This document shows, piece by piece, positions 1 through 64,000 of a stretch of 64,000 nucleotides of DNA. The stretch spans positions 419,501-483,500 of the forward strand of contig NZ_CP118747.1 in NCBI RefSeq assembly GCF_030996345.1, written 5' to 3'. This DNA is from Acidithiobacillus sp. AMEEHan. Lineage in GTDB: Bacteria; Pseudomonadota; Gammaproteobacteria; Acidithiobacillales; Acidithiobacillaceae. A program made the translations under genes and the position numbers. The notes beneath the pieces were generated by a model. That model had not been told where the DNA came from and did not search any database. It saw only the letters and a list, made by a program, of their open reading frames with translations. Position 1 is the first letter of the stretch. The number at the start of each line of letters is the position of its first letter.

Positions 1-590
1 CCCTCTCCCAAAGCGCCAATACCGTTGCCGCCACGCTGTTTTTCTTTTTTGTGGATCAGATCCTGCGCGCCCCGAGCTGGGCGCCTGCCTTTCTCTTGCT
101 GTATTTCCTGGCGGGGGCCGCAGGTATGCCTTTCTGGCTTTGGCTCTCCCATCGCCGCGGCAAGGCCCAGGCCTGGCGCTGGGCGATGGTACTCGCCACC
201 ACCGCCTTTCTCGGCGCCGGCTTTCTTGGCCCCGATCTCCTATGGGGCTATGCCCTCGTCTGCCTAGTGAGCGGCCTGGCCCTGGGTGCCGATCAAGCCC
301 TGCCGCCGAGCATTCTTGCCGACCATACCGACAACGACGTCGAGGCGCGCGCGGGCTCCTACTTCGGCCTCTACAACTGGGTCGGCAAGGCGGCAACGGC
401 CCTTGGCGCCGGCCTCATCCTGCCGCTGCTGCAGCTCTTGGGCTACAGCGCCAGCGGCCAGAATCTTTGGGCATTGCTCCTCGGTTACGCTGTGGTGCCG
501 GCGCTGCTCAAAATCTGCTCCATCTACTGGTTGCAACCCCGTCGGGTGGAGTTTTTTCCCGCTACTGTTCCCCAAGGAGTCTATCGATGA
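1..590 (+). CDS. MFS/GPH-type transporter, C-terminal part (5' end outside window)
   Basis: The reading frame is open from the first bases, so only about the last 195 residues are present. They are strongly hydrophobic with several membrane segments and end in a short polar tail. The stretch ADHTDNDVEARAGSYFG followed by a glycine-rich helix resembles the C-terminal half of glycoside-pentoside-hexuronide-type major facilitator proteins. The stop overlaps the next start (ATGA), so it is co-translated with the DUF3833 lipoprotein. In other Proteobacteria, from memory, an MFS protein and DUF3833 accompany photolyase genes in light-induced clusters. The substrate is unknown. Confidence 0.75.
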   Translation, partial: LSQSANTVAATLFFFFVDQILRAPSWAPAFLLLYFLAGAAGMPFWLWLSHRRGKAQAWRWAMVLATTAFLGAGFLGPDLLWGYALVCLVSGLALGADQALPPSILADHTDNDVEARAGSYFGLYNWVGKAATALGAGLILPLLQLLGYSASGQNLWALLLGYAVVPALLKICSIYWLQPRRVEFFPATVPQGVYR

Positions 591-1177
591 AACGTCTTGT
601 TCTCTTCGCCCCGCTGGCTGCTGTCCTTGCCCTTTCCGGCTGTGCCACCGTGCCCCAGGACTACGCCCATACCCAGCCACATTTCTCCCTGCGCGAGTTC
701 TTCAACGGCCCGCTGCTGGCTACTGGCATGTTCCAGAACCGCTCGGGCAAGGTGGTGAACCGCTTCACCGTGCGCATGCTCGGACATTGGCAAGGCAATC
801 AAGGTACCCTGGACGAGTACTTCACCTACATTGCCAATGACGGCAAGATCACTCACGCCGAGCGCGTCTGGCATCTGGTGGACGATGGCAATCACCACTT
901 CTCCGGCTATGCCGAGGGTTCCGCGGGTGACGTGAAGAAGGCTTCCGGCGATGCCTATGGTTTTGCCCTGCACTGGAGCTACAACGTCAAACAACCGGTG
1001 GGCAAGAGTTTCTATAATCTGCACGCCGACGACTGGATGTACATGATCGAGCCCAATGTCGTCATCGACCACACCGATGTCACCTGGTACGGCCTGCATG
1101 CTGGCGACATCACCCTGGAGATGCACAAACTGCCAGACACCGCCGAGAATCGCGCCGCCATGACCGCACCCCAGTGA
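587..1177 (+). CDS. DUF3833 family lipoprotein
   Basis: The protein has 196 residues. Its N-terminus is a lipoprotein signal with lipobox LSGC (Cys19), so it is probably anchored in a membrane facing the periplasm. The body carries family-typical patterns: FFNGPLLATGMFQNRSGK near residue 40, then GHWQGNQGTLDEYF and HWSYNVKQPVG. DUF3833 has no established biochemical function, but the family recurs in light- or singlet-oxygen-responsive clusters with photolyase, MerR and SDR genes. The start overlaps the upstream stop by 4 nt and the photolyase follows at once. A second DUF3833 gene without a lipobox lies at 10269-10823. Confidence 0.85.
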   Translation: MKRLVLFAPLAAVLALSGCATVPQDYAHTQPHFSLREFFNGPLLATGMFQNRSGKVVNRFTVRMLGHWQGNQGTLDEYFTYIANDGKITHAERVWHLVDDGNHHFSGYAEGSAGDVKKASGDAYGFALHWSYNVKQPVGKSFYNLHADDWMYMIEPNVVIDHTDVTWYGLHAGDITLEMHKLPDTAENRAAMTAPQ

Positions 1178-1185
1178 GGCGCTCC

Positions 1186-2709
1186 ATGCGGGCCCCCGGC
1201 GTCGTCTGGTTCAAGCGCGATCTGCGCGTTGCCGACCACCCACCCCTCGCCGAGGCTGCCACGCGCGGCCCGGTGCTCGCGTTGTATGTGATCGAGCCGG
1301 AACTCTGGCAACAACCCGATAGCTCCGGTCGGCACTGGCAGTGGCTACGCGCACGGCTGCAGTCTCTCGCCGCAGAGCTAGGGCAGTTGGGACTGCCCCT
1401 CTGCATTCTCCGCGGGGAAGTGCCGGAGATGTTGCGACAGATCCAAGAGGAAACCGGGATTGCCGCGCTTTACAGCCACGAGGAGGTGGGCAATGCCTGG
1501 ACCTACGCCCGCGACCGCAGGGTTGCGGCGTGGCTGCGCAAAGAGGGGATTCCCTGGTACGAATTTCCTCAAGATGGCGTCGTCCGTCCCCTGCGCGATC
1601 GTGACCTATGGCAAACGCAACGCGATCGCTTCATGCGCGCCCCGATCCCGCCAACGCCCTCGACGATCTTCAGCGCTGGGCTGCCGAGGGGCAGCATCGA
1701 CCCGGAGCAATTGCCGGAATGGCCGTCCCCGCATCTCGGTGATGGGCTGGCGTCGAAGCACCTTCCTCTCGCTACCCCGCGAAGGGCGCAGGATCTGGTC
1801 AGCGATTTCCTCGTCAACCGGCAACGTCACTATCTGCGCGGCATGTCGAGCCCGATCAGCGCGCAGCGGTATTGCTCGCGTCTGTCGCCCTACCTAGCCC
1901 TCGGAATCGTCAGTAGCCGCCAAGTGGTGCAAGCAGTCACGGCGGCACAGCGGCAGCAGCCGGGACAGCGCGGATTGCAAGGCCTGCAGGCACGGCTCGC
2001 GTGGCGCGGGCACTTCATGCAAAAACTGGAAGATGAGCCCCGCATCGAATTCGAAAACCTACAGCACGCCCTCGATGGTCTGCGCGAGGCAGAGTTCGAC
2101 GCCGCGCGTTTTCATGCGTGGGCGCGGGGAGAGACGGGATTCCCGTTGGTCGATGCCTGCATGCGTTTTTTGCAGGCCACGGGCTGGATCAATTTTCGGA
2201 TGCGGGCGATGCTGGTCTCTTTCAGCAGCTATGCCCTCTGGTTACACTGGCGCGAGCCGGCCCTGCACTTGGCGCGCCTCTTTCTCGATTATGAGCCGGG
2301 CATCCATTATCCGCAGGTGCAGATGCAGGCCGGCACCACCGGCATCAATGCGTTGCGCATCTACAATGTGACGAAACAGGCGCAGGAACTCGATCCGGAG
2401 GGAGAATTCATCCGCCGTTGGGTGCCGGAACTCGCGCAACTGCCGGCCCCTTGGGTACAGCAACCCTGGCTCTTGCCCGAGAGCAGCGCCAAGCGCTTAG
2501 GCGTTGTGCTCGGCGAGAATTATCCCTTCCCCATCGTCTCCCTGGCGCAAGCAACCCGCCATGCCCGCGGCCGAATCCTCGCCGCGCGACGGGAGATCAC
2601 TGCGCGGCAAGAGGCACAGCAAACCCTGCAGCGCCACGGTAGCCGCAAGCGCAGTTCCCGTGCAGCCCGGGCGCCGGACGATGGACGGCAACTCGACCTG
2701 TTTTCGTGA
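1186..2709 (+). CDS. phrB: Deoxyribodipyrimidine photolyase / cryptochrome family protein
   Basis: The protein has 507 residues. The N-terminal antenna domain begins VVWFKRDLRVADHPPL. The C-terminal FAD-binding domain contains YLALGIVSSRQV, then GFPLVDACMRFLQATGW, then QMQAGTTGINALRIYNVTKQ and DPEGEFIRRWVPEL. The family repairs UV photoproducts or senses blue light using FAD; the last motifs fit the bacterial photolyase/cryptochrome subgroup but do not settle which activity. I chose ATG 1186 because GAGG lies 6 nt upstream; a GTG at 1174 would overlap the DUF3833 stop. It is the third gene of the MFS-DUF3833-phr-tspO run. The basic C-terminal tail (RKRSSRAARAPDDGRQ) is typical. Confidence 0.9.
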   Translation: MRAPGVVWFKRDLRVADHPPLAEAATRGPVLALYVIEPELWQQPDSSGRHWQWLRARLQSLAAELGQLGLPLCILRGEVPEMLRQIQEETGIAALYSHEEVGNAWTYARDRRVAAWLRKEGIPWYEFPQDGVVRPLRDRDLWQTQRDRFMRAPIPPTPSTIFSAGLPRGSIDPEQLPEWPSPHLGDGLASKHLPLATPRRAQDLVSDFLVNRQRHYLRGMSSPISAQRYCSRLSPYLALGIVSSRQVVQAVTAAQRQQPGQRGLQGLQARLAWRGHFMQKLEDEPRIEFENLQHALDGLREAEFDAARFHAWARGETGFPLVDACMRFLQATGWINFRMRAMLVSFSSYALWLHWREPALHLARLFLDYEPGIHYPQVQMQAGTTGINALRIYNVTKQAQELDPEGEFIRRWVPELAQLPAPWVQQPWLLPESSAKRLGVVLGENYPFPIVSLAQATRHARGRILAARREITARQEAQQTLQRHGSRKRSSRAARAPDDGRQLDLFS

Positions 2710-2718
2710 GGCAAGATC

Positions 2719-3192
2719 GTGGAAATCTTCTTTACCTACCTGGTCAGCCTTCTCCTCAGCTTTGCGACCGCTGCCACCGGCGCCAGATTTCGCCCCGATG
2801 AATGGTACCAGTCCCTACGCAAGCCATCGGTGACTCCCACCCCGTGGGTCTTTCCCGTGGTTTGGACAGTGCTTTACGTTGCCATGGCGCTAGCAGCAGC
2901 GCAGATCTGGCTTGCTCCTGCCTCCCCTCTGCGCAGCCTCGCCCTCCTGCTCTACGCCCTGCAACTTCTGGCCAACGGGGCCTGGTCGTGGATCTTCTTC
3001 GGTCTGCATCGCGTGCGCACTGCCCTTCTCGACCTCAGCGCGTTGTTCCTTCTGGTTCTGCTCGATACGCTGCTGTTTTTTTCGTTGCAGACCATCGCTG
3101 GCATCCTCTTGCTTCCCTACCTGCTCTGGCTCGCCATCGCCTGGTATCTCAATGCCGGTGTTTGGTGGCTGAACCGCGCGCGCCTGGCATGA
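2719..3192 (+). CDS. tspO: TspO/MBR family tryptophan-rich sensory protein
   Basis: The protein has 157 residues and five hydrophobic segments, as expected for TspO. Family signatures are FRPDEWYQSLRKPSVTPTPW near residue 30, VVWTVLYVAMALA, and NGAWSWIFFGLHR in the fourth segment. TspO proteins bind tetrapyrroles and, in Rhodobacter, affect oxygen- and light-dependent gene expression. The start is GTG, nine bases after the photolyase stop, with GAGG upstream, so it belongs to the same operon. Its presence supports reading the operon as a response to light or photosensitiser stress. It could also act in porphyrin handling unrelated to light. Confidence 0.9.
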   Translation: MEIFFTYLVSLLLSFATAATGARFRPDEWYQSLRKPSVTPTPWVFPVVWTVLYVAMALAAAQIWLAPASPLRSLALLLYALQLLANGAWSWIFFGLHRVRTALLDLSALFLLVLLDTLLFFSLQTIAGILLLPYLLWLAIAWYLNAGVWWLNRARLA

Positions 3193-3411
3193 AACAACTC
3201 CGTAACATTTTTTGGGGTCTTCCTGACGCTTCGCGTATGATCACCAACACATAATGAACGATGTGGCACGTTTGGGCGATAATCACTCGGATCGCAGTTT
3301 TTCCCCGACGATGCTTACTGGGAGGGCGCGTACCCGAAAGTATCTCGCGAATCGTTCAAACCCGACAGTCTCGCTATACTTGTATTGCATTTTTAGAACG
3401 GGACCCGAAAT

Positions 3412-3636
3412 CTGCTTGCCATCCGACTGCCCACTGAAGTGGAAGCCCGCCTGGAAGCACTGGCAAAGGCCACAGGGCGCAGCAAGACTTTCTATGCTCG
3501 CGAAGCCATCCTCGAGCACCTCGATGACCTCGAAGATTTATACCTTGCAGAGCAACGCCTGATCGATCTCCGGGAAGGCCGCAGCCGCAGCTACACGCTG
3601 GACGAAGTGGAACGCGACCTTGGCTTGGCGGATTGA
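3412..3636 (+). CDS. RelB/DinJ-type ribbon-helix-helix antitoxin (start codon uncertain)
   Basis: The frame encodes a ribbon-helix-helix protein: LAIRLPTEVEARLEALAKATGRSK followed by an acidic C-terminal half with EHLDDLEDLYLAEQRL. It overlaps the downstream RelE-like toxin by 17 nt, the usual antitoxin-toxin arrangement. The only standard start in frame is GTG at 3439, which would remove the DNA-contacting beta strand. The expected start lies at or just before 3412, where the frame reads CTG CTT GCC. Either a CTG start is used or the original ATG has been lost. The start given is therefore a judgement. Confidence 0.65.
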   Translation: MLAIRLPTEVEARLEALAKATGRSKTFYAREAILEHLDDLEDLYLAEQRLIDLREGRSRSYTLDEVERDLGLAD

Positions 3637-3892
3637 CTTCGATGACAAGGCTAAGAAAGACCTGGCCGGACTGGACAGGACCGTTGCCAAGCGCATAACT
3701 GCCTTTCTGCGGGAGCGCGTCGCCCCGCTCGACGACCCGCGCAGCATTGGCGAAGTCCTCAAAGGTTCCAGGCTGGGAGACTTCTGGAAGTACCGCGTTG
3801 GCGACTATCGTATCACCGCCAGTATCGAGGATGATGCGATTCGCATCCTCGTTCTGCGCATCGGCAACCGCAAGGAAGTATGCCGGAAATGA
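3620..3892 (+). CDS. RelE/ParE-family toxin
   Basis: The 90-residue protein begins MAWRIDFDDKAKKDLAGLD and contains GDFWKYRVGDYRITASIEDD and ILVLRIGNRKEVC, which are the hallmarks of RelE-type ribosome-dependent mRNA interferases. The start is TTG at 3620, inside the end of the antitoxin gene. The pair sits between tspO and a convergent SDR gene and looks like an inserted accessory module. If the antitoxin start is truly lost, persistence of an intact toxin would need an explanation, so one of the two readings must be qualified. Confidence 0.85.
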   Translation: MAWRIDFDDKAKKDLAGLDRTVAKRITAFLRERVAPLDDPRSIGEVLKGSRLGDFWKYRVGDYRITASIEDDAIRILVLRIGNRKEVCRK

Positions 3893-3896
3893 CGTA

Positions 3897-3952
3897 GCCC
3901 CTCGGATCCCGTACCCTTTTTCTCCCATGACACGGCTCCGCGTCCGAGGGGC
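3897..3952. repeat. 10-bp perfect inverted repeat between convergent relE and SDR genes
   Basis: GCCCCTCGGA at 3897-3906 is exactly complementary to TCCGAGGGGC at 3943-3952, with a 36-bp loop that contains a T-rich run. It lies between the convergent toxin and SDR stops. It could work as a weak bidirectional terminator or mark the edge of the toxin-antitoxin insertion. No flanking T-tract makes a classical terminator. Confidence 0.5.
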
Positions 3953-3967
3953 ACCAACTGTCTGTCC

Positions 3968-4699
3968 TCATACACTGCAAAGCGGTCGCACGGCGCCAAA
4001 ACCCGCATCGACGGCCAAAACCTGACCGGTGATCTGTTCGGCGCCGAGCAAATACAGTAGGGCGCTGGCAACTTCTTGGGGAGAGATGATCTCGCCGAGT
4101 GGATATTGCTGCTTGGCCATTTCCCTCGCCCGCTCGTTGCGCAACAGATGCGCTGCCGCCGGGCTATCCATGAGCCCCGAGCGCACCCCATTGACGTGGA
4201 TCTGATCGCGCGCATGGGTGGCAGCAGCGGCCATGATCAGTGCTTCCAGTCCGCCTTTGGCCGCCGCCACTGCCTCGTGGAAGGACACGCCGATGTCGGC
4301 TACCACCGACGAGACGAACACCGCAGCGCCTCCACCGCCCCCTCGGCGCCGCGCTTTGACGAAGGCACGCAGCATAAAAAAAGCAGAGTCGAGATTGGCG
4401 GCCATACAGGCGCGGTACTGCTCCTCCGAGGTCTGTGCCAAACCCGCAAGCAGGAGCATACCGCTCAGATGCGCCAGAGCATCGGGAAGCACGCCGGCCT
4501 CGCCGAGGCGGGCGAATACCGCCTCGGCGCCGGCCATAGTGGAAACGTCCTCTTGCAACCAAAGATCTTCAGCGGGCGAGTCCGCGGGCGGCTCGCGGCG
4601 AGAAACGGCAATGACGCGCCAGCCTGCGGCACGCGCTGCGGGCATGAAAATTTGCGCCAGAGCCCCAGAAGCACCGGTGACTACAAGATTCCCTCTCAT
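3968..4699 (-). CDS. Short-chain dehydrogenase/reductase lacking the catalytic tyrosine
   Basis: The 243-residue protein has a Rossmann start NLVVTGASGALAQ, the AHLSG motif near residue 77, the active-site helix Asn (N102) and a serine strand VFVSSVV. In the YxxxK position it reads VAAAK (V144, K148), so the usual catalytic tyrosine is absent. Similar HEA[IV]AAAK variants exist in other proteobacterial SDRs as far as I recall. ATG 4699 is preceded by GGAGGAAG and overlaps, as ATGA, the end of a duplicated fragment of the AMP-ligase gene. This shows the SDR was once translationally coupled to the ligase, as the fourth gene of the PYP operon. Its substrate is unknown. Confidence 0.8.
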   Translation of the reverse strand: MRGNLVVTGASGALAQIFMPAARAAGWRVIAVSRREPPADSPAEDLWLQEDVSTMAGAEAVFARLGEAGVLPDALAHLSGMLLLAGLAQTSEEQYRACMAANLDSAFFMLRAFVKARRRGGGGGAAVFVSSVVADIGVSFHEAVAAAKGGLEALIMAAAATHARDQIHVNGVRSGLMDSPAAAHLLRNERAREMAKQQYPLGEIISPQEVASALLYLLGAEQITGQVLAVDAGFGAVRPLCSV

Positions 4700-4776
4700 C
4701 TTCTTCCTCCTATGCGACATGCCTGCGACAAGATTCCCGGCCGATCGTGGTAAAGCGCGAGGCGCTTGGGCTTGGG
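4696..4776 (-). repeat. Direct repeat copy 1: duplicated 3' end of the AMP-ligase gene
   Basis: About 80 bp here match 5697-5777 with roughly 10-15 differences. In the ligase frame this copy would encode KRLALYHDRPGILSQACRIGGRR and a stop that overlaps the SDR start by ATGA. The true ligase end (copy 2) encodes RRLALYHDWPGILSQAYRIGGGK. The two copies flank the hicAB segment, so the repeat records the insertion or recombination that separated SDR from ligase. Confidence 0.85.
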
Positions 4777-5073
4777 CTTGAGCTAGCCAGCAGCGCGCTA
4801 CCCGCAATTCCACTCTGGCACTTGCCTCCAAAGCTCCGACCCCCAACAAAAGCAATCTACCTCCACGAGACCGCCCAGGCGATAAGGCCTGTCGCGGTCT
4901 GCAACGGCGCGGTCCTCGGGTGATCTGTATACAATCCGCTGGACCAATCAGTCGCGATGACTGCAGACGCTTCTTGCTAGTCCAACAATCAACTCGCCCA
5001 AGCTAACCGGTGGGTTGAGAAATACCTTTCCAATGCCGGTTGAAAATAACAACAGAAGTGATATGTTCCGGCC
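4777..5073. other. Non-coding segment upstream of hicA
   Basis: About 300 bp without a convincing gene on either strand. It contains an AACCGG (5005-5010) / CCGGTT (5036-5041) inverted pair. It also holds a candidate promoter just before hicA: TTGAAA at 5040-5045 and TATGTT at 5062-5067, with a 16-bp spacer. The predicted transcript would start almost at the hicA ATG. HicB-type antitoxins usually repress their own promoter, so the inverted pair is a possible operator. No other feature was recognised. Confidence 0.4.
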
Positions 5074-5253
5074 ATGAACTCGAACGAATTCAAGCGATGG
5101 CTCGCCAAGCGAGGGGCGACGTTCCAACCAGGAAAGGGGGCGCACCTGAAGGTGTATCTGAACGGGCGTCAGTCGGTGCTCCCCATGCATGCCGGTGAGC
5201 TAAAGACAGGTCTCGTCGAGGCAATCAAGAAACAACTTGGGTTGAAGGAGTGA
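5074..5253 (+). CDS. hicA: HicA-type toxin (mRNA interferase)
   Basis: The 59-residue protein begins MNSNEFKRWLAKRGATF and continues GKGAHLKVYLNGRQSVLPMH, containing the conserved G-x-H-x-K segment whose histidine is catalytic in HicA double-stranded-RNA-binding-fold toxins. It ends EAIKKQLGLKE, typical of the family. The gene is followed directly by hicB. Its base composition is less GC-rich than its neighbours, consistent with transfer. Confidence 0.88.
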   Translation: MNSNEFKRWLAKRGATFQPGKGAHLKVYLNGRQSVLPMHAGELKTGLVEAIKKQLGLKE

Positions 5254-5258
5254 CACAA

Positions 5259-5684
5259 ATGAGCGATTTCGACTTTCCCGTAGTGCTGCATCCACAGCCA
5301 GAAGGCGGTTTCGTGGTATTTTTCCCGGACATCCCTGAAGCCATCACCCAGGGTGAGGATGAAGATGAGGCGCTGTTGGTGGCAGCAGACGCGCTTGAGA
5401 CCGCCCTCTCTATGTATGTAGACGAACGGAAACCACTTCCCGTTCCAAGTTCGCCCATGAAGGGTCAGAAAACCGTTAGCCCGTCTGCCTTGGAATGTGC
5501 CAAGCTCGGTCTATACCGAGCCATGTTGGAACAGGGGATTCGAAAAGCTGAACTTGCCCGTAGGTTAGGCTGGCATTTGCCTCAAGTGGACCGCTTGTTT
5601 GACCTAAACCATGCATCTCGTCTTGATCAAATCGAAGCAGCCGCACGTGCACTTGGGCGGCATATCGAGGTTCGTGTAGCTTGA
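5259..5684 (+). CDS. hicB: HicB-type antitoxin
   Basis: The 141-residue protein has an N-terminal partial RNase-H-like HicB fold (FPVVLHPQPEGGFVVFFPDIPEAITQGE) and a C-terminal helix-turn-helix (ELARRLGWHLPQVDRLFDL) that should bind the hicAB promoter. ATG 5259 is preferred because GGAG lies 8 nt upstream; GTG 5250 would overlap hicA by 4 nt. The pair is inserted between a photoactive-yellow-protein operon ligase and its former downstream partner gene and is flanked by ~80-bp direct repeats. Confidence 0.9.
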   Translation: MSDFDFPVVLHPQPEGGFVVFFPDIPEAITQGEDEDEALLVAADALETALSMYVDERKPLPVPSSPMKGQKTVSPSALECAKLGLYRAMLEQGIRKAELARRLGWHLPQVDRLFDLNHASRLDQIEAAARALGRHIEVRVA

Positions 5685-5696
5685 TGATTTTTCTAT

Positions 5697-5777
5697 TCAT
5701 TTCCCTCCTCCTATGCGATATGCCTGCGACAAGATTCCCGGCCAGTCGTGGTAGAGCGCCAGGCGCCTGGGTTTGCC
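5697..5777 (-). repeat. Direct repeat copy 2: authentic 3' end of the AMP-ligase gene
   Basis: This copy is the in-frame end of the ligase gene. It is the partner of the repeat at 4696-4776; the two enclose about 920 bp carrying hicAB. Divergence of roughly one base in eight suggests that the duplication is not recent, or that one copy was acquired together with the cassette from a related strain. Confidence 0.85.
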
Positions 5778-7046
5778 GGCGGCACTCTGCCAACTGCTCC
5801 AGCTGTCCGGGGGCAAAACGTAGAGGGGATAGGGTTCTTGCCAGCGGCGACGTAGCTGCGCCGGGTCGGTATCGGCCACCGCCGCCAGTACGGCAAGGCG
5901 ACGTTCCCCCGGGGCACCGACGACAATCTGCTGCAGGCTCGGATATTGGGCACGCAAACGCAGCTCTTCGCCCTCGGGCTGAATACCCCGGCCATCGGCC
6001 AATTTGAACGCGCTATCGCGCCGCCCGAGCCAGCGGTATCCGCCCTCGGGGAGAGGAGAAATGCGATCGCCGCTGTCGACGTAACCCTCGGCATCGACGA
6101 TAGATTGCCAAGCATGGCCATCCCAGCGCCCCAAGGCTTGGCCGGGCGAACGATAGCGCAGGGTCTCGGCAACCTGACATTCCACTTCGGGCAGAAAGGA
6201 ACCGATGCAGCCCGTAGAAAATTCCCCCCTTGCTCCGAGGCTGATACCGGGCCCGGCCTCGGTCTGGCCATAGCCAACCTGCAGCGCGCTACCGCTTAGG
6301 CGCCGGGCAAGGGCGTCATCCATTGCGGCCCCACCCACGTTGCCTCCGCGCAGGGAATAGATCTGGTCATCGTCCAAGAGCGCGGCCACCCGCGGCACCG
6401 TGAGAAGATGAGTAAACGTCTCGTGCCGCAGCTCGAGGATGGGCGCCACGCGCAACTCTGCACCGGCGATCAGCGCCGGCAAGAGTTCGAGCACACCTGC
6501 AAAGACATGGGCCCAGGGAAGGGTGTTGCGCAGCAGACTCTGGCGATCGAGTTCCATCTGCGGCGCATGTTGTCGCCACTGCCAGAGCAAAGCGGCATAG
6601 CTGAGTCCGTAGGCAGAACCCTGACCGATGCTGGCAGAGCTCCAGTAGATATTGGCGAGTTCTGCGGGATCGATGATCGTATCATCGACGGGAAACCAGT
6701 GTTCGCGCAGCGTTCCGTCCCGCCAGTCGACGAAGAGCGCGGGTCGTAGGGACTGCAGCCTGCGCGTGCGCTCCGCGGGAGACGACTCGGGCAGAGGACA
6801 AAAGACCCAATCCCCCTGCCAAGCCGCCAGCCAGTGGGCGATGTAGGCCGGACTGTTGGGTAGGGCGACGGCGATGCGCGCACGCGGCGGCAAGCTCCGG
6901 TGCCAGCGCCGTCGCAGCTGGGTTGCCCAAGCCAAGAGCGCCTGCCCCGGCCAAGCCCGGCTGATTCCCGCGGGACGCCAATCGAGACAGAAACCGCCTT
7001 CGAGACCATCGCGCAGGGCCTGCAGCAGGGCATCGCGAGCATTCAC
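5697..7046 (-). CDS. AMP-forming acyl/aryl-CoA ligase, candidate p-coumaroyl-CoA ligase for PYP
   Basis: The protein has 449 residues of the adenylate-forming (ANL) superfamily. The phosphate loop is degenerate (IYWSSASIGQGSAYGLS). Later motifs are good: YGQTEAGPG, YVDSGDRI, GRRDSAFKLADGRGIQPEGEE and SAAGKPRR with the catalytic lysine at about K425. It begins at 7046, overlapping the small gene before it by 4 nt (ATGA), and that gene overlaps pyp in the same way. In PYP-containing bacteria a dedicated ligase activates p-coumarate for attachment to the protein. Context therefore points to that role, but the substrate cannot be read from sequence. It could also be a distant fatty-acyl or aryl ligase. 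Confidence 0.8.
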   Translation of the reverse strand: MNARDALLQALRDGLEGGFCLDWRPAGISRAWPGQALLAWATQLRRRWHRSLPPRARIAVALPNSPAYIAHWLAAWQGDWVFCPLPESSPAERTRRLQSLRPALFVDWRDGTLREHWFPVDDTIIDPAELANIYWSSASIGQGSAYGLSYAALLWQWRQHAPQMELDRQSLLRNTLPWAHVFAGVLELLPALIAGAELRVAPILELRHETFTHLLTVPRVAALLDDDQIYSLRGGNVGGAAMDDALARRLSGSALQVGYGQTEAGPGISLGARGEFSTGCIGSFLPEVECQVAETLRYRSPGQALGRWDGHAWQSIVDAEGYVDSGDRISPLPEGGYRWLGRRDSAFKLADGRGIQPEGEELRLRAQYPSLQQIVVGAPGERRLAVLAAVADTDPAQLRRRWQEPYPLYVLPPDSWSSWQSAAGKPRRLALYHDWPGILSQAYRIGGGK

Positions 7047-7366
7047 GGCGCCAATTCATCCATCTGCGCCAGCAAGCTGCGCTGGCACTGCTGTGCCCGC
7101 TGTTGCAAGGCCGGCGGGATAAGGCTTTCGAGCAAGGCGATGCGCGCATCCACCTCCTGCAACTGCCGCGCCTGCTGCGCGCTGAGAAACTGCTCTCCAT
7201 CGCCCTGATGCGCGTTATTGAGTAGCTGCCACAGACAGAGCAAGCAGAGATAGAGCAGCAGATCCTGCTCCTCGCGCAGCTGCGGGGTTTGAAAGCGCTG
7301 AGCGGCGAGGGCATCGCAGGTCGCCAGCAACCAGTCGCTACTGAGCCAATCGGGGGCGCTACTCAT
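7043..7366 (-). CDS. Uncharacterised 107-residue helical protein of the PYP operon
   Basis: I do not recognise a family. The sequence looks all-helical, with a leucine-rich middle (DLLLYLCLLCLWQLLNNAHQG) and a C-terminal heptad-like helix (ALQQRAQQCQRSLLAQMDELAP). There is no signal peptide. It overlaps pyp upstream and the ligase downstream by 4 nt each, so the three proteins are probably made in fixed proportion. Given the context, it may be a partner or effector of the photosensor; that is inference only. Confidence 0.75.
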   Translation of the reverse strand: MSSAPDWLSSDWLLATCDALAAQRFQTPQLREEQDLLLYLCLLCLWQLLNNAHQGDGEQFLSAQQARQLQEVDARIALLESLIPPALQQRAQQCQRSLLAQMDELAP

Positions 7367-7761
7367 CCCAGATCCTCGAAAAGAGGCACCACGCGATCGA
7401 GAAAAATGAAGACCAAGGGAGACTGTTCGCTGTCGTGGAGCATGTGAATATGCGCCGAAACCGGGCGGATGCGGTAGGTGAAGGTGTAGAAAAAGTGTTC
7501 ATCGAGATGACCTTCAGCACGGGCGCGCAGGTAACGGCCGCGAAAGAGACGGCTGGCGGTGCAGGGTGCCACTTCGGTGAAGAAATCATGCCCGAGGACC
7601 TCCTCTCGCGGCAGACCACTCAGTCGCTCTTCGGCACTGTTGAAGAGTACGACCTTGGCGTCGTCATTGAGAGCGATCACGCCAAAGCTCCAGAGCTCGA
7701 CTTGCTGGCGGTCGATGCGGGCCAGTTGGTCCCGCCATTGGATCGGGAAAAATTCTTTCAC
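7363..7761 (-). CDS. pyp: Photoactive yellow protein (PYP) homologue, PAS-fold blue-light sensor
   Basis: The 132-residue protein aligns without gaps, from about residue 13 on, to the Halorhodospira halophila PYP as I recall it. Shared points include FFTEVAPCT (chromophore cysteine, C67 = Cys69), NSAE (E44 = Glu46), YTFTY (F94/Y96 = Phe96/Tyr98) and HIHM. Differences at pocket positions are Y42 to F40, T50 to S48, R52 to L50 and M100 to I98. PYP binds p-coumaric acid as a thioester and undergoes a photocycle in blue light. I chose GTG 7761 because GGGAGGG lies just upstream and the resulting N-terminus matches PYP length; ATG 7812 would add 17 basic residues. The operon continues with a small gene and a CoA ligase. 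Confidence 0.85.
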   Translation of the reverse strand: MKEFFPIQWRDQLARIDRQQVELWSFGVIALNDDAKVVLFNSAEERLSGLPREEVLGHDFFTEVAPCTASRLFRGRYLRARAEGHLDEHFFYTFTYRIRPVSAHIHMLHDSEQSPLVFIFLDRVVPLFEDLG

Positions 7762-7787
7762 CGCCCTCCCCTTGCCTCTTCGTCTCG

Positions 7788-7869
7788 GCTTTGTACTATA
7801 CGCGCCAATCATGGCAATATGATCCTAGTGCATGCGGAGCCCTCTTTCAATACCGTCCTATACAAAACG
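7788..7869. promoter_or_regulatory. Divergent pyp / merR control region with paired TTTGTA elements
   Basis: The region between the two divergent genes holds TTTGTACTATAC at 7790-7801 on the plus strand and TTTGTATAGGAC on the minus strand (7866-7855), facing each other. Related TTGTCTAG elements occur before the HdrA-like gene (8820) and before the PEBP gene (11599). CarH/LitR-type MerR proteins bind TACAA-containing direct or inverted repeats at their own and target promoters, so these are candidate operators. A TATAGT on the minus strand at 7800-7795 could serve as a -10 for pyp. Confidence 0.4.
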
Positions 7870-7885
7870 AGAACAGAACACGTCA

Positions 7886-8812
7886 ATGCAAGCGGAAGAG
7901 CATCAATATCCGATCAGCGTCGTCGAGCAGGAGACGGGAATCTCCAAGGAACTCCTGCGTATGTGGGAGCGCCGTTACGATTTCCCGGTCCCCGCTCGGG
8001 ATTCCAGCGGCAACCGCTTGTATAGCCGCGAGCAAATCGAACGGCTACAAAACATCAACAAGCTGCTGGCGGCAGGCTATCGGCCCGGCTTCGTCGTCGG
8101 CGCCAACGAAGCAAAGCTGCAGCGGCTTCTAGAGGAAATTCCCAGTGCCAGCAGTGCTCCAATCGCAACGACTGCTGAAAGCGAAGTCGATGCACTGTGG
8201 GGGCACCTGACGCGGCTGGACTTTCGCCACTCGGCACAACTACTGCGCCAGCACCTCGCCAATCTGGGAGTACAGACCTTTATCCTGCACATCGCCGCCC
8301 CCCTATATCAGCAGCTTGCCCAGGCCGAACTTGGCGAAGCCGTGCCCGATTTTGTGCATGCCATTGCCCAGGAGCAGCTCTTGGAGTCGATGAGTTGGGC
8401 GCGCGCCATGCTGCCGCCGGCGGGCGCCAACAACCTGCAGATCCTGCTCGCCAATCTGCCCGGAGAGGGACGCGAGCTCGAGTTGCAGATGACTCGCACC
8501 CTTCTTCTCGGCAGTGGAGCGGATGTCCTCTTCCTGGGCTATGAGCCAGCATCTGCGGAAATTCTGGCCTGCCTGCAACATTGCCCGGTGCCGGTCTTGC
8601 AGATTGCCGTTTCTGCCGCTTCCGTCAACGCCAAGAACCAACAACTTTTGCAGCAACTGCGCCGCGGCATGCCTGCGAGCACCAGCCTCTGGCTGAGCGG
8701 TAGCGGCGCCGAGGAGCTCGACCCTGATGCCGACGGCATGCCGCGTTTTCGCCGCTTACGCGACTTGTTGGAGGCGGTGCAGAGCTGGCAAAAACCACTG
8801 CGAGAATCCTGA
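7886..8812 (+). CDS. LitR/CarH-type MerR regulator without B12-ligand residues
   Basis: The protein has 308 residues. A MerR helix-turn-helix occupies residues 9-75 (ISVVEQETGISKELLRMWERRYDFPVPAR ... LYSREQIERL), then comes a region of the B12-binding four-helix bundle and Rossmann type (about 100-300). In CarH the bundle has a tryptophan and an EH pair and the Rossmann part a GExH motif whose histidine binds cobalt. Here these read EQ (163-164) and GEGR (193-196), so the cobalt ligand and its helper are missing. It probably senses something else or acts through a partner. ATG 7886 follows 16 codons without good start features at 7832. The adjacent divergent gene is the PYP photosensor. Confidence 0.85.
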   Translation: MQAEEHQYPISVVEQETGISKELLRMWERRYDFPVPARDSSGNRLYSREQIERLQNINKLLAAGYRPGFVVGANEAKLQRLLEEIPSASSAPIATTAESEVDALWGHLTRLDFRHSAQLLRQHLANLGVQTFILHIAAPLYQQLAQAELGEAVPDFVHAIAQEQLLESMSWARAMLPPAGANNLQILLANLPGEGRELELQMTRTLLLGSGADVLFLGYEPASAEILACLQHCPVPVLQIAVSAASVNAKNQQLLQQLRRGMPASTSLWLSGSGAEELDPDADGMPRFRRLRDLLEAVQSWQKPLRES

Positions 8813-8819
8813 CTGATAT

Positions 8820-8865
8820 TTGTCTAGTACATAAGCTTGACAATGTCCTCTGCGGCTACTATCTT
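8820..8865 (+). promoter_or_regulatory. Candidate promoter and operator of the HdrA-like gene
   Basis: TTGACA at 8837-8842 and TATCTT at 8860-8865 are separated by 17 bp, a good sigma-70-type promoter placing the transcript start about 25 nt before the ATG. TTGTCTAGTAC at 8820-8830 lies directly upstream, and TGTC/GACA form an imperfect inverted pair over the -35 region. A similar TTGTCTAGACT precedes the PEBP gene. This may be the site of the neighbouring MerR regulator. Confidence 0.45.
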
Positions 8866-8896
8866 GACTGTGTAGCGTCAGCAGAGGAGCAGTGTC

Positions 8897-9952
8897 ATGG
8901 CAGCGCAGGATACAGTTCTCGTAGTGGGTGCCGGCCCAGCCGGTCTTTCGGCAGCCGCAACCATCGCCGGCATGGGCAAGAAAGCCGTCATTGTGGAAAA
9001 GGAAGATGTATTGGGCGGCGCCCCAATCATCTCTGGTTACTCCAAGCTCGTCCCCTCGGGCGAGTGGGCCAAGGATGCCATCGGCCGCATGGTCAGCCGC
9101 GTGGAAGGCGATGGCAACGTCAGTATTCACAAATCCACCAAGGTGACCAAGCTCGACGGTGAAGCCGGAAACTTCACGGCCACCCTGAGCAATGGCAGCA
9201 GCGTGGAGGCCGGCAGCATTGTCCTCGCAACCGGCTTTACCCATTTCGACTCCATCAACAAGCCGGAGTGGGGCTTTGGTACCTATGAGGATGTGCTCAC
9301 CACGACCCAGATGGAGCAGATGGTCGGCACCGGCCAGATTCGCTGCCCCTCGGACGGGCGGGTACCGGAGCGAGTAGCCATTCTTCTCTGCGTCGGCTCC
9401 CGCGATCGGCAGATTGGCCGCGAATGGTGCTCCAAGATCTGCTGCACCGTCTCTGCCAATCTCGCCATGGAGATCAAAGAGTTGTCACCATCTACGGATG
9501 TCTTCATCTACTACATGGACATTCGGACCTTCGGGCTCTACGAAGACAAGTTCTACTGGAAGAGCCAGGAAGAGTACAAAACCAAGTTCGTCAAGGCGCG
9601 TATTGCCGAGGTGACCAAGTCTCCCGATGGCCGCCTCCTGGTGAAAGGCGAAGACACCTTGGTGAAGCGCCCCATCGTCATCCCCATGGACATGGTCGTG
9701 CATGCCATTGGCATGGATCCCAACGCCCTCAATCCCGAGATTGCCAAGACCTTTGGTATTGGTCTGGAGAAGCATGGCTTTATCGACAAGGCCGAGCAGT
9801 ACACCAACAGTCAGGGCACGACACGCAAGGGCATCTACGTCTGTGGCGCGGCGACGGGTCCAGAAACCATCGACGACTCCATCGCCCAAGGGCAGTCGGC
9901 GGGCTCGCGAGCGGTGATGGATCTGTATCAACTCGCAAAAATGAGCGCGTAG
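8897..9952 (+). CDS. HdrA-like FAD/iron-sulfur oxidoreductase subunit (orphan)
   Basis: The 351-residue protein starts with an FAD-binding VLVVGAGPAGLSAAATIAG and has a second dinucleotide-type region ending GIYVCGAATGPETIDDSIAQG. Cysteines C165, C178, C182 and C183 (LLCVGSRD ... EWCSKICC) match the CxnCxxxCC cluster motif of heterodisulfide-reductase A subunits. Such short HdrA proteins belong to the sHdr complex that oxidises sulfane sulfur in Acidithiobacillus. Here no hdrB, hdrC, tusA or lbpA gene is adjacent, so this is a separate paralogue. AGAGGAG precedes the ATG. A small membrane protein gene follows nine bases downstream, suggesting that the flavoprotein works with a membrane partner. 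Confidence 0.85.
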   Translation: MAAQDTVLVVGAGPAGLSAAATIAGMGKKAVIVEKEDVLGGAPIISGYSKLVPSGEWAKDAIGRMVSRVEGDGNVSIHKSTKVTKLDGEAGNFTATLSNGSSVEAGSIVLATGFTHFDSINKPEWGFGTYEDVLTTTQMEQMVGTGQIRCPSDGRVPERVAILLCVGSRDRQIGREWCSKICCTVSANLAMEIKELSPSTDVFIYYMDIRTFGLYEDKFYWKSQEEYKTKFVKARIAEVTKSPDGRLLVKGEDTLVKRPIVIPMDMVVHAIGMDPNALNPEIAKTFGIGLEKHGFIDKAEQYTNSQGTTRKGIYVCGAATGPETIDDSIAQGQSAGSRAVMDLYQLAKMSA

Positions 9953-9961
9953 GAGGTCGGA

Positions 9962-10177
9962 ATGCCTGCACATAATTACTCATGGATGAAGGGAGGCTTC
10001 TTTTTGCTGCTCGCCGGGCTCTTCGCGACTCAGGGCTCTTACAGCCTTCCCTTCTGGAATTTGAGCGCCGGGATTCTGACCCTGATTGGAGTTTCCTATG
10101 CGGTGAGTAGCTTGGTTCCCAAAGAACATTATCGCTCGGAGCTGATCCCTCTCAAGAGACTCGTGCGCAGAGATTGA
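9962..10177 (+). CDS. Small two-span membrane protein
   Basis: The 71-residue protein has two hydrophobic segments (FFLLLAGLFATQG and LSAGILTLIGVSYAVSSLV) and a basic C-terminus. No family was recognised. It starts nine bases after the HdrA-like gene with AGGAGG upstream, and the terminator at 10196 follows, so the two form an operon. It may anchor the flavoprotein; this is inferred only from position. Confidence 0.75.
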   Translation: MPAHNYSWMKGGFFLLLAGLFATQGSYSLPFWNLSAGILTLIGVSYAVSSLVPKEHYRSELIPLKRLVRRD

Positions 10178-10195
10178 CTTCTGGTGGCCTATTGG

Positions 10196-10218
10196 GGAGC
10201 GTTCGCGCTCCATTTTTT
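10196..10218 (+). terminator. Rho-independent terminator after the HdrA-like operon
   Basis: A perfect GGAGCG/CGCTCC stem with a UUCG tetraloop is followed by A and six T residues. It sits 19 bp after the small membrane-protein stop and separates this operon from the DUF3833-SDR pair. Confidence 0.9.
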
Positions 10219-10268
10219 GCATCTGGGGTTTGGAATTTTACGTAAAGAAGAACGAGGAGAATGCCATC

Positions 10269-10823
10269 ATGTCGATCAACAGTACTGCCGCGTATCGCGG
10301 CACCCTGCCGCGCTTCACTCTCGACGGCTTCTTTAGCGGCCCTCTCGTTGCCAGCGGCGTCTTCTGCGATCGCAAGCGTCGCGTGCGCAATCGCTTTTTC
10401 ATGAACATGCTGGGTAACTGGGAGGGTAAACGCGGCACCCTGGAGGAGCGCTTCACCTTTCTCGACGATCAAGGCAATAGCAGTCATGCCGAGCGCGTCT
10501 GGAAGCTGGAGCAGATTGACGAGAGAAATTTTCGCGGCACCGCCGCGGGCTCTGCCGGAGACATCGTCGGTATTGCCGAGGGCAGTGCCGAGGGCTATGC
10601 GATGCACTGGCAGTATACCGTGCGCCAACCCGTGGGCGACAAAGCTTACAATCTACGCACCGATGACCGCATGTACCTGCTCGGACCGCAGCATGTAATC
10701 AATCACAGTCGCATGCACTTCTTCGGTTTTTTCGTTGGCGAAGCAATCATCGAGATTCATCGCCTCGGCGCCGATGAGCTCGACGCCGTCCGTGGCCATC
10801 CGCGCCCGGAGACCTACCGATGA
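10269..10823 (+). CDS. DUF3833 family protein, cytoplasmic form
   Basis: The protein has 184 residues and the same motifs as the lipoprotein at 587-1177 (FTLDGFFSGPLVASGVF, GNWEGKRGTLEERF, HWQYTVRQPVGDKAYN). It has no signal peptide or lipobox, so it should stay in the cytoplasm. ATG 10269 has GAGGAG nine bases upstream; a TTG at 10230 is less likely. It overlaps the following SDR by 4 nt. The DUF3833-SDR pair is typical of light-induced clusters in Proteobacteria. Two paralogues in one island suggest a duplicated branch with different location. Confidence 0.85.
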   Translation: MSINSTAAYRGTLPRFTLDGFFSGPLVASGVFCDRKRRVRNRFFMNMLGNWEGKRGTLEERFTFLDDQGNSSHAERVWKLEQIDERNFRGTAAGSAGDIVGIAEGSAEGYAMHWQYTVRQPVGDKAYNLRTDDRMYLLGPQHVINHSRMHFFGFFVGEAIIEIHRLGADELDAVRGHPRPETYR

Positions 10824-11581
10824 CAGACACCTACTGGCAAAATCGCCGCTGCTGGTTGATTGGCGCCAGCACGGGTATTGGCGCCGCCACCGCCCAGGCC
10901 CTGCACGCCGCCGGGGCACGGCTTGCTCTCAGCGCCCGCAGACAAGACCAGCTCGAGCAGGTCTTGCCGGCTGCCGCGCAACCGCTGATTCTGCCCGCCG
11001 ATGTGCAGGACTTGACGAGCTTGCAGGCGGCGCACACCGAAATCCTGCGCCATTGGCAAGGTATCGATGTGTTGGTCTATCTCGCGGGTGCCTACACTCC
11101 GGCACGCGCCTGGGAACTCGACCTGCATCGAGCCGAAGAGATCCTCGACATCAACTACCGCGGTGCCCTACGCAGTCTGGCTGCAGCCCTGCCCGGTTGG
11201 CAGGAGCGCGGGGCGGGGCAGATCGTTCTCGTCTCCAGCATCGCCGCCGTGCGCGGCCTGCCGCAATCCCTCTACTACGGCCCAAGCAAGGCCGCCCTCA
11301 CCCACCTGGCCGAGGTACTGCGCCTCGATCTCGAACCCCGCGGCTTTCACGTGCAGGTGGTGCATCCCGGCTTTGTTGCCACCCCTCTCACCGCCCAGAA
11401 TACCTTCTCCATGCCGCACCTGATGCGCCCCGAGGATGCTGCCCAGGCCCTCCTGCGCGGGATGCGCAGCAAGCGTTTCGAGATCCAGTTTCCCCGCGCC
11501 TTCACCCGCCGCTTTTCCCTCCTGCGTTGCCTCCCCTACCGCTGGTACTTTCCGCTCATCCGCCGCGCGACGGGGCTCTGA
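10820..11581 (+). CDS. Short-chain dehydrogenase/reductase (classical)
   Basis: The 253-residue protein has the cofactor motif IGASTGIGAATA, the LAGAY motif, a catalytic serine strand (IVLVSSIAA) and an intact YGPSK active site, unlike the SDR at 3968. The C-terminal FPRAFTRRFSLLRCLPYRWYFPLIRRATG is hydrophobic and basic and may touch the membrane. It is coupled to DUF3833 by ATGA. In similar clusters this SDR accompanies photolyase and MerR genes; the substrate is unknown and may be lipid-derived. Confidence 0.88.
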   Translation: MTDTYWQNRRCWLIGASTGIGAATAQALHAAGARLALSARRQDQLEQVLPAAAQPLILPADVQDLTSLQAAHTEILRHWQGIDVLVYLAGAYTPARAWELDLHRAEEILDINYRGALRSLAAALPGWQERGAGQIVLVSSIAAVRGLPQSLYYGPSKAALTHLAEVLRLDLEPRGFHVQVVHPGFVATPLTAQNTFSMPHLMRPEDAAQALLRGMRSKRFEIQFPRAFTRRFSLLRCLPYRWYFPLIRRATGL

Positions 11582-11598
11582 GGCAAAGCATGCAGATA

Positions 11599-11629
11599 TT
11601 GTCTAGACTGAAAAGAACGAAGAAAAGGA
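11599..11629 (+). promoter_or_regulatory. TTGTCTAG element and strong ribosome-binding site before the PEBP gene
   Basis: TTGTCTAGACT at 11599-11609 resembles the element upstream of the HdrA-like gene. AAAGGAGG at 11622-11629 is a near-perfect Shine-Dalgarno sequence 7 nt before the ATG, predicting efficient translation. No clear -35/-10 pair is visible. Confidence 0.35.
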
Positions 11630-11636
11630 GGCGACG

Positions 11637-12191
11637 ATGACTGCAGAAATGAAGGTATTCAGTACGGGCATTGATCCTGAAGACTGGATTCCACAACGCT
11701 TTGCCCAACCCGGGGAAGGGAAGATCCCGCCTATCAGTTGGCTGCATGTTCCCGCTAACGCCCAGAGTCTCATTCTACTCATGGAACATCGCGGCGCGGC
11801 GGCCGGACAGCGTATTCACTGGCTGATATACGACATACCAGTGAGCGCTACGGGCATTCCCGAGGGCGGACCGATCCCGGAGGGGGCCAAGACCGGGAAG
11901 AATGATTTCGGGTCCGATAGCTATCACCCGCCGGTAGCCGACCCCAGCCATGAATTGCAGCACTATGATTTCCATCTGCTGGCTTGTGATCTGCCCGGTC
12001 TGGGCCTCGCGGAAGGAGCCAATTGGGAGACAGTCAAAGAAAAACTCCGCAAGCAACGTGATCCTGGCGACATCGCTCCGCCCCCGGCCGACGATCCGCA
12101 GGCCGTCGAGTTTCATCCCCTCGGGCATGTGATCGACCGGGCGGAGTTTAGCGGACACTTTGCCCTCGATACGGACGAACCGGTCCGGTAG
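11637..12191 (+). CDS. YbhB/YbcL-type phosphatidylethanolamine-binding-family protein
   Basis: The 184-residue protein has the family core: PPISWLHVPANAQSLILLMEH, IHWLIYDIP and a late YDFHLLACDLPGLGLAEGANW with the ligand-pocket region. There is no signal peptide. Bacterial PEBP (Raf-kinase-inhibitor-like) proteins have no firm biochemical role. It has its own strong ribosome-binding site and probably its own promoter carrying a TTGTCTAG element. PEBP genes have been noted in light-responsive clusters elsewhere, to my recollection, but the connection here rests on position. Confidence 0.85.
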   Translation: MTAEMKVFSTGIDPEDWIPQRFAQPGEGKIPPISWLHVPANAQSLILLMEHRGAAAGQRIHWLIYDIPVSATGIPEGGPIPEGAKTGKNDFGSDSYHPPVADPSHELQHYDFHLLACDLPGLGLAEGANWETVKEKLRKQRDPGDIAPPPADDPQAVEFHPLGHVIDRAEFSGHFALDTDEPVR

Positions 12192-12221
12192 TTTGCCTAT
12201 GTAGGCCAATCCCTCGTGCAT

Positions 12222-12239
12222 CAGGATCGCTTGATCCTG
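12222..12239 (+). terminator. Weak hairpin after the PEBP gene
   Basis: CAGGATC/GATCCTG forms a perfect 7-bp stem with a GCTT loop, but only two T residues follow. It may end the PEBP transcript inefficiently. The rest of the 240-bp gap before rmlB shows no recognisable feature. Confidence 0.35.
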
Positions 12240-12432
12240 TTGCGCGAGCTTCATGCCGGCTCTCCGTGAAACGGCGGAAGGTTCTGTGAGCGTGATGTTC
12301 TTCTGGCGGCCTTATAATGGCCTTGGTGGCTCCGCAACGCAAAGCGCGTGAAGCCGAACGCGGCGCCCTCGAGTCGTCATCTGTAACTGAGTGAGCGATA
12401 GCGGAAAACAGAAGCGAGAAACTCGAAAAGGC

Positions 12433-13560
12433 TCAGTCAGCGTATTGTTTTTGCACCCACTGGGCATAGGCGTCACCAAGCAAAGGCTGCCACCAGTCGG
12501 AATGCTGCAGGTACCAATCCACCGTCTTGCGAATACCCTCGGCAAAGTTGTGTCGTGGCCGATAGCCGAGCTCCCTGCCGATTTTGCTGGCATCTATGGC
12601 ATAGCGACGGTCGTGACCGGGGCGGTCTTTGACATAGCTGATCAGGCTCTCCGCCGCTTTTCCTTGGGCCGGTGCGGCATGGGGGAAACGCCGGGCGAGG
12701 CTGGCGTCATTGGCAAAAGCCGTATCCAGCAATCCACAGATCAGACGCACGATATCGAGGTTCGCCCACTCGTTATGGCCGCCAATGTTATAGCTCTCCC
12801 CTTCTGCACCGTGCTCGAGAATGAGAGCGATGCCTTGGCAATGATCTTCGACGAAAAGCCAGTCGCGGACCTGCTGCCCGTCACCATAAATGGGCAGGGG
12901 GCGGCCGTGCAAAATATTGAGGATCACCAGTGGGATGAGTTTTTCCGGAAAGTGATACGGCCCGTAATTGTTGGAGCAGTTACTGGTCGTCGTGCGCAGC
13001 CCATAGGTATGCTGATAGGCCCGTACCAGGTGGTCCGAGGCCGCCTTGCTGGCGGCATAGGGCGAATTAGGCGCGTAGGGCGTGTCCTCGCGGAAAGGCG
13101 GATCCTGCGGCCCAAGGGTGCCATAGACTTCGTCGGTGGAGATGTGATGAAAGCGATGCGGAATGACTCCACCTGGCCCCTCCAACCAAACTTTGCGGGC
13201 CGCCCGCAAGAGGCTGTGGGTGCCAAGGATGTTGGTATGCAGAAATGCATCCGGGTCGTGGATGGAACGGTCGACGTGGCTCTCGGCGGCAAAGTGGACG
13301 ATGACGTTGAGCTCGTGTTCGCGCAAGAGCTTTTCCACCAACGGCGTATCGTTGATGTCGCCCTCAACGAAGAGGAATCCTGTTTGATTCATCAACCCTG
13401 CGAGGCTTGCCCGGTTACCGGCATAGGTCAGGGCGTCGAGCACCACCAAACGGCCCTGCGGAAAACGATGCCGCCAATAGTGGCAAAAATTGGCGCCAAT
13501 GAAACCTGCACCACCGGTAACCAAGAGTCGCATCTCTGCCGGTATCAACTTGTCAGCCAT
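12433..13560 (-). CDS. rmlB: dTDP-glucose 4,6-dehydratase
   Basis: The 375-residue protein catalyses the second step of dTDP-L-rhamnose synthesis. It shows the NAD motif TGGAGFIGANF, HFAAESHVDRSI, the catalytic STDEVYG and YAASKAASD (YxxxK), and the sugar-binding NNYGPYHFPEKLIP. It is the last gene of rmlA-rmlC-rmlD-rmlB on the minus strand, overlapping rmlD by 8 nt. An internal ATG at 13533 is a possible alternative start. The product feeds lipopolysaccharide or exopolysaccharide, which matters for attachment to mineral surfaces. Confidence 0.95.
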   Translation of the reverse strand: MADKLIPAEMRLLVTGGAGFIGANFCHYWRHRFPQGRLVVLDALTYAGNRASLAGLMNQTGFLFVEGDINDTPLVEKLLREHELNVIVHFAAESHVDRSIHDPDAFLHTNILGTHSLLRAARKVWLEGPGGVIPHRFHHISTDEVYGTLGPQDPPFREDTPYAPNSPYAASKAASDHLVRAYQHTYGLRTTTSNCSNNYGPYHFPEKLIPLVILNILHGRPLPIYGDGQQVRDWLFVEDHCQGIALILEHGAEGESYNIGGHNEWANLDIVRLICGLLDTAFANDASLARRFPHAAPAQGKAAESLISYVKDRPGHDRRYAIDASKIGRELGYRPRHNFAEGIRKTVDWYLQHSDWWQPLLGDAYAQWVQKQYAD

Positions 13561-14434
13561 CGATCTTTCCTTTTTGCCAAGCGCCTATCATGCGTCGCAA
13601 CTGTACCCGCCAATGCGGTGGCGCCCCCAGGGCTGCATAGCTGCCAGCTTTGTCCAGCAGCGCGCAACCGGGGCGTTTGGCCGGGGTGGGATAGGCCGTG
13701 GTCGGGATCATCTGTATGGGAATCTGTCGTGTCAGCAGGCCCTGCTGCAGACCCTCTTCTTGGATCGCCACCGCGAAATCGTACCAGGACGCCACGCCAG
13801 CGTCGGTCCAATGCTGCGTGCCCGAGAATTCCGGCAGCTCGGTGGCACGCCAAAGCACACTTGCCAAGCCCCCAGCCCAGGTAGGCGTGCCAATCTGATC
13901 GCCAACCACGGAGAGCGTCTCCCGCTCAGCCATCAGGTGGAGCATCGTCTTGACGAAGTTGTTGCCGAACTCACTGTAGACCCAAGCAGTGCGTAGAATC
14001 AGGGCGTCTGCACCGAGAAAGCCGCGGATCTTCTCCTCTCCCGCCGCCTTGCTGGCACCATAAACGCCCAGGGGAGCCACGGTATCACTGGGCGTATAAG
14101 GCCTGCCCTGCCGACCATCAAAGACAAAATCCGTCGAGACATGCAGCAACCGCGCCCCCGCTGCCTGCGCCCACTGGGCCATGAGCGCGGGTGCTTCTGC
14201 ATTGACGGCGTATGCCAGCTCCGCCTCGGACTCCGCGCGATCCACGGCCGTGTAGGCGGCGGCATTGATGATGATATGCGGCCGCAAGCGCTGCAATAGC
14301 GCAGAGATTTCGGCAGGACGACTGAGGTCCAGCATTGACCGATCGATGGCATGCACCGTCACATCCGCTGGACGACGGCGAAGCAGTTCCCGCCCCAATT
14401 GCCCTCCAGCCCCAAAAATACAGATCTGGCGCAT
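13553..14434 (-). CDS. rmlD: dTDP-4-dehydrorhamnose reductase
   Basis: The 293-residue protein carries out the last step of dTDP-L-rhamnose synthesis with NAD(P)H. It begins MRQICIFGAGGQLGRELLRR, then has INAAAYTAVDRAESE, STDFVFDG and YGASKAAGEE with the YxxxK pair. ATG 14434 is set by the Rossmann start and a GAGG upstream; an open frame further upstream is not coding. The gene lies between rmlC and rmlB. Confidence 0.95.
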   Translation of the reverse strand: MRQICIFGAGGQLGRELLRRRPADVTVHAIDRSMLDLSRPAEISALLQRLRPHIIINAAAYTAVDRAESEAELAYAVNAEAPALMAQWAQAAGARLLHVSTDFVFDGRQGRPYTPSDTVAPLGVYGASKAAGEEKIRGFLGADALILRTAWVYSEFGNNFVKTMLHLMAERETLSVVGDQIGTPTWAGGLASVLWRATELPEFSGTQHWTDAGVASWYDFAVAIQEEGLQQGLLTRQIPIQMIPTTAYPTPAKRPGCALLDKAGSYAALGAPPHWRVQLRRMIGAWQKGKIDG

Positions 14435-14444
14435 CCACAAATCC

Positions 14445-14993
14445 TCAGGTAAAGACTTCACACTGGGCGAGGGGCAGACCCTCTGCATCCTTGGCAGCGA
14501 GCATGGGGCTTTCCCCGGCAGGGATAGGCCAGGCGATCCCCAAAGCCGGATCGTTCCACAGCAAGCAACGCTCCGCACTGGGCAAATAATAGTCAGTGGT
14601 CTTGTAGAGAAACTGGGCAAATTCGCTCAGCACGTAGAAACCATGGGCAAAGCCCGGAGGCACCCAGAGAATCTGATGATTTGTGGCAGACAAGGTCACG
14701 CCCACCCACTGTCCAAAGCTGGCAGAACTCTTGCGCAGGTCCACGGCAACGTCAAAGACCTCGCCTTCCACCACCCGCACCAGCTTGCCCTGCGCCTGCT
14801 CGATCTGATAGTGCAATCCCCGCAGAACACCGCGGGCGGAGCGCGAGTGGTTGTCCTGCACGAAGTCGAGATCAAGACCAAGATCGGCAAAGGTCTTGCG
14901 GTTCCAGCTTTCCAGAAAGAAGCCGCGTTGGTCACCGAAAACCCGAGGCGTGAGCAGACAAACGTCCGGGATAGCGAGGCGCTGTAATTCCAT
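14445..14993 (-). CDS. rmlC: dTDP-4-dehydrorhamnose 3,5-epimerase
   Basis: The 182-residue cupin epimerase shows FGDQRGFFLESWN, FVQDNHSRSARGVLRGLHYQ with the catalytic His, and LWVPPGFAHGFYVLS. ATG 14993 follows AGGAAGGA and overlaps the rmlA stop (TGATG), so it is translationally coupled. It is the second gene of the rhamnose operon in transcription order. Confidence 0.95.
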   Translation of the reverse strand: MELQRLAIPDVCLLTPRVFGDQRGFFLESWNRKTFADLGLDLDFVQDNHSRSARGVLRGLHYQIEQAQGKLVRVVEGEVFDVAVDLRKSSASFGQWVGVTLSATNHQILWVPPGFAHGFYVLSEFAQFLYKTTDYYLPSAERCLLWNDPALGIAWPIPAGESPMLAAKDAEGLPLAQCEVFT

Positions 14994-15871
14994 CAGTGTC
15001 CTTCCTGTTCCAGACAACGCAACAGATATTCGCCATAGCCGCTTTTGCGCAGGGGCTCCGCCAGACGCAAGACCTGCTCCGCGTCGATATACCCCATGCG
15101 CCAGGCGATCTCCTCTGGACACGCAATCTTCAGCCCTTGGCGCTCTTCCAGGGTGCGCACGAATTCGCCAGCATTGAGCAGGTCCTGATGGGTGCCAGTA
15201 TCCAGCCAGGCGGTGCCCCGCCCGAGAATCTCTACCCGCAACTGCCCTGCTTCCAGATAGCGGGCATTGAGCTCGGTGATTTCCAGCTCGCCGCGCGCTG
15301 AAGGCCGAATCGTGCGCGCAATCTGGCTGGCCTGCGCGTCATAAAAATACAGACCGGTAACGGCATAACTGGAACGCGGCCTGGCCGGCTTTTCCTCCAG
15401 AGACACCGCCCGCCCCTGGGCGTCAAACTCCACCACTCCGTAGGCACGGGGATTGGCGACATGGTAGGCAAAGACCGTAGCACCAGTCGCCTGCCGACTA
15501 ACCGCCTGCAGGCCTTCGCTCAGGTCATGCCCATAAAAGAGATTATCCCCCAAAATCAGGGCGGAAGAGGCTCCTGCTAAAAATGCTTCGGCAATCAGCA
15601 GGGCCTGCGCCAGCCCCTCCGGGCGCGGCTGCTCGGCATACTGAAAATCGAGGCCCCAAGCCGAACCGTCGCCCAAAAGCTGGCGAAAATGCGGGAGATC
15701 GGCGGGGGTGGAAATCACCAAAAACTCGCGGATGCCCGCCAGCATGAGGGTCGACAAAGGATAATAGATGAGCGGTTTGTCGTAGATGGGCATGAGCTGC
15801 TTGCTCAGTACCCGGGTTAGCGGATAGAGACGGGTACCAGATCCCCCCGCCAGAATGATGCCCTTACGCAT
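14993..15871 (-). CDS. rmlA: Glucose-1-phosphate thymidylyltransferase
   Basis: The 292-residue nucleotidyltransferase opens with [19 protein letters not shown], the nucleotide-binding signature, and contains [24 protein letters not shown] and the C-terminal [14 protein letters not shown]. It makes dTDP-glucose, the first step of the pathway. ATG 15871 has GGAAGG upstream. It heads the rmlACDB operon; the region upstream is shared with the divergent TonB receptor promoter. Confidence 0.95.
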
Positions 15872-16038
15872 GCTGCTATGGCCTTCCCGATCTTGGCTTA
15901 CTTTCGTTCCGCAAGGGTAATCAGTCGCGGCGGCGACGTCCAGGCTTTGGGCGAAGCTGGCTCCAGGTCGTGGTCGCCACGAAAAACGCCGCGCACTTTC
16001 TGCAGGCATTTATGCACCCATAAAATAGAAAATCCAAA

Positions 16039-16094
16039 ATATCATTATTTTGTCATCAATTGTTCACAAAACTGTAACACATCGTTGGTATCCT
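16039..16094 (+). promoter_or_regulatory. PHO box and -10 of the TonB receptor gene
   Basis: Four heptamers spaced every 11 bp lie at 16039, 16050, 16061 and 16072: ATATCAT, TTGTCAT, TGTTCAC and CTGTAAC, separated by AT-rich tetramers. This matches the PhoB consensus (CTGTCAT repeats). Ten bases after the last heptamer comes TATCCT (16089-16094), the usual distance for PhoB-activated promoters that lack a -35. The same geometry precedes the porin gene at 25654. Confidence 0.85.
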
Positions 16095-16960
16095 CCCAAC
16101 TTCACAACAATTTTCAACCAACCGCTACGAAAGGAGTACCCCGATGTCCGTCTGTAATACACGTTGGCGCGTCCTTACCATTGCCTTGGCCGCCGCCCTG
16201 TCCTATAGCACCACTGCCAGTGCCCAGGTCGACGCCAGCCAGCATCACAAGAAACACCACAAGCACCATGCAGTCAATGTGGGCGAGGTCGCCAGCAATG
16301 TTGTGACACAATCGGCCTATGCTGGACGTAGCCCCCTACTGCCCTCTCAGAAAAAGATCTTTCACTCGGGAATCTCCAGCAAGGTGCTAGGACGCGCCGA
16401 AATCGAAGCCGCAGGGCCCGCCGCAGGTGGCGCGCAGATGCTCAGTTACGCTCCCGGCGTGAATGTGCTCGCCAGCTATGGAACGGGCGCTGCCAAGGCG
16501 CAGATCAGTATCGACGGTATCAAACAGGGTTGGGGCAATCCCAAGGGTTCCGAAGCTGCACACAGTATTGCCGTGGAGTTCGACGGTATTCCCATGAATA
16601 ACCCGGCAACGGGGTTGTGGCAATCGCCGCAGGTGAACCAATCCTCTTTGATCCAGGGGATCCATATCACCTACGGGCCAGGCAATCCGGAGAACCGCTG
16701 GTACAACAACATTGGCGGCAGTATCGATTTCGTTCCGATTCAGCCCACTGCCAAGCCCGGCGCAAGCGTTGGCATACGCTATGGCAGCAATGATTTCAAA
16801 AATATTCATTTTGACATCCGTACCGGAAATATCGACGGCTTCTCCGCTGTGCTTGCCGGTGGAGTAAGCAGTGGAAATAGCTTTCTTGGAGTTCCAGCGG
16901 GCACGACCTTGTATAGCCCTTCGGGAGTCGTTCTCCCCAGTCACAGTTATGCCTGGTTCT

Positions 16961-18228
16961 TTAACAGGTCGCTGAAAAACCGAGCAATAAAATCTGCTCG
17001 GCACCTATTTTTCTCGAAAAACGCGGCCTGAAGGCAGTTCTGGACCACTTTTGTGCGGTTTTTCTGGTCAATCTGCCCGGATTCCCGAACTCTGGACGCA
17101 GTACTCCCATCACGCTACCCCCAGTCGTGCCATACGCACCAGATTGTAGGCGGTGGACACCAGAGTGAAGTGCAGCCCCACCCGTTCCAATCCACGGAAT
17201 CGCGTTTTGCGCATCCCGCCCACGGTCTTCATCCACCCAAAGATCGACTCGATCCGCTTGCGGACACGAATGCTGATGTTGTACCCGACATGACGGGTCG
17301 TGCGACCATCTACCGCGGATCCCTTGCACTTACGGGCCACGTGCGGGGTGACATTCCGATCACGAAGGTCCTGGACGAAGCCATGACGATCGTAACCCTT
17401 ATCGGCGCCAAGGGTGATCCGGTGGCTTCCACCCAGCTCATCCATGAGCTGTAACGCAGCATCCACCTCTGCTGTCCCATCCGCCGTAGTGACCTTCTCT
17501 CCGGCAATCAAACCATGGCGGTTATCCATGAGCACATGCCCCAGATACGCCAACCGCGAGGCATCCCCCGGTGCCTTCTTGTAGAGACGGCAATCGGGGT
17601 CCGTTACCGCGGCATGGGTGTCATTGCTGCGCTTCTGCCCACGGAAATCCGAGCCGTCGCCCTGCCGATCCTCGGGGTCTTTGGGCTGGAAGGATTTTTG
17701 TGAAGCCCAGGCTTCCAGTAAGGTGCCATCTACAGAAAAGTGCTCCTCGGATAGTAGTCCCTGAGACCTTGCTTGCGCCAAAACCGTCTGAAAGAAGCGT
17801 TGCACTGTTCCGTTGTCCAATAAGCGATCCCGGTTCTTGCTGAACACCGTGGACACCCAAATCGAATCATCCATACCCAAGCCCACGAACCAGCGGAACA
17901 GGAGATTGTAGTTCAGCTGCTCGATGAGCTGCCGTTCGGAGCGCACGCTATAAAAGACCTGCAACAGCAAAGCACGAAGCAGATGCTCTGGGGGAATCGA
18001 GGGGCGCCCCAGGTCTGAGTAGATCTGGTTGAAATGTCCGTCGAGCTCTGCCAAGGAGCGATCTACGATCACCCGAATAGCACGTAGGGGATGATCCTTC
18101 GGCACTCGCTCCTCGGGGGACAGATAACTGAACATCGCACCCGACTCTACCTTGGTTCCACGCATGATCGAATCCCTCCGTGCCCTGGTCCGCCAATTAT
18201 ACCACGGACTTTTTCAGCATCCTGTTAA
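16961..18228. mobile_element. IS5-family insertion sequence (1260 bp, 16965-18224) with TTAA target duplication
   Basis: The element runs from CAGGTCGCTGAAAAA (16965) to the inverted copy whose complement reads CAGGATGCTGAAAAA (ending 18224): 13 of 15 bases match. It is flanked by TTAA at 16961-16964 and 18225-18228. Length, terminal repeats, 4-bp duplication and a single DDE transposase fit the IS5 family. The intact ends and transposase suggest a recent insertion. Confidence 0.92.
17110..18165 (-). CDS. IS5-family transposase
   Basis: The 351-residue protein begins MRGTKVESGAMFSYLSPEERVPKDHPLR, with the N-terminal DUF772-type domain (LLRALLLQVFYSVRSERQLIEQLNYNLLFRWFVGL). The DDE residues are in SVDGTLLEAW, TLGADKGYD and the C-terminal RIESIFGWMKTVGG. 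The frame is complete and runs antisense to the interrupted receptor gene. Members of the family transpose by cut-and-paste with 4-bp target duplication, as seen here. Confidence 0.93.
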   Translation of the reverse strand: MRGTKVESGAMFSYLSPEERVPKDHPLRAIRVIVDRSLAELDGHFNQIYSDLGRPSIPPEHLLRALLLQVFYSVRSERQLIEQLNYNLLFRWFVGLGMDDSIWVSTVFSKNRDRLLDNGTVQRFFQTVLAQARSQGLLSEEHFSVDGTLLEAWASQKSFQPKDPEDRQGDGSDFRGQKRSNDTHAAVTDPDCRLYKKAPGDASRLAYLGHVLMDNRHGLIAGEKVTTADGTAEVDAALQLMDELGGSHRITLGADKGYDRHGFVQDLRDRNVTPHVARKCKGSAVDGRTTRHVGYNISIRVRKRIESIFGWMKTVGGMRKTRFRGLERVGLHFTLVSTAYNLVRMARLGVA

Positions 18229-19833
18229 GGTTCGCAAAAAATTTCATACTGGAGACGACAGCTTTGGCGCCTACTTGGCCTCTGGCTCGGCATACAAGCC
18301 CTATGACATCCCACTGAGCCCAGCCTCGGGTACCACCATCAATGGCTACGATTACAAGACCGGCAAGCCGATTCCCGGACCGCTCTACAGCCAGCAGACT
18401 TCCGGCTTCTACAATGCCGCCCCATACAAGATCGATTCCAACAGTACCTGGATGTTCTACAACAAGCTCAATGTGGATATTGGTGCGAAAACCTGGCTCC
18501 ATAACGATATCTGGTATCGCTACGGGCATCGCCTGCACAACCGCTATGCCTCGTTTGCCGTGGGTGCGCCCAACACCAACGAGTACAATGACCCGCACAG
18601 CGAAACCTATGGCGACAAACTCTGGTTCGACACGCGCCTGCCCTACAACAAGATAGCCTTTGGTGGCTACTTCCTCAAAGCGCGCGATAACACAAAAAAT
18701 GCCTTCTTCAGCAGCTACCCGCCCTACAATGCTAGCCGCTTCGTACCCAACGACAAATATCGCAGTGACTTTTTGGATGTAACAAATCTTTCCGCCTTCT
18801 TCCAGGACAAAATCCATATTGCCCATAGCTTCGATATCACCCCCGGGGTACGTGTGGAACAGTGGCAGCTCAATTATACGCCCTACACCACGGAGGCCTT
18901 CCCGGAAGCCAGCGTCCTGTATCCCAAGGGCAATCAGGCCAAACTTCCAGCCGACTCTCGTAGCCTGAACGCGGTGGAGCCCTCGGTCAACATCAGTTGG
19001 CGCCCCATCCAACATCTGGCGTTTTTTGCCAGCTATTCGGAAGCGAACCAAATTCCGGGCTTTGGCGGCGGCGGTGGTCCGTTCCAGGATATTCCCGGCA
19101 GTTCCATCAGCCTCGAAAAAGGTCAGAATTATCAGGCGGGCTTCAAGGTGCATGTTGAGCATGACGGCGTCCTGCATCATTTCCTGTTCAGCGCCAATTG
19201 GTACTTCACCCGCTTCTCCGATCAGTATCTGCCGATCACCGAGCCCGATGGTACGGTCATCAACGCCTTCGGTACCTCAGACTACCAAGGAGTGAACCTC
19301 TACGCCGTCGACAACCCTATCTACTGGCTGCACCTGTTCGGCAACCTCTCCCTACAGCAGGCACATTTCAGCAACTATTATAACGGCAAGGAAAATTACT
19401 CTGGACTTCCGGTGGCCAACGTCCCGGACAGCACCTTCAATATTGGCGCCTATGCCAAGAGTTTTGTCGACGGTTTTCTGCTCGAGCCGCGTATTTGGGT
19501 CCAGTACACCGGGCCGCAAACCCTTTACGACAGTATCACCAAATCACCGTCGCCAACCGCCAAACTCCCGGCCTATACCTTGCTGAACCTGGCGCTGCAC
19601 AGCAAGATCCCAATGCACCTGCAATACTTCCGGAATATTGCCGTAGATGTCGATCTGCTCAATGTCGCGGGGAATCGCTACAACAGTTACGAATATATCA
19701 GCAGCGGTGGCACTTATGGACCTAACACCAAAGGTGATCTGATCGGTTTGCCAGGCGAACCTCGCACCTTTTATGTCAGTTTGACCGCAAACTTCTAAAC
19801 GCGGATTCCAGCTCTTTCGTCAGAAAAAATTTC

Positions 19834-19859
19834 GGCCACGATAATTCGTGGCCTTTTTA
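19834..19859. terminator. Bidirectional terminator between TonB receptor and phosphatase
   Basis: GGCCACGA/TCGTGGCC forms a strong stem followed by TTTTTATT on the plus strand. On the minus strand the same stem is followed by GAAATTTTTT, so it can end both the receptor transcript and the convergent Pho operon. Confidence 0.88.
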
Positions 19860-19971
19860 TTGCGCAATTATTGAACAACCAAGATAGAGCCGCAGAAGAT
19901 TTTTGATAGGCTTCTTCGTAGACCAAAAGTGACGACAACATGCGCCACGATAGCTCCATGGGTGTCAGTGA

Positions 19972-20661
19972 TTATTCCGGCTTGCCCCAGTCATTTTGCG
20001 GTAGATTGGCATATTTCCCAGTGTAGGTCTGTCTGATCATCTGAAACGCAGCCGGATCGGGATTGCCGCCGTGGTACTTCACGATCCAGAAATAATCAAA
20101 GGTATGCTTGGGCCAGGTTTTTGGCACGCCGGGGAGCGTGCCCAGATGCAGGAGCTGCCGGAAAGTGACCTGCTGACCGGGGGAATGCTCTTCCAATTTT
20201 TGGCTGGCAATACGGGCGTGCTCCCACATAACGATCACCACCTTGCCATCATACTCCGGGTCGTGGAGTATCGCGTAGGCGGCCTCCTGGGTGCGCTGGG
20301 TCTCCTGCGCCTTTTTCTGCTTCTCGGTTTGGAAGTATTCGGGCACTGCCGTGTAGGCCGTCTCTGGCATCCCCCAGCTCAGCGCCGTGGGGGTCATGGT
20401 TTCGATGGTATGCAGGGTGACCGTCATCAAAACTGCTGGCTTCTCGCCCTTGGGCAGAATGCTGTGACTGGCGTCCTTGCCCAGATAAACCTGCGCCAGG
20501 GCATGCGCCCGCTCTTCGCCAATTTTTGAAAGTTGGAAGGGGTTGATCTTCTCGCCGTGGCGTAACAGGATGATTTCGGCGGGGACGGCTTGGGCTGTCA
20601 AGGGTAAGGCAGTGAGCAGGGTCAAGGCCCATAGCGGAAATAACGGGCAGCGAGAGGACAT
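19972..20661 (-). CDS. Periplasmic histidine-phosphatase superfamily protein
   Basis: The 229-residue protein has a cleavable signal (LWALTLLTALPLTAQA) and then IILLRHGEK with the RHG catalytic motif (H35). The second histidine is probably in VVIVMWEHARIA. It is the last gene of a PHO-box-controlled operon with a porin and an ABC importer, so it likely releases phosphate or trims an organophosphate in the periplasm. It is not clearly of the phytase clade (the RHGxRxP pattern is absent). The 20-bp gap to the permease gene and shared orientation support co-transcription. Confidence 0.82.
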   Translation of the reverse strand: MSSRCPLFPLWALTLLTALPLTAQAVPAEIILLRHGEKINPFQLSKIGEERAHALAQVYLGKDASHSILPKGEKPAVLMTVTLHTIETMTPTALSWGMPETAYTAVPEYFQTEKQKKAQETQRTQEAAYAILHDPEYDGKVVIVMWEHARIASQKLEEHSPGQQVTFRQLLHLGTLPGVPKTWPKHTFDYFWIVKYHGGNPDPAAFQMIRQTYTGKYANLPQNDWGKPE

Positions 20662-20680
20662 GATGGTTCTCCTGGTGATT

Positions 20681-22303
20681 TTAGCGACGAAGTAGCGCTC
20701 CCCGGGCGAGCCCTAGAATGAGCGCCGAACTGAAAATGCCTATGACCGACAGAGCCATACCATTGCCAATGGTCCCCTGCCGGAAATTTCCGTAGATATA
20801 GGTGGAAATGACCTGCACGCCAGCCGGCTGCAACATCAACGAGGCCACCAGTTCCCGCATGGACAAGGCAAACACCACTGTCGCTCCACCCACCAGCATG
20901 GGCCAGAGCAACGGCATCTGAATTCGCAAGACCGAGTGCAAGGGCGAGCCGCCGTGGACCCGGCCCGCTTGCTCCAGGCGTGCGGGGATTTGCGCGAGTC
21001 CGGTACGGGCGTAGCGGATGGCAAAGGGAAAAGTCCCCGTCGCATAGGCCACCGCAAGAATGATCGGATGCCCAAACACCGGCAGCTGGTTCCAAGGGGC
21101 ATTCCAGAACAAGATCATGCCCACCGCCAGCACCACTCCGGGGATAGCCATGGGCAGCGTTGCCAGAAGATCGACGAAGGCAGCGATGCGCCCACCCCGG
21201 CGGACCAGATTGGCGGCCAGCAGCGCCGAGGCCATGCCAAACACTGCGACCAAGGCGGAAAGCTTGAGGCTGGTTTCCAGGGCCGAAAGGCCAGAAGAGC
21301 TGTGGGAAAGCACATGGTGATAATGGTGCCAAGTGAAATTGCTCCCCTGCAGTCCCACGCTCAAGGCCTTTTCCAGAGAAACTGCGACCACCGCTCCTAA
21401 AGGCAGAATCACCCCAATCAGCGCAAAAATCGAAATCGGCAGGATGCTCCACCATACTCGGCGCGCTGGCGCGCGGCGCTGGATGCGCCCCTCGTTGTTG
21501 CGCACCAGAGGCCGGTAGAGGAACCAGATCACCACCCCCAGGGCGCAAAGGATCAGGCCGATGGCCGAGGCCTTGGGCAGATCCACCGGCCAGACGTTGG
21601 TGGCCGCCTCGATACTGGTACTGAGCACCTGCACTCCGGCGTACCCCGCCAGCAGGGCGGGAACGCCAAACTCTGCCGAGGTATCGAGAAAGACCAGCAA
21701 GCCCGCAGCGGCCAGCGCCGGAAGCAGTAGCGGCAGAATGCCCAAACGAAAGGCACCTAGGGCCGAGGCTCCATGCACTCGCGCTGCCTGCAACAAGCGC
21801 GGATTGCCATTCTCGAGGGCGGCTCGCAGCAGGATATAGACCAAGGGGGTGAGATGCAGGGCCATCACCATGCCCATACCGGCCAGCGAAAACAAAAATT
21901 CTTCGAGCGTTGCCCCCAACGCTCGCCAGGCGGTCAACTGCTCGATCATTCCTACGGGTCCGGCCAAAAGGCTCCAGGCCTCAGCAGTCAGATACGGAGG
22001 AATGAGGAACGGAATCAGGATCAGCGCCTCCCAGAGAGGAGTGAGACGCGGTGGAAAGAAATACAGTAGCAAAGCCAAGCCCAATCCCATGGGTAGGGAA
22101 AAGAGGACGGCCAGGCTGGCCATCCCCAGGGTTCCGGACAAAGACTGCAGAAATTGCTGGTCCACTCCCAACTGTAGTAGGGCAATCCCGTGCAATTGAC
22201 CACTACCCGGCTGCAGCGCCTCATAGAGGATGGCCCCCAAGGGTGCCAAAACCAGCACCCCAAGGATGACATAGACCAGCAGATGATTGGCCAGCCGGCT
22301 CAC
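20681..22303 (-). CDS. ABC transporter permease with two fused domains (Fe3+/2-aminoethylphosphonate type)
   Basis: The 540-residue inner-membrane protein contains two binding-protein-dependent permease domains in tandem. The first spans about residues 50-270 (EFGVPALLAGYAG), the second about 330-530 with GSPLHSVLRIQMPLLWPML as an EAA-like loop. Fused permeases of this kind occur in ferric-iron (FbpB) and in 2-aminoethylphosphonate (PhnU2-like) importers. The PHO box of the operon favours a phosphorus substrate over iron. It overlaps the binding-protein gene by 4 nt. Confidence 0.88.
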   Translation of the reverse strand: MSRLANHLLVYVILGVLVLAPLGAILYEALQPGSGQLHGIALLQLGVDQQFLQSLSGTLGMASLAVLFSLPMGLGLALLLYFFPPRLTPLWEALILIPFLIPPYLTAEAWSLLAGPVGMIEQLTAWRALGATLEEFLFSLAGMGMVMALHLTPLVYILLRAALENGNPRLLQAARVHGASALGAFRLGILPLLLPALAAAGLLVFLDTSAEFGVPALLAGYAGVQVLSTSIEAATNVWPVDLPKASAIGLILCALGVVIWFLYRPLVRNNEGRIQRRAPARRVWWSILPISIFALIGVILPLGAVVAVSLEKALSVGLQGSNFTWHHYHHVLSHSSSGLSALETSLKLSALVAVFGMASALLAANLVRRGGRIAAFVDLLATLPMAIPGVVLAVGMILFWNAPWNQLPVFGHPIILAVAYATGTFPFAIRYARTGLAQIPARLEQAGRVHGGSPLHSVLRIQMPLLWPMLVGGATVVFALSMRELVASLMLQPAGVQVISTYIYGNFRQGTIGNGMALSVIGIFSSALILGLARGALLRR

Positions 22304-23277
22304 TGACCCAGAATATCCTTCTTGAAGCGCGCCAATACGGCAGGCTGCGTCGCTGCCAGTTTCGCCCAGTCGACGGGAGTCACCTTGAAACTACCCATCT
22401 TGGCCATGATCGCTTTGGCCGGAATCCCTTGCAGGGCGGGATAGAGATTATTCTTGGCGACCAGCTTTTGCCCGGCCGGAGACATGGCAAAGTTCACGAA
22501 CTGCTCTGCCAGCTTCTTATCCGAAGCTGATTTGAGGATCATGATCGGCCGCGGGATGACGATGGTCCCCTCCTTGGGGTAAACCAACGATATCGAGTTG
22601 CCCTGCGCCTTGGCAGCCACCGCGGCATGTCCTACACACTCCAGCATGCCGCTGCGTTCACCTGAGAGCACCGGCAACAACGCCGCGTGATTGGTGCCCG
22701 GCCACACCGTGCCGTTGGCCTTCAGGTCCTGCAAAAACTGCCAGGCCTTGTTGCCATATTGATCGACAAAAGCCACCAAAAAGCTCGAAGCGGTGCCAGA
22801 GAGCAATGGATTCGGTGCCGTGATGCGGTCCTTCCACTCCGGCTGGGTCAGGGCGAACCAGCTATCCGGCAGCTTGGCACCTGCGGGCAAGGCCTTGGTG
22901 TTGAAGACCATCGACACCGTATCCAGACCATAAGGCAGAAAAGGAGCAGATACCTGAGCGGGCTTGACCAAAGTCTTCTCGATGGCTGCCGGATGGTACG
23001 GGTAGACCATTCCCTGCTTGGCCAGATCTAGCCCCGCCGACCAGCCGGCGACCATCACGACATCGGCATGCGGGTGGTTGGCTTCGGCGGCCAGACGCGC
23101 CATGACTTTGCCGGTGCTGGAGGTCCAGACATCCACATGGTCCCCGGTCTTCTTTTCGAAGGCCGCGGCGAGGGACTTGGCCAAGGTGGCGGGGGCAGCA
23201 CTGTAAAGGGTGAGGGTAGCGGCATGGGCGGCACTCGCCAGGCCTAGACCCAGTAGGGCAACGAAAAGACGTTTCAT
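22300..23277 (-). CDS. Periplasmic ABC substrate-binding protein (Fe3+/aminoethylphosphonate type)
   Basis: The 325-residue protein has a signal peptide ending in AAHA and the bacterial solute-binding fold: LTLYSAAPATLAKSLAAAFEKKTG, VDVWTSSTGKVMARLAAEANHP and ADVVMVAGWS. The family includes ferric-iron and 2-aminoethylphosphonate binders. The two adjacent tyrosines typical of FbpA near the C-terminus are not evident, which weakly argues against iron. It is the third gene of the operon, between the ATPase and the permease. Confidence 0.87.
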   Translation of the reverse strand: MKRLFVALLGLGLASAAHAATLTLYSAAPATLAKSLAAAFEKKTGDHVDVWTSSTGKVMARLAAEANHPHADVVMVAGWSAGLDLAKQGMVYPYHPAAIEKTLVKPAQVSAPFLPYGLDTVSMVFNTKALPAGAKLPDSWFALTQPEWKDRITAPNPLLSGTASSFLVAFVDQYGNKAWQFLQDLKANGTVWPGTNHAALLPVLSGERSGMLECVGHAAVAAKAQGNSISLVYPKEGTIVIPRPIMILKSASDKKLAEQFVNFAMSPAGQKLVAKNNLYPALQGIPAKAIMAKMGSFKVTPVDWAKLAATQPAVLARFKKDILGQ

Positions 23278-23286
23278 GGGATACTC

Positions 23287-24372
23287 CTATCGGTCGTTTG
23301 CGGAAGAGAGCACGGGAATACACCAACCGTGGTCGGGGCGGATATGCCACCGGCGCGGTCCCAGATCCCCCCGGCGGGACTGGGCGAGAAACTCCTGGCC
23401 ATCAGCGGCCTGCAAGGTCAGCAGATAGCGGCCTTCGTGCCAGTGAGAATGGCGCACCGTTGCCTCGGGCGCGTCGCTGGGCGCATCGTCGATTTCCAGA
23501 TCATTCGGCCGGAGCAGTAGCATGGCGCGCGTCGCGCCATTCAGTCCTGCCGATGCAGGCACCGGCCAGCGGCGCTCTTCCCACTGGATCAGGGCCTGCT
23601 TTCCCGCATGCTGCAAAACCGGCACATATAGGGCCCGCACCGAACCACCCAGTTGCGCCACCACCAGACTCGCCGGCTGCTGGTACAAGGTCTCGGGACT
23701 GTCCCATTGCTCCAGATGGCCAGCATTCAGAACGCCGACCCGGTGTCCCAGATAAAAGGCCTCGCTCGGATCGTGGGTCACATGCAGGGCCGTGATGCCC
23801 TCCTCGGCAAAGAGCTCGTGGAGAAACTCGCGCAAATTCTCGCGCACACCGTGATCGAGCGCCGAGAGTGGCTCGTCCAGCAACACGATGCGGGGCTTGG
23901 CGATGATGGCCCGGGCAATGGCGACGCGCTGTTGCTGCCCCCCCGAAAGCTCGTGCGGTCGCCGGCGGGCGGCGGCGGCAGGTATGGCCATGCGCTCCAG
24001 CAGGGCCAAGGCCCGCATCTTGTCGGCGGCCTGCCGACGGGCGCGCAGAGGATACAGCACATTCTCGAGCACGCTCAGATGCGGCCAGAGGGCGGCATCC
24101 TGAAACACCATCCCAGTCTGCCGTCGCTCTGGGGCGATGAAGATACCATCCCCGTTCACCTGCTGACCATGGACAGAGACTGATCCCCGTTGCGGACGCA
24201 ACAATCCCGCGATGACCGCCAACAAGGTGCTCTTGCCCGAGCCGGACTCCCCCAGCAGACAGGCGTAGCTGCCCGCTGCCTGCTGCAGATGGACGTCCGC
24301 AAGCACCGGCCGCCCCCCCAGCTCGACCTGCAGGCCCTCGATCTGCAGCCCCGCAGATTCCTCAGAAGGCAT
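23287..24372 (-). CDS. ABC transporter ATP-binding protein
   Basis: The 361-residue protein has Walker A LLGESGSGKSTLLAV, the signature LSGGQQQRVAIARA, Walker B RIVLLDEPLSAL and the switch histidine in ALHVTHD. A C-terminal TOBE-type extension (about 260-361) is typical of the CUT1/Fbp group. It energises the importer whose permease and binding protein follow. Its start overlaps the end of the porin gene by 11 nt, tying the outer-membrane and inner-membrane parts into one transcript. Confidence 0.9.
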   Translation of the reverse strand: MPSEESAGLQIEGLQVELGGRPVLADVHLQQAAGSYACLLGESGSGKSTLLAVIAGLLRPQRGSVSVHGQQVNGDGIFIAPERRQTGMVFQDAALWPHLSVLENVLYPLRARRQAADKMRALALLERMAIPAAAARRRPHELSGGQQQRVAIARAIIAKPRIVLLDEPLSALDHGVRENLREFLHELFAEEGITALHVTHDPSEAFYLGHRVGVLNAGHLEQWDSPETLYQQPASLVVAQLGGSVRALYVPVLQHAGKQALIQWEERRWPVPASAGLNGATRAMLLLRPNDLEIDDAPSDAPEATVRHSHWHEGRYLLTLQAADGQEFLAQSRRGDLGPRRWHIRPDHGWCIPVLSSANDR

Positions 24373-25654
24373 ACTGCAGCATCAGGCGGTTATAGATGAA
24401 GGAGTGCCCGGCGTAGGCCGCCAATCCATTGTCAATAGCCACCCGATCGCGGATGCTCAGCCCTTTGACCTGCACGGGGAAATAGGTCAAATCCAGATAC
24501 ACGCCATCGGTTTTACCCTCATAATTGGTATCGAAGTGGGCAAAGCCGGCCAAGAAACGGATCTGTTTTTGCCAAGCGTCGAGAGCCGCGCCCAGGCGCC
24601 AGGCATGCCCGGGACCAAAGGCCAGCAGATTATTCGTCATGAAAGAGGCATACATGGCGGTATAATTACCGTAGGGAGAGACGATTGCCCCACCGCCAAA
24701 ACTATCGATATGTGGGTTGAGTTGGTTATAGGCAAAGAAGAGATTGGCGTGCGGAACCTTCACCCCCGCCTTCAGGCCCCAGAGGGTGGTGTTCACCGTC
24801 CCTTCCTGTCCAAAGAGCTTGGCCTGATAATTTTGCAAAATTCCGTTGCTTTCCCACTCCCGCAAAAACTGTCCCGCGAGGTAGGGAGTAACACCACCCA
24901 TCTTCAGACCATATTGGGCGCTGCCGTAGAACAGGTTGGCAAACTGATAGAAGTTGTAGTACCAAGCCGCCAACTTGGCGCCCATGGCAGAATATTGGGC
25001 ACCAAACGCCAACGTACCGTTGCTGGCCGGCGTATCCGCCTTGAGCCCCACCTTTTTCACCCCGTATAGAGGGTCTTCGTCATAGTTGGTTGGGTAATAG
25101 AGGTTGTCGCGATAGTAATTGTCGGAGGTCCGGCTCTTCCAGCGGAAGATGCGCATTCCCTCGATCTTCAGGCCCGGCAGGGGCTCTAGCTCAGCAAAAA
25201 CACCCTGAAAGGTCTGGGGCAACATGCGCGAGTCGCGCGGTCCCATCCACGGGGTATTGATGACCTGATTACCGACCCGAATGAGCAGACGTTTGGGCAT
25301 CTCATACTGCAAATAGGCCTGCCCCAAGGCATTGATGGAGGGCGCGATGCCCATGAGGGTGGTATCCACGTTCTTGCTATCGTTTCCATGGGTACCCAGG
25401 CTATTGGCAGTAAAAAAACTTACCCCCGCACTGAAGCCGTCAAGACTCCCGGTACGGGCATTGAGAATACCGCCCAGACTGTAGGCATCCTCGTTTGCCT
25501 TCGTCGGCGCACCGTACAGCTTGCTGAAGTAATAGGAACGGAGATCCCCACTCACCGAACCATCACGGATGATTTGTGCTAGGGTGTCGGCATGGCCGAG
25601 CAGAGGCAGCAGGGTGAGACCCAAGGCAGAACATACAAGAAAGCGATTGCGCAT
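24362..25654 (-). CDS. OprD-family outer-membrane porin
   Basis: The 430-residue protein has a signal peptide (LGLTLLPLLGHA). The start of the mature protein, IIRDGSVSGDLRSYYF, and SLGGILNARTGSLDGFSAGVSFFTA are characteristic of OprD-type porins. The C-terminal segment FIYNRLMLQYAF ends in phenylalanine. It heads a PhoB-controlled operon, so it probably lets an anionic phosphorus compound or another starvation substrate into the periplasm. AGGACC is upstream of ATG 25654. Substrate unknown. Confidence 0.88.
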   Translation of the reverse strand: MRNRFLVCSALGLTLLPLLGHADTLAQIIRDGSVSGDLRSYYFSKLYGAPTKANEDAYSLGGILNARTGSLDGFSAGVSFFTANSLGTHGNDSKNVDTTLMGIAPSINALGQAYLQYEMPKRLLIRVGNQVINTPWMGPRDSRMLPQTFQGVFAELEPLPGLKIEGMRIFRWKSRTSDNYYRDNLYYPTNYDEDPLYGVKKVGLKADTPASNGTLAFGAQYSAMGAKLAAWYYNFYQFANLFYGSAQYGLKMGGVTPYLAGQFLREWESNGILQNYQAKLFGQEGTVNTTLWGLKAGVKVPHANLFFAYNQLNPHIDSFGGGAIVSPYGNYTAMYASFMTNNLLAFGPGHAWRLGAALDAWQKQIRFLAGFAHFDTNYEGKTDGVYLDLTYFPVQVKGLSIRDRVAIDNGLAAYAGHSFIYNRLMLQYAF

Positions 25655-25689
25655 TGTCGGCGGTCCTCGGCGATTTTTCTGAAGGCCGC

Positions 25690-25745
25690 ATGATAGCGCA
25701 TCAATGTGACAGTTTTATGAACTTTTTATGAATATTTTATGACAA
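25690..25745 (-). promoter_or_regulatory. PHO box and -10 of the porin-ABC-phosphatase operon
   Basis: Read on the minus strand, four heptamers lie 11 bp apart: TTGTCAT, TATTCAT, AGTTCAT and CTGTCAC, ending at 25706, each separated by AAAA. Ten bases later comes TATCAT (25695-25690), giving a transcript start about 30 nt before the porin ATG. The layout is the same as before the TonB receptor. Confidence 0.88.
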
Positions 25746-26053
<308 letters not shown>

Positions 26054-26382
26054 CGAGTTGCACAGAGTACGCAGATTCTTAGCGGCGGTCAATCGCGGCG
26101 CACGCAGAGGTTCCGCAGCGCCTCCAGCTCGTGCCGCAGAGTCTGGAGGCGCTGCCGCCAATGCTGCGGAGAGCGCTCCCCGGCGTCGTCTTGCACCTCG
26201 ATATCAAGAACGAGCTGGGGCGAGTGATCATTGTCGCGCACTCCTTGGCCAATCCTCTCGCGCGCGCCGTGGATGGTAAAACCCTCGCCGTACAGGAGGA
26301 AGCGGATCTGCCGCACCAAGAGTAGATCATGTTTTTGGTAATAGCGGCGATTACCCCGTCGCTTCAATGGGCGTAGCTGGGG

Positions 26383-27702
26383 AAATTCCTGGCTCCTCGA
26401 CACATTGAGTGGGTAAGGCGGTATGATTGCTTTATGGGAAGGGCAGCGAGCTGAGGATAAGGATGGACCAAGGTAATCAACTGTTCACTCTGGCGTTGGG
26501 GTTGGTTCCGCCGTGGATGGTGGACGATGTGCGGTTCACGGTGGAGGAAAAGCGCCTGGACCTGCATGTGAACTTCCCAAGGGGTAGTCAGTTTCCCTGT
26601 CCGGTCTGCGGCCAGGACTGCCCGGTCTATGACACCCAGGAGAAGGTCTGGCGTCACCTCGACTTCTTCCAGCATGCGGCTTATCTCCATGCCCGCGTAC
26701 CACGGGTCCATTGCCCGGAACACGGCGTGCATTTGGTATCCGTCCCTTGGGCGCGGGAAGGCTCGGGATTCACGCTGCTCTTTGAGGCTCTAGTCATGGC
26801 CATGGTCCGGGAGATGCCCGTGTTGACGGTCTCCCGCCTAGTGCGGGAGACGGACCAGCGACTCTGGCGGGTGCTCGATCATTACGTCGCCAAGGCCCGC
26901 GAGGCCGCGGACATGTCAGAGGTCCATTCCGTCGGTATCGATGAGACGAGCAGCCGGCGCGGCCATGATTACATCACCCTGTTTGTGGACCTCGTGGCGA
27001 AGCGCCTGCTGTTTGCCACACCCGGCAAGGATGCCGAGACTTTTGCGCAGTTCGCCGAAGATCTGCAGGCCCATGGCGGCAGCGCCGAGGCCATTACGGA
27101 GGTCAGCATGGACCTCTCGCCAGCCTTCCAAAAAGGGGCCGCAGAACACCTGCCCAACGCCCAGGTCACCTTCGATCGCTTTCACCTCATGAAGCTCGTC
27201 AATGAGGCCGTAGATGCCGTACGCAAGGGGGAAGCCCTCTCCCAACCAGACCTGAAAAAGAGCCGCTGGCTTTGGCTCAAGAACCCGGGAAAGCTCTCCG
27301 CCAAGCAAAGCGCCAGGCTCCGGGAGATCCTCAAGAACCAGAACCTCAAGACAGCACAGGCTTATCAGCTTCGCCTGACCTTCCAAGAAATCTTCACCGT
27401 CCAGAATCGCCACCAGGGCGCCACCCTGCTCAAGGCCTGGGTGGAAAACGTCAAGGACAGCGGATTACCGCCAATGGTCAAGGTCGCCTACACCGTCATG
27501 AATCACTGGGATGGTGTGCTCCGCTGGTTCGAGAGCCAGATCACCAACGGGATTCTGGAAGGCTTCAATAGCCTCCTCCAGTCCGCCAAGGCAAAAGCCC
27601 GTGGCTACCGTACCCACAAGAACTTTATCAACATGGCCTACCTGATCCTCGGTAAACTGGATCTCAGGCTACCCACATGAAACATCGAAGAACCAAATTC
27701 CT
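26383..27702. mobile_element. ISL3-family insertion sequence (1304 bp, 26391-27694) with 8-bp target duplication
   Basis: AAATTCCT occurs at 26383-26390 and 27695-27702. The ends GGCTCCTCGACACATT and, reversed from the right, GGTTCTTCGATGTTTC are imperfect terminal inverted repeats. Size, 8-bp duplication and transposase all match the ISL3 family. The exact duplication and complete transposase indicate recent arrival. Confidence 0.92.
26463..27680 (+). CDS. ISL3-family transposase
   Basis: The 405-residue protein has the N-terminal zinc finger ([12 protein letters not shown] ... VHCPEHG), a helix-turn-helix region, and the DDE domain with [25 protein letters not shown] and [16 protein letters not shown]. 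The last motif (N-G-x-x-E-G) is diagnostic of ISL3. ATG 26463 is preferred over an upstream start at 26427. It is transcribed opposite to the interrupted merR. Confidence 0.93.
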
Positions 27703-27821
27703 GCTCCCAATAGCGCAGCACATGCGCCTTGACCCCGCAAAGCGTCGCTGCCTCGCTGATGGAAAAATACTGCTTTTCCGGAATTGCAGGCAGCGCCGAC
27801 AGGGTTTTACCAGGTTTCGAC

Positions 27822-28118
27822 CTACTCCCTGGCTCCATCGCCATTTACATACGCCTTGAGCTTTTGGCTGGGATGAAAGGTCACCACGCGCCGTGCGGTA
27901 ATGGTGATTTCGATACCGGTCTTGGGATTGCGGCCCGGACGCGGGTTCTTTTCGCGCAGGGAAAAATTGCCAAAACCCGAGAGTTTGACCTCTTCCCCTT
28001 TCGCCAAGGTCTCACGAATGCCCTCAAAAAAGGACTCTGTGACACTCTTGGCCTCGCGCTTGTTGAGACCCATGGTCGAAAAGAGCATGTCGACGATTTC
28101 TGCTTTTGTTACTGCCAT
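27822..28118 (-). CDS. ihfA: Integration host factor alpha subunit
   Basis: The 98-residue protein of the HU/IHF family begins [24 protein letters not shown] and contains [21 protein letters not shown], the DNA-intercalating beta-arm, and the proline that kinks DNA. IHF bends DNA for recombination, replication and transcription. It follows pheT by 9 bp and overlaps the start of the disrupted merR by 23 bp, as in many Proteobacteria. Confidence 0.96.
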
Positions 28119-28127
28119 TTTTCACCT

Positions 28128-30488
28128 CTAGTTGCGCAACGCAATGGGAGCGACTTGTTGCAGTGCCTGCAGCAGCCGATCCACTTCTTCCTGTACCTGT
28201 GCTTCTGTCAGAGTGCTCGTTTGCCCCTGAAACTGCAAACGTACGCCCAAACCTACCTGCCCATCCGCGAGGCTTTTGCCAATATACCGGTCAAACACAG
28301 ACACTTCCTGCAATAGCGGGGACTCCGCTCCACGCAAAACCGCCAGAACATCGCCCGCAGTCAACTCCTCCGGCACCAACAAGGCCAAATCGCGGCGCAC
28401 GGAGGGAAACGGAGATAGCGACTGAAAACGCGGCAATTCCGACGGTTCCAACAATAGTTCGAGATCCAGGGCAAAGAGCCAGACGGGCTCCGTAACATCA
28501 TAGCTCTCCGCGAGCGCTGGGTGCAGGGCACCCAAGCGACCTACCACCCGCTCGCCCCAGAAAATCTCGGCACTTTGCCCGGGATGCAAGGCCGGATCGG
28601 CAACCTTGGCAAAATGGAAGCAACGCTGCGGCCAGACTCCGAGCAAGGCCTCGACGTCGCCCTTGAGATCGAAAAAATCGCTGGCTCTGCCCTTTCCCAG
28701 CCAGGAGTCGGCTTTGGCTGCACCCAGCATCGCCCCAGCCATTTGTAGACGCTGCGTCTGATCGGTGAAGACCCGCCCGATCTCAAAGAAGCGCTGACGA
28801 TCCTGCTGCCGATTGCGATTGAAACTCAGGGTTTGCAAAAGTCCTGGCCAAATCCCGGCACGCATGACGGCCATATCGGCGGAAATGGGGTTTTGCAGCA
28901 CCGGAGACTCCACTCCAGGGTAGAACCGCGCCTGCAGTTCTGGGGCGATGAAGCTATAACTGATGATCTCGCTATATCCACGAGCACTGAGCAAGGCCAT
29001 CAGGGCACGCCGATGCCCGTCTGCACTATGCAATGGACGAAGGATGGCATGCGGTCGCAGGGTCGGCAGATGTTCATAGCCGGTAAGGCGACCTAGTTCC
29101 TCGATGAGATCAGCCTCAATGCGCAGGTCGTAGCGATGGCTGGGAGGAAGCACAAGGTACTCGCTGCCGTCGGCCCGGATTTGGCAACCCAGCGCCTGGA
29201 GCTGCCGGAAGATCGTCTCTGCCGCGATCTCTGTACCCAGTACCCGAGCAATGCGCTGTGGCCGCAAACGAATTTCCGACAATCTTGGTTCTGTACCCGA
29301 TACCGTCGCCCCCGCCACACAACGAACGCCACACTGCTCGGCCAGGGCAAGGGCGGCAGGCAACGCCAGGCGAAAATCCACTCCACGCTCGTAACGTTGC
29401 GCCGCTTCCGTCTGCAATCCCAGACGGCGGGCGCGGCCCTGCACGGCCCGCGCGGCAAAGTATGCCGCCTCCAACAGTACCAAGCGGGTACCCGCCGATA
29501 CGGCAGTACGACGCCCACCAATGATCCCTGCCAGGGCCACGGGACCCGCCGCATCGGCGATCACCAGCATGTCCTCGTCGAGGGCCAGATCACGGCCGTC
29601 GAGGGCATCCAGCACCTCTCCCGCGCGCGCCCAACGCACCTCGATTCCCTGCTGAATCTTTTCGGCGTCGAAGGCATGCATGGGTTGCCCCAGCGCCAAC
29701 ATCCATACATTTAGCCAATCGACCATGGGCGCAATGGATTTCTGCCCAGCGCGACGGAGGCGCTCGCGCCAGCGGTCTGGTAGACGCTGCGGCAACGCTT
29801 CCAATTGCAGGGCAGAGTAGCTGCCACAGGCTTCCAGAGCCGCGTCGGCAATCCGTAGCGAAAATGCACTGGTCAACTGCGTGCTGCTTGGCTCTGGCAG
29901 CCAAGCGGCCTGCGGCAACGTCGGTGCCAGAAAACGGCCGGCACCACGCGCCGCCAGGTCCCGCGCCACCCCCAGAATCGAGAAGGCATCCCCGCGATTC
30001 GGGGTAAGTCCCAGAGTAAAGACCGGATCATCGAGGCGCAGGTACCTGCGCAGATCCACACCGATTGGGGCATCCGCATCCAGTTCGAGTATGCCGCTGC
30101 TGCCATCGTCGATTTCCAACTCCGCCGCCGAACAGAGCATCCCCGCCGAGCGCACACCACGCAGGTCGGCCTCGGCAATCTCCATGTGCGGGAGCCGCGC
30201 GCCAGGCAAGGCCGCCGCAACGACCATATCCTCCCGCAGATTGGCTGCGCCACAAACGATCTGACGGTGGTTCCCGGCACCAAGATCGACTTCCGCCACC
30301 CGCAGCTTGTCAGCGGAAGGATGTGCCCAGACCCGCAGAACCCGTCCGACCAGCACCCCGGAGAAATCCGCAGCTGCGGCTTCCACCGCCTCGACCTCCA
30401 AGCCGATCATGCTGAGGATTTCGGCCAGCTCTGCGGCCGAACGCTCGGTATCCAGATACTCCCGCAACCACTCCAATGCCACGCGCAT
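28128..30488 (-). CDS. pheT: Phenylalanyl-tRNA synthetase beta subunit
   Basis: The 786-residue protein has the N-terminal tRNA-binding OB fold (LVGRVLRVWAHPSADKLRVAEVD), the B3/B4 editing region, the B5 and class-II-like core, and the C-terminal ferredoxin-fold anticodon-binding domain (FPSVRRDLALLVPEELTAGDVL). It forms the alpha2-beta2 enzyme with PheS. It lies 8 bp after pheS and 9 bp before ihfA in the conserved operon. Confidence 0.97.
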   Translation of the reverse strand: MRVALEWLREYLDTERSAAELAEILSMIGLEVEAVEAAAADFSGVLVGRVLRVWAHPSADKLRVAEVDLGAGNHRQIVCGAANLREDMVVAAALPGARLPHMEIAEADLRGVRSAGMLCSAAELEIDDGSSGILELDADAPIGVDLRRYLRLDDPVFTLGLTPNRGDAFSILGVARDLAARGAGRFLAPTLPQAAWLPEPSSTQLTSAFSLRIADAALEACGSYSALQLEALPQRLPDRWRERLRRAGQKSIAPMVDWLNVWMLALGQPMHAFDAEKIQQGIEVRWARAGEVLDALDGRDLALDEDMLVIADAAGPVALAGIIGGRRTAVSAGTRLVLLEAAYFAARAVQGRARRLGLQTEAAQRYERGVDFRLALPAALALAEQCGVRCVAGATVSGTEPRLSEIRLRPQRIARVLGTEIAAETIFRQLQALGCQIRADGSEYLVLPPSHRYDLRIEADLIEELGRLTGYEHLPTLRPHAILRPLHSADGHRRALMALLSARGYSEIISYSFIAPELQARFYPGVESPVLQNPISADMAVMRAGIWPGLLQTLSFNRNRQQDRQRFFEIGRVFTDQTQRLQMAGAMLGAAKADSWLGKGRASDFFDLKGDVEALLGVWPQRCFHFAKVADPALHPGQSAEIFWGERVVGRLGALHPALAESYDVTEPVWLFALDLELLLEPSELPRFQSLSPFPSVRRDLALLVPEELTAGDVLAVLRGAESPLLQEVSVFDRYIGKSLADGQVGLGVRLQFQGQTSTLTEAQVQEEVDRLLQALQQVAPIALRN

Positions 30489-30496
30489 GACGTACC

Positions 30497-31905
<1,409 letters not shown>

Positions 31906-31923
31906 CTGGGTACTCCTTTTGAC

Positions 31924-32121
31924 TCAGACGTAGGGCAGCATGCGCCGCAATGCGGCCTGCTCACTGCCAGACGTTACCAGGGTGTGGCGCAGCTGACGCT
32001 TGCGCTTGGTGCTTTTCTTGGTGAGGATGTGATTCAAGAACGCCTGCCGGTGCTTGAATTTCCCCGAGCCGGTGCGCTTGAAACGCTTAGCGGCCCCGCG
32101 ATTGGTCTTCATCTTCGGCAT
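31924..32121 (-). CDS. rpmI: 50S ribosomal protein L35
   Basis: The 65-residue protein begins [28 protein letters not shown] and ends LRRMLPYV, as in the family. ATG 32121 is preceded by GGAGAGGC. It lies 10 bp after infC and 18 bp before rplT in the standard arrangement. Confidence 0.98.
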
Positions 32122-32131
32122 CGTGCCTCTC

Positions 32132-32650
32132 CTATTTCTTTTTGGGGGCGATGACCATGACCATCTGCCGCCCTTCCATACGTGGCCGCTGCTCGACCAC
32201 ACCCATTTCCTGCAAATCCGCTTCCACCCGGTTGAGCAGTTCCATACCCAATTCTGGGTGACTCATCTCTCGCCCACGAAAACGCAGGGTGACCTTCGCT
32301 CGATCGCCATCTTCCAGAAAGCGTATGATGTTGCGGAGCTTGATCTGATAATCTGCCTCGTCCGTACGCGGTCGAAACTTGATCTCCTTGACTTGGCTCT
32401 GCTTCTGCTTCTTCCGCGCCTCGTGTTGCCGCTTGCTTTCCTGAAAACGAAACTTTCCGTAATCCATGACCCGACAGACCGGGGGGACTGCTTGCGGGGC
32501 GATCTCCACAAGATCAAGATCCGCCTCTTCGGCGGCGGCAAGAGCCTCATGCAAGGGAACGATACCCAACTGCTCTCCGTCGTCCCCAATCAACCGAACC
32601 TTTGCCGCAAGAATTTCCCGATTGATGCGGATCTCTTTTTCCGTCGCGAT
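32132..32650 (-). CDS. infC: Translation initiation factor IF-3, probable AUC start
   Basis: The conventional starts leave a truncated protein beginning at TTG 32593. The frame is open further upstream and encodes [28 protein letters not shown], the conserved IF-3 N-terminus. Just before it stands ATC at 32650-32648 with GGGGGAGG eight bases upstream. E. coli infC starts at AUU and IF-3 represses its own translation by rejecting such codons, so AUC is very likely the start. This gives 172 residues with both IF-3 domains and a C-terminus ending MVIAPKKK. thrS ends 15 nt upstream. Confidence 0.92.
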
Positions 32651-32665
32651 TGCCCTACCCTCCCC

Positions 32666-34597
32666 CTAGGCCAGTTCCAAGGCCTGCTGCCGTCGTGTAT
32701 CCAAGCGTTGCAAAGTCTTCCCCAACATTTCCAGCGGGATGGCACCAAGATCCGTGCCATTCCGATCCCGCAGACTGACCGTACCCTCGCTCTTTTCCCG
32801 CTCGCCGACGATAGCCATGAACGGCACCCGCCGCAAAGTGTGGGCGCGTATTTTATAGCCGATCTTCTCGCTTCTCAAGTCCGTTTCTACGCGCAGGCCT
32901 TGTGCACGCAATTGGTTGGCCGCGTGCTCAGCATAGTCGCTGTGCTGCTCGCTGATTGGCGCCACCACCACCTGCGTCGGCGCCAACCAGAAGGGGAATT
33001 TGCCCTCATAATGCTCGATGAGTACACCAAAAAACCGCTCGACCGAGCCGAAGATGGCGCGGTGGATCATGATCGGCACCTGCCGGCTGCTGTCCTCGGC
33101 GACATACTCCATGGCAAAGCGCTCCGGCAGATTGAAGTCGAGCTGGATGGTACTGCATTGCCATTTGCGACCGATCGCATCCTCGATCTTGAGATCGATC
33201 TTCGGACCGTAAAAAGCACCACCACCGGCGTCGATCTGGTAGTCGAGACCGGCCCGCTGCAAAGCGGCTTCCAGGGCCTTGGTTGCCGTGTCCCAGATCT
33301 CATCACTGCCCACCGAGCCCTTGGGCCGCGTCGAGAGGTTGATCTCGTAACGGTCAAAGCCAAAAGTGCCAAGAATGCGCTGTGTCAATGCCAGCACTCC
33401 GGCGATTTCCACCTCGATCTGATCCGGCCGACAGAAGATATGCGCGTCATCCTGAGTAAAACCACGCACCCGCATCAGACCGTGCAAGGCGCCCGACATT
33501 TCGTGCCGATACACGGTCCCGAGCTCCGCCCAGCGGATCGGCAATTCGCGATAGGACCGCAGCTTGCTCTTGTACACCAGGATGTGGAAAGGGCAGTTCA
33601 TCGGCTTGAGCTGATACGGCTGCCCCTCGTCTTCCATGGGCTGGAACATCGATTCGGCGTAGAAGTCCTTGTGCCCCGAAGTGTACCAAAGGTCTTCGTG
33701 GGCGATGTGCGGGGTAAAAAGCAATTCGTAGCCCGCCTCGGTATGGGCGGCACGCCAGAAATCCTCAATCACCCGCCGCACTCGCGCTCCCTGGGGATGC
33801 CAGAAGACCAGGCCACCGCCAGCGTCTTCCTGAATGGAGAAGAGCTCAAGTTCGGTACCGATCTTACGATGATCGCGACGCTCGGCCTCCGCCTGTTGCA
33901 ACAGAAAGGCATCGAGATCTTTCTGCGTCGCCCAAGCGGTCCCGTAGACCCGTTGCAGCATGGGGTTGCGGGAATCCCCCCGCCAGTAGGCACCTGCCAC
34001 ACTGCGCAGAGCAAATGCGCCGAGCATTCCGGTACGCGGCACATGCGGACCGCGACAGAGGTCAAAGAAATCTCCCTGGTGATAGAGGCTCAATTCCTCT
34101 CCCTCTGGGATGTCTTTGATGATCTGCACCTTGTACTCTTCACCCAAGGCGTGGAAACGTTCGATCGCCACATCACGACTGACGACTTCCCGCTGCACCG
34201 GCAGATCGGCTTTCACCAGCTCCCGCATTCTGGTGCTGATGGCCTCCAGGTCTTCCGGCGTAAACGGCTTGGCCGCGGCAAAATCGTAGTAGAAGCCGTT
34301 GTCGATCACCGGGCCAATCGTCACCTGCACATCTGGAAAGAGTTCCTTGACTGCCTGCGCCAGGAGGTGGGCGGTGGAGTGCCGGAGAATCTCCAGCCCC
34401 TCGGGACTGTCCATGGTAACGATGCTCACCTCAGCATCGTGGTCGATGGGGGTACTGAGATCACAGAGGCGGCCGTCAACGCGCAACGCCAACGCGGCCT
34501 TGGCCAAACCAGCGCCAATGTTGCGCGCCAGTTCCACACCGGTCAGGGGTGCCGAAAAGGAACGTATGGAACCATCCGGCAGACGGATCTCAGGCAT
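32666..34597 (-). CDS. thrS: Threonyl-tRNA synthetase
   Basis: The 643-residue class II synthetase has the N-terminal TGS domain ([17 protein letters not shown]), the editing domain with [11 protein letters not shown] and the zinc and catalytic core. The core includes [42 protein letters not shown] and the final anticodon-binding domain. It heads the thrS-infC-rpmI-rplT-pheST-ihfA operon. Confidence 0.97.
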
Positions 34598-34649
34598 ACC
34601 ATCTCCAAAGAAAAAGCACCAGTGAGCAGGGCCCCCCTGGTGCGGGTAT

Positions 34650-34724
34650 TGGTAGGCACGGGCGGTTTCGAACCGCCGACCTCTACCGTGTCAAGGTAGC
34701 GCTCTCCCCCTGAGCTACGCGCCT
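34650..34724 (-). tRNA. tRNA-Val (anticodon GAC)
   Basis: The minus strand gives a 75-nt cloverleaf starting AGGCGCGTAGCTCAGGGGG. The anticodon stem CTACC/GGTAG has loop TTGACAC, the T-loop is GTTCGAAAC and CCA is encoded. It lies between thrS and the nuo-linked DUF2818 gene. Confidence 0.95.
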
Positions 34725-34760
34725 AATTCGCGCAAAAGTATCAGGGTTTACCTGGACCCG

Positions 34761-35075
34761 TCAAGATCGGCGCAGCATCGGCACAATGTTGAAGCGCCAG
34801 ATAAAGCCGGGAATGGCGAAAACCGCAAACATGCACAGGGCAATCACGTAGAATTCCCAGCCCTGCGCGTGATTATGACCAACCAGAAAACGCTCCAGGC
34901 CCATACCAATGAGCCCCATAAGGACGTACATGGCAAACCACTCGCCAAGGTACCAGGGCAAGGTCTTCTTCGGATTGCGACTGCCAAAGACAAAACGCTT
35001 GCGGCTCAGCCACGGAAGATTCGCAGCGATGAACGATACCAGAATGTAGATCATTGCCCATTGTTGCATAGCCAT
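34761..35075 (-). CDS. DUF2818 family membrane protein
   Basis: The 104-residue protein has three hydrophobic segments and the pattern NLPWLSRKRF ... KTLPWYLGEWFAMYVLMGLIG ... WEFYVIALCMFAVFAIPGF. DUF2818 genes are regularly found directly after nuoN, as here (1-base overlap), so a role with complex I is plausible though not shown. No catalytic residues are evident. Confidence 0.85.
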   Translation of the reverse strand: MAMQQWAMIYILVSFIAANLPWLSRKRFVFGSRNPKKTLPWYLGEWFAMYVLMGLIGMGLERFLVGHNHAQGWEFYVIALCMFAVFAIPGFIWRFNIVPMLRRS

Positions 35076-36520
35076 CAGAGCACCCCCTGTAAGGCGTGGT
35101 AACAGAACGCCAAAAAGGCGCCTGGGACGATGCCGAGGAGCAAGAGAGCGAGACTGTTCAGCGTAAGCACGGAAGCGGCCAGCGGATCATCGGCACCATA
35201 GGCCAAATCTTCCGCCGGTGGATCGAACAATGCAACCTTGAGCACCCGCAGATAGTAGAACGCACCCACCACTGCCATCAGCACACCGAAGACCGCCAAC
35301 CAGATAAAATGCGCTTCGACAAGCGCCTGGAAGACGGCGAGTTTGGCATAAAAACCAATGGTTGGCGGTACGCCGGCGAGGGAGAACATGATGATCAGCA
35401 GCAGGAAGGCAACCCAGGGATGGCTACGCACCAAGCCGCGCAGGTCGCTGATTTCTTCCGCCTCGAAGCCCTCGCGGCTGAGATAGACAATCAAACCGAA
35501 CGCGGCGGTCGCCATGAAGGCGTAGACGACCGCGTAGAAGAAGGCGCTGGCCAGCCCATTCTGCGTACCGGCGACGATCCCCAAGGCGAGAAAGCCCATG
35601 TTGCCCACCGTCGAGTACGCCAACATGCGCTTGAGGTTGGTCTGGGCAATGGCCACCACATTGCCGATCAGCAGCGAGACGACTACCAAAGCAACGAAAA
35701 GCTGCCGCCAGATCTCGATGCTACCATAGCCGCCGTCCACCAGGATTCGCAGAAACAGGGCAAAGATGGCAATCTTGGGAACCGAAGACATGAACAAGGT
35801 GACTGCCGTTGGCGCGCCCTGATAGGCATCCGGTAACCACATATGGAATGGCGCCGCACCGAATTTGAAGGCGATTCCCGCCACCAGAAAGATCACCGCG
35901 AGCATCAACAGGTAGTTGGCACTGCCCATATTGACCAGGGCAATGGCGATCTGATGCAGATCGAGGGTTCCGGTGAGCCCGTAAAGCAAGGACATGCCAT
36001 AGAGCAGAAACGCCGAGGCCAGCGCGCCGAGAATGAAATATTTGAGCCCCGCCTCCGTCGCGCGCAGATTGCTGCGCTGAAAAGCGACCAAGGCATACTG
36101 ACTGAGAGCGAGCAGCTCCAGCCCCAGATACAGCACCAGCAAGTTGGAGCCGGAGATGAGGATCAGCGCCCCCAGCAAGGCAAAGAGCAGCAGTACGAAT
36201 ACCTCACCCCTGTACAAACCGCGTCGCAACAAATAGTTGCGGGAATACAGCAGCACCAGCAAGGTCAGCAATTCGACGAAGAAACTTGCAACACCGGTAA
36301 AGGGATCGAGATGGAACTGCCCGAAGAAGGCAAATCCCGTCTGGCCCATCTCCAACCACGTCAGGGCCATAGCCGCGAGCAGGGTGAAAATGCTGAGCAC
36401 GTAGGCGATGCCGTGCTGGCGCTCGCCAACGAAGACGTCGACCAACAGCACCAAGCAGGCCATTGCCAGCACCCAAATTTCGGGAATGGCAAAGGTCCAG
36501 TGAAACAGAGCGTTCTGCAT
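35075..36520 (-). CDS. nuoN: NADH-quinone oxidoreductase subunit N
   Basis: The 481-residue membrane subunit has about 14 hydrophobic segments and the antiporter-like core with LELLALSQYALVAF, FKFGAAPFHMWLPDAYQGAP and LKRMLAYSTVGNMGFLALG. Lysines and histidines in these segments form part of the proton channel. It is the last nuo gene, 9 bp after nuoM. Confidence 0.96.
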   Translation of the reverse strand: MQNALFHWTFAIPEIWVLAMACLVLLVDVFVGERQHGIAYVLSIFTLLAAMALTWLEMGQTGFAFFGQFHLDPFTGVASFFVELLTLLVLLYSRNYLLRRGLYRGEVFVLLLFALLGALILISGSNLLVLYLGLELLALSQYALVAFQRSNLRATEAGLKYFILGALASAFLLYGMSLLYGLTGTLDLHQIAIALVNMGSANYLLMLAVIFLVAGIAFKFGAAPFHMWLPDAYQGAPTAVTLFMSSVPKIAIFALFLRILVDGGYGSIEIWRQLFVALVVVSLLIGNVVAIAQTNLKRMLAYSTVGNMGFLALGIVAGTQNGLASAFFYAVVYAFMATAAFGLIVYLSREGFEAEEISDLRGLVRSHPWVAFLLLIIMFSLAGVPPTIGFYAKLAVFQALVEAHFIWLAVFGVLMAVVGAFYYLRVLKVALFDPPAEDLAYGADDPLAASVLTLNSLALLLLGIVPGAFLAFCYHALQGVL

Positions 36521-36529
36521 GGCGCCTCC

Positions 36530-38017
36530 TCAACCAGGAACTTTACTGGTGGCAACCTGCTGCAGGAGGTGCGCCACCGATTGGTGAACGATGTCGAGGA
36601 AAGGAGCCGGCCACACACCCTGCAGCAGCACCAAGCCCGCCAAAGCCCCCAGGACCAGAATCTCACGGCCATTGAGGTCATTGAGGGCGGCCACCTCGGC
36701 ATGAATGATGCCGCCGAAGATCACCCGCTTGAAAAGCCAGAGGGTATAGCCAGCGCCGGTAATCAGCCCGGTTGCAGCAATGATCGCCGGCCAGGGATAT
36801 ACCTGATAAGTGCCCAGCACTACCATGAACTCTCCGACGAAGCCCGAGGTGCCCGGTAGACCGACATTAGCCATGGCAAAAAGCATCATCAGGCTGGCAA
36901 AGATCGGCATCACGTTAGCGACTCCACCATAGGCCTGAATATCGCGGGTATGCATGCGGTCGTAGAGCACACCCACGCAGAGAAACATCGCGGCACTGAC
37001 AAAGCCATGCGAAAGCATCTGGATGATCGCACCCTCTATCGCCGTCTGAGTAAAAACGAAAAAACCGAGGGTGACAAAACCCATGTGCGCGATGGAGGAG
37101 TAGGCAATCAGCTTCTTCATGTCCTGCTGCACGATGGCAACCAGGGCGATATAGACGATGGCGATCAGCGATAGGGTAATCATCAACCACGCGAGTTGAT
37201 GGCTGGCATCCGGGGTGATGGGCAGACTCAGCCGTAAAAAACCGTAGGCCCCCATTTTCAGCATGATCGCCGCCAAAATCACCGATCCCCCTGTAGGGGC
37301 CTCGACGTGGGCGTCGGGTAACCAGGTGTGTACCGGCCACATGGGGATTTTCACCGCAAAGGCGATCAGAAAGGCCAGGAAAATCCAGATCTGTGCGTTG
37401 GCGCCCAAGGGCGTTTTCTGAAAAGCCAGCAGACTGAAGCTGTCGCCGCTATGAAAATAGAGGTACAGAAAGGCCACCAGCATCAAGACCGAACCGAGGA
37501 AGGTGTAGAGAAAGAACTTGATGGTGGCATAGACCCGGCGTGGCCCGCCCCAGACCCCGATGATGAGGAACATGGGAATGAGCATCGCCTCCCAGAATAC
37601 ATAAAAGAGGATGGCATCAAGGGCGCAGAAAACCCCGATCATCAGCCCGTCCATGATCAGGAAGGCGGCCAGATACTGGGCGATACGCATTGAGACATTG
37701 CGCCAGGAGGCGACCACCACCAGCACCGTCAGAAAACTGGTGAGCAAGATGAACCAGAGAGAAATCCCATCGATACCGAGGAAATACTCGATGTGAAACG
37801 CCGGGATCCACGGGACGCGCTCGACAAATTGCATCGCTGCCGTATGGGTATCGAAGCTCGTGAATAGCGGCAAGGTGATGGCAAAGGTCAGCAGCGATAC
37901 CAACAACGCCAGCCAGCGTGCCGGGTTGCCGCCGGCACGATCGCCCAACGCGAGAACGAGAAAACCACCAACGATGGGCACCCAGATGGCAGCACTGAGA
38001 AGGCCAAAGGAATGCAT
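36530..38017 (-). CDS. nuoM: NADH-quinone oxidoreductase subunit M
   Basis: The 495-residue antiporter-like subunit contains YFLGIDGISLWFILLTSFL, FWEAMLIPMFLIIGVWGG, KIPMWPVHTWLPDAHVEAPTGGS and LIAYSSIAHMGFVTLG, the conserved proton-channel motifs. It pumps protons together with NuoL and NuoN. Gene order nuoL-nuoM-nuoN is standard. Confidence 0.97.
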   Translation of the reverse strand: MHSFGLLSAAIWVPIVGGFLVLALGDRAGGNPARWLALLVSLLTFAITLPLFTSFDTHTAAMQFVERVPWIPAFHIEYFLGIDGISLWFILLTSFLTVLVVVASWRNVSMRIAQYLAAFLIMDGLMIGVFCALDAILFYVFWEAMLIPMFLIIGVWGGPRRVYATIKFFLYTFLGSVLMLVAFLYLYFHSGDSFSLLAFQKTPLGANAQIWIFLAFLIAFAVKIPMWPVHTWLPDAHVEAPTGGSVILAAIMLKMGAYGFLRLSLPITPDASHQLAWLMITLSLIAIVYIALVAIVQQDMKKLIAYSSIAHMGFVTLGFFVFTQTAIEGAIIQMLSHGFVSAAMFLCVGVLYDRMHTRDIQAYGGVANVMPIFASLMMLFAMANVGLPGTSGFVGEFMVVLGTYQVYPWPAIIAATGLITGAGYTLWLFKRVIFGGIIHAEVAALNDLNGREILVLGALAGLVLLQGVWPAPFLDIVHQSVAHLLQQVATSKVPG

Positions 38018-38020
38018 CGA

Positions 38021-40003
38021 TCAGCCCCTCCAGATCATGAAAAAGGTCATGAAGAGGACGAGGCCGATGATCATGACAAAGGCATAGTGGTAGATATAAC
38101 CGGTCTGCAGACGGCGCCAGGACAGCGCCGCGCGCGCCACCAGCCGGGCGCTGCCATTGACCATCCCACCGTCGATGATGGCCTCGTCTCCCCAGTGCCA
38201 GAAACGGCGGCCGAGCAGTAAGGCACCACGCACGAATACGGCCTGGTTGAGCGCATCAAAGCCATATTTCTTGCGCAGGACCCATGTGAATGGTGCGAAC
38301 AAGCGATTCAGCGCTGCTGGTACGCCGTCATGCAGCAGATAGAACCACGCCGCCAACGCGATGCCGAGAATGGCCAACCAGAATGGCCAAGCCTCCAGAC
38401 CATGGACGAGGAAACTGCCAGCCCCCTGCCAGTGTGCCGCAATTGCGCCGATAGTGTTCCACTGCGGGCGAATCTGTAGAGAGCTATCCAGGAATCCGCC
38501 CAGGCCCACCGGCGCGATGAACAACCAGCCCGCGACCAGCGACGGAATGCTCAAGGCAATCAGCGGCACGGTAATCACCCAAGGCGACTCGTGCAAATGT
38601 TCCTGCGTGTGTTCGTCCATGCGTTTTTTGCCATGGAAGACCAGGAAAAACATGCGGAAGGTATAGAGCGAAGTCACCAACGCCCCCAAAACGAGCAGCA
38701 CGTAGGCAAAGGTCGCCCCGGTCATACTCGATTCGCCGACCGCCTCGATGATGAGGTCCTTACTGAAGAAGCCGGCAAAGGGCGGGATGCCGGCAAGCGC
38801 CAACCCGCCCACCAGAAAGGTGAGATAGGTAATGGGCATGTGCGTGCGCAACCCCCCCATCTTCCGGATATCCTGCTCATTCTGCATGGCATGGATGACC
38901 GATCCGGCGGCAAGGAATAGCAGCGCCTTGAAGAATGCATGGGTCATCAGATGGAAGATGGCTGCAGAAAAGGCCGACGCTCCCAGGGCCGCGGTCATGT
39001 AGCCCAGTTGCGAAAGGGTGGAGTAGGCGATGATCCGCTTGATGTCATTCTGCACGATACCAATCAAGCCCATAAACAGCGCGGTAATGGCACCAATGAT
39101 CATGACCACACTCAACGCCGTTGCCGACTGCTCGTAAATCGGCGACATGCGCGACACCATGAAGATTCCGGCGGTGACCATGGTCGCGGCATGGATCAGT
39201 GCCGAGATCGGCGTCGGACCCTCCATCGACTCCGGCAGCCAGACGTGCAAAGGCACCTGCGCCGATTTCCCCATGGCCCCGATAAAGAGCAGGATGGCAA
39301 TCCAGGTCAGTACCGACCAGGGATGTCCTGGGATGATCGTGACGGTTTGTCCGACCAGGCTAGGGACCATGGCAAAGACGGTGCGGTAATCCAGGCTACC
39401 GCAGTAGTGATAGATGGCTGCGATGCCGATAAGAAAGCCAAAGTCGCCTACGCGGTTGACGAGAAAGGCCTTGAGCGAGGCCTGGTTGGCGCTTTCGCGG
39501 GTAAACCAGAAACCGATCAGGAGATAGGACACCAGCCCCACCGCTTCCCAGCCAAAAAACAGCTGCAGAAAGTTGTTGGCCATCACCAGCATCAGCATAC
39601 TGAAAGTAAACAAGGCGATATAGCTGAAGAAGCGGGCATAACCGGGATCGCCGTGCATGTAACCAATGGTATAGACGTGCACACAGAGGGAGACAAAGGT
39701 AACGACCACCAGCATTACCGCCGTCAGGCTATCGATGTCAAAACCGATGTGTACCGGCAGATTCCCAAACACCGCCCAAGTGTAGACGTCGCCATAGAAA
39801 GTCTGCCCATGCAACACCTGCAACAGCACGAAAATGGCCAGATACAGGGCGAAGACAACGCCGGCGATGGGTGCCCAATGCGCCTTCTCGCGCAGAAACC
39901 ATCCGCCAAGGCCAGCAACCAGCGAACCCGCCAGTGGTGCCAGGGGAATGAGCAAATAGACCCAGATGGGTGGCAGGCCATGCAGCCAGTCAAAGATCCA
40001 CAT
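38021..40003 (-). CDS. nuoL: NADH-quinone oxidoreductase subunit L
   Basis: The 660-residue subunit has the typical core FDIDSLTAVMLVVVTFVSL, FFGWEAVGLVSYLLIGFW, SAQVPLHVWLPESMEGPTPISALIHAATMVTAG and RIIAYSTLSQLGYM, plus the long C-terminal helix region. It is the distal proton-pumping subunit. It is one base after nuoK and three bases before nuoM. Confidence 0.97.
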   Translation of the reverse strand: MWIFDWLHGLPPIWVYLLIPLAPLAGSLVAGLGGWFLREKAHWAPIAGVVFALYLAIFVLLQVLHGQTFYGDVYTWAVFGNLPVHIGFDIDSLTAVMLVVVTFVSLCVHVYTIGYMHGDPGYARFFSYIALFTFSMLMLVMANNFLQLFFGWEAVGLVSYLLIGFWFTRESANQASLKAFLVNRVGDFGFLIGIAAIYHYCGSLDYRTVFAMVPSLVGQTVTIIPGHPWSVLTWIAILLFIGAMGKSAQVPLHVWLPESMEGPTPISALIHAATMVTAGIFMVSRMSPIYEQSATALSVVMIIGAITALFMGLIGIVQNDIKRIIAYSTLSQLGYMTAALGASAFSAAIFHLMTHAFFKALLFLAAGSVIHAMQNEQDIRKMGGLRTHMPITYLTFLVGGLALAGIPPFAGFFSKDLIIEAVGESSMTGATFAYVLLVLGALVTSLYTFRMFFLVFHGKKRMDEHTQEHLHESPWVITVPLIALSIPSLVAGWLFIAPVGLGGFLDSSLQIRPQWNTIGAIAAHWQGAGSFLVHGLEAWPFWLAILGIALAAWFYLLHDGVPAALNRLFAPFTWVLRKKYGFDALNQAVFVRGALLLGRRFWHWGDEAIIDGGMVNGSARLVARAALSWRRLQTGYIYHYAFVMIIGLVLFMTFFMIWRG

Positions 40004-40004
40004 A

Positions 40005-40310
40005 TCAGCCCCGTAAGTCGTCGATATCTTCTACATTGATGCTGCGGCGATTACGGAAATAGACCACCAGGATCGCCAAGCCAATGGCCGCCTCGGCAGC
40101 CGCTACGGTAAGGACAAAAAACACAAAGATCTGCCCCTGAAGATTTCCCAGATAACGGGAAAATGCGACAAAATTGATATTTACTGCCAACAACAAAATC
40201 TCTATCGCCATCAACAGAATGATGACATTTTTCCGGTTCAGGAAGATCCCCACCACGCCGATGGAGAACAACAGGGCGCCAAGGATGAGCCATTGCGACA
40301 ACGGGATCAT
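40005..40310 (-). CDS. nuoK: NADH-quinone oxidoreductase subunit K
   Basis: The 101-residue protein with three membrane helices contains [30 protein letters not shown], including the conserved glutamate in the second helix, and [13 protein letters not shown] with the second conserved glutamate. It overlaps nuoJ by 4 nt. Confidence 0.97.
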
Positions 40311-40918
40311 GGTTTCGGCTCCCGCAGATCGACCATGCGTAGCCGCTCACGTACAGCAACCGCAACCTGTTTGCCGACCGCCTGCGACTTGGTGTCGGGA
40401 CGCCGACGCAAGGTCAGGGCAATTGCAGCAATGATCGCGACCAGCAGGATCACCGCCGCAATCTCGAAGGGATAGAGGTAATGGGTGTAGAGTAATTCAC
40501 CGAGGGCGCGGGTGTTATCGGCATTCGCCGGGATCGGACCAGGTGCCGGCACCCTCCCGATTGGCGTGGTCCAGAACACTGCCACCATCTCCAGCACGCC
40601 AATGATCGCAATCGCCAGACCGAGCGGAAGGTAGCGTAGAAAGCCCTCCTTGAGACGCTCTAGGTTGATGTCGAGCATCATGACCACGAAGAGAAACAGC
40701 ACCATTACCGCTCCGACGTATACCAGAATCAGAATCAGCCCGAGGAATTCTGCACCCAGGAGCAAAAACAGGGCGGCAGCATTGAAGAAGGCGAGTACCA
40801 GATAGAGCGCCGAATAGACCGGGTTACGAGCCGTGATGACCAACAGGGCCGATACCAGCAGGACGGCCGAGAAGAGATAAAAGAGGACGGTGGTGGTGAG
40901 CATCATGCGTTTTCTCAT
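40307..40918 (-). CDS. nuoJ: NADH-quinone oxidoreductase subunit J
   Basis: The 203-residue membrane protein has five hydrophobic segments with [47 protein letters not shown], the NuoJ hallmark. TAGGAGA lies just before ATG 40918; a second ATG four codons downstream is an alternative. It is 6 bp after nuoI. Confidence 0.96.
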
Positions 40919-40924
40919 TCTCTC

Positions 40925-41416
40925 CTAGCGGTAAGCGCTGTCCGCCTGCCGATCACGGGCCAACTCGCCTTCCAAACGATCCCCATTACCGAGCAAACGA
41001 ATCTTATCGTAGAGCAGTTCACTGCGCGTCTCGGCGTGATAACTCAGTACCCGGCTTTCGACAATGGAGTCCACCGGGCAAGACTCCTCGCAGAGTCCGC
41101 AAAAGATACACTTGCTCAGATCGATGTCATAGCGGCTCGTGCGGCGGGTCCCGTCGCTGCGCTCTTCGCTCTCGATGGTAATGGCCAGCGCCGGACAAAC
41201 GGCTTCACAGAGTTTGCACGCTATGCAGCGCTCTTCGCCATTCTCATAACGGCGCAGGGCATGCAGACCGCGAAAGCGCGGCGACTGGGGGGTCGTCTCC
41301 TCCGGGTACTGCACGGTGAACTTGCGCGCGAAAAAGTAGCGCGCGGTGAGCCGCATGCCGCGCAACATCTCGAGCAAAAAGAAAGATTGAAACCAGCGTT
41401 TGACGGGATTGGCCAT
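40925..41416 (-). CDS. nuoI: NADH-quinone oxidoreductase subunit I
   Basis: The 163-residue protein has two 4Fe-4S motifs, [12 protein letters not shown] and [12 protein letters not shown], that carry clusters N6a and N6b toward the quinone. ATG 41416 (MANPVKRW) fits the family start and has GGAGAT upstream; the frame further upstream is noise. The N-terminal amphipathic part sits on the membrane arm. Confidence 0.97.
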
Positions 41417-41426
41417 GACGATCTCC

Positions 41427-42452
41427 TCAGCGCAGGAGGGCCCGCATCGGGGTCTCGAGGGCGATACCCACGACCACGATCCAAGCGATGGTAATGGGAA
41501 TGAAGACCTTCCAGCCGAGCCGCATGATCTGGTCGTAGCGGTAGCGCGGGAAGGTGGCACGGATCCAGAGGAAGACGTAGAGCAGGAAGGCGGTCTTCAG
41601 CAAGAGCCAGATCAAGCCCGGCACCCAGGTGAACGGCACCACGTTCAAGGGGGGATACCAGCCCCCGAGGAAGAGCACCGTGGTCAGGATCGAGACAAAG
41701 ATCATGTTGGCATATTCCGCCAGGAAGAACAGGGCAAAACCCATTCCCGAGTATTCGACATGAAAACCCGCAACGATCTCGGACTCACCCTCGGCCACAT
41801 CGAAGGGAGCGCGGTTGGTTTCCGCCACACCGGATATGAAATACACCAGAAAGAAAGGGAAGAGGGGCAACCAGTACCACGACCAAAAGCCTCCCCCTGC
41901 CTGCGCTTCGACGATCTTGCTCAGATTCAGCGTCTGCGCCAGCATCAATACCCCCACCAAGGCAAAACCCATGGCAATTTCATAGGCCACCAACTGTGCC
42001 GCGGCGCGCATGGCGCCCAGGAAAGCGTATTTGGAGTTCGAGGCCCAGCCGGCAATGATGATCCCATATACCCCCAAGCCGGCAATGGCCAAGACGTAAA
42101 GCAAACCTGCGTTCATGTTGCTGATGGCCACGTCAGGACCGAAAGGCACCGCCGCCCAGACCAACATGGCGGGGACGAAGGCCAATACGGGCGCAGCCAG
42201 AAAGAGAAAGCGGTTGGCCGTGCTGGGAATGAGGACTTCCTTGAACAACAGCTTCAAGGCGTCGGCAATCGGCTGCAGCAGACCACGGAAACCCACCCGA
42301 TTGGGTCCCAAGCGAATCTGGATATATCCAATCACCTTGCGTTCGGCCAGGGTCAGATAGGCGACGCCGAGTAGCAGCGGTATCAGAACGATGATGATCT
42401 TGATGAGTGCCCACACCGGCGGCCACCAGGCCGCATTGACCAGATCGTGCAT
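41427..42452 (-). CDS. nuoH: NADH-quinone oxidoreductase subunit H
   Basis: The 341-residue subunit contributes to the quinone site. Conserved stretches are [40 protein letters not shown] and [28 protein letters not shown]. It links peripheral and membrane arms. It lies 9 bp after nuoG. Confidence 0.97.
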
Positions 42453-42461
42453 CCTCTCCCC

Positions 42462-44780
42462 CTACGCCCGCGCCCGAATACTCGGCATCTGCACCCGCAG
42501 TACCGTCCCGACTCCGCCCAATGCCTGGGTCTCGGGGTGGCCGAGATCCAGCCAGACGGCGCCGTGGGGAATCCCGATATCGCTCACAAAGGGCAGCTGC
42601 ACCAGCGCACCATTGCTCCCCAGCAATTCTACCGCGGCGCCCGTGATCCCCATTCCGGCGACCGTATCGGGATGGAGGCGACACACAGGTTCTTGCTGCA
42701 GGGGCGCTGCCCGCCGAGCCAGAGGGTCCTGCTGGTAGATGCGCCAATCGCCCAGCAGCTGGAGACCCTCTGCCCTTTCCTGGTGGCGCGCGGCAATCTC
42801 TGGCATCACGCCGAAACCCGGAACATCGAGGGGGAAATCCCCCAGCTCCTCCTGCCATGCCGCTCGCACCGTTTCGAGGTCATCGAAATCGAGCCCGGCG
42901 AGTTCGAGATGATCGGCCAGGACACGCAGGATTTTCCAGCCAGGGCGTGACTCTCCTGCCGGTCGCACAGCGGCACGATAGTGTTGCAGACGTCCTTCAT
43001 TATTGAAAAGGCTGCCGCTACTCTCCGCCCAGCTCGCCAGGGGCAGAACGACGTCGGCATACTCCTCGGCAGCGCCGAGAAAACTGCTGACACTAATGAC
43101 CGTATCGGCTGCAGAGAGAGCCGCGCGGACACGCGGCGCGTCCATGGCATCTGCCTCAGGCTCGACGCCCCAGAGCAGAAACGCCTTTTTCTCGTCCCAG
43201 ATCCGCGGCGCATCCACGAGTTGCGCGCCTCCCGGCTTGCGCCCTGGGAGACAGCCGAGCAGCCAGGCACCAGCGCTGTTCGCGGCCTCCGCCAGCCAGG
43301 AAATCCGGCCATTCACCTGTTCTATGATGGCAGCCAGGACGGCAAGCAGCTCCGCCGCCTGCGGATGCTGCAGGAGGCCATTGCCCAGCAGGAAAAGAGG
43401 ACCTTCGGCACTACGCAGGGCATCCGCCAAGGACTGTAGTTCTGGATGCTGCGCCGGCGCTCCGTCACGCAGATTGGCAAGGAGTTCCCGATACATCTCG
43501 AGATCTCCCCCGGCTGGAGCGCAGACCTGACGCAACGGGAAATTGAACTCCCGTTGTGCACTATCCATGGCCCAAATTCGTGCCCCGGCCAAGGCCGCTT
43601 TACGTAAGCGGTGATTGGTCAATGGCTGCTGCTCGCGCGGGTAGGCATGACAGAGCACCATGTTGCGCTCTGTCTCCAACTGTTCGAGGCTCATATTCAA
43701 GGCCGGATACAAGGGCATGGCGGAATCAGCGCGGAAGTCCGTTTGGCGCAAGCGATGGTCGATAGCCCGTACTCCCAACCTACGCAAAAGGGCCTGAAAA
43801 AGGTAGAGCTCTTCGTTGCTGGCCGATGGCGACACGATTCCCGCTACGGCATCCGGTCCGCTACGGCCAAGCACCTGCTGCAAAGCATTGGCGGCAGCCT
43901 CGAGGGCGTCGGCCCAAGATACTGGCTGCAGCACGCCATTGATACGTAAGAGAGGGGTCAGCACGCGATCCTCCGCCTGCAAACCGGCATAGGCGAAGCG
44001 CCCCTTGTCACAAAGCCATTCTTCGTTGACGGCCTCGTTGACTCGCGGCTTGACCCGCAGAACTTCCTTGCCAAGGCTCTGAACATCGGTATTGCAACCC
44101 GTCGAGCAATGCGGACAGAGGCTCTGGCTATGCTTGAGCTCCCAGGAGCGGGCCTTATAGCGGAAAGGCTTGCTGGTCAGAGCGCCGACGGGGCAGAGAT
44201 CGATCATGTTGCCGGAAAGCTCGGAACGCACGGCCTTGGCAACATAGGTGCCGATGGCCATCTTCTCGCCCCGCCCGGTAGCGCCCAATTCACTGATGCC
44301 ACCAATCTCGGTGCCGAAGCGAACGCACCGGGTGCACTGGATGCAGCGCGTCATCTCGGTAGCGATCAGCGGCCCGATATCTTTGTCCTCCACCACCCGC
44401 TTTTCTTCGGTATACAGGCTATGGGGATTGGCATAACCCATCGTAATGTCCTGCAACGGACACTCGCCGCCTTGGTCACAGATCGGGCAATCCAGGGGAT
44501 GATTGATGAGCAGGAATTCGAGCACGCCTTGCTGGGCCATCTTCGCCCGTTTCGAGCGGGTGGAGACCTTCATTCCATCGCTCGCCGGGGTGGCACAGGC
44601 AGGCAGGGGCTTGGCCTGCTTTTCGACATCCACCAGACACATGCGGCAGTTCGCTGCCACAGATAGCTTCGGGTGATAGCAAAAGAAAGGGATGTAGATG
44701 CCGAGCTGCTGCGCCGCTTCCATCAGGGTAGTGCCGGCTGCGACCTCGATTTCCTGACCATCAATTTCAATGCGTGGCAT
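42462..44780 (-). CDS. nuoG: NADH-quinone oxidoreductase subunit G
   Basis: The 772-residue subunit has an N-terminal 2Fe-2S ferredoxin domain (FCYHPKLSVAANCRMCLVDVE) and the His-Cys motif HPLDCPICDQGGECPLQD. A 4Fe-4S region follows (RCIQCTRCVRFG and CPHCSTGCN), then a molybdopterin-oxidoreductase-like C-terminal domain without the cofactor. ATG 44780 overlaps the nuoF stop (TGATG). Confidence 0.96.
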   Translation of the reverse strand: MPRIEIDGQEIEVAAGTTLMEAAQQLGIYIPFFCYHPKLSVAANCRMCLVDVEKQAKPLPACATPASDGMKVSTRSKRAKMAQQGVLEFLLINHPLDCPICDQGGECPLQDITMGYANPHSLYTEEKRVVEDKDIGPLIATEMTRCIQCTRCVRFGTEIGGISELGATGRGEKMAIGTYVAKAVRSELSGNMIDLCPVGALTSKPFRYKARSWELKHSQSLCPHCSTGCNTDVQSLGKEVLRVKPRVNEAVNEEWLCDKGRFAYAGLQAEDRVLTPLLRINGVLQPVSWADALEAAANALQQVLGRSGPDAVAGIVSPSASNEELYLFQALLRRLGVRAIDHRLRQTDFRADSAMPLYPALNMSLEQLETERNMVLCHAYPREQQPLTNHRLRKAALAGARIWAMDSAQREFNFPLRQVCAPAGGDLEMYRELLANLRDGAPAQHPELQSLADALRSAEGPLFLLGNGLLQHPQAAELLAVLAAIIEQVNGRISWLAEAANSAGAWLLGCLPGRKPGGAQLVDAPRIWDEKKAFLLWGVEPEADAMDAPRVRAALSAADTVISVSSFLGAAEEYADVVLPLASWAESSGSLFNNEGRLQHYRAAVRPAGESRPGWKILRVLADHLELAGLDFDDLETVRAAWQEELGDFPLDVPGFGVMPEIAARHQERAEGLQLLGDWRIYQQDPLARRAAPLQQEPVCRLHPDTVAGMGITGAAVELLGSNGALVQLPFVSDIGIPHGAVWLDLGHPETQALGGVGTVLRVQMPSIRARA

Positions 44781-46087
44781 CAGGCAACTCTCCGTGCGGC
44801 ATCCGAACCAACCAGACACGCCTGGTGCCGCACATGGTGCAGATATTCTTCCGGGAACAGACGGAGGGAGCTGGTCACCGGAGCCACCCCACCGTCGGCC
44901 AGCGCACAGATGGTGCGCCCCTCGATGCGGGAGCCGACATTCTGCAATAGTTCCAGATCGGATTCGCGACCCTGCCCATTCTCGATCCGGTGCATAACCC
45001 GCCACAGCCAACCCATACCTTCGCGGCAAGGCGTACACTGGCCGCACGATTCGTGCATGTAGAAGCGGGAGATGCGTTCCACTACCTTGACGATGCAAAC
45101 GCTGTCATCGATGACGATCACCGAACCGGCACCCAGGGCCGAACCGGCCTTGGAAAGACTGTCGTAGTCCATCGTCAGTTGCATCATCTGCTCGCCAGCG
45201 ACCATGGCGGTACTGGTACCACCGGGGATCACCGCCTTGAGCTTACGACCCGGACGCAGCCCACCGGCCATCTCCAGTAATTCGGCGAAGGGGGTGCCCA
45301 TGGGCACCTCGAAATTTCCCGGCCGCTGAACGTGGCCGGTTACCGAGAAGATCTTGGTCCCGCCGTTGTTCGGCTTGCCCAGCTCCAGAAACCACTGCCC
45401 ACCCCGCGTGACGATGTCGGGCACCGAGGCGAAGGTTTCGACATTGTTGATGGTCGTCGGCTGACCATACAGACCATAGCTCGCCGGGAACGGCGGTTTG
45501 AAACGGGGCTGTCCTTTCTTCCCTTCCAGCGCCTCCATCAGGGCGGTTTCCTCACCGCAGATATAGGCACCAGCGCCCCGGTGAACATACAGATCGAAAG
45601 AAAAATCGGTGCCCAGGATTTTTTCACCGAGGAGACCAGCGGCATACGCCTCGGCCAAGGCCGCCTCAACGATTCGGATCGGCTCGATGAATTCACCGCG
45701 GATGAAAATGTATCCCGCCCGCGCACCCATGGCATAGGCCCCGATGATCATCCCCTCGATGAGCCGGTGCGGCTCATAACGCATGATGTCACGATCCTTA
45801 CAAGTGCCTGGCTCACCTTCATCGGCATTACAGAGCAGATATTTCATCCCCGTGACACCCTTGGGCATGAAACTCCATTTCAGTCCGGTAGGGAAACCCG
45901 CTCCACCGCGGCCGCGGAGGGCCGAGGTCTTCATTTCGTTGATGATCTGCTCGGGCGTTATGCCCTCCAGTAACACCTTGCGCAGGGCTGAATAGCCGCC
46001 AGTGTCCTGATAGACCCGCAAACGATGCGAATCCGGCAAACCGCGGTTCCGCAAGGTAACGCCATTCACGTACGTTTCCGTCGTCAT
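44780..46087 (-). CDS. nuoF: NADH-quinone oxidoreductase subunit F
   Basis: The 435-residue subunit binds NADH and FMN ([35 protein letters not shown]) and the 4Fe-4S cluster N3 ([12 protein letters not shown]). ATG 46087 overlaps the nuoE stop by 4 nt. In iron- or sulfur-oxidising acidophiles complex I often runs in reverse, making NADH from quinol. Confidence 0.97.
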
Positions 46088-46578
46088 TGCCCCGCCTCCT
46101 TGCGCAATTGCGCGATCAGGTCGTCGAGTTTCTGCGGCGTGAGATCGCCGATATAACGATCTCCCAATTGCATCATCGGTGCATCTTTGCAGGCCCCCAG
46201 GCACTCCACCTCTTTGATGGTAAAAAGACCGTCAGCGGTCGTTTCGCCGATACCGATTCCCAGCCGTTCCTGCAAGTGGGCCAGAATGCCGTCGCTGTCA
46301 TTGAGAAAACAGGATACGCTGCCGCATACACAAAACTGGTGCTTACCGACGGGCTGCAAATCGTACATGGTGTAAAAAGTAGCGACCTCAAAGGCCTGGA
46401 TTGCGGGCACACCGAGGATTCCTGCCACATGCTCGATCAGGGCATTCGGCAGATAGCCATGCTCCTCCTGCGCAATACGCAGAGCCGCGAGGAGCGCCGA
46501 ACGCGCCTGCTCGGGGGGGTACTTGCTGCGCTCCACCGCAATAGCGTCGAGGGAAGCCTGCGACAGCCACTCGCTCAT
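46084..46578 (-). CDS. nuoE: NADH-quinone oxidoreductase subunit E
   Basis: The 164-residue thioredoxin-fold subunit carries the 2Fe-2S cluster N1a through [10 protein letters not shown] and [16 protein letters not shown]. It overlaps nuoD and nuoF by 4 nt each. Confidence 0.96.
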
Positions 46579-47828
46579 CGGTCAATCTCCCCAAACACGA
46601 TGTCCATCGTCGCCAGGATTGCCACCACATCCGCAATCATGTGCCCGCGCGCCATCTCATCCATGGCCGCCAGATGGGAAAATCCAGGCGCTCGGATCTT
46701 CATCCGGTAGGGCTTATTGGCGCCATCGGAGACCATATAGATACCAAACTCTCCCTTCGGAGCCTCCACCGCAGCATAGATCTCCCCTGCAGGGACAATC
46801 ATGCCCTCAGAAAAAAGTTTGAAGTGATGGATCAGCGCCTCCATGCTGGTTTTCATCTCTTCGCGCGGAGGCGGCGCTACTTTGTAGTCGTCCACCATGA
46901 CCGGTCCGGGATTCTTGCGCAGCCAATCAACGCACTGCGCAATGATCTTATTGCTCTCGCGCATCTCCGCCACGCGCACTAGATAGCGGTCGTAGCAGTC
47001 ACCTTCTTTGCCGACGGGAATCTCGAAATCCAGATCGGCATAAGCCGCATAAGGCTGGGTACGGCGCAGGTCCCAAGCGACGCCGGACGCCCGCAACATC
47101 GGTCCGGTGAAGCCGAGGGCAATGGCCCGCTCCGGTGCGACCACCCCAATTCCCACGGTACGCTGCTTCCAGATGCGATTATCGGTAAGCAGAGTTTCAT
47201 ATTCGTCGATGTAAGCGGGGAAGCGCCGGGTGAAGTCCTCGATGAAATCGAGGACCGATCCCTGACGGTTGGCATTGAGTTCCTCCAGGCGCTTCGCATC
47301 GCGATATGGCGAGAGCTCGTATTGCGGCATCTGCGCGGGGAGATCGCGATAAACACCGCCAGGCCGGTAGTAGGCGGCATGCATACGGGCGCCAGAGACG
47401 GCCTCATAAACATCCATGAGATCTTCGCGCTCACGGAAGCAATAGAGGAATACCGACATGGCGCCCACATCCAAGGCATAGGCCCCGAGCCACAGTAGAT
47501 GATTGAGGACCCGGGTGATCTCGTCGAACATGGTACGGATGTATTGGGCGCGCCGTGGGATTTCCAGGCCCAGCAGGCCTTCTACGGCACGACAATAGGC
47601 GTGCTCATTGCACATCATCGATACATAATCGAGGCGATCCATGTAAGGCAGATTTTGCAGAAAGGTCTTGTGCTCGGCGAGCTTTTCCGTGGCACGGTGT
47701 AAAAGCCCAATATGGGGATCAGCGCGCTCGATCACCTCGCCATCGAGTTCCAACACCAGCCGCAGCACGCCGTGCGCGGAGGGGTGTTGCGGCCCGAAAT
47801 TCATGGTGAAGTTACTAATTTCTGGCAT
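46575..47828 (-). CDS. nuoD: NADH-quinone oxidoreductase subunit D
   Basis: The 417-residue subunit begins [31 protein letters not shown] and has the quinone-pocket residues in [16 protein letters not shown] and CNEHAYC. It is separate from NuoC, unlike the fused E. coli NuoCD. The start overlaps the nuoC end by 14 nt. Confidence 0.97.
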
Positions 47829-48411
47829 CGTAACGCCCCTCCTCGTCGCTGCGCACGATGCGCGGCACGACGACACGCTCCTCGGTACGGGTGGGTTCGT
47901 AGATCACCCGCCGCTGATCCGGGTCGTAGCGCATTTCGACCGTACCTACCAAAGGGAAATCCTTGCGAAACGGGTGACCGACAAAGCCGTAATCGGTAAG
48001 AATGCGCCGCAGATCGGGATGCCCTTCGAAGAGAAAACCAAACAGATCGAAGGCCTCCCGCTCAAACCAGTTGGCTGCCGGCCAGATCGCGTTCACCGAG
48101 GGGATGATCGGAAGCTCCTCATCGAGAAACACGCGCAGGCGCAACCGCTGACGACTGTGAATCCCGAGGAGATGGTAGACGACGGCGAAACGCTCGCCCT
48201 CCCACGCGCCATCCCCATATTCGGCATAGTCCACTCCACAAATGTCGATCAACTGATCAAAACCCGCCATATCCCGCAACCAGGTGCAGCTGGTGAGAAA
48301 GTCGTCGCGCAAAAGTTCCAGGGTAAGCTCGCCACGGGCGATCTGCCAACGGCGTATCTGCTGCCCCAGCCCAGCCTCGATCTGCTGGGATATTGTTTCC
48401 AGGTCGTCCAT
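47815..48411 (-). CDS. nuoC: NADH-quinone oxidoreductase subunit C
   Basis: The 198-residue subunit contains the 30-kDa signature ERE(A)[23 protein letters not shown] and [10 protein letters not shown]. It is part of the connecting domain next to NuoD. Confidence 0.96.
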
Positions 48412-48418
48412 TTTTGCG

Positions 48419-48895
48419 TTACCGAGCTATCGTGTGCGTACGGCGGATCTTCTTCTGTAGCTGGATCAGCCCAAAGAGGAGCGCTTCTGCCGTTGGCGGA
48501 CAACCGGGGACATAGACGTCGACGGGGACGATGCGGTCACAACCGCGCACCACGCTGTAGGAGTAGTGGTAATACCCACCGCCGTTGGCACAGGAACCCA
48601 TGGACACCACCCAGCGTGGCTCGGCCATCTGGTCGTAGACTTTGCGCAGCGCCGGAGCCATCTTGTTGACCAAGGTACCGGCAACAATCATCACATCGGA
48701 TTGCCGCGGACTGGGACGAAAAATGATACCGAAGCGATCGAGATCGTAACGCGCCGCTCCCGCGTGCATCATTTCTACCGCGCAACAGGCCAAACCAAAG
48801 GTCATTGGCCATAAAGACCCCGTGCGACTCCAGTTGACCACCGTATCGATGCTGGTGGTGACGAAACCCTTTTCGAGAACCCCTTCTATTCCCAT
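48419..48895 (-). CDS. nuoB: NADH-quinone oxidoreductase subunit B
   Basis: The 158-residue subunit holds cluster N2 with [26 protein letters not shown] and [15 protein letters not shown] 48895 has GAAGGGGG upstream and overlaps the nuoA end by 10 nt. Confidence 0.97.
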
Positions 48896-49242
48896 TCCAG
48901 AGCCCCCTTCTTCCACTCGTAGACGAAGCCCACTACCAGAATGGTGAGGAACACCATCATCGCCAGGAACCCGGTCGTGCCGATAGAGTCAAAAACAACG
49001 GCCCAGGGAAACAGAAATGCAATCTCGAGATCGAAGAGGATGAAAAGAATCGCGACCAGGTAGTAACGCACATCAAACTTGACGCGGGCGTCCTCGAAGG
49101 CCTCGAATCCACATTCATAGGGAGACAGCTTTTCGCTGTCTGGCCGATTGGGACCAAGCTTGCTGCCCAGGATCAAGGGCACGATGCCGACCACCAAGGC
49201 GATCAGCAAAAATATCAGCACAGGCAAATAATGTCCGAGCAC
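48886..49242 (-). CDS. nuoA: NADH-quinone oxidoreductase subunit A
   Basis: The 118-residue protein with three membrane helices contains [43 protein letters not shown], the NuoA hallmark with the conserved cysteine loop. It is the first gene of the nuoABCDEFGHIJKLMN operon. Confidence 0.97.
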
Positions 49243-49284
49243 CCGGCCCCTCCGTCAAAGTCATTACGTACCCATCAGGGTCGC

Positions 49285-49313
49285 CATAAAAAACTTTTTT
49301 TCTGTATAATCAA
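49285..49313 (-). promoter_or_regulatory. Possible nuo operon promoter
   Basis: On the minus strand TTGATT (49313-49308) and TTTATG (49290-49285) are 17 bp apart and would start transcription about 35 nt before nuoA. The match to the -10 consensus is modest. The position, between the tRNA-Leu terminator and nuoA, is right. Confidence 0.35.
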
Positions 49314-49334
49314 ATCTCTGGAAAGCTGCAGAGA

Positions 49335-49358
49335 CAAAAAAACAGCCACGCGGGCTGT
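49335..49358 (-). terminator. Terminator after tRNA-Leu
   Basis: On the minus strand ACAGCC/GGCTGT encloses a short loop and is followed by seven T residues. It separates the tpiA-secG-tRNA-Leu transcript from nuoA. Confidence 0.85.
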
Positions 49359-49362
49359 GATT

Positions 49363-49447
49363 TGGTGCCGAAGACCGGACTCGAACCGGTATGGCTTGCG
49401 CCGCCGCCCCCTCAAGACGGTGTGTCTACCAATTTCACCACTTCGGC
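49363..49447 (-). tRNA. tRNA-Leu (anticodon GAG)
   Basis: The 85-nt minus-strand molecule starts GCCGAAGTGGTGAAATTGG. It has anticodon stem CCGTC/GGCGG with loop TTGAGGG, a long variable arm, a GGTTCGAGTCC T-arm and an encoded CCA. tRNA-Leu after secG is a common arrangement. Confidence 0.96.
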
Positions 49448-49484
49448 AAGTGAATCAAAACTTTCTCATGCCCCGCCAAGGACG

Positions 49485-49916
49485 TCAAGGCTTCGACGAG
49501 GATGAATTTCCAGTGGCGACGCTCTTTTCGGGCACGGCGGATGTTGCGGAGGCAGAAACGGGGCTCTGGCCGCTCGCCACGCTAGTAGCTACGGATGCGG
49601 TCGGCGCCGATGCCGGTGCGGCGGCAGGTGCCGCTGCCGTCGAGCTTGGCAGCGCAATACCCACGCCTGCCGCGTGCGCTTCATGCTCTGACAGATAGGC
49701 CAATGCTAAACTGTTGAGAAAGAAAATCGCAGCAAGAATTGCAGTGACGTGGCTCAGAAAGTTGCCCGCTCCTGCAGCGCCAAAAACGGTCTGCGAACCG
49801 CCACCGCCAAAGACCGCGCCAATATCCGCGCCCTGTCCTTTCTGAATCAGCACCAGCCCTACCAGGACGACACAGATCAGCACCTGAAAAATCAATAACA
49901 CCGTATACATGATCAA
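49485..49916 (-). CDS. secG: Preprotein translocase subunit SecG
   Basis: The 143-residue protein has two membrane helices around the conserved loop QKGQGADIGAVFGGGGSQTVFGAAGAGNFLS. The C-terminal third is a low-complexity Ala/Ser/Pro/Thr tail, common in SecG. It assists protein export with SecYE. Its start overlaps the tpiA stop by 4 nt; a second ATG at 49910 is possible. Confidence 0.94.
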   Translation of the reverse strand: MIMYTVLLIFQVLICVVLVGLVLIQKGQGADIGAVFGGGGSQTVFGAAGAGNFLSHVTAILAAIFFLNSLALAYLSEHEAHAAGVGIALPSSTAAAPAAAPASAPTASVATSVASGQSPVSASATSAVPEKSVATGNSSSSKP

Positions 49917-50686
49917 ATACCCCGGGCTACCGCATGGGCGGCCTGACAGATCTGCAAAAACTCGACTGCCTGCAACGAGGCTCCACCGACCAGACCGCCG
50001 TCGATATCCGGCTGGGCAAATAAGGTCTGGGCGTTGCCGGCCTTGACACTACCACCGTAGAGAATGAGGATTTTGCGGGCGATGTCGGGATTTTTTGCAG
50101 CGATCAGGCCACGCACAAAAGCATGCACTTCCTGCGCCTGCTCCGGGCTGGCCGTCTTGCCGGTGCCGATGGCCCAGACTGGCTCATAAGCAAGGACCAT
50201 ATTGGCCTGCTGCCCGTTACTGCCCAAAGCCGGGAGAATGGCCCCTACCTGACGCCGCAACACCTCTTCGGTATGGCCCTGTGCTCTTTCCTGCTCGGTT
50301 TCACCGATGCAGACCATGGGAATCAGACCGGACAGGAGGGCCGCCTTCACCTTTTTCAGGACGATTTCATCTGACTCCTGAAAAATCTGACGACGCTCCG
50401 AGTGTCCAACCAGGACGTAACGGCAGCCATGGTCGCGCAGCATAGCTCCCGAGATCTCACCGGTATAGGCTCCGTAAGCTTCCCAAAAGAGATTTTGCCC
50501 ACCCCAGCGCAAGAAACTGCCCTTGGCCAGATGGTGCACTGCCGGCAATAGCGTGAAGGGCGGAAATACCACAACCTCCGGCGAGGCTGGCACCAGACCC
50601 GCACCGAGAATGGCTTGAATGAGGTGCTCGGCATCCGCATTCAAGCCATTCATCTTCCAATTGCCCGCTACCATGATCGACCGCAC
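49913..50686 (-). CDS. tpiA: Triosephosphate isomerase
   Basis: The 257-residue TIM barrel has VAGNWKMNGLN near the N-terminus, the catalytic histidine in LVGHSERR and glutamate in LAYEPVWAIGTGKTA, then LYGGSVKAGN and GGLVGGASL. GTG 50686 with AGGAAGG upstream gives the family-typical MRSIMVAGNW start. ATG 50674 is an alternative. It interconverts DHAP and G3P in glycolysis and the Calvin cycle. Confidence 0.95.
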   Translation of the reverse strand: MRSIMVAGNWKMNGLNADAEHLIQAILGAGLVPASPEVVVFPPFTLLPAVHHLAKGSFLRWGGQNLFWEAYGAYTGEISGAMLRDHGCRYVLVGHSERRQIFQESDEIVLKKVKAALLSGLIPMVCIGETEQERAQGHTEEVLRRQVGAILPALGSNGQQANMVLAYEPVWAIGTGKTASPEQAQEVHAFVRGLIAAKNPDIARKILILYGGSVKAGNAQTLFAQPDIDGGLVGGASLQAVEFLQICQAAHAVARGI

Positions 50687-50776
50687 GTCGCCCTTCCTCA
50701 AATTTGACATCAATTGCTAATAGGATGGGCAGTGTAAAGAGTCCGCCGACGAGGGTCAATTTCCCCCGGTTGCGCT

Positions 50777-52129
50777 TTAGACCGCCGCGGATTCGGTTAC
50801 GCAAGCGGCCACTTGCGCCTGCAACTCCTCGGCAACGCTCTGCGCCAGCCAGGATTCGGTCGCCTCTACCATGATACGCAACAGTGGTTCGGTGCCAGAG
50901 GCACGCACGAGAAGTCGTCCGCGCCCGGCGAGCTGCGCTTCCGCCGCCTGCAACAACTGCTGCACATCCGGGCGCTCCAAGTGCTGTCGCGCATCCGGCA
51001 GACGCAAGTTGCGCAAAACCTGCGGATACAGCTTCAGGCCATCGGCCAACTCATGCAGACTCCTGCCTTTCTGCTGCAAAAAGGCAAGTACCTGCAACGC
51101 CGCGAGAATGGCATCGCCGGTGGTATTTGCTGGAGTGATGAGGTGACCGGAATTCTCCCCGCCTAAGGGATAGCCCAGGCGGCGCATGGTCTCGAGCACA
51201 TAGCGGTCTCCCACGGCACTGCGCACGAAAGGCACTCCCTGCTCCGTAAGGGCCTTTTCCAGGGCGAGGTTGCTCATCACCGTACCAACAACCCCGGACA
51301 GGACGCCCCGCTCCTGGAAGGCCTGCGCTAGCAGCCAGAGAACGGCGTCGCCATCCCAGGCATTACCCCGCGCATCCACGAGCAGGACGCGATCGCCGTC
51401 ACCATCCAGGGCGATCCCCAAATCGGCCTGTCGCTCCTGCACGGCAGCAATGAGCGCCTGCGGTGCTGTCGAACCGACACCATCATTGATATTGACGCCA
51501 TTGGGGCGCGCTCCGATGCTTTCTACCTGAGCACCCAGCTCGCTGAACACCATGGGCGCGACCTTATAGCCGGCGCCGTGGGCAGCATCGACGACGATCC
51601 GCAAACCGCGCAGGTCGGCCGACGCCGGAAAGGTCGTCTTGCAGTATTCGACATACCGACCGGCAGCATCATCCACGCGACGCGCCTTCCCCAAAGAGTC
51701 TGCAGCAGCACAGCGCATGGGTTCTTCCAGCTCGGCCTCAATGGCCTCCTCCACCGCATCCGGGAGCTTGTAGCCATCGCCAGAAAAAAATTTGATGCCA
51801 TTATCTTCGTAGGGATTGTGCGAGGCGCTGATGACAATGCCCGCATGGGCCCGCAGAGTGCGGGTCAGGTAAGCGATCGCAGGTGTTGGCAGCGGACCAA
51901 CCAGCAGCACATCGACTCCTGCCGCCGCCAGCCCGGATTCCAGAGCAGATTCGAGGAGGTAGCCGGAGAGGCGGGTGTCTTTGCCAATCAGCACCTGCGG
52001 CCTGCCGGATACCCCCCTGGTGAGCACCCTACCCGCAGCCCATCCGAGCTGCAGGACCCAGTCCGCACGCATCGGCATTTCTCCCACCCGGCCGCGAACA
52101 CCGTCGGTTCCGAAAAATTTTCTGGTCAT
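50777..52129 (-). CDS. glmM: Phosphoglucosamine mutase
   Basis: The 450-residue protein begins MTRKFFGTDGVRGRVGEMPM and has the phosphoserine loop GIVISASHNPYEDNGIKFF, the metal site DGDGDR, the sugar loop GGENSGH and the phosphate-binding RASGTEPLLRIMVE. It makes glucosamine-1-phosphate for peptidoglycan and LPS. ATG 52129 is 7 bp from folP. The folP-glmM order with ftsH upstream is conserved in gammaproteobacteria. Confidence 0.97.
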   Translation of the reverse strand: MTRKFFGTDGVRGRVGEMPMRADWVLQLGWAAGRVLTRGVSGRPQVLIGKDTRLSGYLLESALESGLAAAGVDVLLVGPLPTPAIAYLTRTLRAHAGIVISASHNPYEDNGIKFFSGDGYKLPDAVEEAIEAELEEPMRCAAADSLGKARRVDDAAGRYVEYCKTTFPASADLRGLRIVVDAAHGAGYKVAPMVFSELGAQVESIGARPNGVNINDGVGSTAPQALIAAVQERQADLGIALDGDGDRVLLVDARGNAWDGDAVLWLLAQAFQERGVLSGVVGTVMSNLALEKALTEQGVPFVRSAVGDRYVLETMRRLGYPLGGENSGHLITPANTTGDAILAALQVLAFLQQKGRSLHELADGLKLYPQVLRNLRLPDARQHLERPDVQQLLQAAEAQLAGRGRLLVRASGTEPLLRIMVEATESWLAQSVAEELQAQVAACVTESAAV

Positions 52130-52136
52130 AGTCGTA

Positions 52137-52982
52137 TTATCCTGTCGCTTCCATCGCTTCCCAAATGTTGAGTGCCTGCCGCGTAGCAGCAACATCGTGC
52201 ACCCGATAGATAGAACTGCGGCAAAGCTGTCGGGTCCAGAGGAGGGCCGCCACACTCGCCACCACACGCTCACTGGCGTTTTCCACACCAGCAATCTGGC
52301 CCAAAAATCTTTTGCGCGACAGCCCCAGCAGAATGGGGTGTCCAAGAGTCGCCAATTGGTCGAGATGCCGCAGCAGGCGAAGGTTGTCAGCCTGCTCCTT
52401 GGCAAAACCGATCCCCGGATCGAGGAGAATGGACTCAGCAGGGATTCCTGCCTGCAGACATGCATCACGCCGCTGCACAAGATAGTCACGCACCTCTGTC
52501 AGTACATTTTCGTAGGCGGTGAGGGTCTGCATGGTGGCGGGAGTACCTCGCATATGCATCAGGCAGACATCAAGCCCCAACTCTGCAACTGTCGTCAACG
52601 CCGCGGGATCAAAGCTCAGCGCACTGACATCGTTGATGAGGGTAGCACCGTAAGCATGGGCGGCACGCATCACCGTCGCCTTACGGGTATCCACGGAAAT
52701 GGGCAAAGGAATCTCCGCGCGGATCGCCTCCAAGGCCGGCAGGAGGCGGTCGAGTTCCTCCTCTACCGAGATTTCCATCGCCCCTGGCCGCGTCGACTCG
52801 GCACCGAGATCAAGCATGTCCGCCCCCTCCGCCCACAGACGACGGGCATGGGCCAAAGCCGCGCTCACCGAAACATAGCGACCACCATCAGAAAAAGAGT
52901 CTGGGGTAAGATTGATGATCCCCATGATACAAGAACGCCCCTGCAGCCAGGGGCGTCTTCGATACGACACAGCAGAATTCAA
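52137..52982 (-). CDS. folP: Dihydropteroate synthase
   Basis: The 281-residue TIM barrel shows [47 protein letters not shown] and [16 protein letters not shown]. It condenses p-aminobenzoate with the pterin in folate synthesis. The start overlaps the ftsH stop by 4 nt. Confidence 0.96.
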
Positions 52983-54901
52983 ACGGGATGCTCTCCCGGG
53001 TTGAGCTTGGGCAGATTGTTGGGAACCTGCTCAGGACTGCCGACGCCGCTGTTACCACTAACCGCCGGTGTACCGGGGCTGTTGTCCTGCGGCGGGCGCG
53101 GATCGTGCCCAGCCATGAGGTCATTGACCTGGCCGGCATCCAAGGTCTCGAACTTGAGCAACGCTTGGGCCATACGCTCGACGATGTCGCGGTTGTCCTC
53201 GATGAGCTTGCGCGCCACCTGGTAGCGCTCTTGGATGATGGAGCGTACCTCCTCATCCACGGTCTGCGCAGTCCGTTCGGAGACATTACTGTGCTTGGTG
53301 ATTTCCCGACCGAGGAACATCTCTTCCTCTTTCTCGCCAATCACCATCGGTCCGATGGTGGACATACCCCACTGCGTGACCATCTTACGGGCTAGGTCCG
53401 TAGCTCGCTCGATGTCATTGCCCGCGCCGGTGGTCATTTGATTGAGGAATACCTCCTCGGCAATCCGCCCACCCATGAGAATGGAGATGTTGTGCAGGAT
53501 CTCCTGGCGCTCATAGTTGAAGCGGTCTTCAGTCGGCAACTGCATGGTCAGCCCGAGGGCGCGGCCGCGCGGGATGATGGTGACCTTGTGCACCGGATCG
53601 GTACCCGGAAGCAACTTCGCCACCACCGCGTGCCCAGATTCATGGTAGGCGGTGGTTTCGCGCTGCTTGTCGCTCATCACCACCGACTTGCGCTCGGCGC
53701 CCATCATCACCTTGTCCTTGGCATCCTCGAAGTCGTGCATATCAACTAGGCGCTTACTCTTGCGCGCCGCCATGAGGGCCGCCTCGTTGACCAAATTGGC
53801 AAGATCCGCACCAGAGAACCCGGGCGTGCCGCGGGCGATGATCTTGGGATCGACATCCGGGGCGAGAGGCACCTTACGCATGTGCACTTGCAGTATCTGC
53901 TCGCGACCACGAATATCCGGCAGCGGCACGGTCACCTGCCGGTCGAAACGGCCGGGCCGCAGCAAGGCAGGATCAAGCACGTCCGGGCGGTTGGTGGCCG
54001 CGATGACGATGATCCCTTCCGTACCCTCGAAACCATCCATTTCCACCAACATCTGGTTGAGGGTCTGCTCGCGCTCGTCGTTGCCACCGCCGAGGCCAGC
54101 ACCGCGCTGACGGCCCACGGCGTCGATCTCGTCAATGAAGATGATACAGGGAGCGTGCTTTTTCGCCTGCTCGAACATGTCGCGTACGCGCGAAGCACCC
54201 ACACCGACGAACATTTCGACAAAATCCGACCCGGAGATCGAGAAGAACGGCACCTTGGCCTCGCCGGCAATGGCGCGGGCAAGCAAGGTCTTGCCAGAGC
54301 CCGGTGAACCCATGAGCAGCACACCTTTGGGGATTCGGCCACCAAGACGCTGGAATTTGGAGGGATCCCGCAAGAAGTCGACGATTTCGGCTACTTCCTC
54401 CTTGGCCTCTTCCACACCGGCCACGTCTGCAAAAGTGATCTTGTTGTTCTCCTCACTGAGCATGCGGGCACGGCTGCGCCCGAAGCTCATGGCACCACGG
54501 CCGCCAGCGCCTCCGCCCCCCATCTGGCGCATGAAAAAGATCCACACACCGATGAGCAACAGCATCGGGAACCAGTTGATCAACAGGGCCAACAACAAGG
54601 ACTGCCCTTGCGGCGGCTTGACGTCGATCTTCACCCCGGCAGCCAGGAGCTGTGGCACCAACTGGGTATCGTTGGGCGGCGTGTAGACACTGAACTGTTG
54701 CCCAGAACTGAGCGCACCGGTCAGATGGTTGCCATCCATCGTGACATTGGCAACCTGTCCCTGTTTGACGCTGTTGACAAAAGTCGAGAAGTTCATCGCC
54801 TGAGCTGGCGTCGAACTCGAAGAATTCAGATTCTGGAAGACGAAAATGAGAATGACCCCAATCGCCACCCACAAGAGCACGTTCTTGAAAACGTTATTCA
54901 T
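52979..54901 (-). CDS. ftsH: ATP-dependent zinc metalloprotease FtsH
   Basis: The 640-residue membrane protease has two N-terminal membrane helices around a periplasmic domain. Its AAA module has Walker [14 protein letters not shown], Walker [12 protein letters not shown] and the second-region-of-homology arginine stretch [21 protein letters not shown]. The zinc site is [12 protein letters not shown]. It degrades unassembled membrane proteins and regulatory factors. Confidence 0.97.
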
Positions 54902-55009
54902 TCCCTCACCTCCCCCATCGGGAGTTTAGATTGGGTACAGAGTACCCCAACGTGTACGATCTTAGACCCCTGCCGAAAAACTGACAATAGAGCAGCAAAA
55001 AACTCAGCA

Positions 55010-56452
55010 TCATTGCGTGCCGCCAACCGTGAGGTCGCGAATCTTCAGCGTTGGCTGACCGACCCCCACCGGCACGCTCTGCCCATCTTTCCCGCAGGTT
55101 CCTACTCCTGGATCTAATTGGAGGTCGTTGCCGATCATTTCAACCCGCGTGAGCACATCCGGCCCGTTCCCGATCAGGGTCGCCCCCTTGACCGGACGCG
55201 TGATGCGGCCATTCTCGATCAGATACGCTTCCGAGGCCGAGAACACGAACTTGCCGCTGGTGATGTCGACCTGCCCACCGCCGAAGTTCACTGCGTAGAG
55301 CCCCTTTTTGACACTGGCGATGATTTCCTGCGGATCGTGCTGACCATTACGCATATAGGTATTGGTCATTCGTGGCATGGGCAGATGAGCATAGGATTCG
55401 CGCCGACCATTGCCGGTGGGAGCAACCCCCATGAGCCGCGCGTTCAGACTGTCCTGCAGATAGCCGCGCAAAATCCCATCTTCGATCAGTACGGTGCACT
55501 GGGTGGGGTGCCCCTCATCATCGAGGTTGAGACTGCCGCGCCGCCCAGCCAGGGTGCCATCATCCACCACCGTGACACCGGGCGCCGCTACCCGCTGCCC
55601 AACCCGACCCGCAAAGGCACTGGTTCCCTTGCGGTTGAAATCCCCCTCCAGACCATGACCGATGGCCTCGTGCAACAGAATACCCGGCCAGCCAGGCCCG
55701 AGGACGACTTCCATACTGCCGGCTGGAGCGGCCCCCGCCTCAAGATTGACCAGCGCCTGCCGTACCGACTCGCGGGCGTAGCTTTCCACAATATCACCTG
55801 CGAGAAATTCACGATAGTCATGACGCCCGCCACCGCCAGCGCTTCCCTGCTCTCGCCGACCATTCTCCTCGGCGATCACCGTGACATGCAAACGCACCAA
55901 CGGTCGCAAATCCGCGGCCAGACTGCCGTCCAGGCGCGCCACCAATACCACTTCATAGCGCGCAGCCAGACTGGCCATGACCTGCACCACGCGGGGATCG
56001 GCGGCACGGGCTGCCGCTTCGAGGCGTTCGAGCAGGGCGATTTTTTCGCGATTATCGATGCTCGCCAGGGGATCTACGTTCGGGTAGAGCTGCAAACCGC
56101 TATGCGAGCGCCACTGTAGAGCCCGCTGCTCGCCCGGGTGATGCACGATGCTGCGCGCCGCCGCGGCTGCGCCCAGCAGTGCCTCCACCGCAATTTCATC
56201 GGAGTAAGCCAAGCCCTGGCGTTCTCCCTGGATGGCGCGCACCCCAACTCCTTGTTGGATGCTGTGGCTGCCCGATTTGACCACTCCTTCTTCCAAACTG
56301 AAAGACTCGCTACGGCTGTATTGAAAGTACAGATCCGCATCGTCGAGGGCACGGCGACGCAATTGGGCAAAGGTCCGCTCCAATGCCATCTCGTCGATCC
56401 CCGCAGGTTGCAGCAAATTTTCTCGGGCGAGATCGAGGGCGTTTTTCGTCAT
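55010..56452 (-). CDS. tldD: Metalloprotease TldD
   Basis: The 480-residue protein of the TldD/PmbA family has the metal-binding [20 protein letters not shown] and the C-terminal [38 protein letters not shown], both characteristic. With TldE/PmbA it processes peptides such as microcin B17 and CcdA. ATG 56452 (MTKNALDL) is family-typical; a longer frame upstream is antisense noise. It is divergent from nrdA. Confidence 0.95.
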
Positions 56453-56571
56453 GACGTGCTTCTCCGATTGGATGTTGTAAAAGAGTATGCGCCGGCCGGC
56501 GATATAGAACAAGTCTAAATTTGTTAGATGATTTCTGCACCGCCAATCCCCAAGCCATCCACAGCTTGTCA

Positions 56572-56620
56572 ACACTATATATAGTGTTGACAAGCGCAAA
56601 TGGATAACTATATTTTGTGT
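56572..56620 (+). promoter_or_regulatory. Pair of NrdR boxes before nrdA
   Basis: ACACTATATATAGTGT (56572-56587) is a perfect palindrome matching the NrdR consensus. TAACTATATTTTGTGT (56605-56620) is a second, degenerate copy 33 bp further on, about three helical turns. NrdR represses ribonucleotide reductase genes from such pairs. The second box lies 19 bp before the nrdA start. Confidence 0.88.
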
Positions 56621-56639
56621 CATAGCCAAGGAGGAGACC

Positions 56640-59468
56640 ATGCCCAGTACTGCCCCAGCCGTTACCCAAGATCCACTCGAGTCCCAGCATCGCGTCATCC
56701 GCCGCAATGGAGCGGTAGTGCCTTTTGACGCCAGCAAGATCCAGGTCGCGATGACCAAAGCCTTCCTCGCGGTACAAGGCAGCAATGGGGCCGCCAGTGC
56801 GCGTGTCCGGGAACAGGTCGCGCGACTCACGAAACAAGTGATCGGCGCCCTGGAGCGTCGGCAGCCGGGCGGCGGCACCTTCCACATTGAAGATATCCAG
56901 GATCAGGTGGAATTGGCGCTCATGCGCGCTGGCGAACATGAGGTTGCGCGCGCCTACGTTTTGTACCGGGAAGAGCGTGCCCGCGAGCGTGCCAGTCAAC
57001 AGCGACAAGAACAGGACGAACGTACGGAACTGCAGGTCCGACAGGCCGACGGCAGCAGTCAACCCCTTGACCGCGAACGCTTGCAGGCGGTCATCGAGGA
57101 GGCCTGTGCCGGTTTGGGCACCGCGGTCTCCCCGGAGCCGATCCTACAGTCCACCCTCAAGAATCTCTACGATGGCATCAGTGAGGCGGAACTCTATCAA
57201 GCCCCCATTCTCGCCAGTCGCATCCTGATCGAGCGTGACCCCGCCTATGCCTATGTCTCGGCACGCCTGCTCCTGGACCGGATCCGGCGCGAAGTGCTCG
57301 AGCAGCCGTGTACCCAGGCCCAGATGGCAGCGCGCTACAGCAGTTATTTCCGCGACTATCTGGCCACCGGCATCGAGCACGAACTGATTGACCCGCGCCT
57401 GGGACAATTCGATCTTGACCGCATTACTGCCGCGCTTCGCCCGGAGCGCGACCTGAATTTCCAATATCTGGGCCTGCAGATCCTCTATGATCGCTATTTC
57501 CTGCACGTGCGCGAACGACGTATCGAGCTGCCACAGGCGTTCTGGATGCGAGTAGCCATGGGTCTGGCCGTCGAGGAGATTGATCGCGAGGAGCAGGCCA
57601 TCGCCTTCTATGAGGTGCTCTCCCAGTTCGATTTCGTCAGTTCCACCCCTACACTGTTCAATTCCGGCACACTACGGCCACAGCTATCGAGCTGCTTTCT
57701 CACTACCGTCGCCGATGATCTGGATGGCATCTACGAGTCGATCAAGGACAATGCCTTGCTTTCCAAGTATTCCGGTGGCCTCGGCAACGACTGGACGCGG
57801 GTGCGCGCCCTGGGTTCTTACATCAAGGGTACCAATGGCAAGAGTCAGGGCGTCGTACCCTTCCTCAAGGTGGTAAACGATACCGCCGTTGCCGTAAACC
57901 AGGGCGGCAAGCGCAAGGGCGCCGTCTGCGCCTACCTCGAAACCTGGCATCTGGACATCGAAGAATTTCTCGAGCTGCGCAAGAATACCGGCGACGATCG
58001 CCGGCGTACCCACGATATGAACACTGCCAACTGGATCCCCGACCTGTTCATGGAACGGGTAGAGGCGGGCGCCGACTGGACTCTCTTCAGTCCCAACGAC
58101 GTCCCCGACCTCCATGATCTGACCGGCGATGCCTTCCGCGCTCGTTACGAGGAATACGAAGAGCAGGCACTGGCAGGCCGCATCGAGCTCTACAAGCGTC
58201 TGCCGGCCGTGCAACTGTGGCGCAAGATGCTGACCATGCTCTTCGAGACTGGGCATCCGTGGATCACTTTCAAGGACCCGTGCAATCTGCGCAGCCCGCA
58301 GCAACATGTTGGCGTGGTGCACAGCTCCAATCTCTGCACGGAGATCACCCTGAACACCAGCGATAAGGAAATCGCTGTCTGCAACCTGGGGTCGGTGAAT
58401 CTCGTCGCGCATCTGCGTCTGCCCGAGAATCAGGACCCACAGTCGTTGAACCCCGACCTGAGCGCAGAGCAGATCCTCGCCGCCATCGATGGCGAAAAGT
58501 TGGCGCGCACCATCCGGGTCGCCATGCGCATGCTCGACAATGTCATCGACATCAACTACTACGCCCTCGGCAAGGCGCGTAACAGCAATCTGCGCCATCG
58601 CCCCGTGGGGTTGGGTTTGATGGGTTTCTCCGACGCCCTTCTCGCCCTGCGCATTCCCTATGCCTCGGATGCCGCGGTGCGCTTCGCGGATATCAGCCAG
58701 GAGCTGATCAGCTACCATGCCATCGATGCCTCGGCCGATCTCGCCCGCGAACGCGGCGCCTATCAAAGTTTCCCTGGATCCTTGTGGAGTCAGGGGGTAC
58801 TGCCCATCGACAGCATCGAGATTCTGGCACGCAGTCGCCGCCAAGGGGTGGAACTGGATCGGACCCAGCGACTCGATTGGTCGGGATTGCGGCAAAAGGT
58901 GCAAGGTGGCATGCGCAACAGCAACTGCCTGGCCATTGCTCCAACGGCAACGATCTCCAATATCGTTGGGGTCAGCCAGGGGATTGAGCCGATCTACCAG
59001 AATCTCTACGTGAAATCGAACCTCTCTGGCGAATTCACCGTAGTCAATCAGTATTTGGTGGAGGACCTCAAGCGCCTGGATTTGTGGGACGAAGTCATGG
59101 TCAACGATCTCAAGTACTTCGATGGCTCGGTCATGCCCATCGACCGTATTCCGGCCTCTCTCAAGCCCCTGTATGCCAATGCCTTCGAGATCGATCCCGT
59201 CTGGTTGATCGAGGCCGGCAGCAGGCGGCAGAAGTGGCTGGATCAGTCGCAGAGCCTCAATCTGTACTTTGGCAAGCCTAGCGGTAAGAAGATCGATGAT
59301 ACCTATCGCTTGGCTTGGCAGCGCGGCATCAAAACGACCTATTACCTGCGTTCCCTGGGCGCCACGGCGGCAGAAAAGTCCACGGTGCAGACTGGCGCCC
59401 TCAATGCGGTGCCCGGCAGCCTCAAGGCTTGCGCCATTGACGACCCCACCTGCGAGGCCTGCCAGTAA
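56640..59468 (+). CDS. nrdA: Ribonucleoside-diphosphate reductase alpha subunit
   Basis: The 942-residue class I reductase is longer than E. coli NrdA because it carries two N-terminal ATP-cone-like regulatory domains ([20 protein letters not shown] and [21 protein letters not shown]). The catalytic barrel has the cysteines in SSCFL, NLCTEI and [10 protein letters not shown] and the glutamate between them; the C-terminal redox pair is CEAC. AAGGAGGAG precedes ATG 56640. nrdB follows 25 bp downstream. Confidence 0.96.
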
Positions 59469-59493
59469 GGCGGCCGAATATTTGGAGAAAGCG

Positions 59494-60612
59494 ATGCTAG
59501 ATTTTGCAGAAGAACAACCGAAGTCCATCACCTTGCCTGCCTACCACGAACAGGGTCAGGTAGGCGCCAATATCGGCATCCAGGCCAGCAGCTTTGCCCG
59601 CGTGCGCGCCGAGGACAAGCGCATCATCAATGGCAAGGCCGATGTCAACCAGCTCGTGCCCTTCAAATACCAATGGGCCTGGGACAAATATCTGGCGGCC
59701 TGCGCCAACCACTGGATGCCGCAGGAAGTGCAGATGGCCCGCGATATCGCCCTATGGAAGGATCCCAAGGGCCTAAGCGAGGATGAGCGCCGTATCGTCA
59801 AGCGCAATCTCGGCTTTTTTGTGACGGCGGATAGTCTCGCGGCCAACAACATCGTGCTCGGCACCTATCGCCACATCACGGCGCCCGAGTGCCGCCAGTA
59901 TCTGCTGCGCCAGGGCTTTGAAGAGGCCATTCATACCCACGCCTACCAGTACATCGTCGAATCCCTGGGACTCGATGAGGGCGAGATCTTCAATATGTAT
60001 CACGAGGTCCCTTCGGTACGCGCCAAGGATGATTTCCTCATCCCCTTCATCGAAGTTCTGGCCGACCCGAATTTCAAGACCGGCACCCCAGAAAATGACC
60101 AGTTGCTGCTGCGTTCCCTGATCGTTTTTGCCACCATCATGGAAGGCATGTTCTTTTATGTCGGCTTCAGCCAGATCCTGGCGATGGGGCGGCAGAACAA
60201 GATGGTCGGTGCCGCCGAGCAGTACCAGTACATCCTGCGCGACGAATCCATGCACTGCAACTTTGGCATCGACATGATCAACCAGATCAAGATCGAAAAT
60301 CCGCACCTGTGGACCGAGGAATTTCAGGAAGAAATCATTGCCCTCATCCGCGAAGGCGTGGAGCTGGAGTGTGCCTACGCTGACGATACCATGCCGCGCG
60401 GCGTGCTCGGACTGAATGCGCCAATGTTCAAGGACTATGTACATTTCATCGGTAACCGGCGACTCAGCCAGATCGGGCTCAAGCCGCAGTGGGAAGGTGT
60501 GCAGAACCCCTTCCCGTGGATGAGCGAGATGATGGATCTCAAGAAGGAAAAGAACTTCTTCGAGACCCGGGTCACCGAGTATCAAACCGGTGGCGCCCTG
60601 AGCTGGGATTGA
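59494..60612 (+). CDS. nrdB: Ribonucleoside-diphosphate reductase beta subunit
   Basis: The 372-residue ferritin-like radical subunit has carboxylate and histidine iron ligands in [18 protein letters not shown] and [21 protein letters not shown]. The C-terminal tail [11 protein letters not shown] docks to NrdA. ATG 59494 has GGAGAAAG upstream. It supplies deoxyribonucleotides together with NrdA and lies in the same NrdR-controlled operon. Confidence 0.96.
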
Positions 60613-60694
60613 TCTCCCGCCCGGGGATTTCGCCGAAGATTTCGCCGAAGATCTTGCGGAGCTGCGTCTTCGGGCGTTATCATTCCAGCGCTTC

Positions 60695-60771
60695 GGTGAC
60701 TGTAGCTCAGCAGGTAGAGCCCCGGATTGTGATTCCGGTTGTCGTGGGTTCGAGCCCCATCAGTCACCCCA
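60695..60771 (+). tRNA. tRNA-His (anticodon GTG)
   Basis: The sequence folds as tRNA with acceptor GTGACTG/CAGTCAC, an extra encoded 5' G (60695) opposite C73 as required for tRNA-His, anticodon stem CCGGA/TCCGG with loop TTGTGAT, and an encoded CCA. It follows nrdB by 82 bp. Confidence 0.96.
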
Positions 60772-60781
60772 TATCCATCAA

Positions 60782-60812
60782 GGGCCTGAACCGATGTTTA
60801 GGCCCTTTCCTT
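60782..60812 (+). terminator. Terminator after tRNA-His
   Basis: GGGCCT/AGGCCC forms the stem around a 12-nt loop and is followed by TTTCCTTTG. It lies 10 bp after the tRNA. Confidence 0.7.
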
Positions 60813-60915
60813 TGTCGCTGGAATTCCCGTTCCGCGCCCCGACCCAAGTCCCGAAAAACGGGCTGCGCCAGAGAGGCGAACCGTCCGCACCGCCCGCTCG
60901 CTTGTCAGCTAAGAA

Positions 60916-61004
60916 CTACTCAGGAACAGGCAGATCACATCGCCCCCGGGGATTGCCGATCGAATTCCTGTCGAGCGCTTGTCCGTCATGCGCCCCCTGA
61001 GTAG
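60916..61004 (+). promoter_or_regulatory. Potentially structured leader upstream of metX
   Basis: CTACTCAGG (60916-60924) pairs perfectly with CCTGAGTAG (60996-61004), closing an 89-nt element that ends 34 nt before metX. CAGGAA (60921-60926) can instead pair with TTCCTG (60965-60970), and TGAGT/ACTCA forms a small hairpin at 60998-61009. Such mutually exclusive pairings are typical of regulatory leaders. No known SAM-riboswitch core was recognised. The function is inferred from structure and position only. Confidence 0.35.
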
Positions 61005-61038
61005 ACTCAGCCTTTCTTACAAGCCAGGCGGGACGTTG

Positions 61039-62190
61039 ATGCCGGAGCGCATAGCCGATGATTGCGTGGGACTGGTACAGTACCAGGACCTCCACATCAC
61101 AGAAGATCTACTCTTGCAATGTGGCCGCATTCTGCCCGGCTACACCCTGCGCTACGAGTGCTATGGAACGTTGAACAGCACTCGCAGCAACGCCGTTTTG
61201 ATCTGTCATGCATTGTCTGGCGACCACCATGCTGCCGGTTACCATTCCCAGGAGGACAAAAGGCCGGGCTGGTGGGACAGCATGATCGGCCCCGGCAAAC
61301 CCATCGATACGCGACATTTTTTTGTGGTATGCAGCAATTTCATTGGCTCCTGCAAGGGTTCCACCGGCCCGGCAAGCATCAACCCGGCAACCGGCGAGCC
61401 TTGGGGGATGGACTTTCCCATGGTTACCGTGACGGACTGGGTGCATACGCAAGTCACCCTCAGTGATCATCTCGGCATCGATTGCTGGGCGGCGATCATT
61501 GGCGGAAGTCTGGGCGGCATGCAGGTATTGCAATGGGCAATCGATTATCCGGAGCGATTGCGCCATGCCCTGGTCATTGCTGCAGCGCCCAATCTGAGTG
61601 CGCAGAACATCGGTTTCAACGAGGTCTGTCGCCAGGCCATCATGAGTGATCCCGATTTTCATGATGGACACTATTACCGCTACGGGAGCAAACCACGCCA
61701 CGGCCTTGCTCTGGCACGCATGATCGGGCATATCACTTATCTCTCCGACGATGCCATGGGGAAGAAATTTGGTCGAGAAACTCGCCTGGGCAAGAGCCTT
61801 TCCTACGGCTTCGATATTGATTTCGAGGTCGAAAGCTACCTCCGCTATCAGGGATCCCGATTTGTCGAACACTTCGATGCCAACAGCTACCTCTACATCA
61901 CCAAGGCACTCGACTATTTTGATCCCTCTGCCGCCTACGGGGGCAATCTCGCGGCCGCGTTCGCCAAAGTCCAAGCAAAATTTTTCGTTGTCAGCTTCAG
62001 CAGCGATTGGCGCTTTTCGCCCGAGCGTTCGCGCGAGATCGTGCAGGCCCTGTATACCGCTGGCGCTCACGTGAGCTATGCCGAAATCGAATCCCATCAT
62101 GGCCACGACTCGTTTTTGCTCCCGATTCCCCAGTACTTGCGGGTCATGCGCTCCTATCTGGAGCGCATGGCAGAGGAGATCGGCGTATGA
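61039..62190 (+). CDS. metX: Homoserine O-acyltransferase MetX
   Basis: The 383-residue alpha/beta hydrolase has [25 protein letters not shown] with the nucleophilic serine, and the late catalytic Asp and His (FSSDWRFSP and [11 protein letters not shown]). It activates homoserine for methionine synthesis. Partnering with MetW, as here, is known for proteobacterial enzymes that use succinyl-CoA, so acetyl versus succinyl specificity is open. ATG 61039 fits the family start; an upstream ATG at 60979 falls within the putative leader. Confidence 0.93.
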
Positions 62191-62795
62191 GCCAGACATT
62201 GCGACGCGACTTGCAGATCATTGCCGACTGGATTCGTCCAGGGAGCCGCGTGCTCGACCTGGGTTGCGGCGAAGGGGAACTGCTCTCGCATCTGCAGCAG
62301 CAAAAGCAGGTCAAGGGCTACGGCATCGAACTGGACGATGAGCGGGTGGCGGCGGCGTTACGGCGGGGCGTGCCGGTCCTGCAACAGGACCTAGATAGTG
62401 GACTGCGGCAATTTGCCAGCGGCAGCGTGGATACGGTGGTTCTGTCCTTGACTCTGCAGGCGGTGCATTACCCTCTTGATCTTCTGTTGGAGATGTTGCG
62501 AGTGGGCCGCGAAGGGATCGTCACCTTCCCCAACATGGGACATTGGCGCGCGCGCTGGCAACTCGGCGTTGGTGGCCACATGCCCATAACCGACGTTTTG
62601 CCGCATACGTGGTACGATACCCCCAACATCCATCTTTGTACCATTCGCGACTTTGACGCCCTGTGCCACCAGAATCGCATCGAGGTGCGTGAGCGCGTGG
62701 TGTTGGACGATCGCCGTCGCAACACCACGAGCAACCGCATGCTGCCCAATCTTCTTGGAGAAGTGGCACTCTATCGATGCGCAAAGGCGGATTGA
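62187..62795 (+). CDS. metW: Methionine biosynthesis protein MetW
   Basis: The 202-residue protein has a SAM-methyltransferase-like fold with [15 protein letters not shown] and the MetW-specific [43 protein letters not shown]. It stimulates MetX in vivo. The start overlaps the metX stop by 4 nt. Confidence 0.95.
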
Positions 62796-62817
62796 GCGCA
62801 GACCGCGGGAGCCAGCC

Positions 62818-63474
62818 ATGACCCTGGAATTGATTAGCTTTCCCCTTTGTCCCTATGTGCAGCGCTCGGTCATCACCCTGCTGCACAAAGAGGTTCTCTT
62901 TACCCTGACCCACATCGATCTGGCCCACAAGCCAGAGTGGTTTCTGGCCATCTCACCCTTGGGTAAGGTTCCCTGTCTGCGCGTCGACACCGACATCGTT
63001 CTTTTTGAATCGCAGGTCATCAACGAATATCTCGACGAGACCTTGCCACCGCCTTTGCACCCTGCGAACCCCTTGGAAAGGGCCCGGCACCGGGCCTGGA
63101 TCGCCCTGGGAGGCGAGGCCCTGGGGGATCAGTTTCAGATGATGGTGGCGCAGGGAGAGGAACGCTTCACTGCTGCCCACCGCCAGCTCTTCGACAAATT
63201 GCAGCGACTGGAAACAGCAATGGGCGACGGACCTTTTTTCGCTGGAGAGCGCTTCAGTCTGGTCGATGCCGCGTTCGCCCCGCTATTCATGCGCATGGAA
63301 ATCCTCCATGCCCTGCGGCCATTGCCGAGCTGGGAAAGTCTCGGCAAACTACGGCGGTGGACCGCGCAACTCATGGAGTTGCCGGAAGTCGCTGGCTCGG
63401 TACGGGCAGATTTCGCCAACCTGCTGCGTAACTATTTGAGCGAGAAGGGCAGTTTACTGCTGCGTTCAATCTAA
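62818..63474 (+). CDS. Glutathione S-transferase family protein
   Basis: The 218-residue protein has an N-terminal thioredoxin fold (LISFPLCPYVQRSVITLLHKE) with cysteine in the CPY motif, the SPLGKVPCLRVD turn with the conserved cis-proline, and FESQVINEYLDE contacting glutathione. An all-helical C-terminal domain contains FSLVDAAFAPLFMRM. The cysteine suggests an omega- or SspA-like enzyme. The reaction is not known. It lies 22 bp after metW and 11 bp before ubiE. Confidence 0.88.
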   Translation: MTLELISFPLCPYVQRSVITLLHKEVLFTLTHIDLAHKPEWFLAISPLGKVPCLRVDTDIVLFESQVINEYLDETLPPPLHPANPLERARHRAWIALGGEALGDQFQMMVAQGEERFTAAHRQLFDKLQRLETAMGDGPFFAGERFSLVDAAFAPLFMRMEILHALRPLPSWESLGKLRRWTAQLMELPEVAGSVRADFANLLRNYLSEKGSLLLRSI

Positions 63475-63485
63475 TGGAGAGAGGG

Positions 63486-64000
63486 ATGACCGATCACGAC
63501 CTGCCGGAAAACGAGCAAGAGTCTGCCACTACGCATTTTGGTTATCAGGAAGTTCCGGAGGCGGAAAAGGAAAAGCTGGTGCGCGGGGTGTTCAGCAGCG
63601 TTGCGAACCGCTACGACCTCATGAATGATTTGATGTCGCTGGGGGTACACCGGCTGTGGAAACGCTACACGGTAGATCTGGCCCGGCCCCGTCCGGGGCA
63701 GCAGGTGCTGGATCTGGCCGGCGGCACCGGAGATCTGGCGGCGCTCCTCTATAAACGTCTGCAGCCAAATGGCCGCATCGTCGTCTCCGATATCAACCCG
63801 GAGATGCTGGCGGTGGGCGAAAAGCGCCTCGCCGACAAGGGCATGCTTGGCGGCGTCGAGTTCGTCGAGGCCAATGCCGAAGAACTGCCCTTCGCCGACC
63901 AACAATTCGATCTCGTTACCCTGGCCTTCGGCATCCGCAACATGACGCACCCAGAGCGCGCACTGGCGGAGATCTACCGAGTACTCAAGGTTGGCGGCCG
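63486..64000 (+). CDS. ubiE: Ubiquinone/menaquinone C-methyltransferase UbiE (3' end outside window)
   Basis: The first 171 residues are present. They include [28 protein letters not shown], the SAM motif [15 protein letters not shown] and [32 protein letters not shown], all diagnostic of UbiE/COQ5. It methylates the quinone ring of ubiquinone precursors. GGAGAGAGGG precedes ATG 63486. Confidence 0.96.
   Translation, partial: [171 protein letters not shown]

Follow-up and report, generated by a model that had tools for sequence, protein, structure and literature searches.

On balance, the 64,000-nucleotide stretch of the Acidithiobacillus sp. AMEEHan genome (2.63 Mb) analysed here, referred to below as the window, appears to carry a LitR-type light regulon with an exchanged input in which, judging by analogy, PYP would have replaced B12. 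The regulator encoded at 7886-8812 has lost its B12-site residues and is strictly paired with PYP within the family Acidithiobacillaceae, and the two genes lie in a cluster containing a DNA photolyase and other light-cluster genes, with a conserved box at their promoters.

A CarH-like regulator without B12 ligands

The gene at 7886-8812 (forward strand) is confirmed as a real open reading frame for a MerR protein of the CarH/LitR fold, comprising 308 amino acids and having a degenerate B12 site. Its ATG start at 7886 agrees with those of three relatives beginning MQAEEH, MQSEES or MHEDDS; a second in-frame ATG is located upstream at 7832. The N-terminus is a MerR DNA-binding domain (Pfam PF13411, MerR_1, 5.9e-14), while no Pfam match to a B12-binding domain was obtained for the window regulator; in one family member (L034) PF02310 was found below the cut-off (6.8e-7). 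The NCBIfam CarH model matched at 1.8e-21, yet its 76.7 bits fell short of the cut-off, which is 400, and phmmer aligned the protein to Thermus thermophilus CarH at 2.3e-14. An AlphaFold2 model (pLDDT 82.8, pTM 0.68) had CarH entries as its top PDB fold matches (5c8f, E 5e-15), with a TM score, normalised to the target, of 0.82 for truncated CarH 5c8a; by the model and these matches, the C-terminal helical bundle and the Rossmann-like domain of the CarH fold are both present. The profile, phmmer and structural results bear out the CarH architecture proposed in the first-pass annotation.

We take W131, H142 and H177, in numbering and in role, to be the B12-site residues of CarH. An alignment to CarH and LitR, which the first-pass annotation had suggested as a check, was made with 26 rows: 13 Acidithiobacillaceae copies and 13 comparison rows (nine gammaproteobacterial LitR, three betaproteobacterial and T. 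thermophilus CarH), the CarH columns being located via the motifs EAWHRGE, AEEHLAS and GERHEIG. Every one of the 13 comparison rows has W/H/H in the three columns and no family row does, so that the CarH/class I LitR ligand set (the cobalt-binding His of GExH and the upper-side W...EH) is present in 0/13 copies of the family. The W131 column holds Glu or Arg, the H142 column Ala, Gln, Arg or Gly, and the H177 column Arg in every family row, GERH of CarH having become GEGR in the window regulator; the proposed loss of the cobalt-binding His (GExH to GEGR) is upheld. Loss of the upper EH motif likewise stands, but its exact description as EH to EQ depends on the register, since MAFFT gives H-A where the earlier reading had E-Q; because the EH helix can be shifted by about one turn, both descriptions (EH to EQ, EH to HA) refer to one loss. 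The alignment holds no invariant His among the 13 family rows, and displaced ligands were rejected on this ground. Cys233 and Arg196 (numbering of the window regulator) are invariant in 13/13 family regulators, Arg196 occupying the former cobalt-ligand position. Outside the family, all nine close relatives of full length, which come from eight genomes of a 370-genome sample of the class, kept the B12 ligands. From its residues, the regulator has almost certainly lost B12 binding, and at this level it would, like class II LitR, have no functional B12 site.

In two trees the 13 family rows formed one clade (support 100/100) inside a 25-row group that also contained 12 rows with B12 ligands (support 100/98 and 100/99); CarH fell outside this group in both trees, and the branching order within the group was not settled by them. 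A separate clade comprised four ligand-bearing rows together with two rows without the His ligands (L112 and L117, the latter keeping the Trp), which look like class II LitR, the tree containing no named class II sequence. This clade is distinct from that of the family; joining the family rows with L112 and L117 was therefore rejected, and the loss of the B12 site in the family is separate from that in these two rows. The stretches of L112 and L117 contain a photolyase-like gene and no LOV motif.

Co-occurrence of the regulator and PYP

Among 29 Acidithiobacillaceae genomes (regulator counted at E <= 1e-8), PYP and the regulator were found in the identical 13, which span three of the four genera of the family, and in all 13 the two genes are adjacent and divergent. 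When the set was limited to the 23 genomes with a completeness of at least 90% and a contamination of at most 5%, each protein was present in 12. Both DUF3833 genes showed the identical pattern of 13/29. At the same threshold the regulator was absent from all 16 PYP-less genomes (five of them under 90% complete or more than 5% contaminated). The co-occurrence proposed as a check was thus found in all 13, and the occurrence of this regulator type without PYP, named beforehand as one of two observations that would speak against the idea (if frequent), was not encountered in this set. Identity of the regulator to its relatives ranges from 49 to 82%. Co-occurrence of neighbours can also arise through joint inheritance of one block.

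Outside the family, TIGR02373 identified PYP in seven of the 370 class genomes, two of the seven being Acidithiobacillaceae, and the stretches read around the other five contained no regulator of the CarH-like type. A scan of named species genomes returned ten loci with a family-type PYP, nine of them titled Acidithiobacillus or Igneacidithiobacillus. The contig of the tenth (L052) bears the title Phycisphaera mikurensis MAG (isolate SulCav) and is probably an Acidithiobacillus contig that was mis-binned. Plasmid records numbered 41 for LitR/CarH-like proteins (25 listed, from Thermus and others) and 11 for other PYP-like proteins; none among the matches listed held both.

The PYP protein and its operon

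The PYP gene is located at 7363-7761 on the reverse strand, divergent from the regulator as the first-pass annotation had described. Its start was placed at GTG 7761 for two reasons: a promoter box falls inside the longer ORF that begins at 7812, and several relatives share a start of the form (M/V)K-x-F. The protein scored 85.4 bits with TIGR02373, under the cut-off of 143; its identity as a PAS-fold PYP is supported by this sub-cut-off match, by PYP entries as the best PDB matches, and by equivalents of Cys69 and Glu46 that are invariant in 13/13 family PYPs. The model used in a survey of 789 PYP homologues is stated to be more sensitive than TIGR02373 (PMC9664959). That survey mentions transcriptional regulators near clade A PYPs, and its main text contains none of the terms MerR, LitR, CarH or B12; nor did it turn up among papers naming both PYP and Acidithiobacillus.

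Four changes are fixed in all 13 family PYPs: Tyr42 to Phe, Thr50 to Ser, Arg52 to Leu and Met100 to Ile. Y42F is found in about 9% of PYP homologues (PMC9664959). Residues R62, R87, R113 and D138 (numbering of the window PYP) are among those invariant in the 13 family proteins and different in five PYPs of other families, two of which were compared as the last 130 residues of longer frames. All 13 family PYPs end in a tail L-(F/Y)-E-D-L, missing from the same five. The family-only residues and the C-terminal tail are candidate partner contacts.

The gene that follows (7043-7366, reverse strand) overlaps the pyp stop codon and encodes a protein of 107 amino acids, predicted to form four helices and having a conserved core W-x-x-x-N-N-A-x-Q-x-D-G. 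It was found in two of the 370 class genomes, both Acidithiobacillaceae with PYP, and was seen only next to PYP genes of this type. Searches gave no Pfam or NCBIfam match and no convincing PDB fold match (best E 0.78), and tblastn gave no copy in one short locus (L035), the ends of the protein being poorly conserved. This protein may be an adaptor or an aid in making the chromophore.

Next in the operon is an AMP-binding ligase (Pfam) with a GTG start (5697-7046, reverse strand). It is not near the p-coumaroyl-CoA ligase family (TIGR02372 gave 21 bits, its cut-off being 335), and phmmer found no match to it among the ORFs around the five other-family PYPs; in those five class-sample genomes a candidate AMP-binding ligase, recognised by motif, adjoins PYP. 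An SDR oxidoreductase (3968-4855, reverse strand; Pfam), whose true start probably lies within the ORF, follows the ligase gene in six of the 12 relatives' loci; in the window a short insertion separates the two. A 79-nt direct repeat, 87% identical (4696-4774 and 5697-5775), surrounds about 0.9 kb with a HicB-like antitoxin ORF (5250-5684). As the ligase and SDR genes adjoin in two relatives (L028 and L029), the arrangement in the window looks like the result of a small insertion by which the junction was duplicated. A ParE-type toxin ORF (PF05016; 3620-3892) lies between the TspO and SDR genes, and no partner was identified for it. An aromatic ammonia lyase was found in none of the 29 family genomes by a search that was positive in five of 14 control genomes. 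TAL genes adjoin only at least 10% of Cys69 PYPs (PMC9664959).

Promoter boxes and the light cluster

Comparison of the loci revealed three boxes in the window, which are candidate operators. Box 1, TTTGTATAGGACG (7854-7866, reverse strand), is located directly upstream of the -35 element of a putative pyp promoter recognised by pattern match only (TTGAAA-N17-TAGGAT, 7822-7850, reverse strand); box 2, TTTGTACTATACG (7790-7802, forward strand), lies between the putative -10 element and the GTG; and box 3, TTTGTCTAGTACA (8819-8831, forward strand), is positioned ahead of a putative flavoprotein promoter (TTGACA-N17-TATCTT). The layout at pyp resembles that of a PmlR2 target described in PMC9758184, with a box near the -35 and one between the start site and the start codon, while the box sequence differs. 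The published PplR1/PmlR2 operator, TRTACA-N12-TGTAYA, was tried, and neither the window nor the loci of the 12 relatives contained a match.

A loose form of the box (TTTGT-MYW...), derived from comparing the 13 loci, was present at 33 of 39 promoters of the regulator, pyp and flavoprotein genes (12/13, 12/13 and 9/13 starts, respectively) and missing at six; the 13 loci contain 75 matches in total, those beyond the 33 promoters lying elsewhere. The strict 13-base pattern was built on the three window sites, so its three matches against 0.04 expected from shuffles are not independent. More independent support comes from conservation in the relatives and from a further copy, the fourth, which lies beyond the window in the divergent promoter between the DPRP and amine oxidase genes. 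Genome-wide the strict box is no commoner than a reversed control (six versus nine matches in the own genome), four of the six matches falling within C1:414905-428331. It has no match at the cluster in four of the 13 regulator-bearing genomes (G001, G009, G016 and G017), and 56 matches were counted in the 13 genomes with the regulator versus 30 in the 16 without it, ten of these 30 in a single genome. Genome G007 contains eight identical copies of TTTGTCCTGGACG, perhaps a piece of an insertion sequence.

The pair is embedded in a light cluster. Upstream of the window, on the strand of the MFS gene and divergent from a DPRP photolyase-related gene, genes for an amine oxidase, a DUF1365 protein and a cyclopropane synthase precede the MFS transporter, whose 3' part (51-590) opens a forward-strand series inside the window: a DUF3833 protein (587-1177), a DNA photolyase/cryptochrome (1174-2709; NCBIfam) and a TspO/MBR protein (2719-3192). 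Beyond the regulator, also on the forward strand, are an HdrA-like FAD oxidoreductase (8897-9952; Pfam), with box 3 upstream, a second DUF3833 protein (10269-10823) and an SDR oxidoreductase of the LitR cluster type (10820-11581; Pfam). Four of the nine B12-type LitR relatives (L087, L091, L092 and L095) are near amine oxidase, DUF1365, CFA, MFS, DUF3833 and SDR genes; a fifth (L093) has amine oxidase, DUF1365 and CFA, and the stretches read for the other four have none of them. Azoarcus has consecutive genes, divergent from LitR, for SDR, DUF3833, MFS, chalcone isomerase family, CFA, DUF1365 and FAD oxidoreductase proteins. Because several B12-type relatives and Azoarcus share this cluster, the block is an ordinary LitR block in which the sensor alone differs, and the regulator very probably controls it as a photoprotection cluster. 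The HdrA-like flavoprotein is 88-97% identical to its relatives, apart from a copy split into two pieces with 82 and 94%, and its boxed promoter suggests light control of a sulfur-metabolism-type enzyme.

Proposed mechanism and alternative explanations

In the proposed mechanism, the starting point is a regulator that retains its MerR DNA-binding domain and CarH-like fold and has lost its adenosylcobalamin-holding residues. In darkness it would act as a repressor of the pyp operon and the photoprotection cluster as well as of its own gene via the boxes (TTTGT-MYWRK-AC), which would act as operators beside the promoters. Blue light would switch PYP, presumed to be photoactive, and the activated protein would bind the regulator directly and so lift repression. 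The contact would most simply involve the DNA-binding half of the regulator, as for LOV with PmlR2: PmSB-LOV binds the N-terminal domain of PmlR2 in a light-dependent manner, DNA binding is inhibited and derepression follows (PMC9758184). That PYP serves as the light input and acts on the regulator is, in our judgement, somewhat the better bet. The first-pass annotation had put forward the same idea, and it is partly sustained: neither conserved displaced ligands nor, in the family, a regulator without PYP was found, and PmlR2 with its short LOV protein offers an experimentally shown analogue, whereas the adjacency of the two genes also fits a role of pyp as mere target gene, and no ammonia lyase was found in the 29 genomes.

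Other sensors were sought in the same genomes. BLUF was found in none of the 29, and the strict LOV codon pattern (NCRFLQ) was missing from the own genome; it was present in two other regulator-bearing genomes (G017 and G018), with a variant NCSFLQ in a third (G027), in each case on another contig or at a great distance from the cluster. That the cluster itself holds a LOV gene was rejected: across the window and 12 further loci of the family the sole hit to the motif, GCSFLQ, lies just past a stop codon (L039) and is a chance hit. The sole B12-binding match in the own genome is an HpnJ-like protein; across the family such matches are frames of 479-599 amino acids, of which the own-genome one was identified, plus the regulator in six Acidithiobacillus-type copies.

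These results bear on the possibility that PYP is a mere output, the regulator driving pyp as one more light-cluster gene while taking its own signal from another chromophore in the B12 pocket, from redox, from a distant LOV or other sensor, or from none, and PYP acting elsewhere. Such an arrangement would agree with the boxes at the pyp promoter itself and with the LOV pattern elsewhere in G017 and G018. Class III LitR, its C-terminus unlike any functional domain, is moreover said to undergo a spectral change on illumination (PMC9758184), and since Cys233 and Arg196 are invariant in 13/13 copies, the old B12 pocket may have a new job. We nevertheless hold it to be unlikely, given that within the family neither PYP nor the regulator is found without the other, that each ligand-less copy of the family clade adjoins PYP, and that BLUF is absent from the 29 genomes and the LOV pattern from the own genome.

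The regulator's direct partner might instead be the 107-aa four-helix protein, either receiving the signal from PYP or bridging both. In the window the gene overlaps the stop codon of pyp, the core of the protein is conserved, and its two occurrences in the class sample are both in the family with PYP; but no fold match hints at a function (best E 0.78), no tblastn copy was found in L035 (with the caveat of its poorly conserved ends), and a role in chromophore making is equally possible, which leaves this reading quite improbable. Very improbable, in our view, is a PYP that descends from a p-coumarate photoreceptor and now senses another ligand or, through its Cys, a redox state. The absence of an aromatic ammonia lyase from all 29 genomes and the four fixed pocket changes speak for such a shift, whereas Cys69 and Glu46 have remained invariant, a ligase gene is part of the operon, DNA photolyase and light-cluster genes surround it, Y42F is known from about 9% of homologues, and TAL adjoins only at least 10% of Cys69 PYPs (PMC9664959).

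PYP as light input to the regulator, the reading we prefer, has wider implications. Slightly short of an even chance, we estimate, is the fuller picture of a stand-alone PYP as a direct light-switched anti-repressor, that is, a fourth MerR light input after B12, BLUF and LOV, with B12 lost independently of class II, a DNA-binding output for a single-domain PYP, a chromophore obtained without ammonia lyase and a dedicated 107-aa helper. Three MerR light systems are named in PMC9758184 (B12, BluR/BluF and LOV), and it has yet to be learned, according to PMC9664959, how single-domain PYPs hand on their signal to partners downstream. In the present case a PYP is tied to a single candidate partner in each of 13 genomes, a candidate operator and regulon are at hand, and the question of PYP signalling thereby becomes testable with two small proteins and a DNA probe. 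If the reading is true, the LitR light system underwent at least two sensor swaps, from B12 to LOV and from B12 to PYP. The locus also suggests light sensing in acidophilic sulfur oxidisers, on which one open-literature search of titles and abstract beginnings found nothing; at the same depth, in open literature with subscription papers largely outside it, no published link of PYP to a LitR/CarH/MerR regulator or to Acidithiobacillus was found among the papers listed.

Comparison with known light-responsive systems

The closest parallel is PmlR2/PmSB-LOV of Pseudomonas mendocina, in which a B12-less LitR-type MerR protein is encoded near a small stand-alone blue-light sensor, and in which the light-inducible genes include photolyase, SDR, flavin oxidoreductase and fatty-acid-modifying genes (PMC9758184). 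There a class II LitR is combined with a short LOV protein, whereas here the sensor is PYP and a short LOV gene is absent beside the regulator. CarH and class I LitR resemble the window regulator in sequence, fold and neighbouring gene cluster, but the equivalents of W131, H142 and H177 are all gone from it. BluR/BluF of Escherichia coli likewise consists of a MerR-like repressor and a separate blue-light receptor that acts as its direct antagonist (PMC3509220); its sensor is a BLUF-EAL protein, unlike the present case, BLUF being absent from the 29 genomes of the family. Classical PYP operons, composed of PYP, p-coumaroyl-CoA ligase and tyrosine ammonia lyase, share with this one an AMP-binding ligase in the operon as well as Cys69 and Glu46, and differ from it in that here the ligase is a distant one, the ammonia lyase is absent, and a 107-aa protein and a C-terminal tail of PYP are added.
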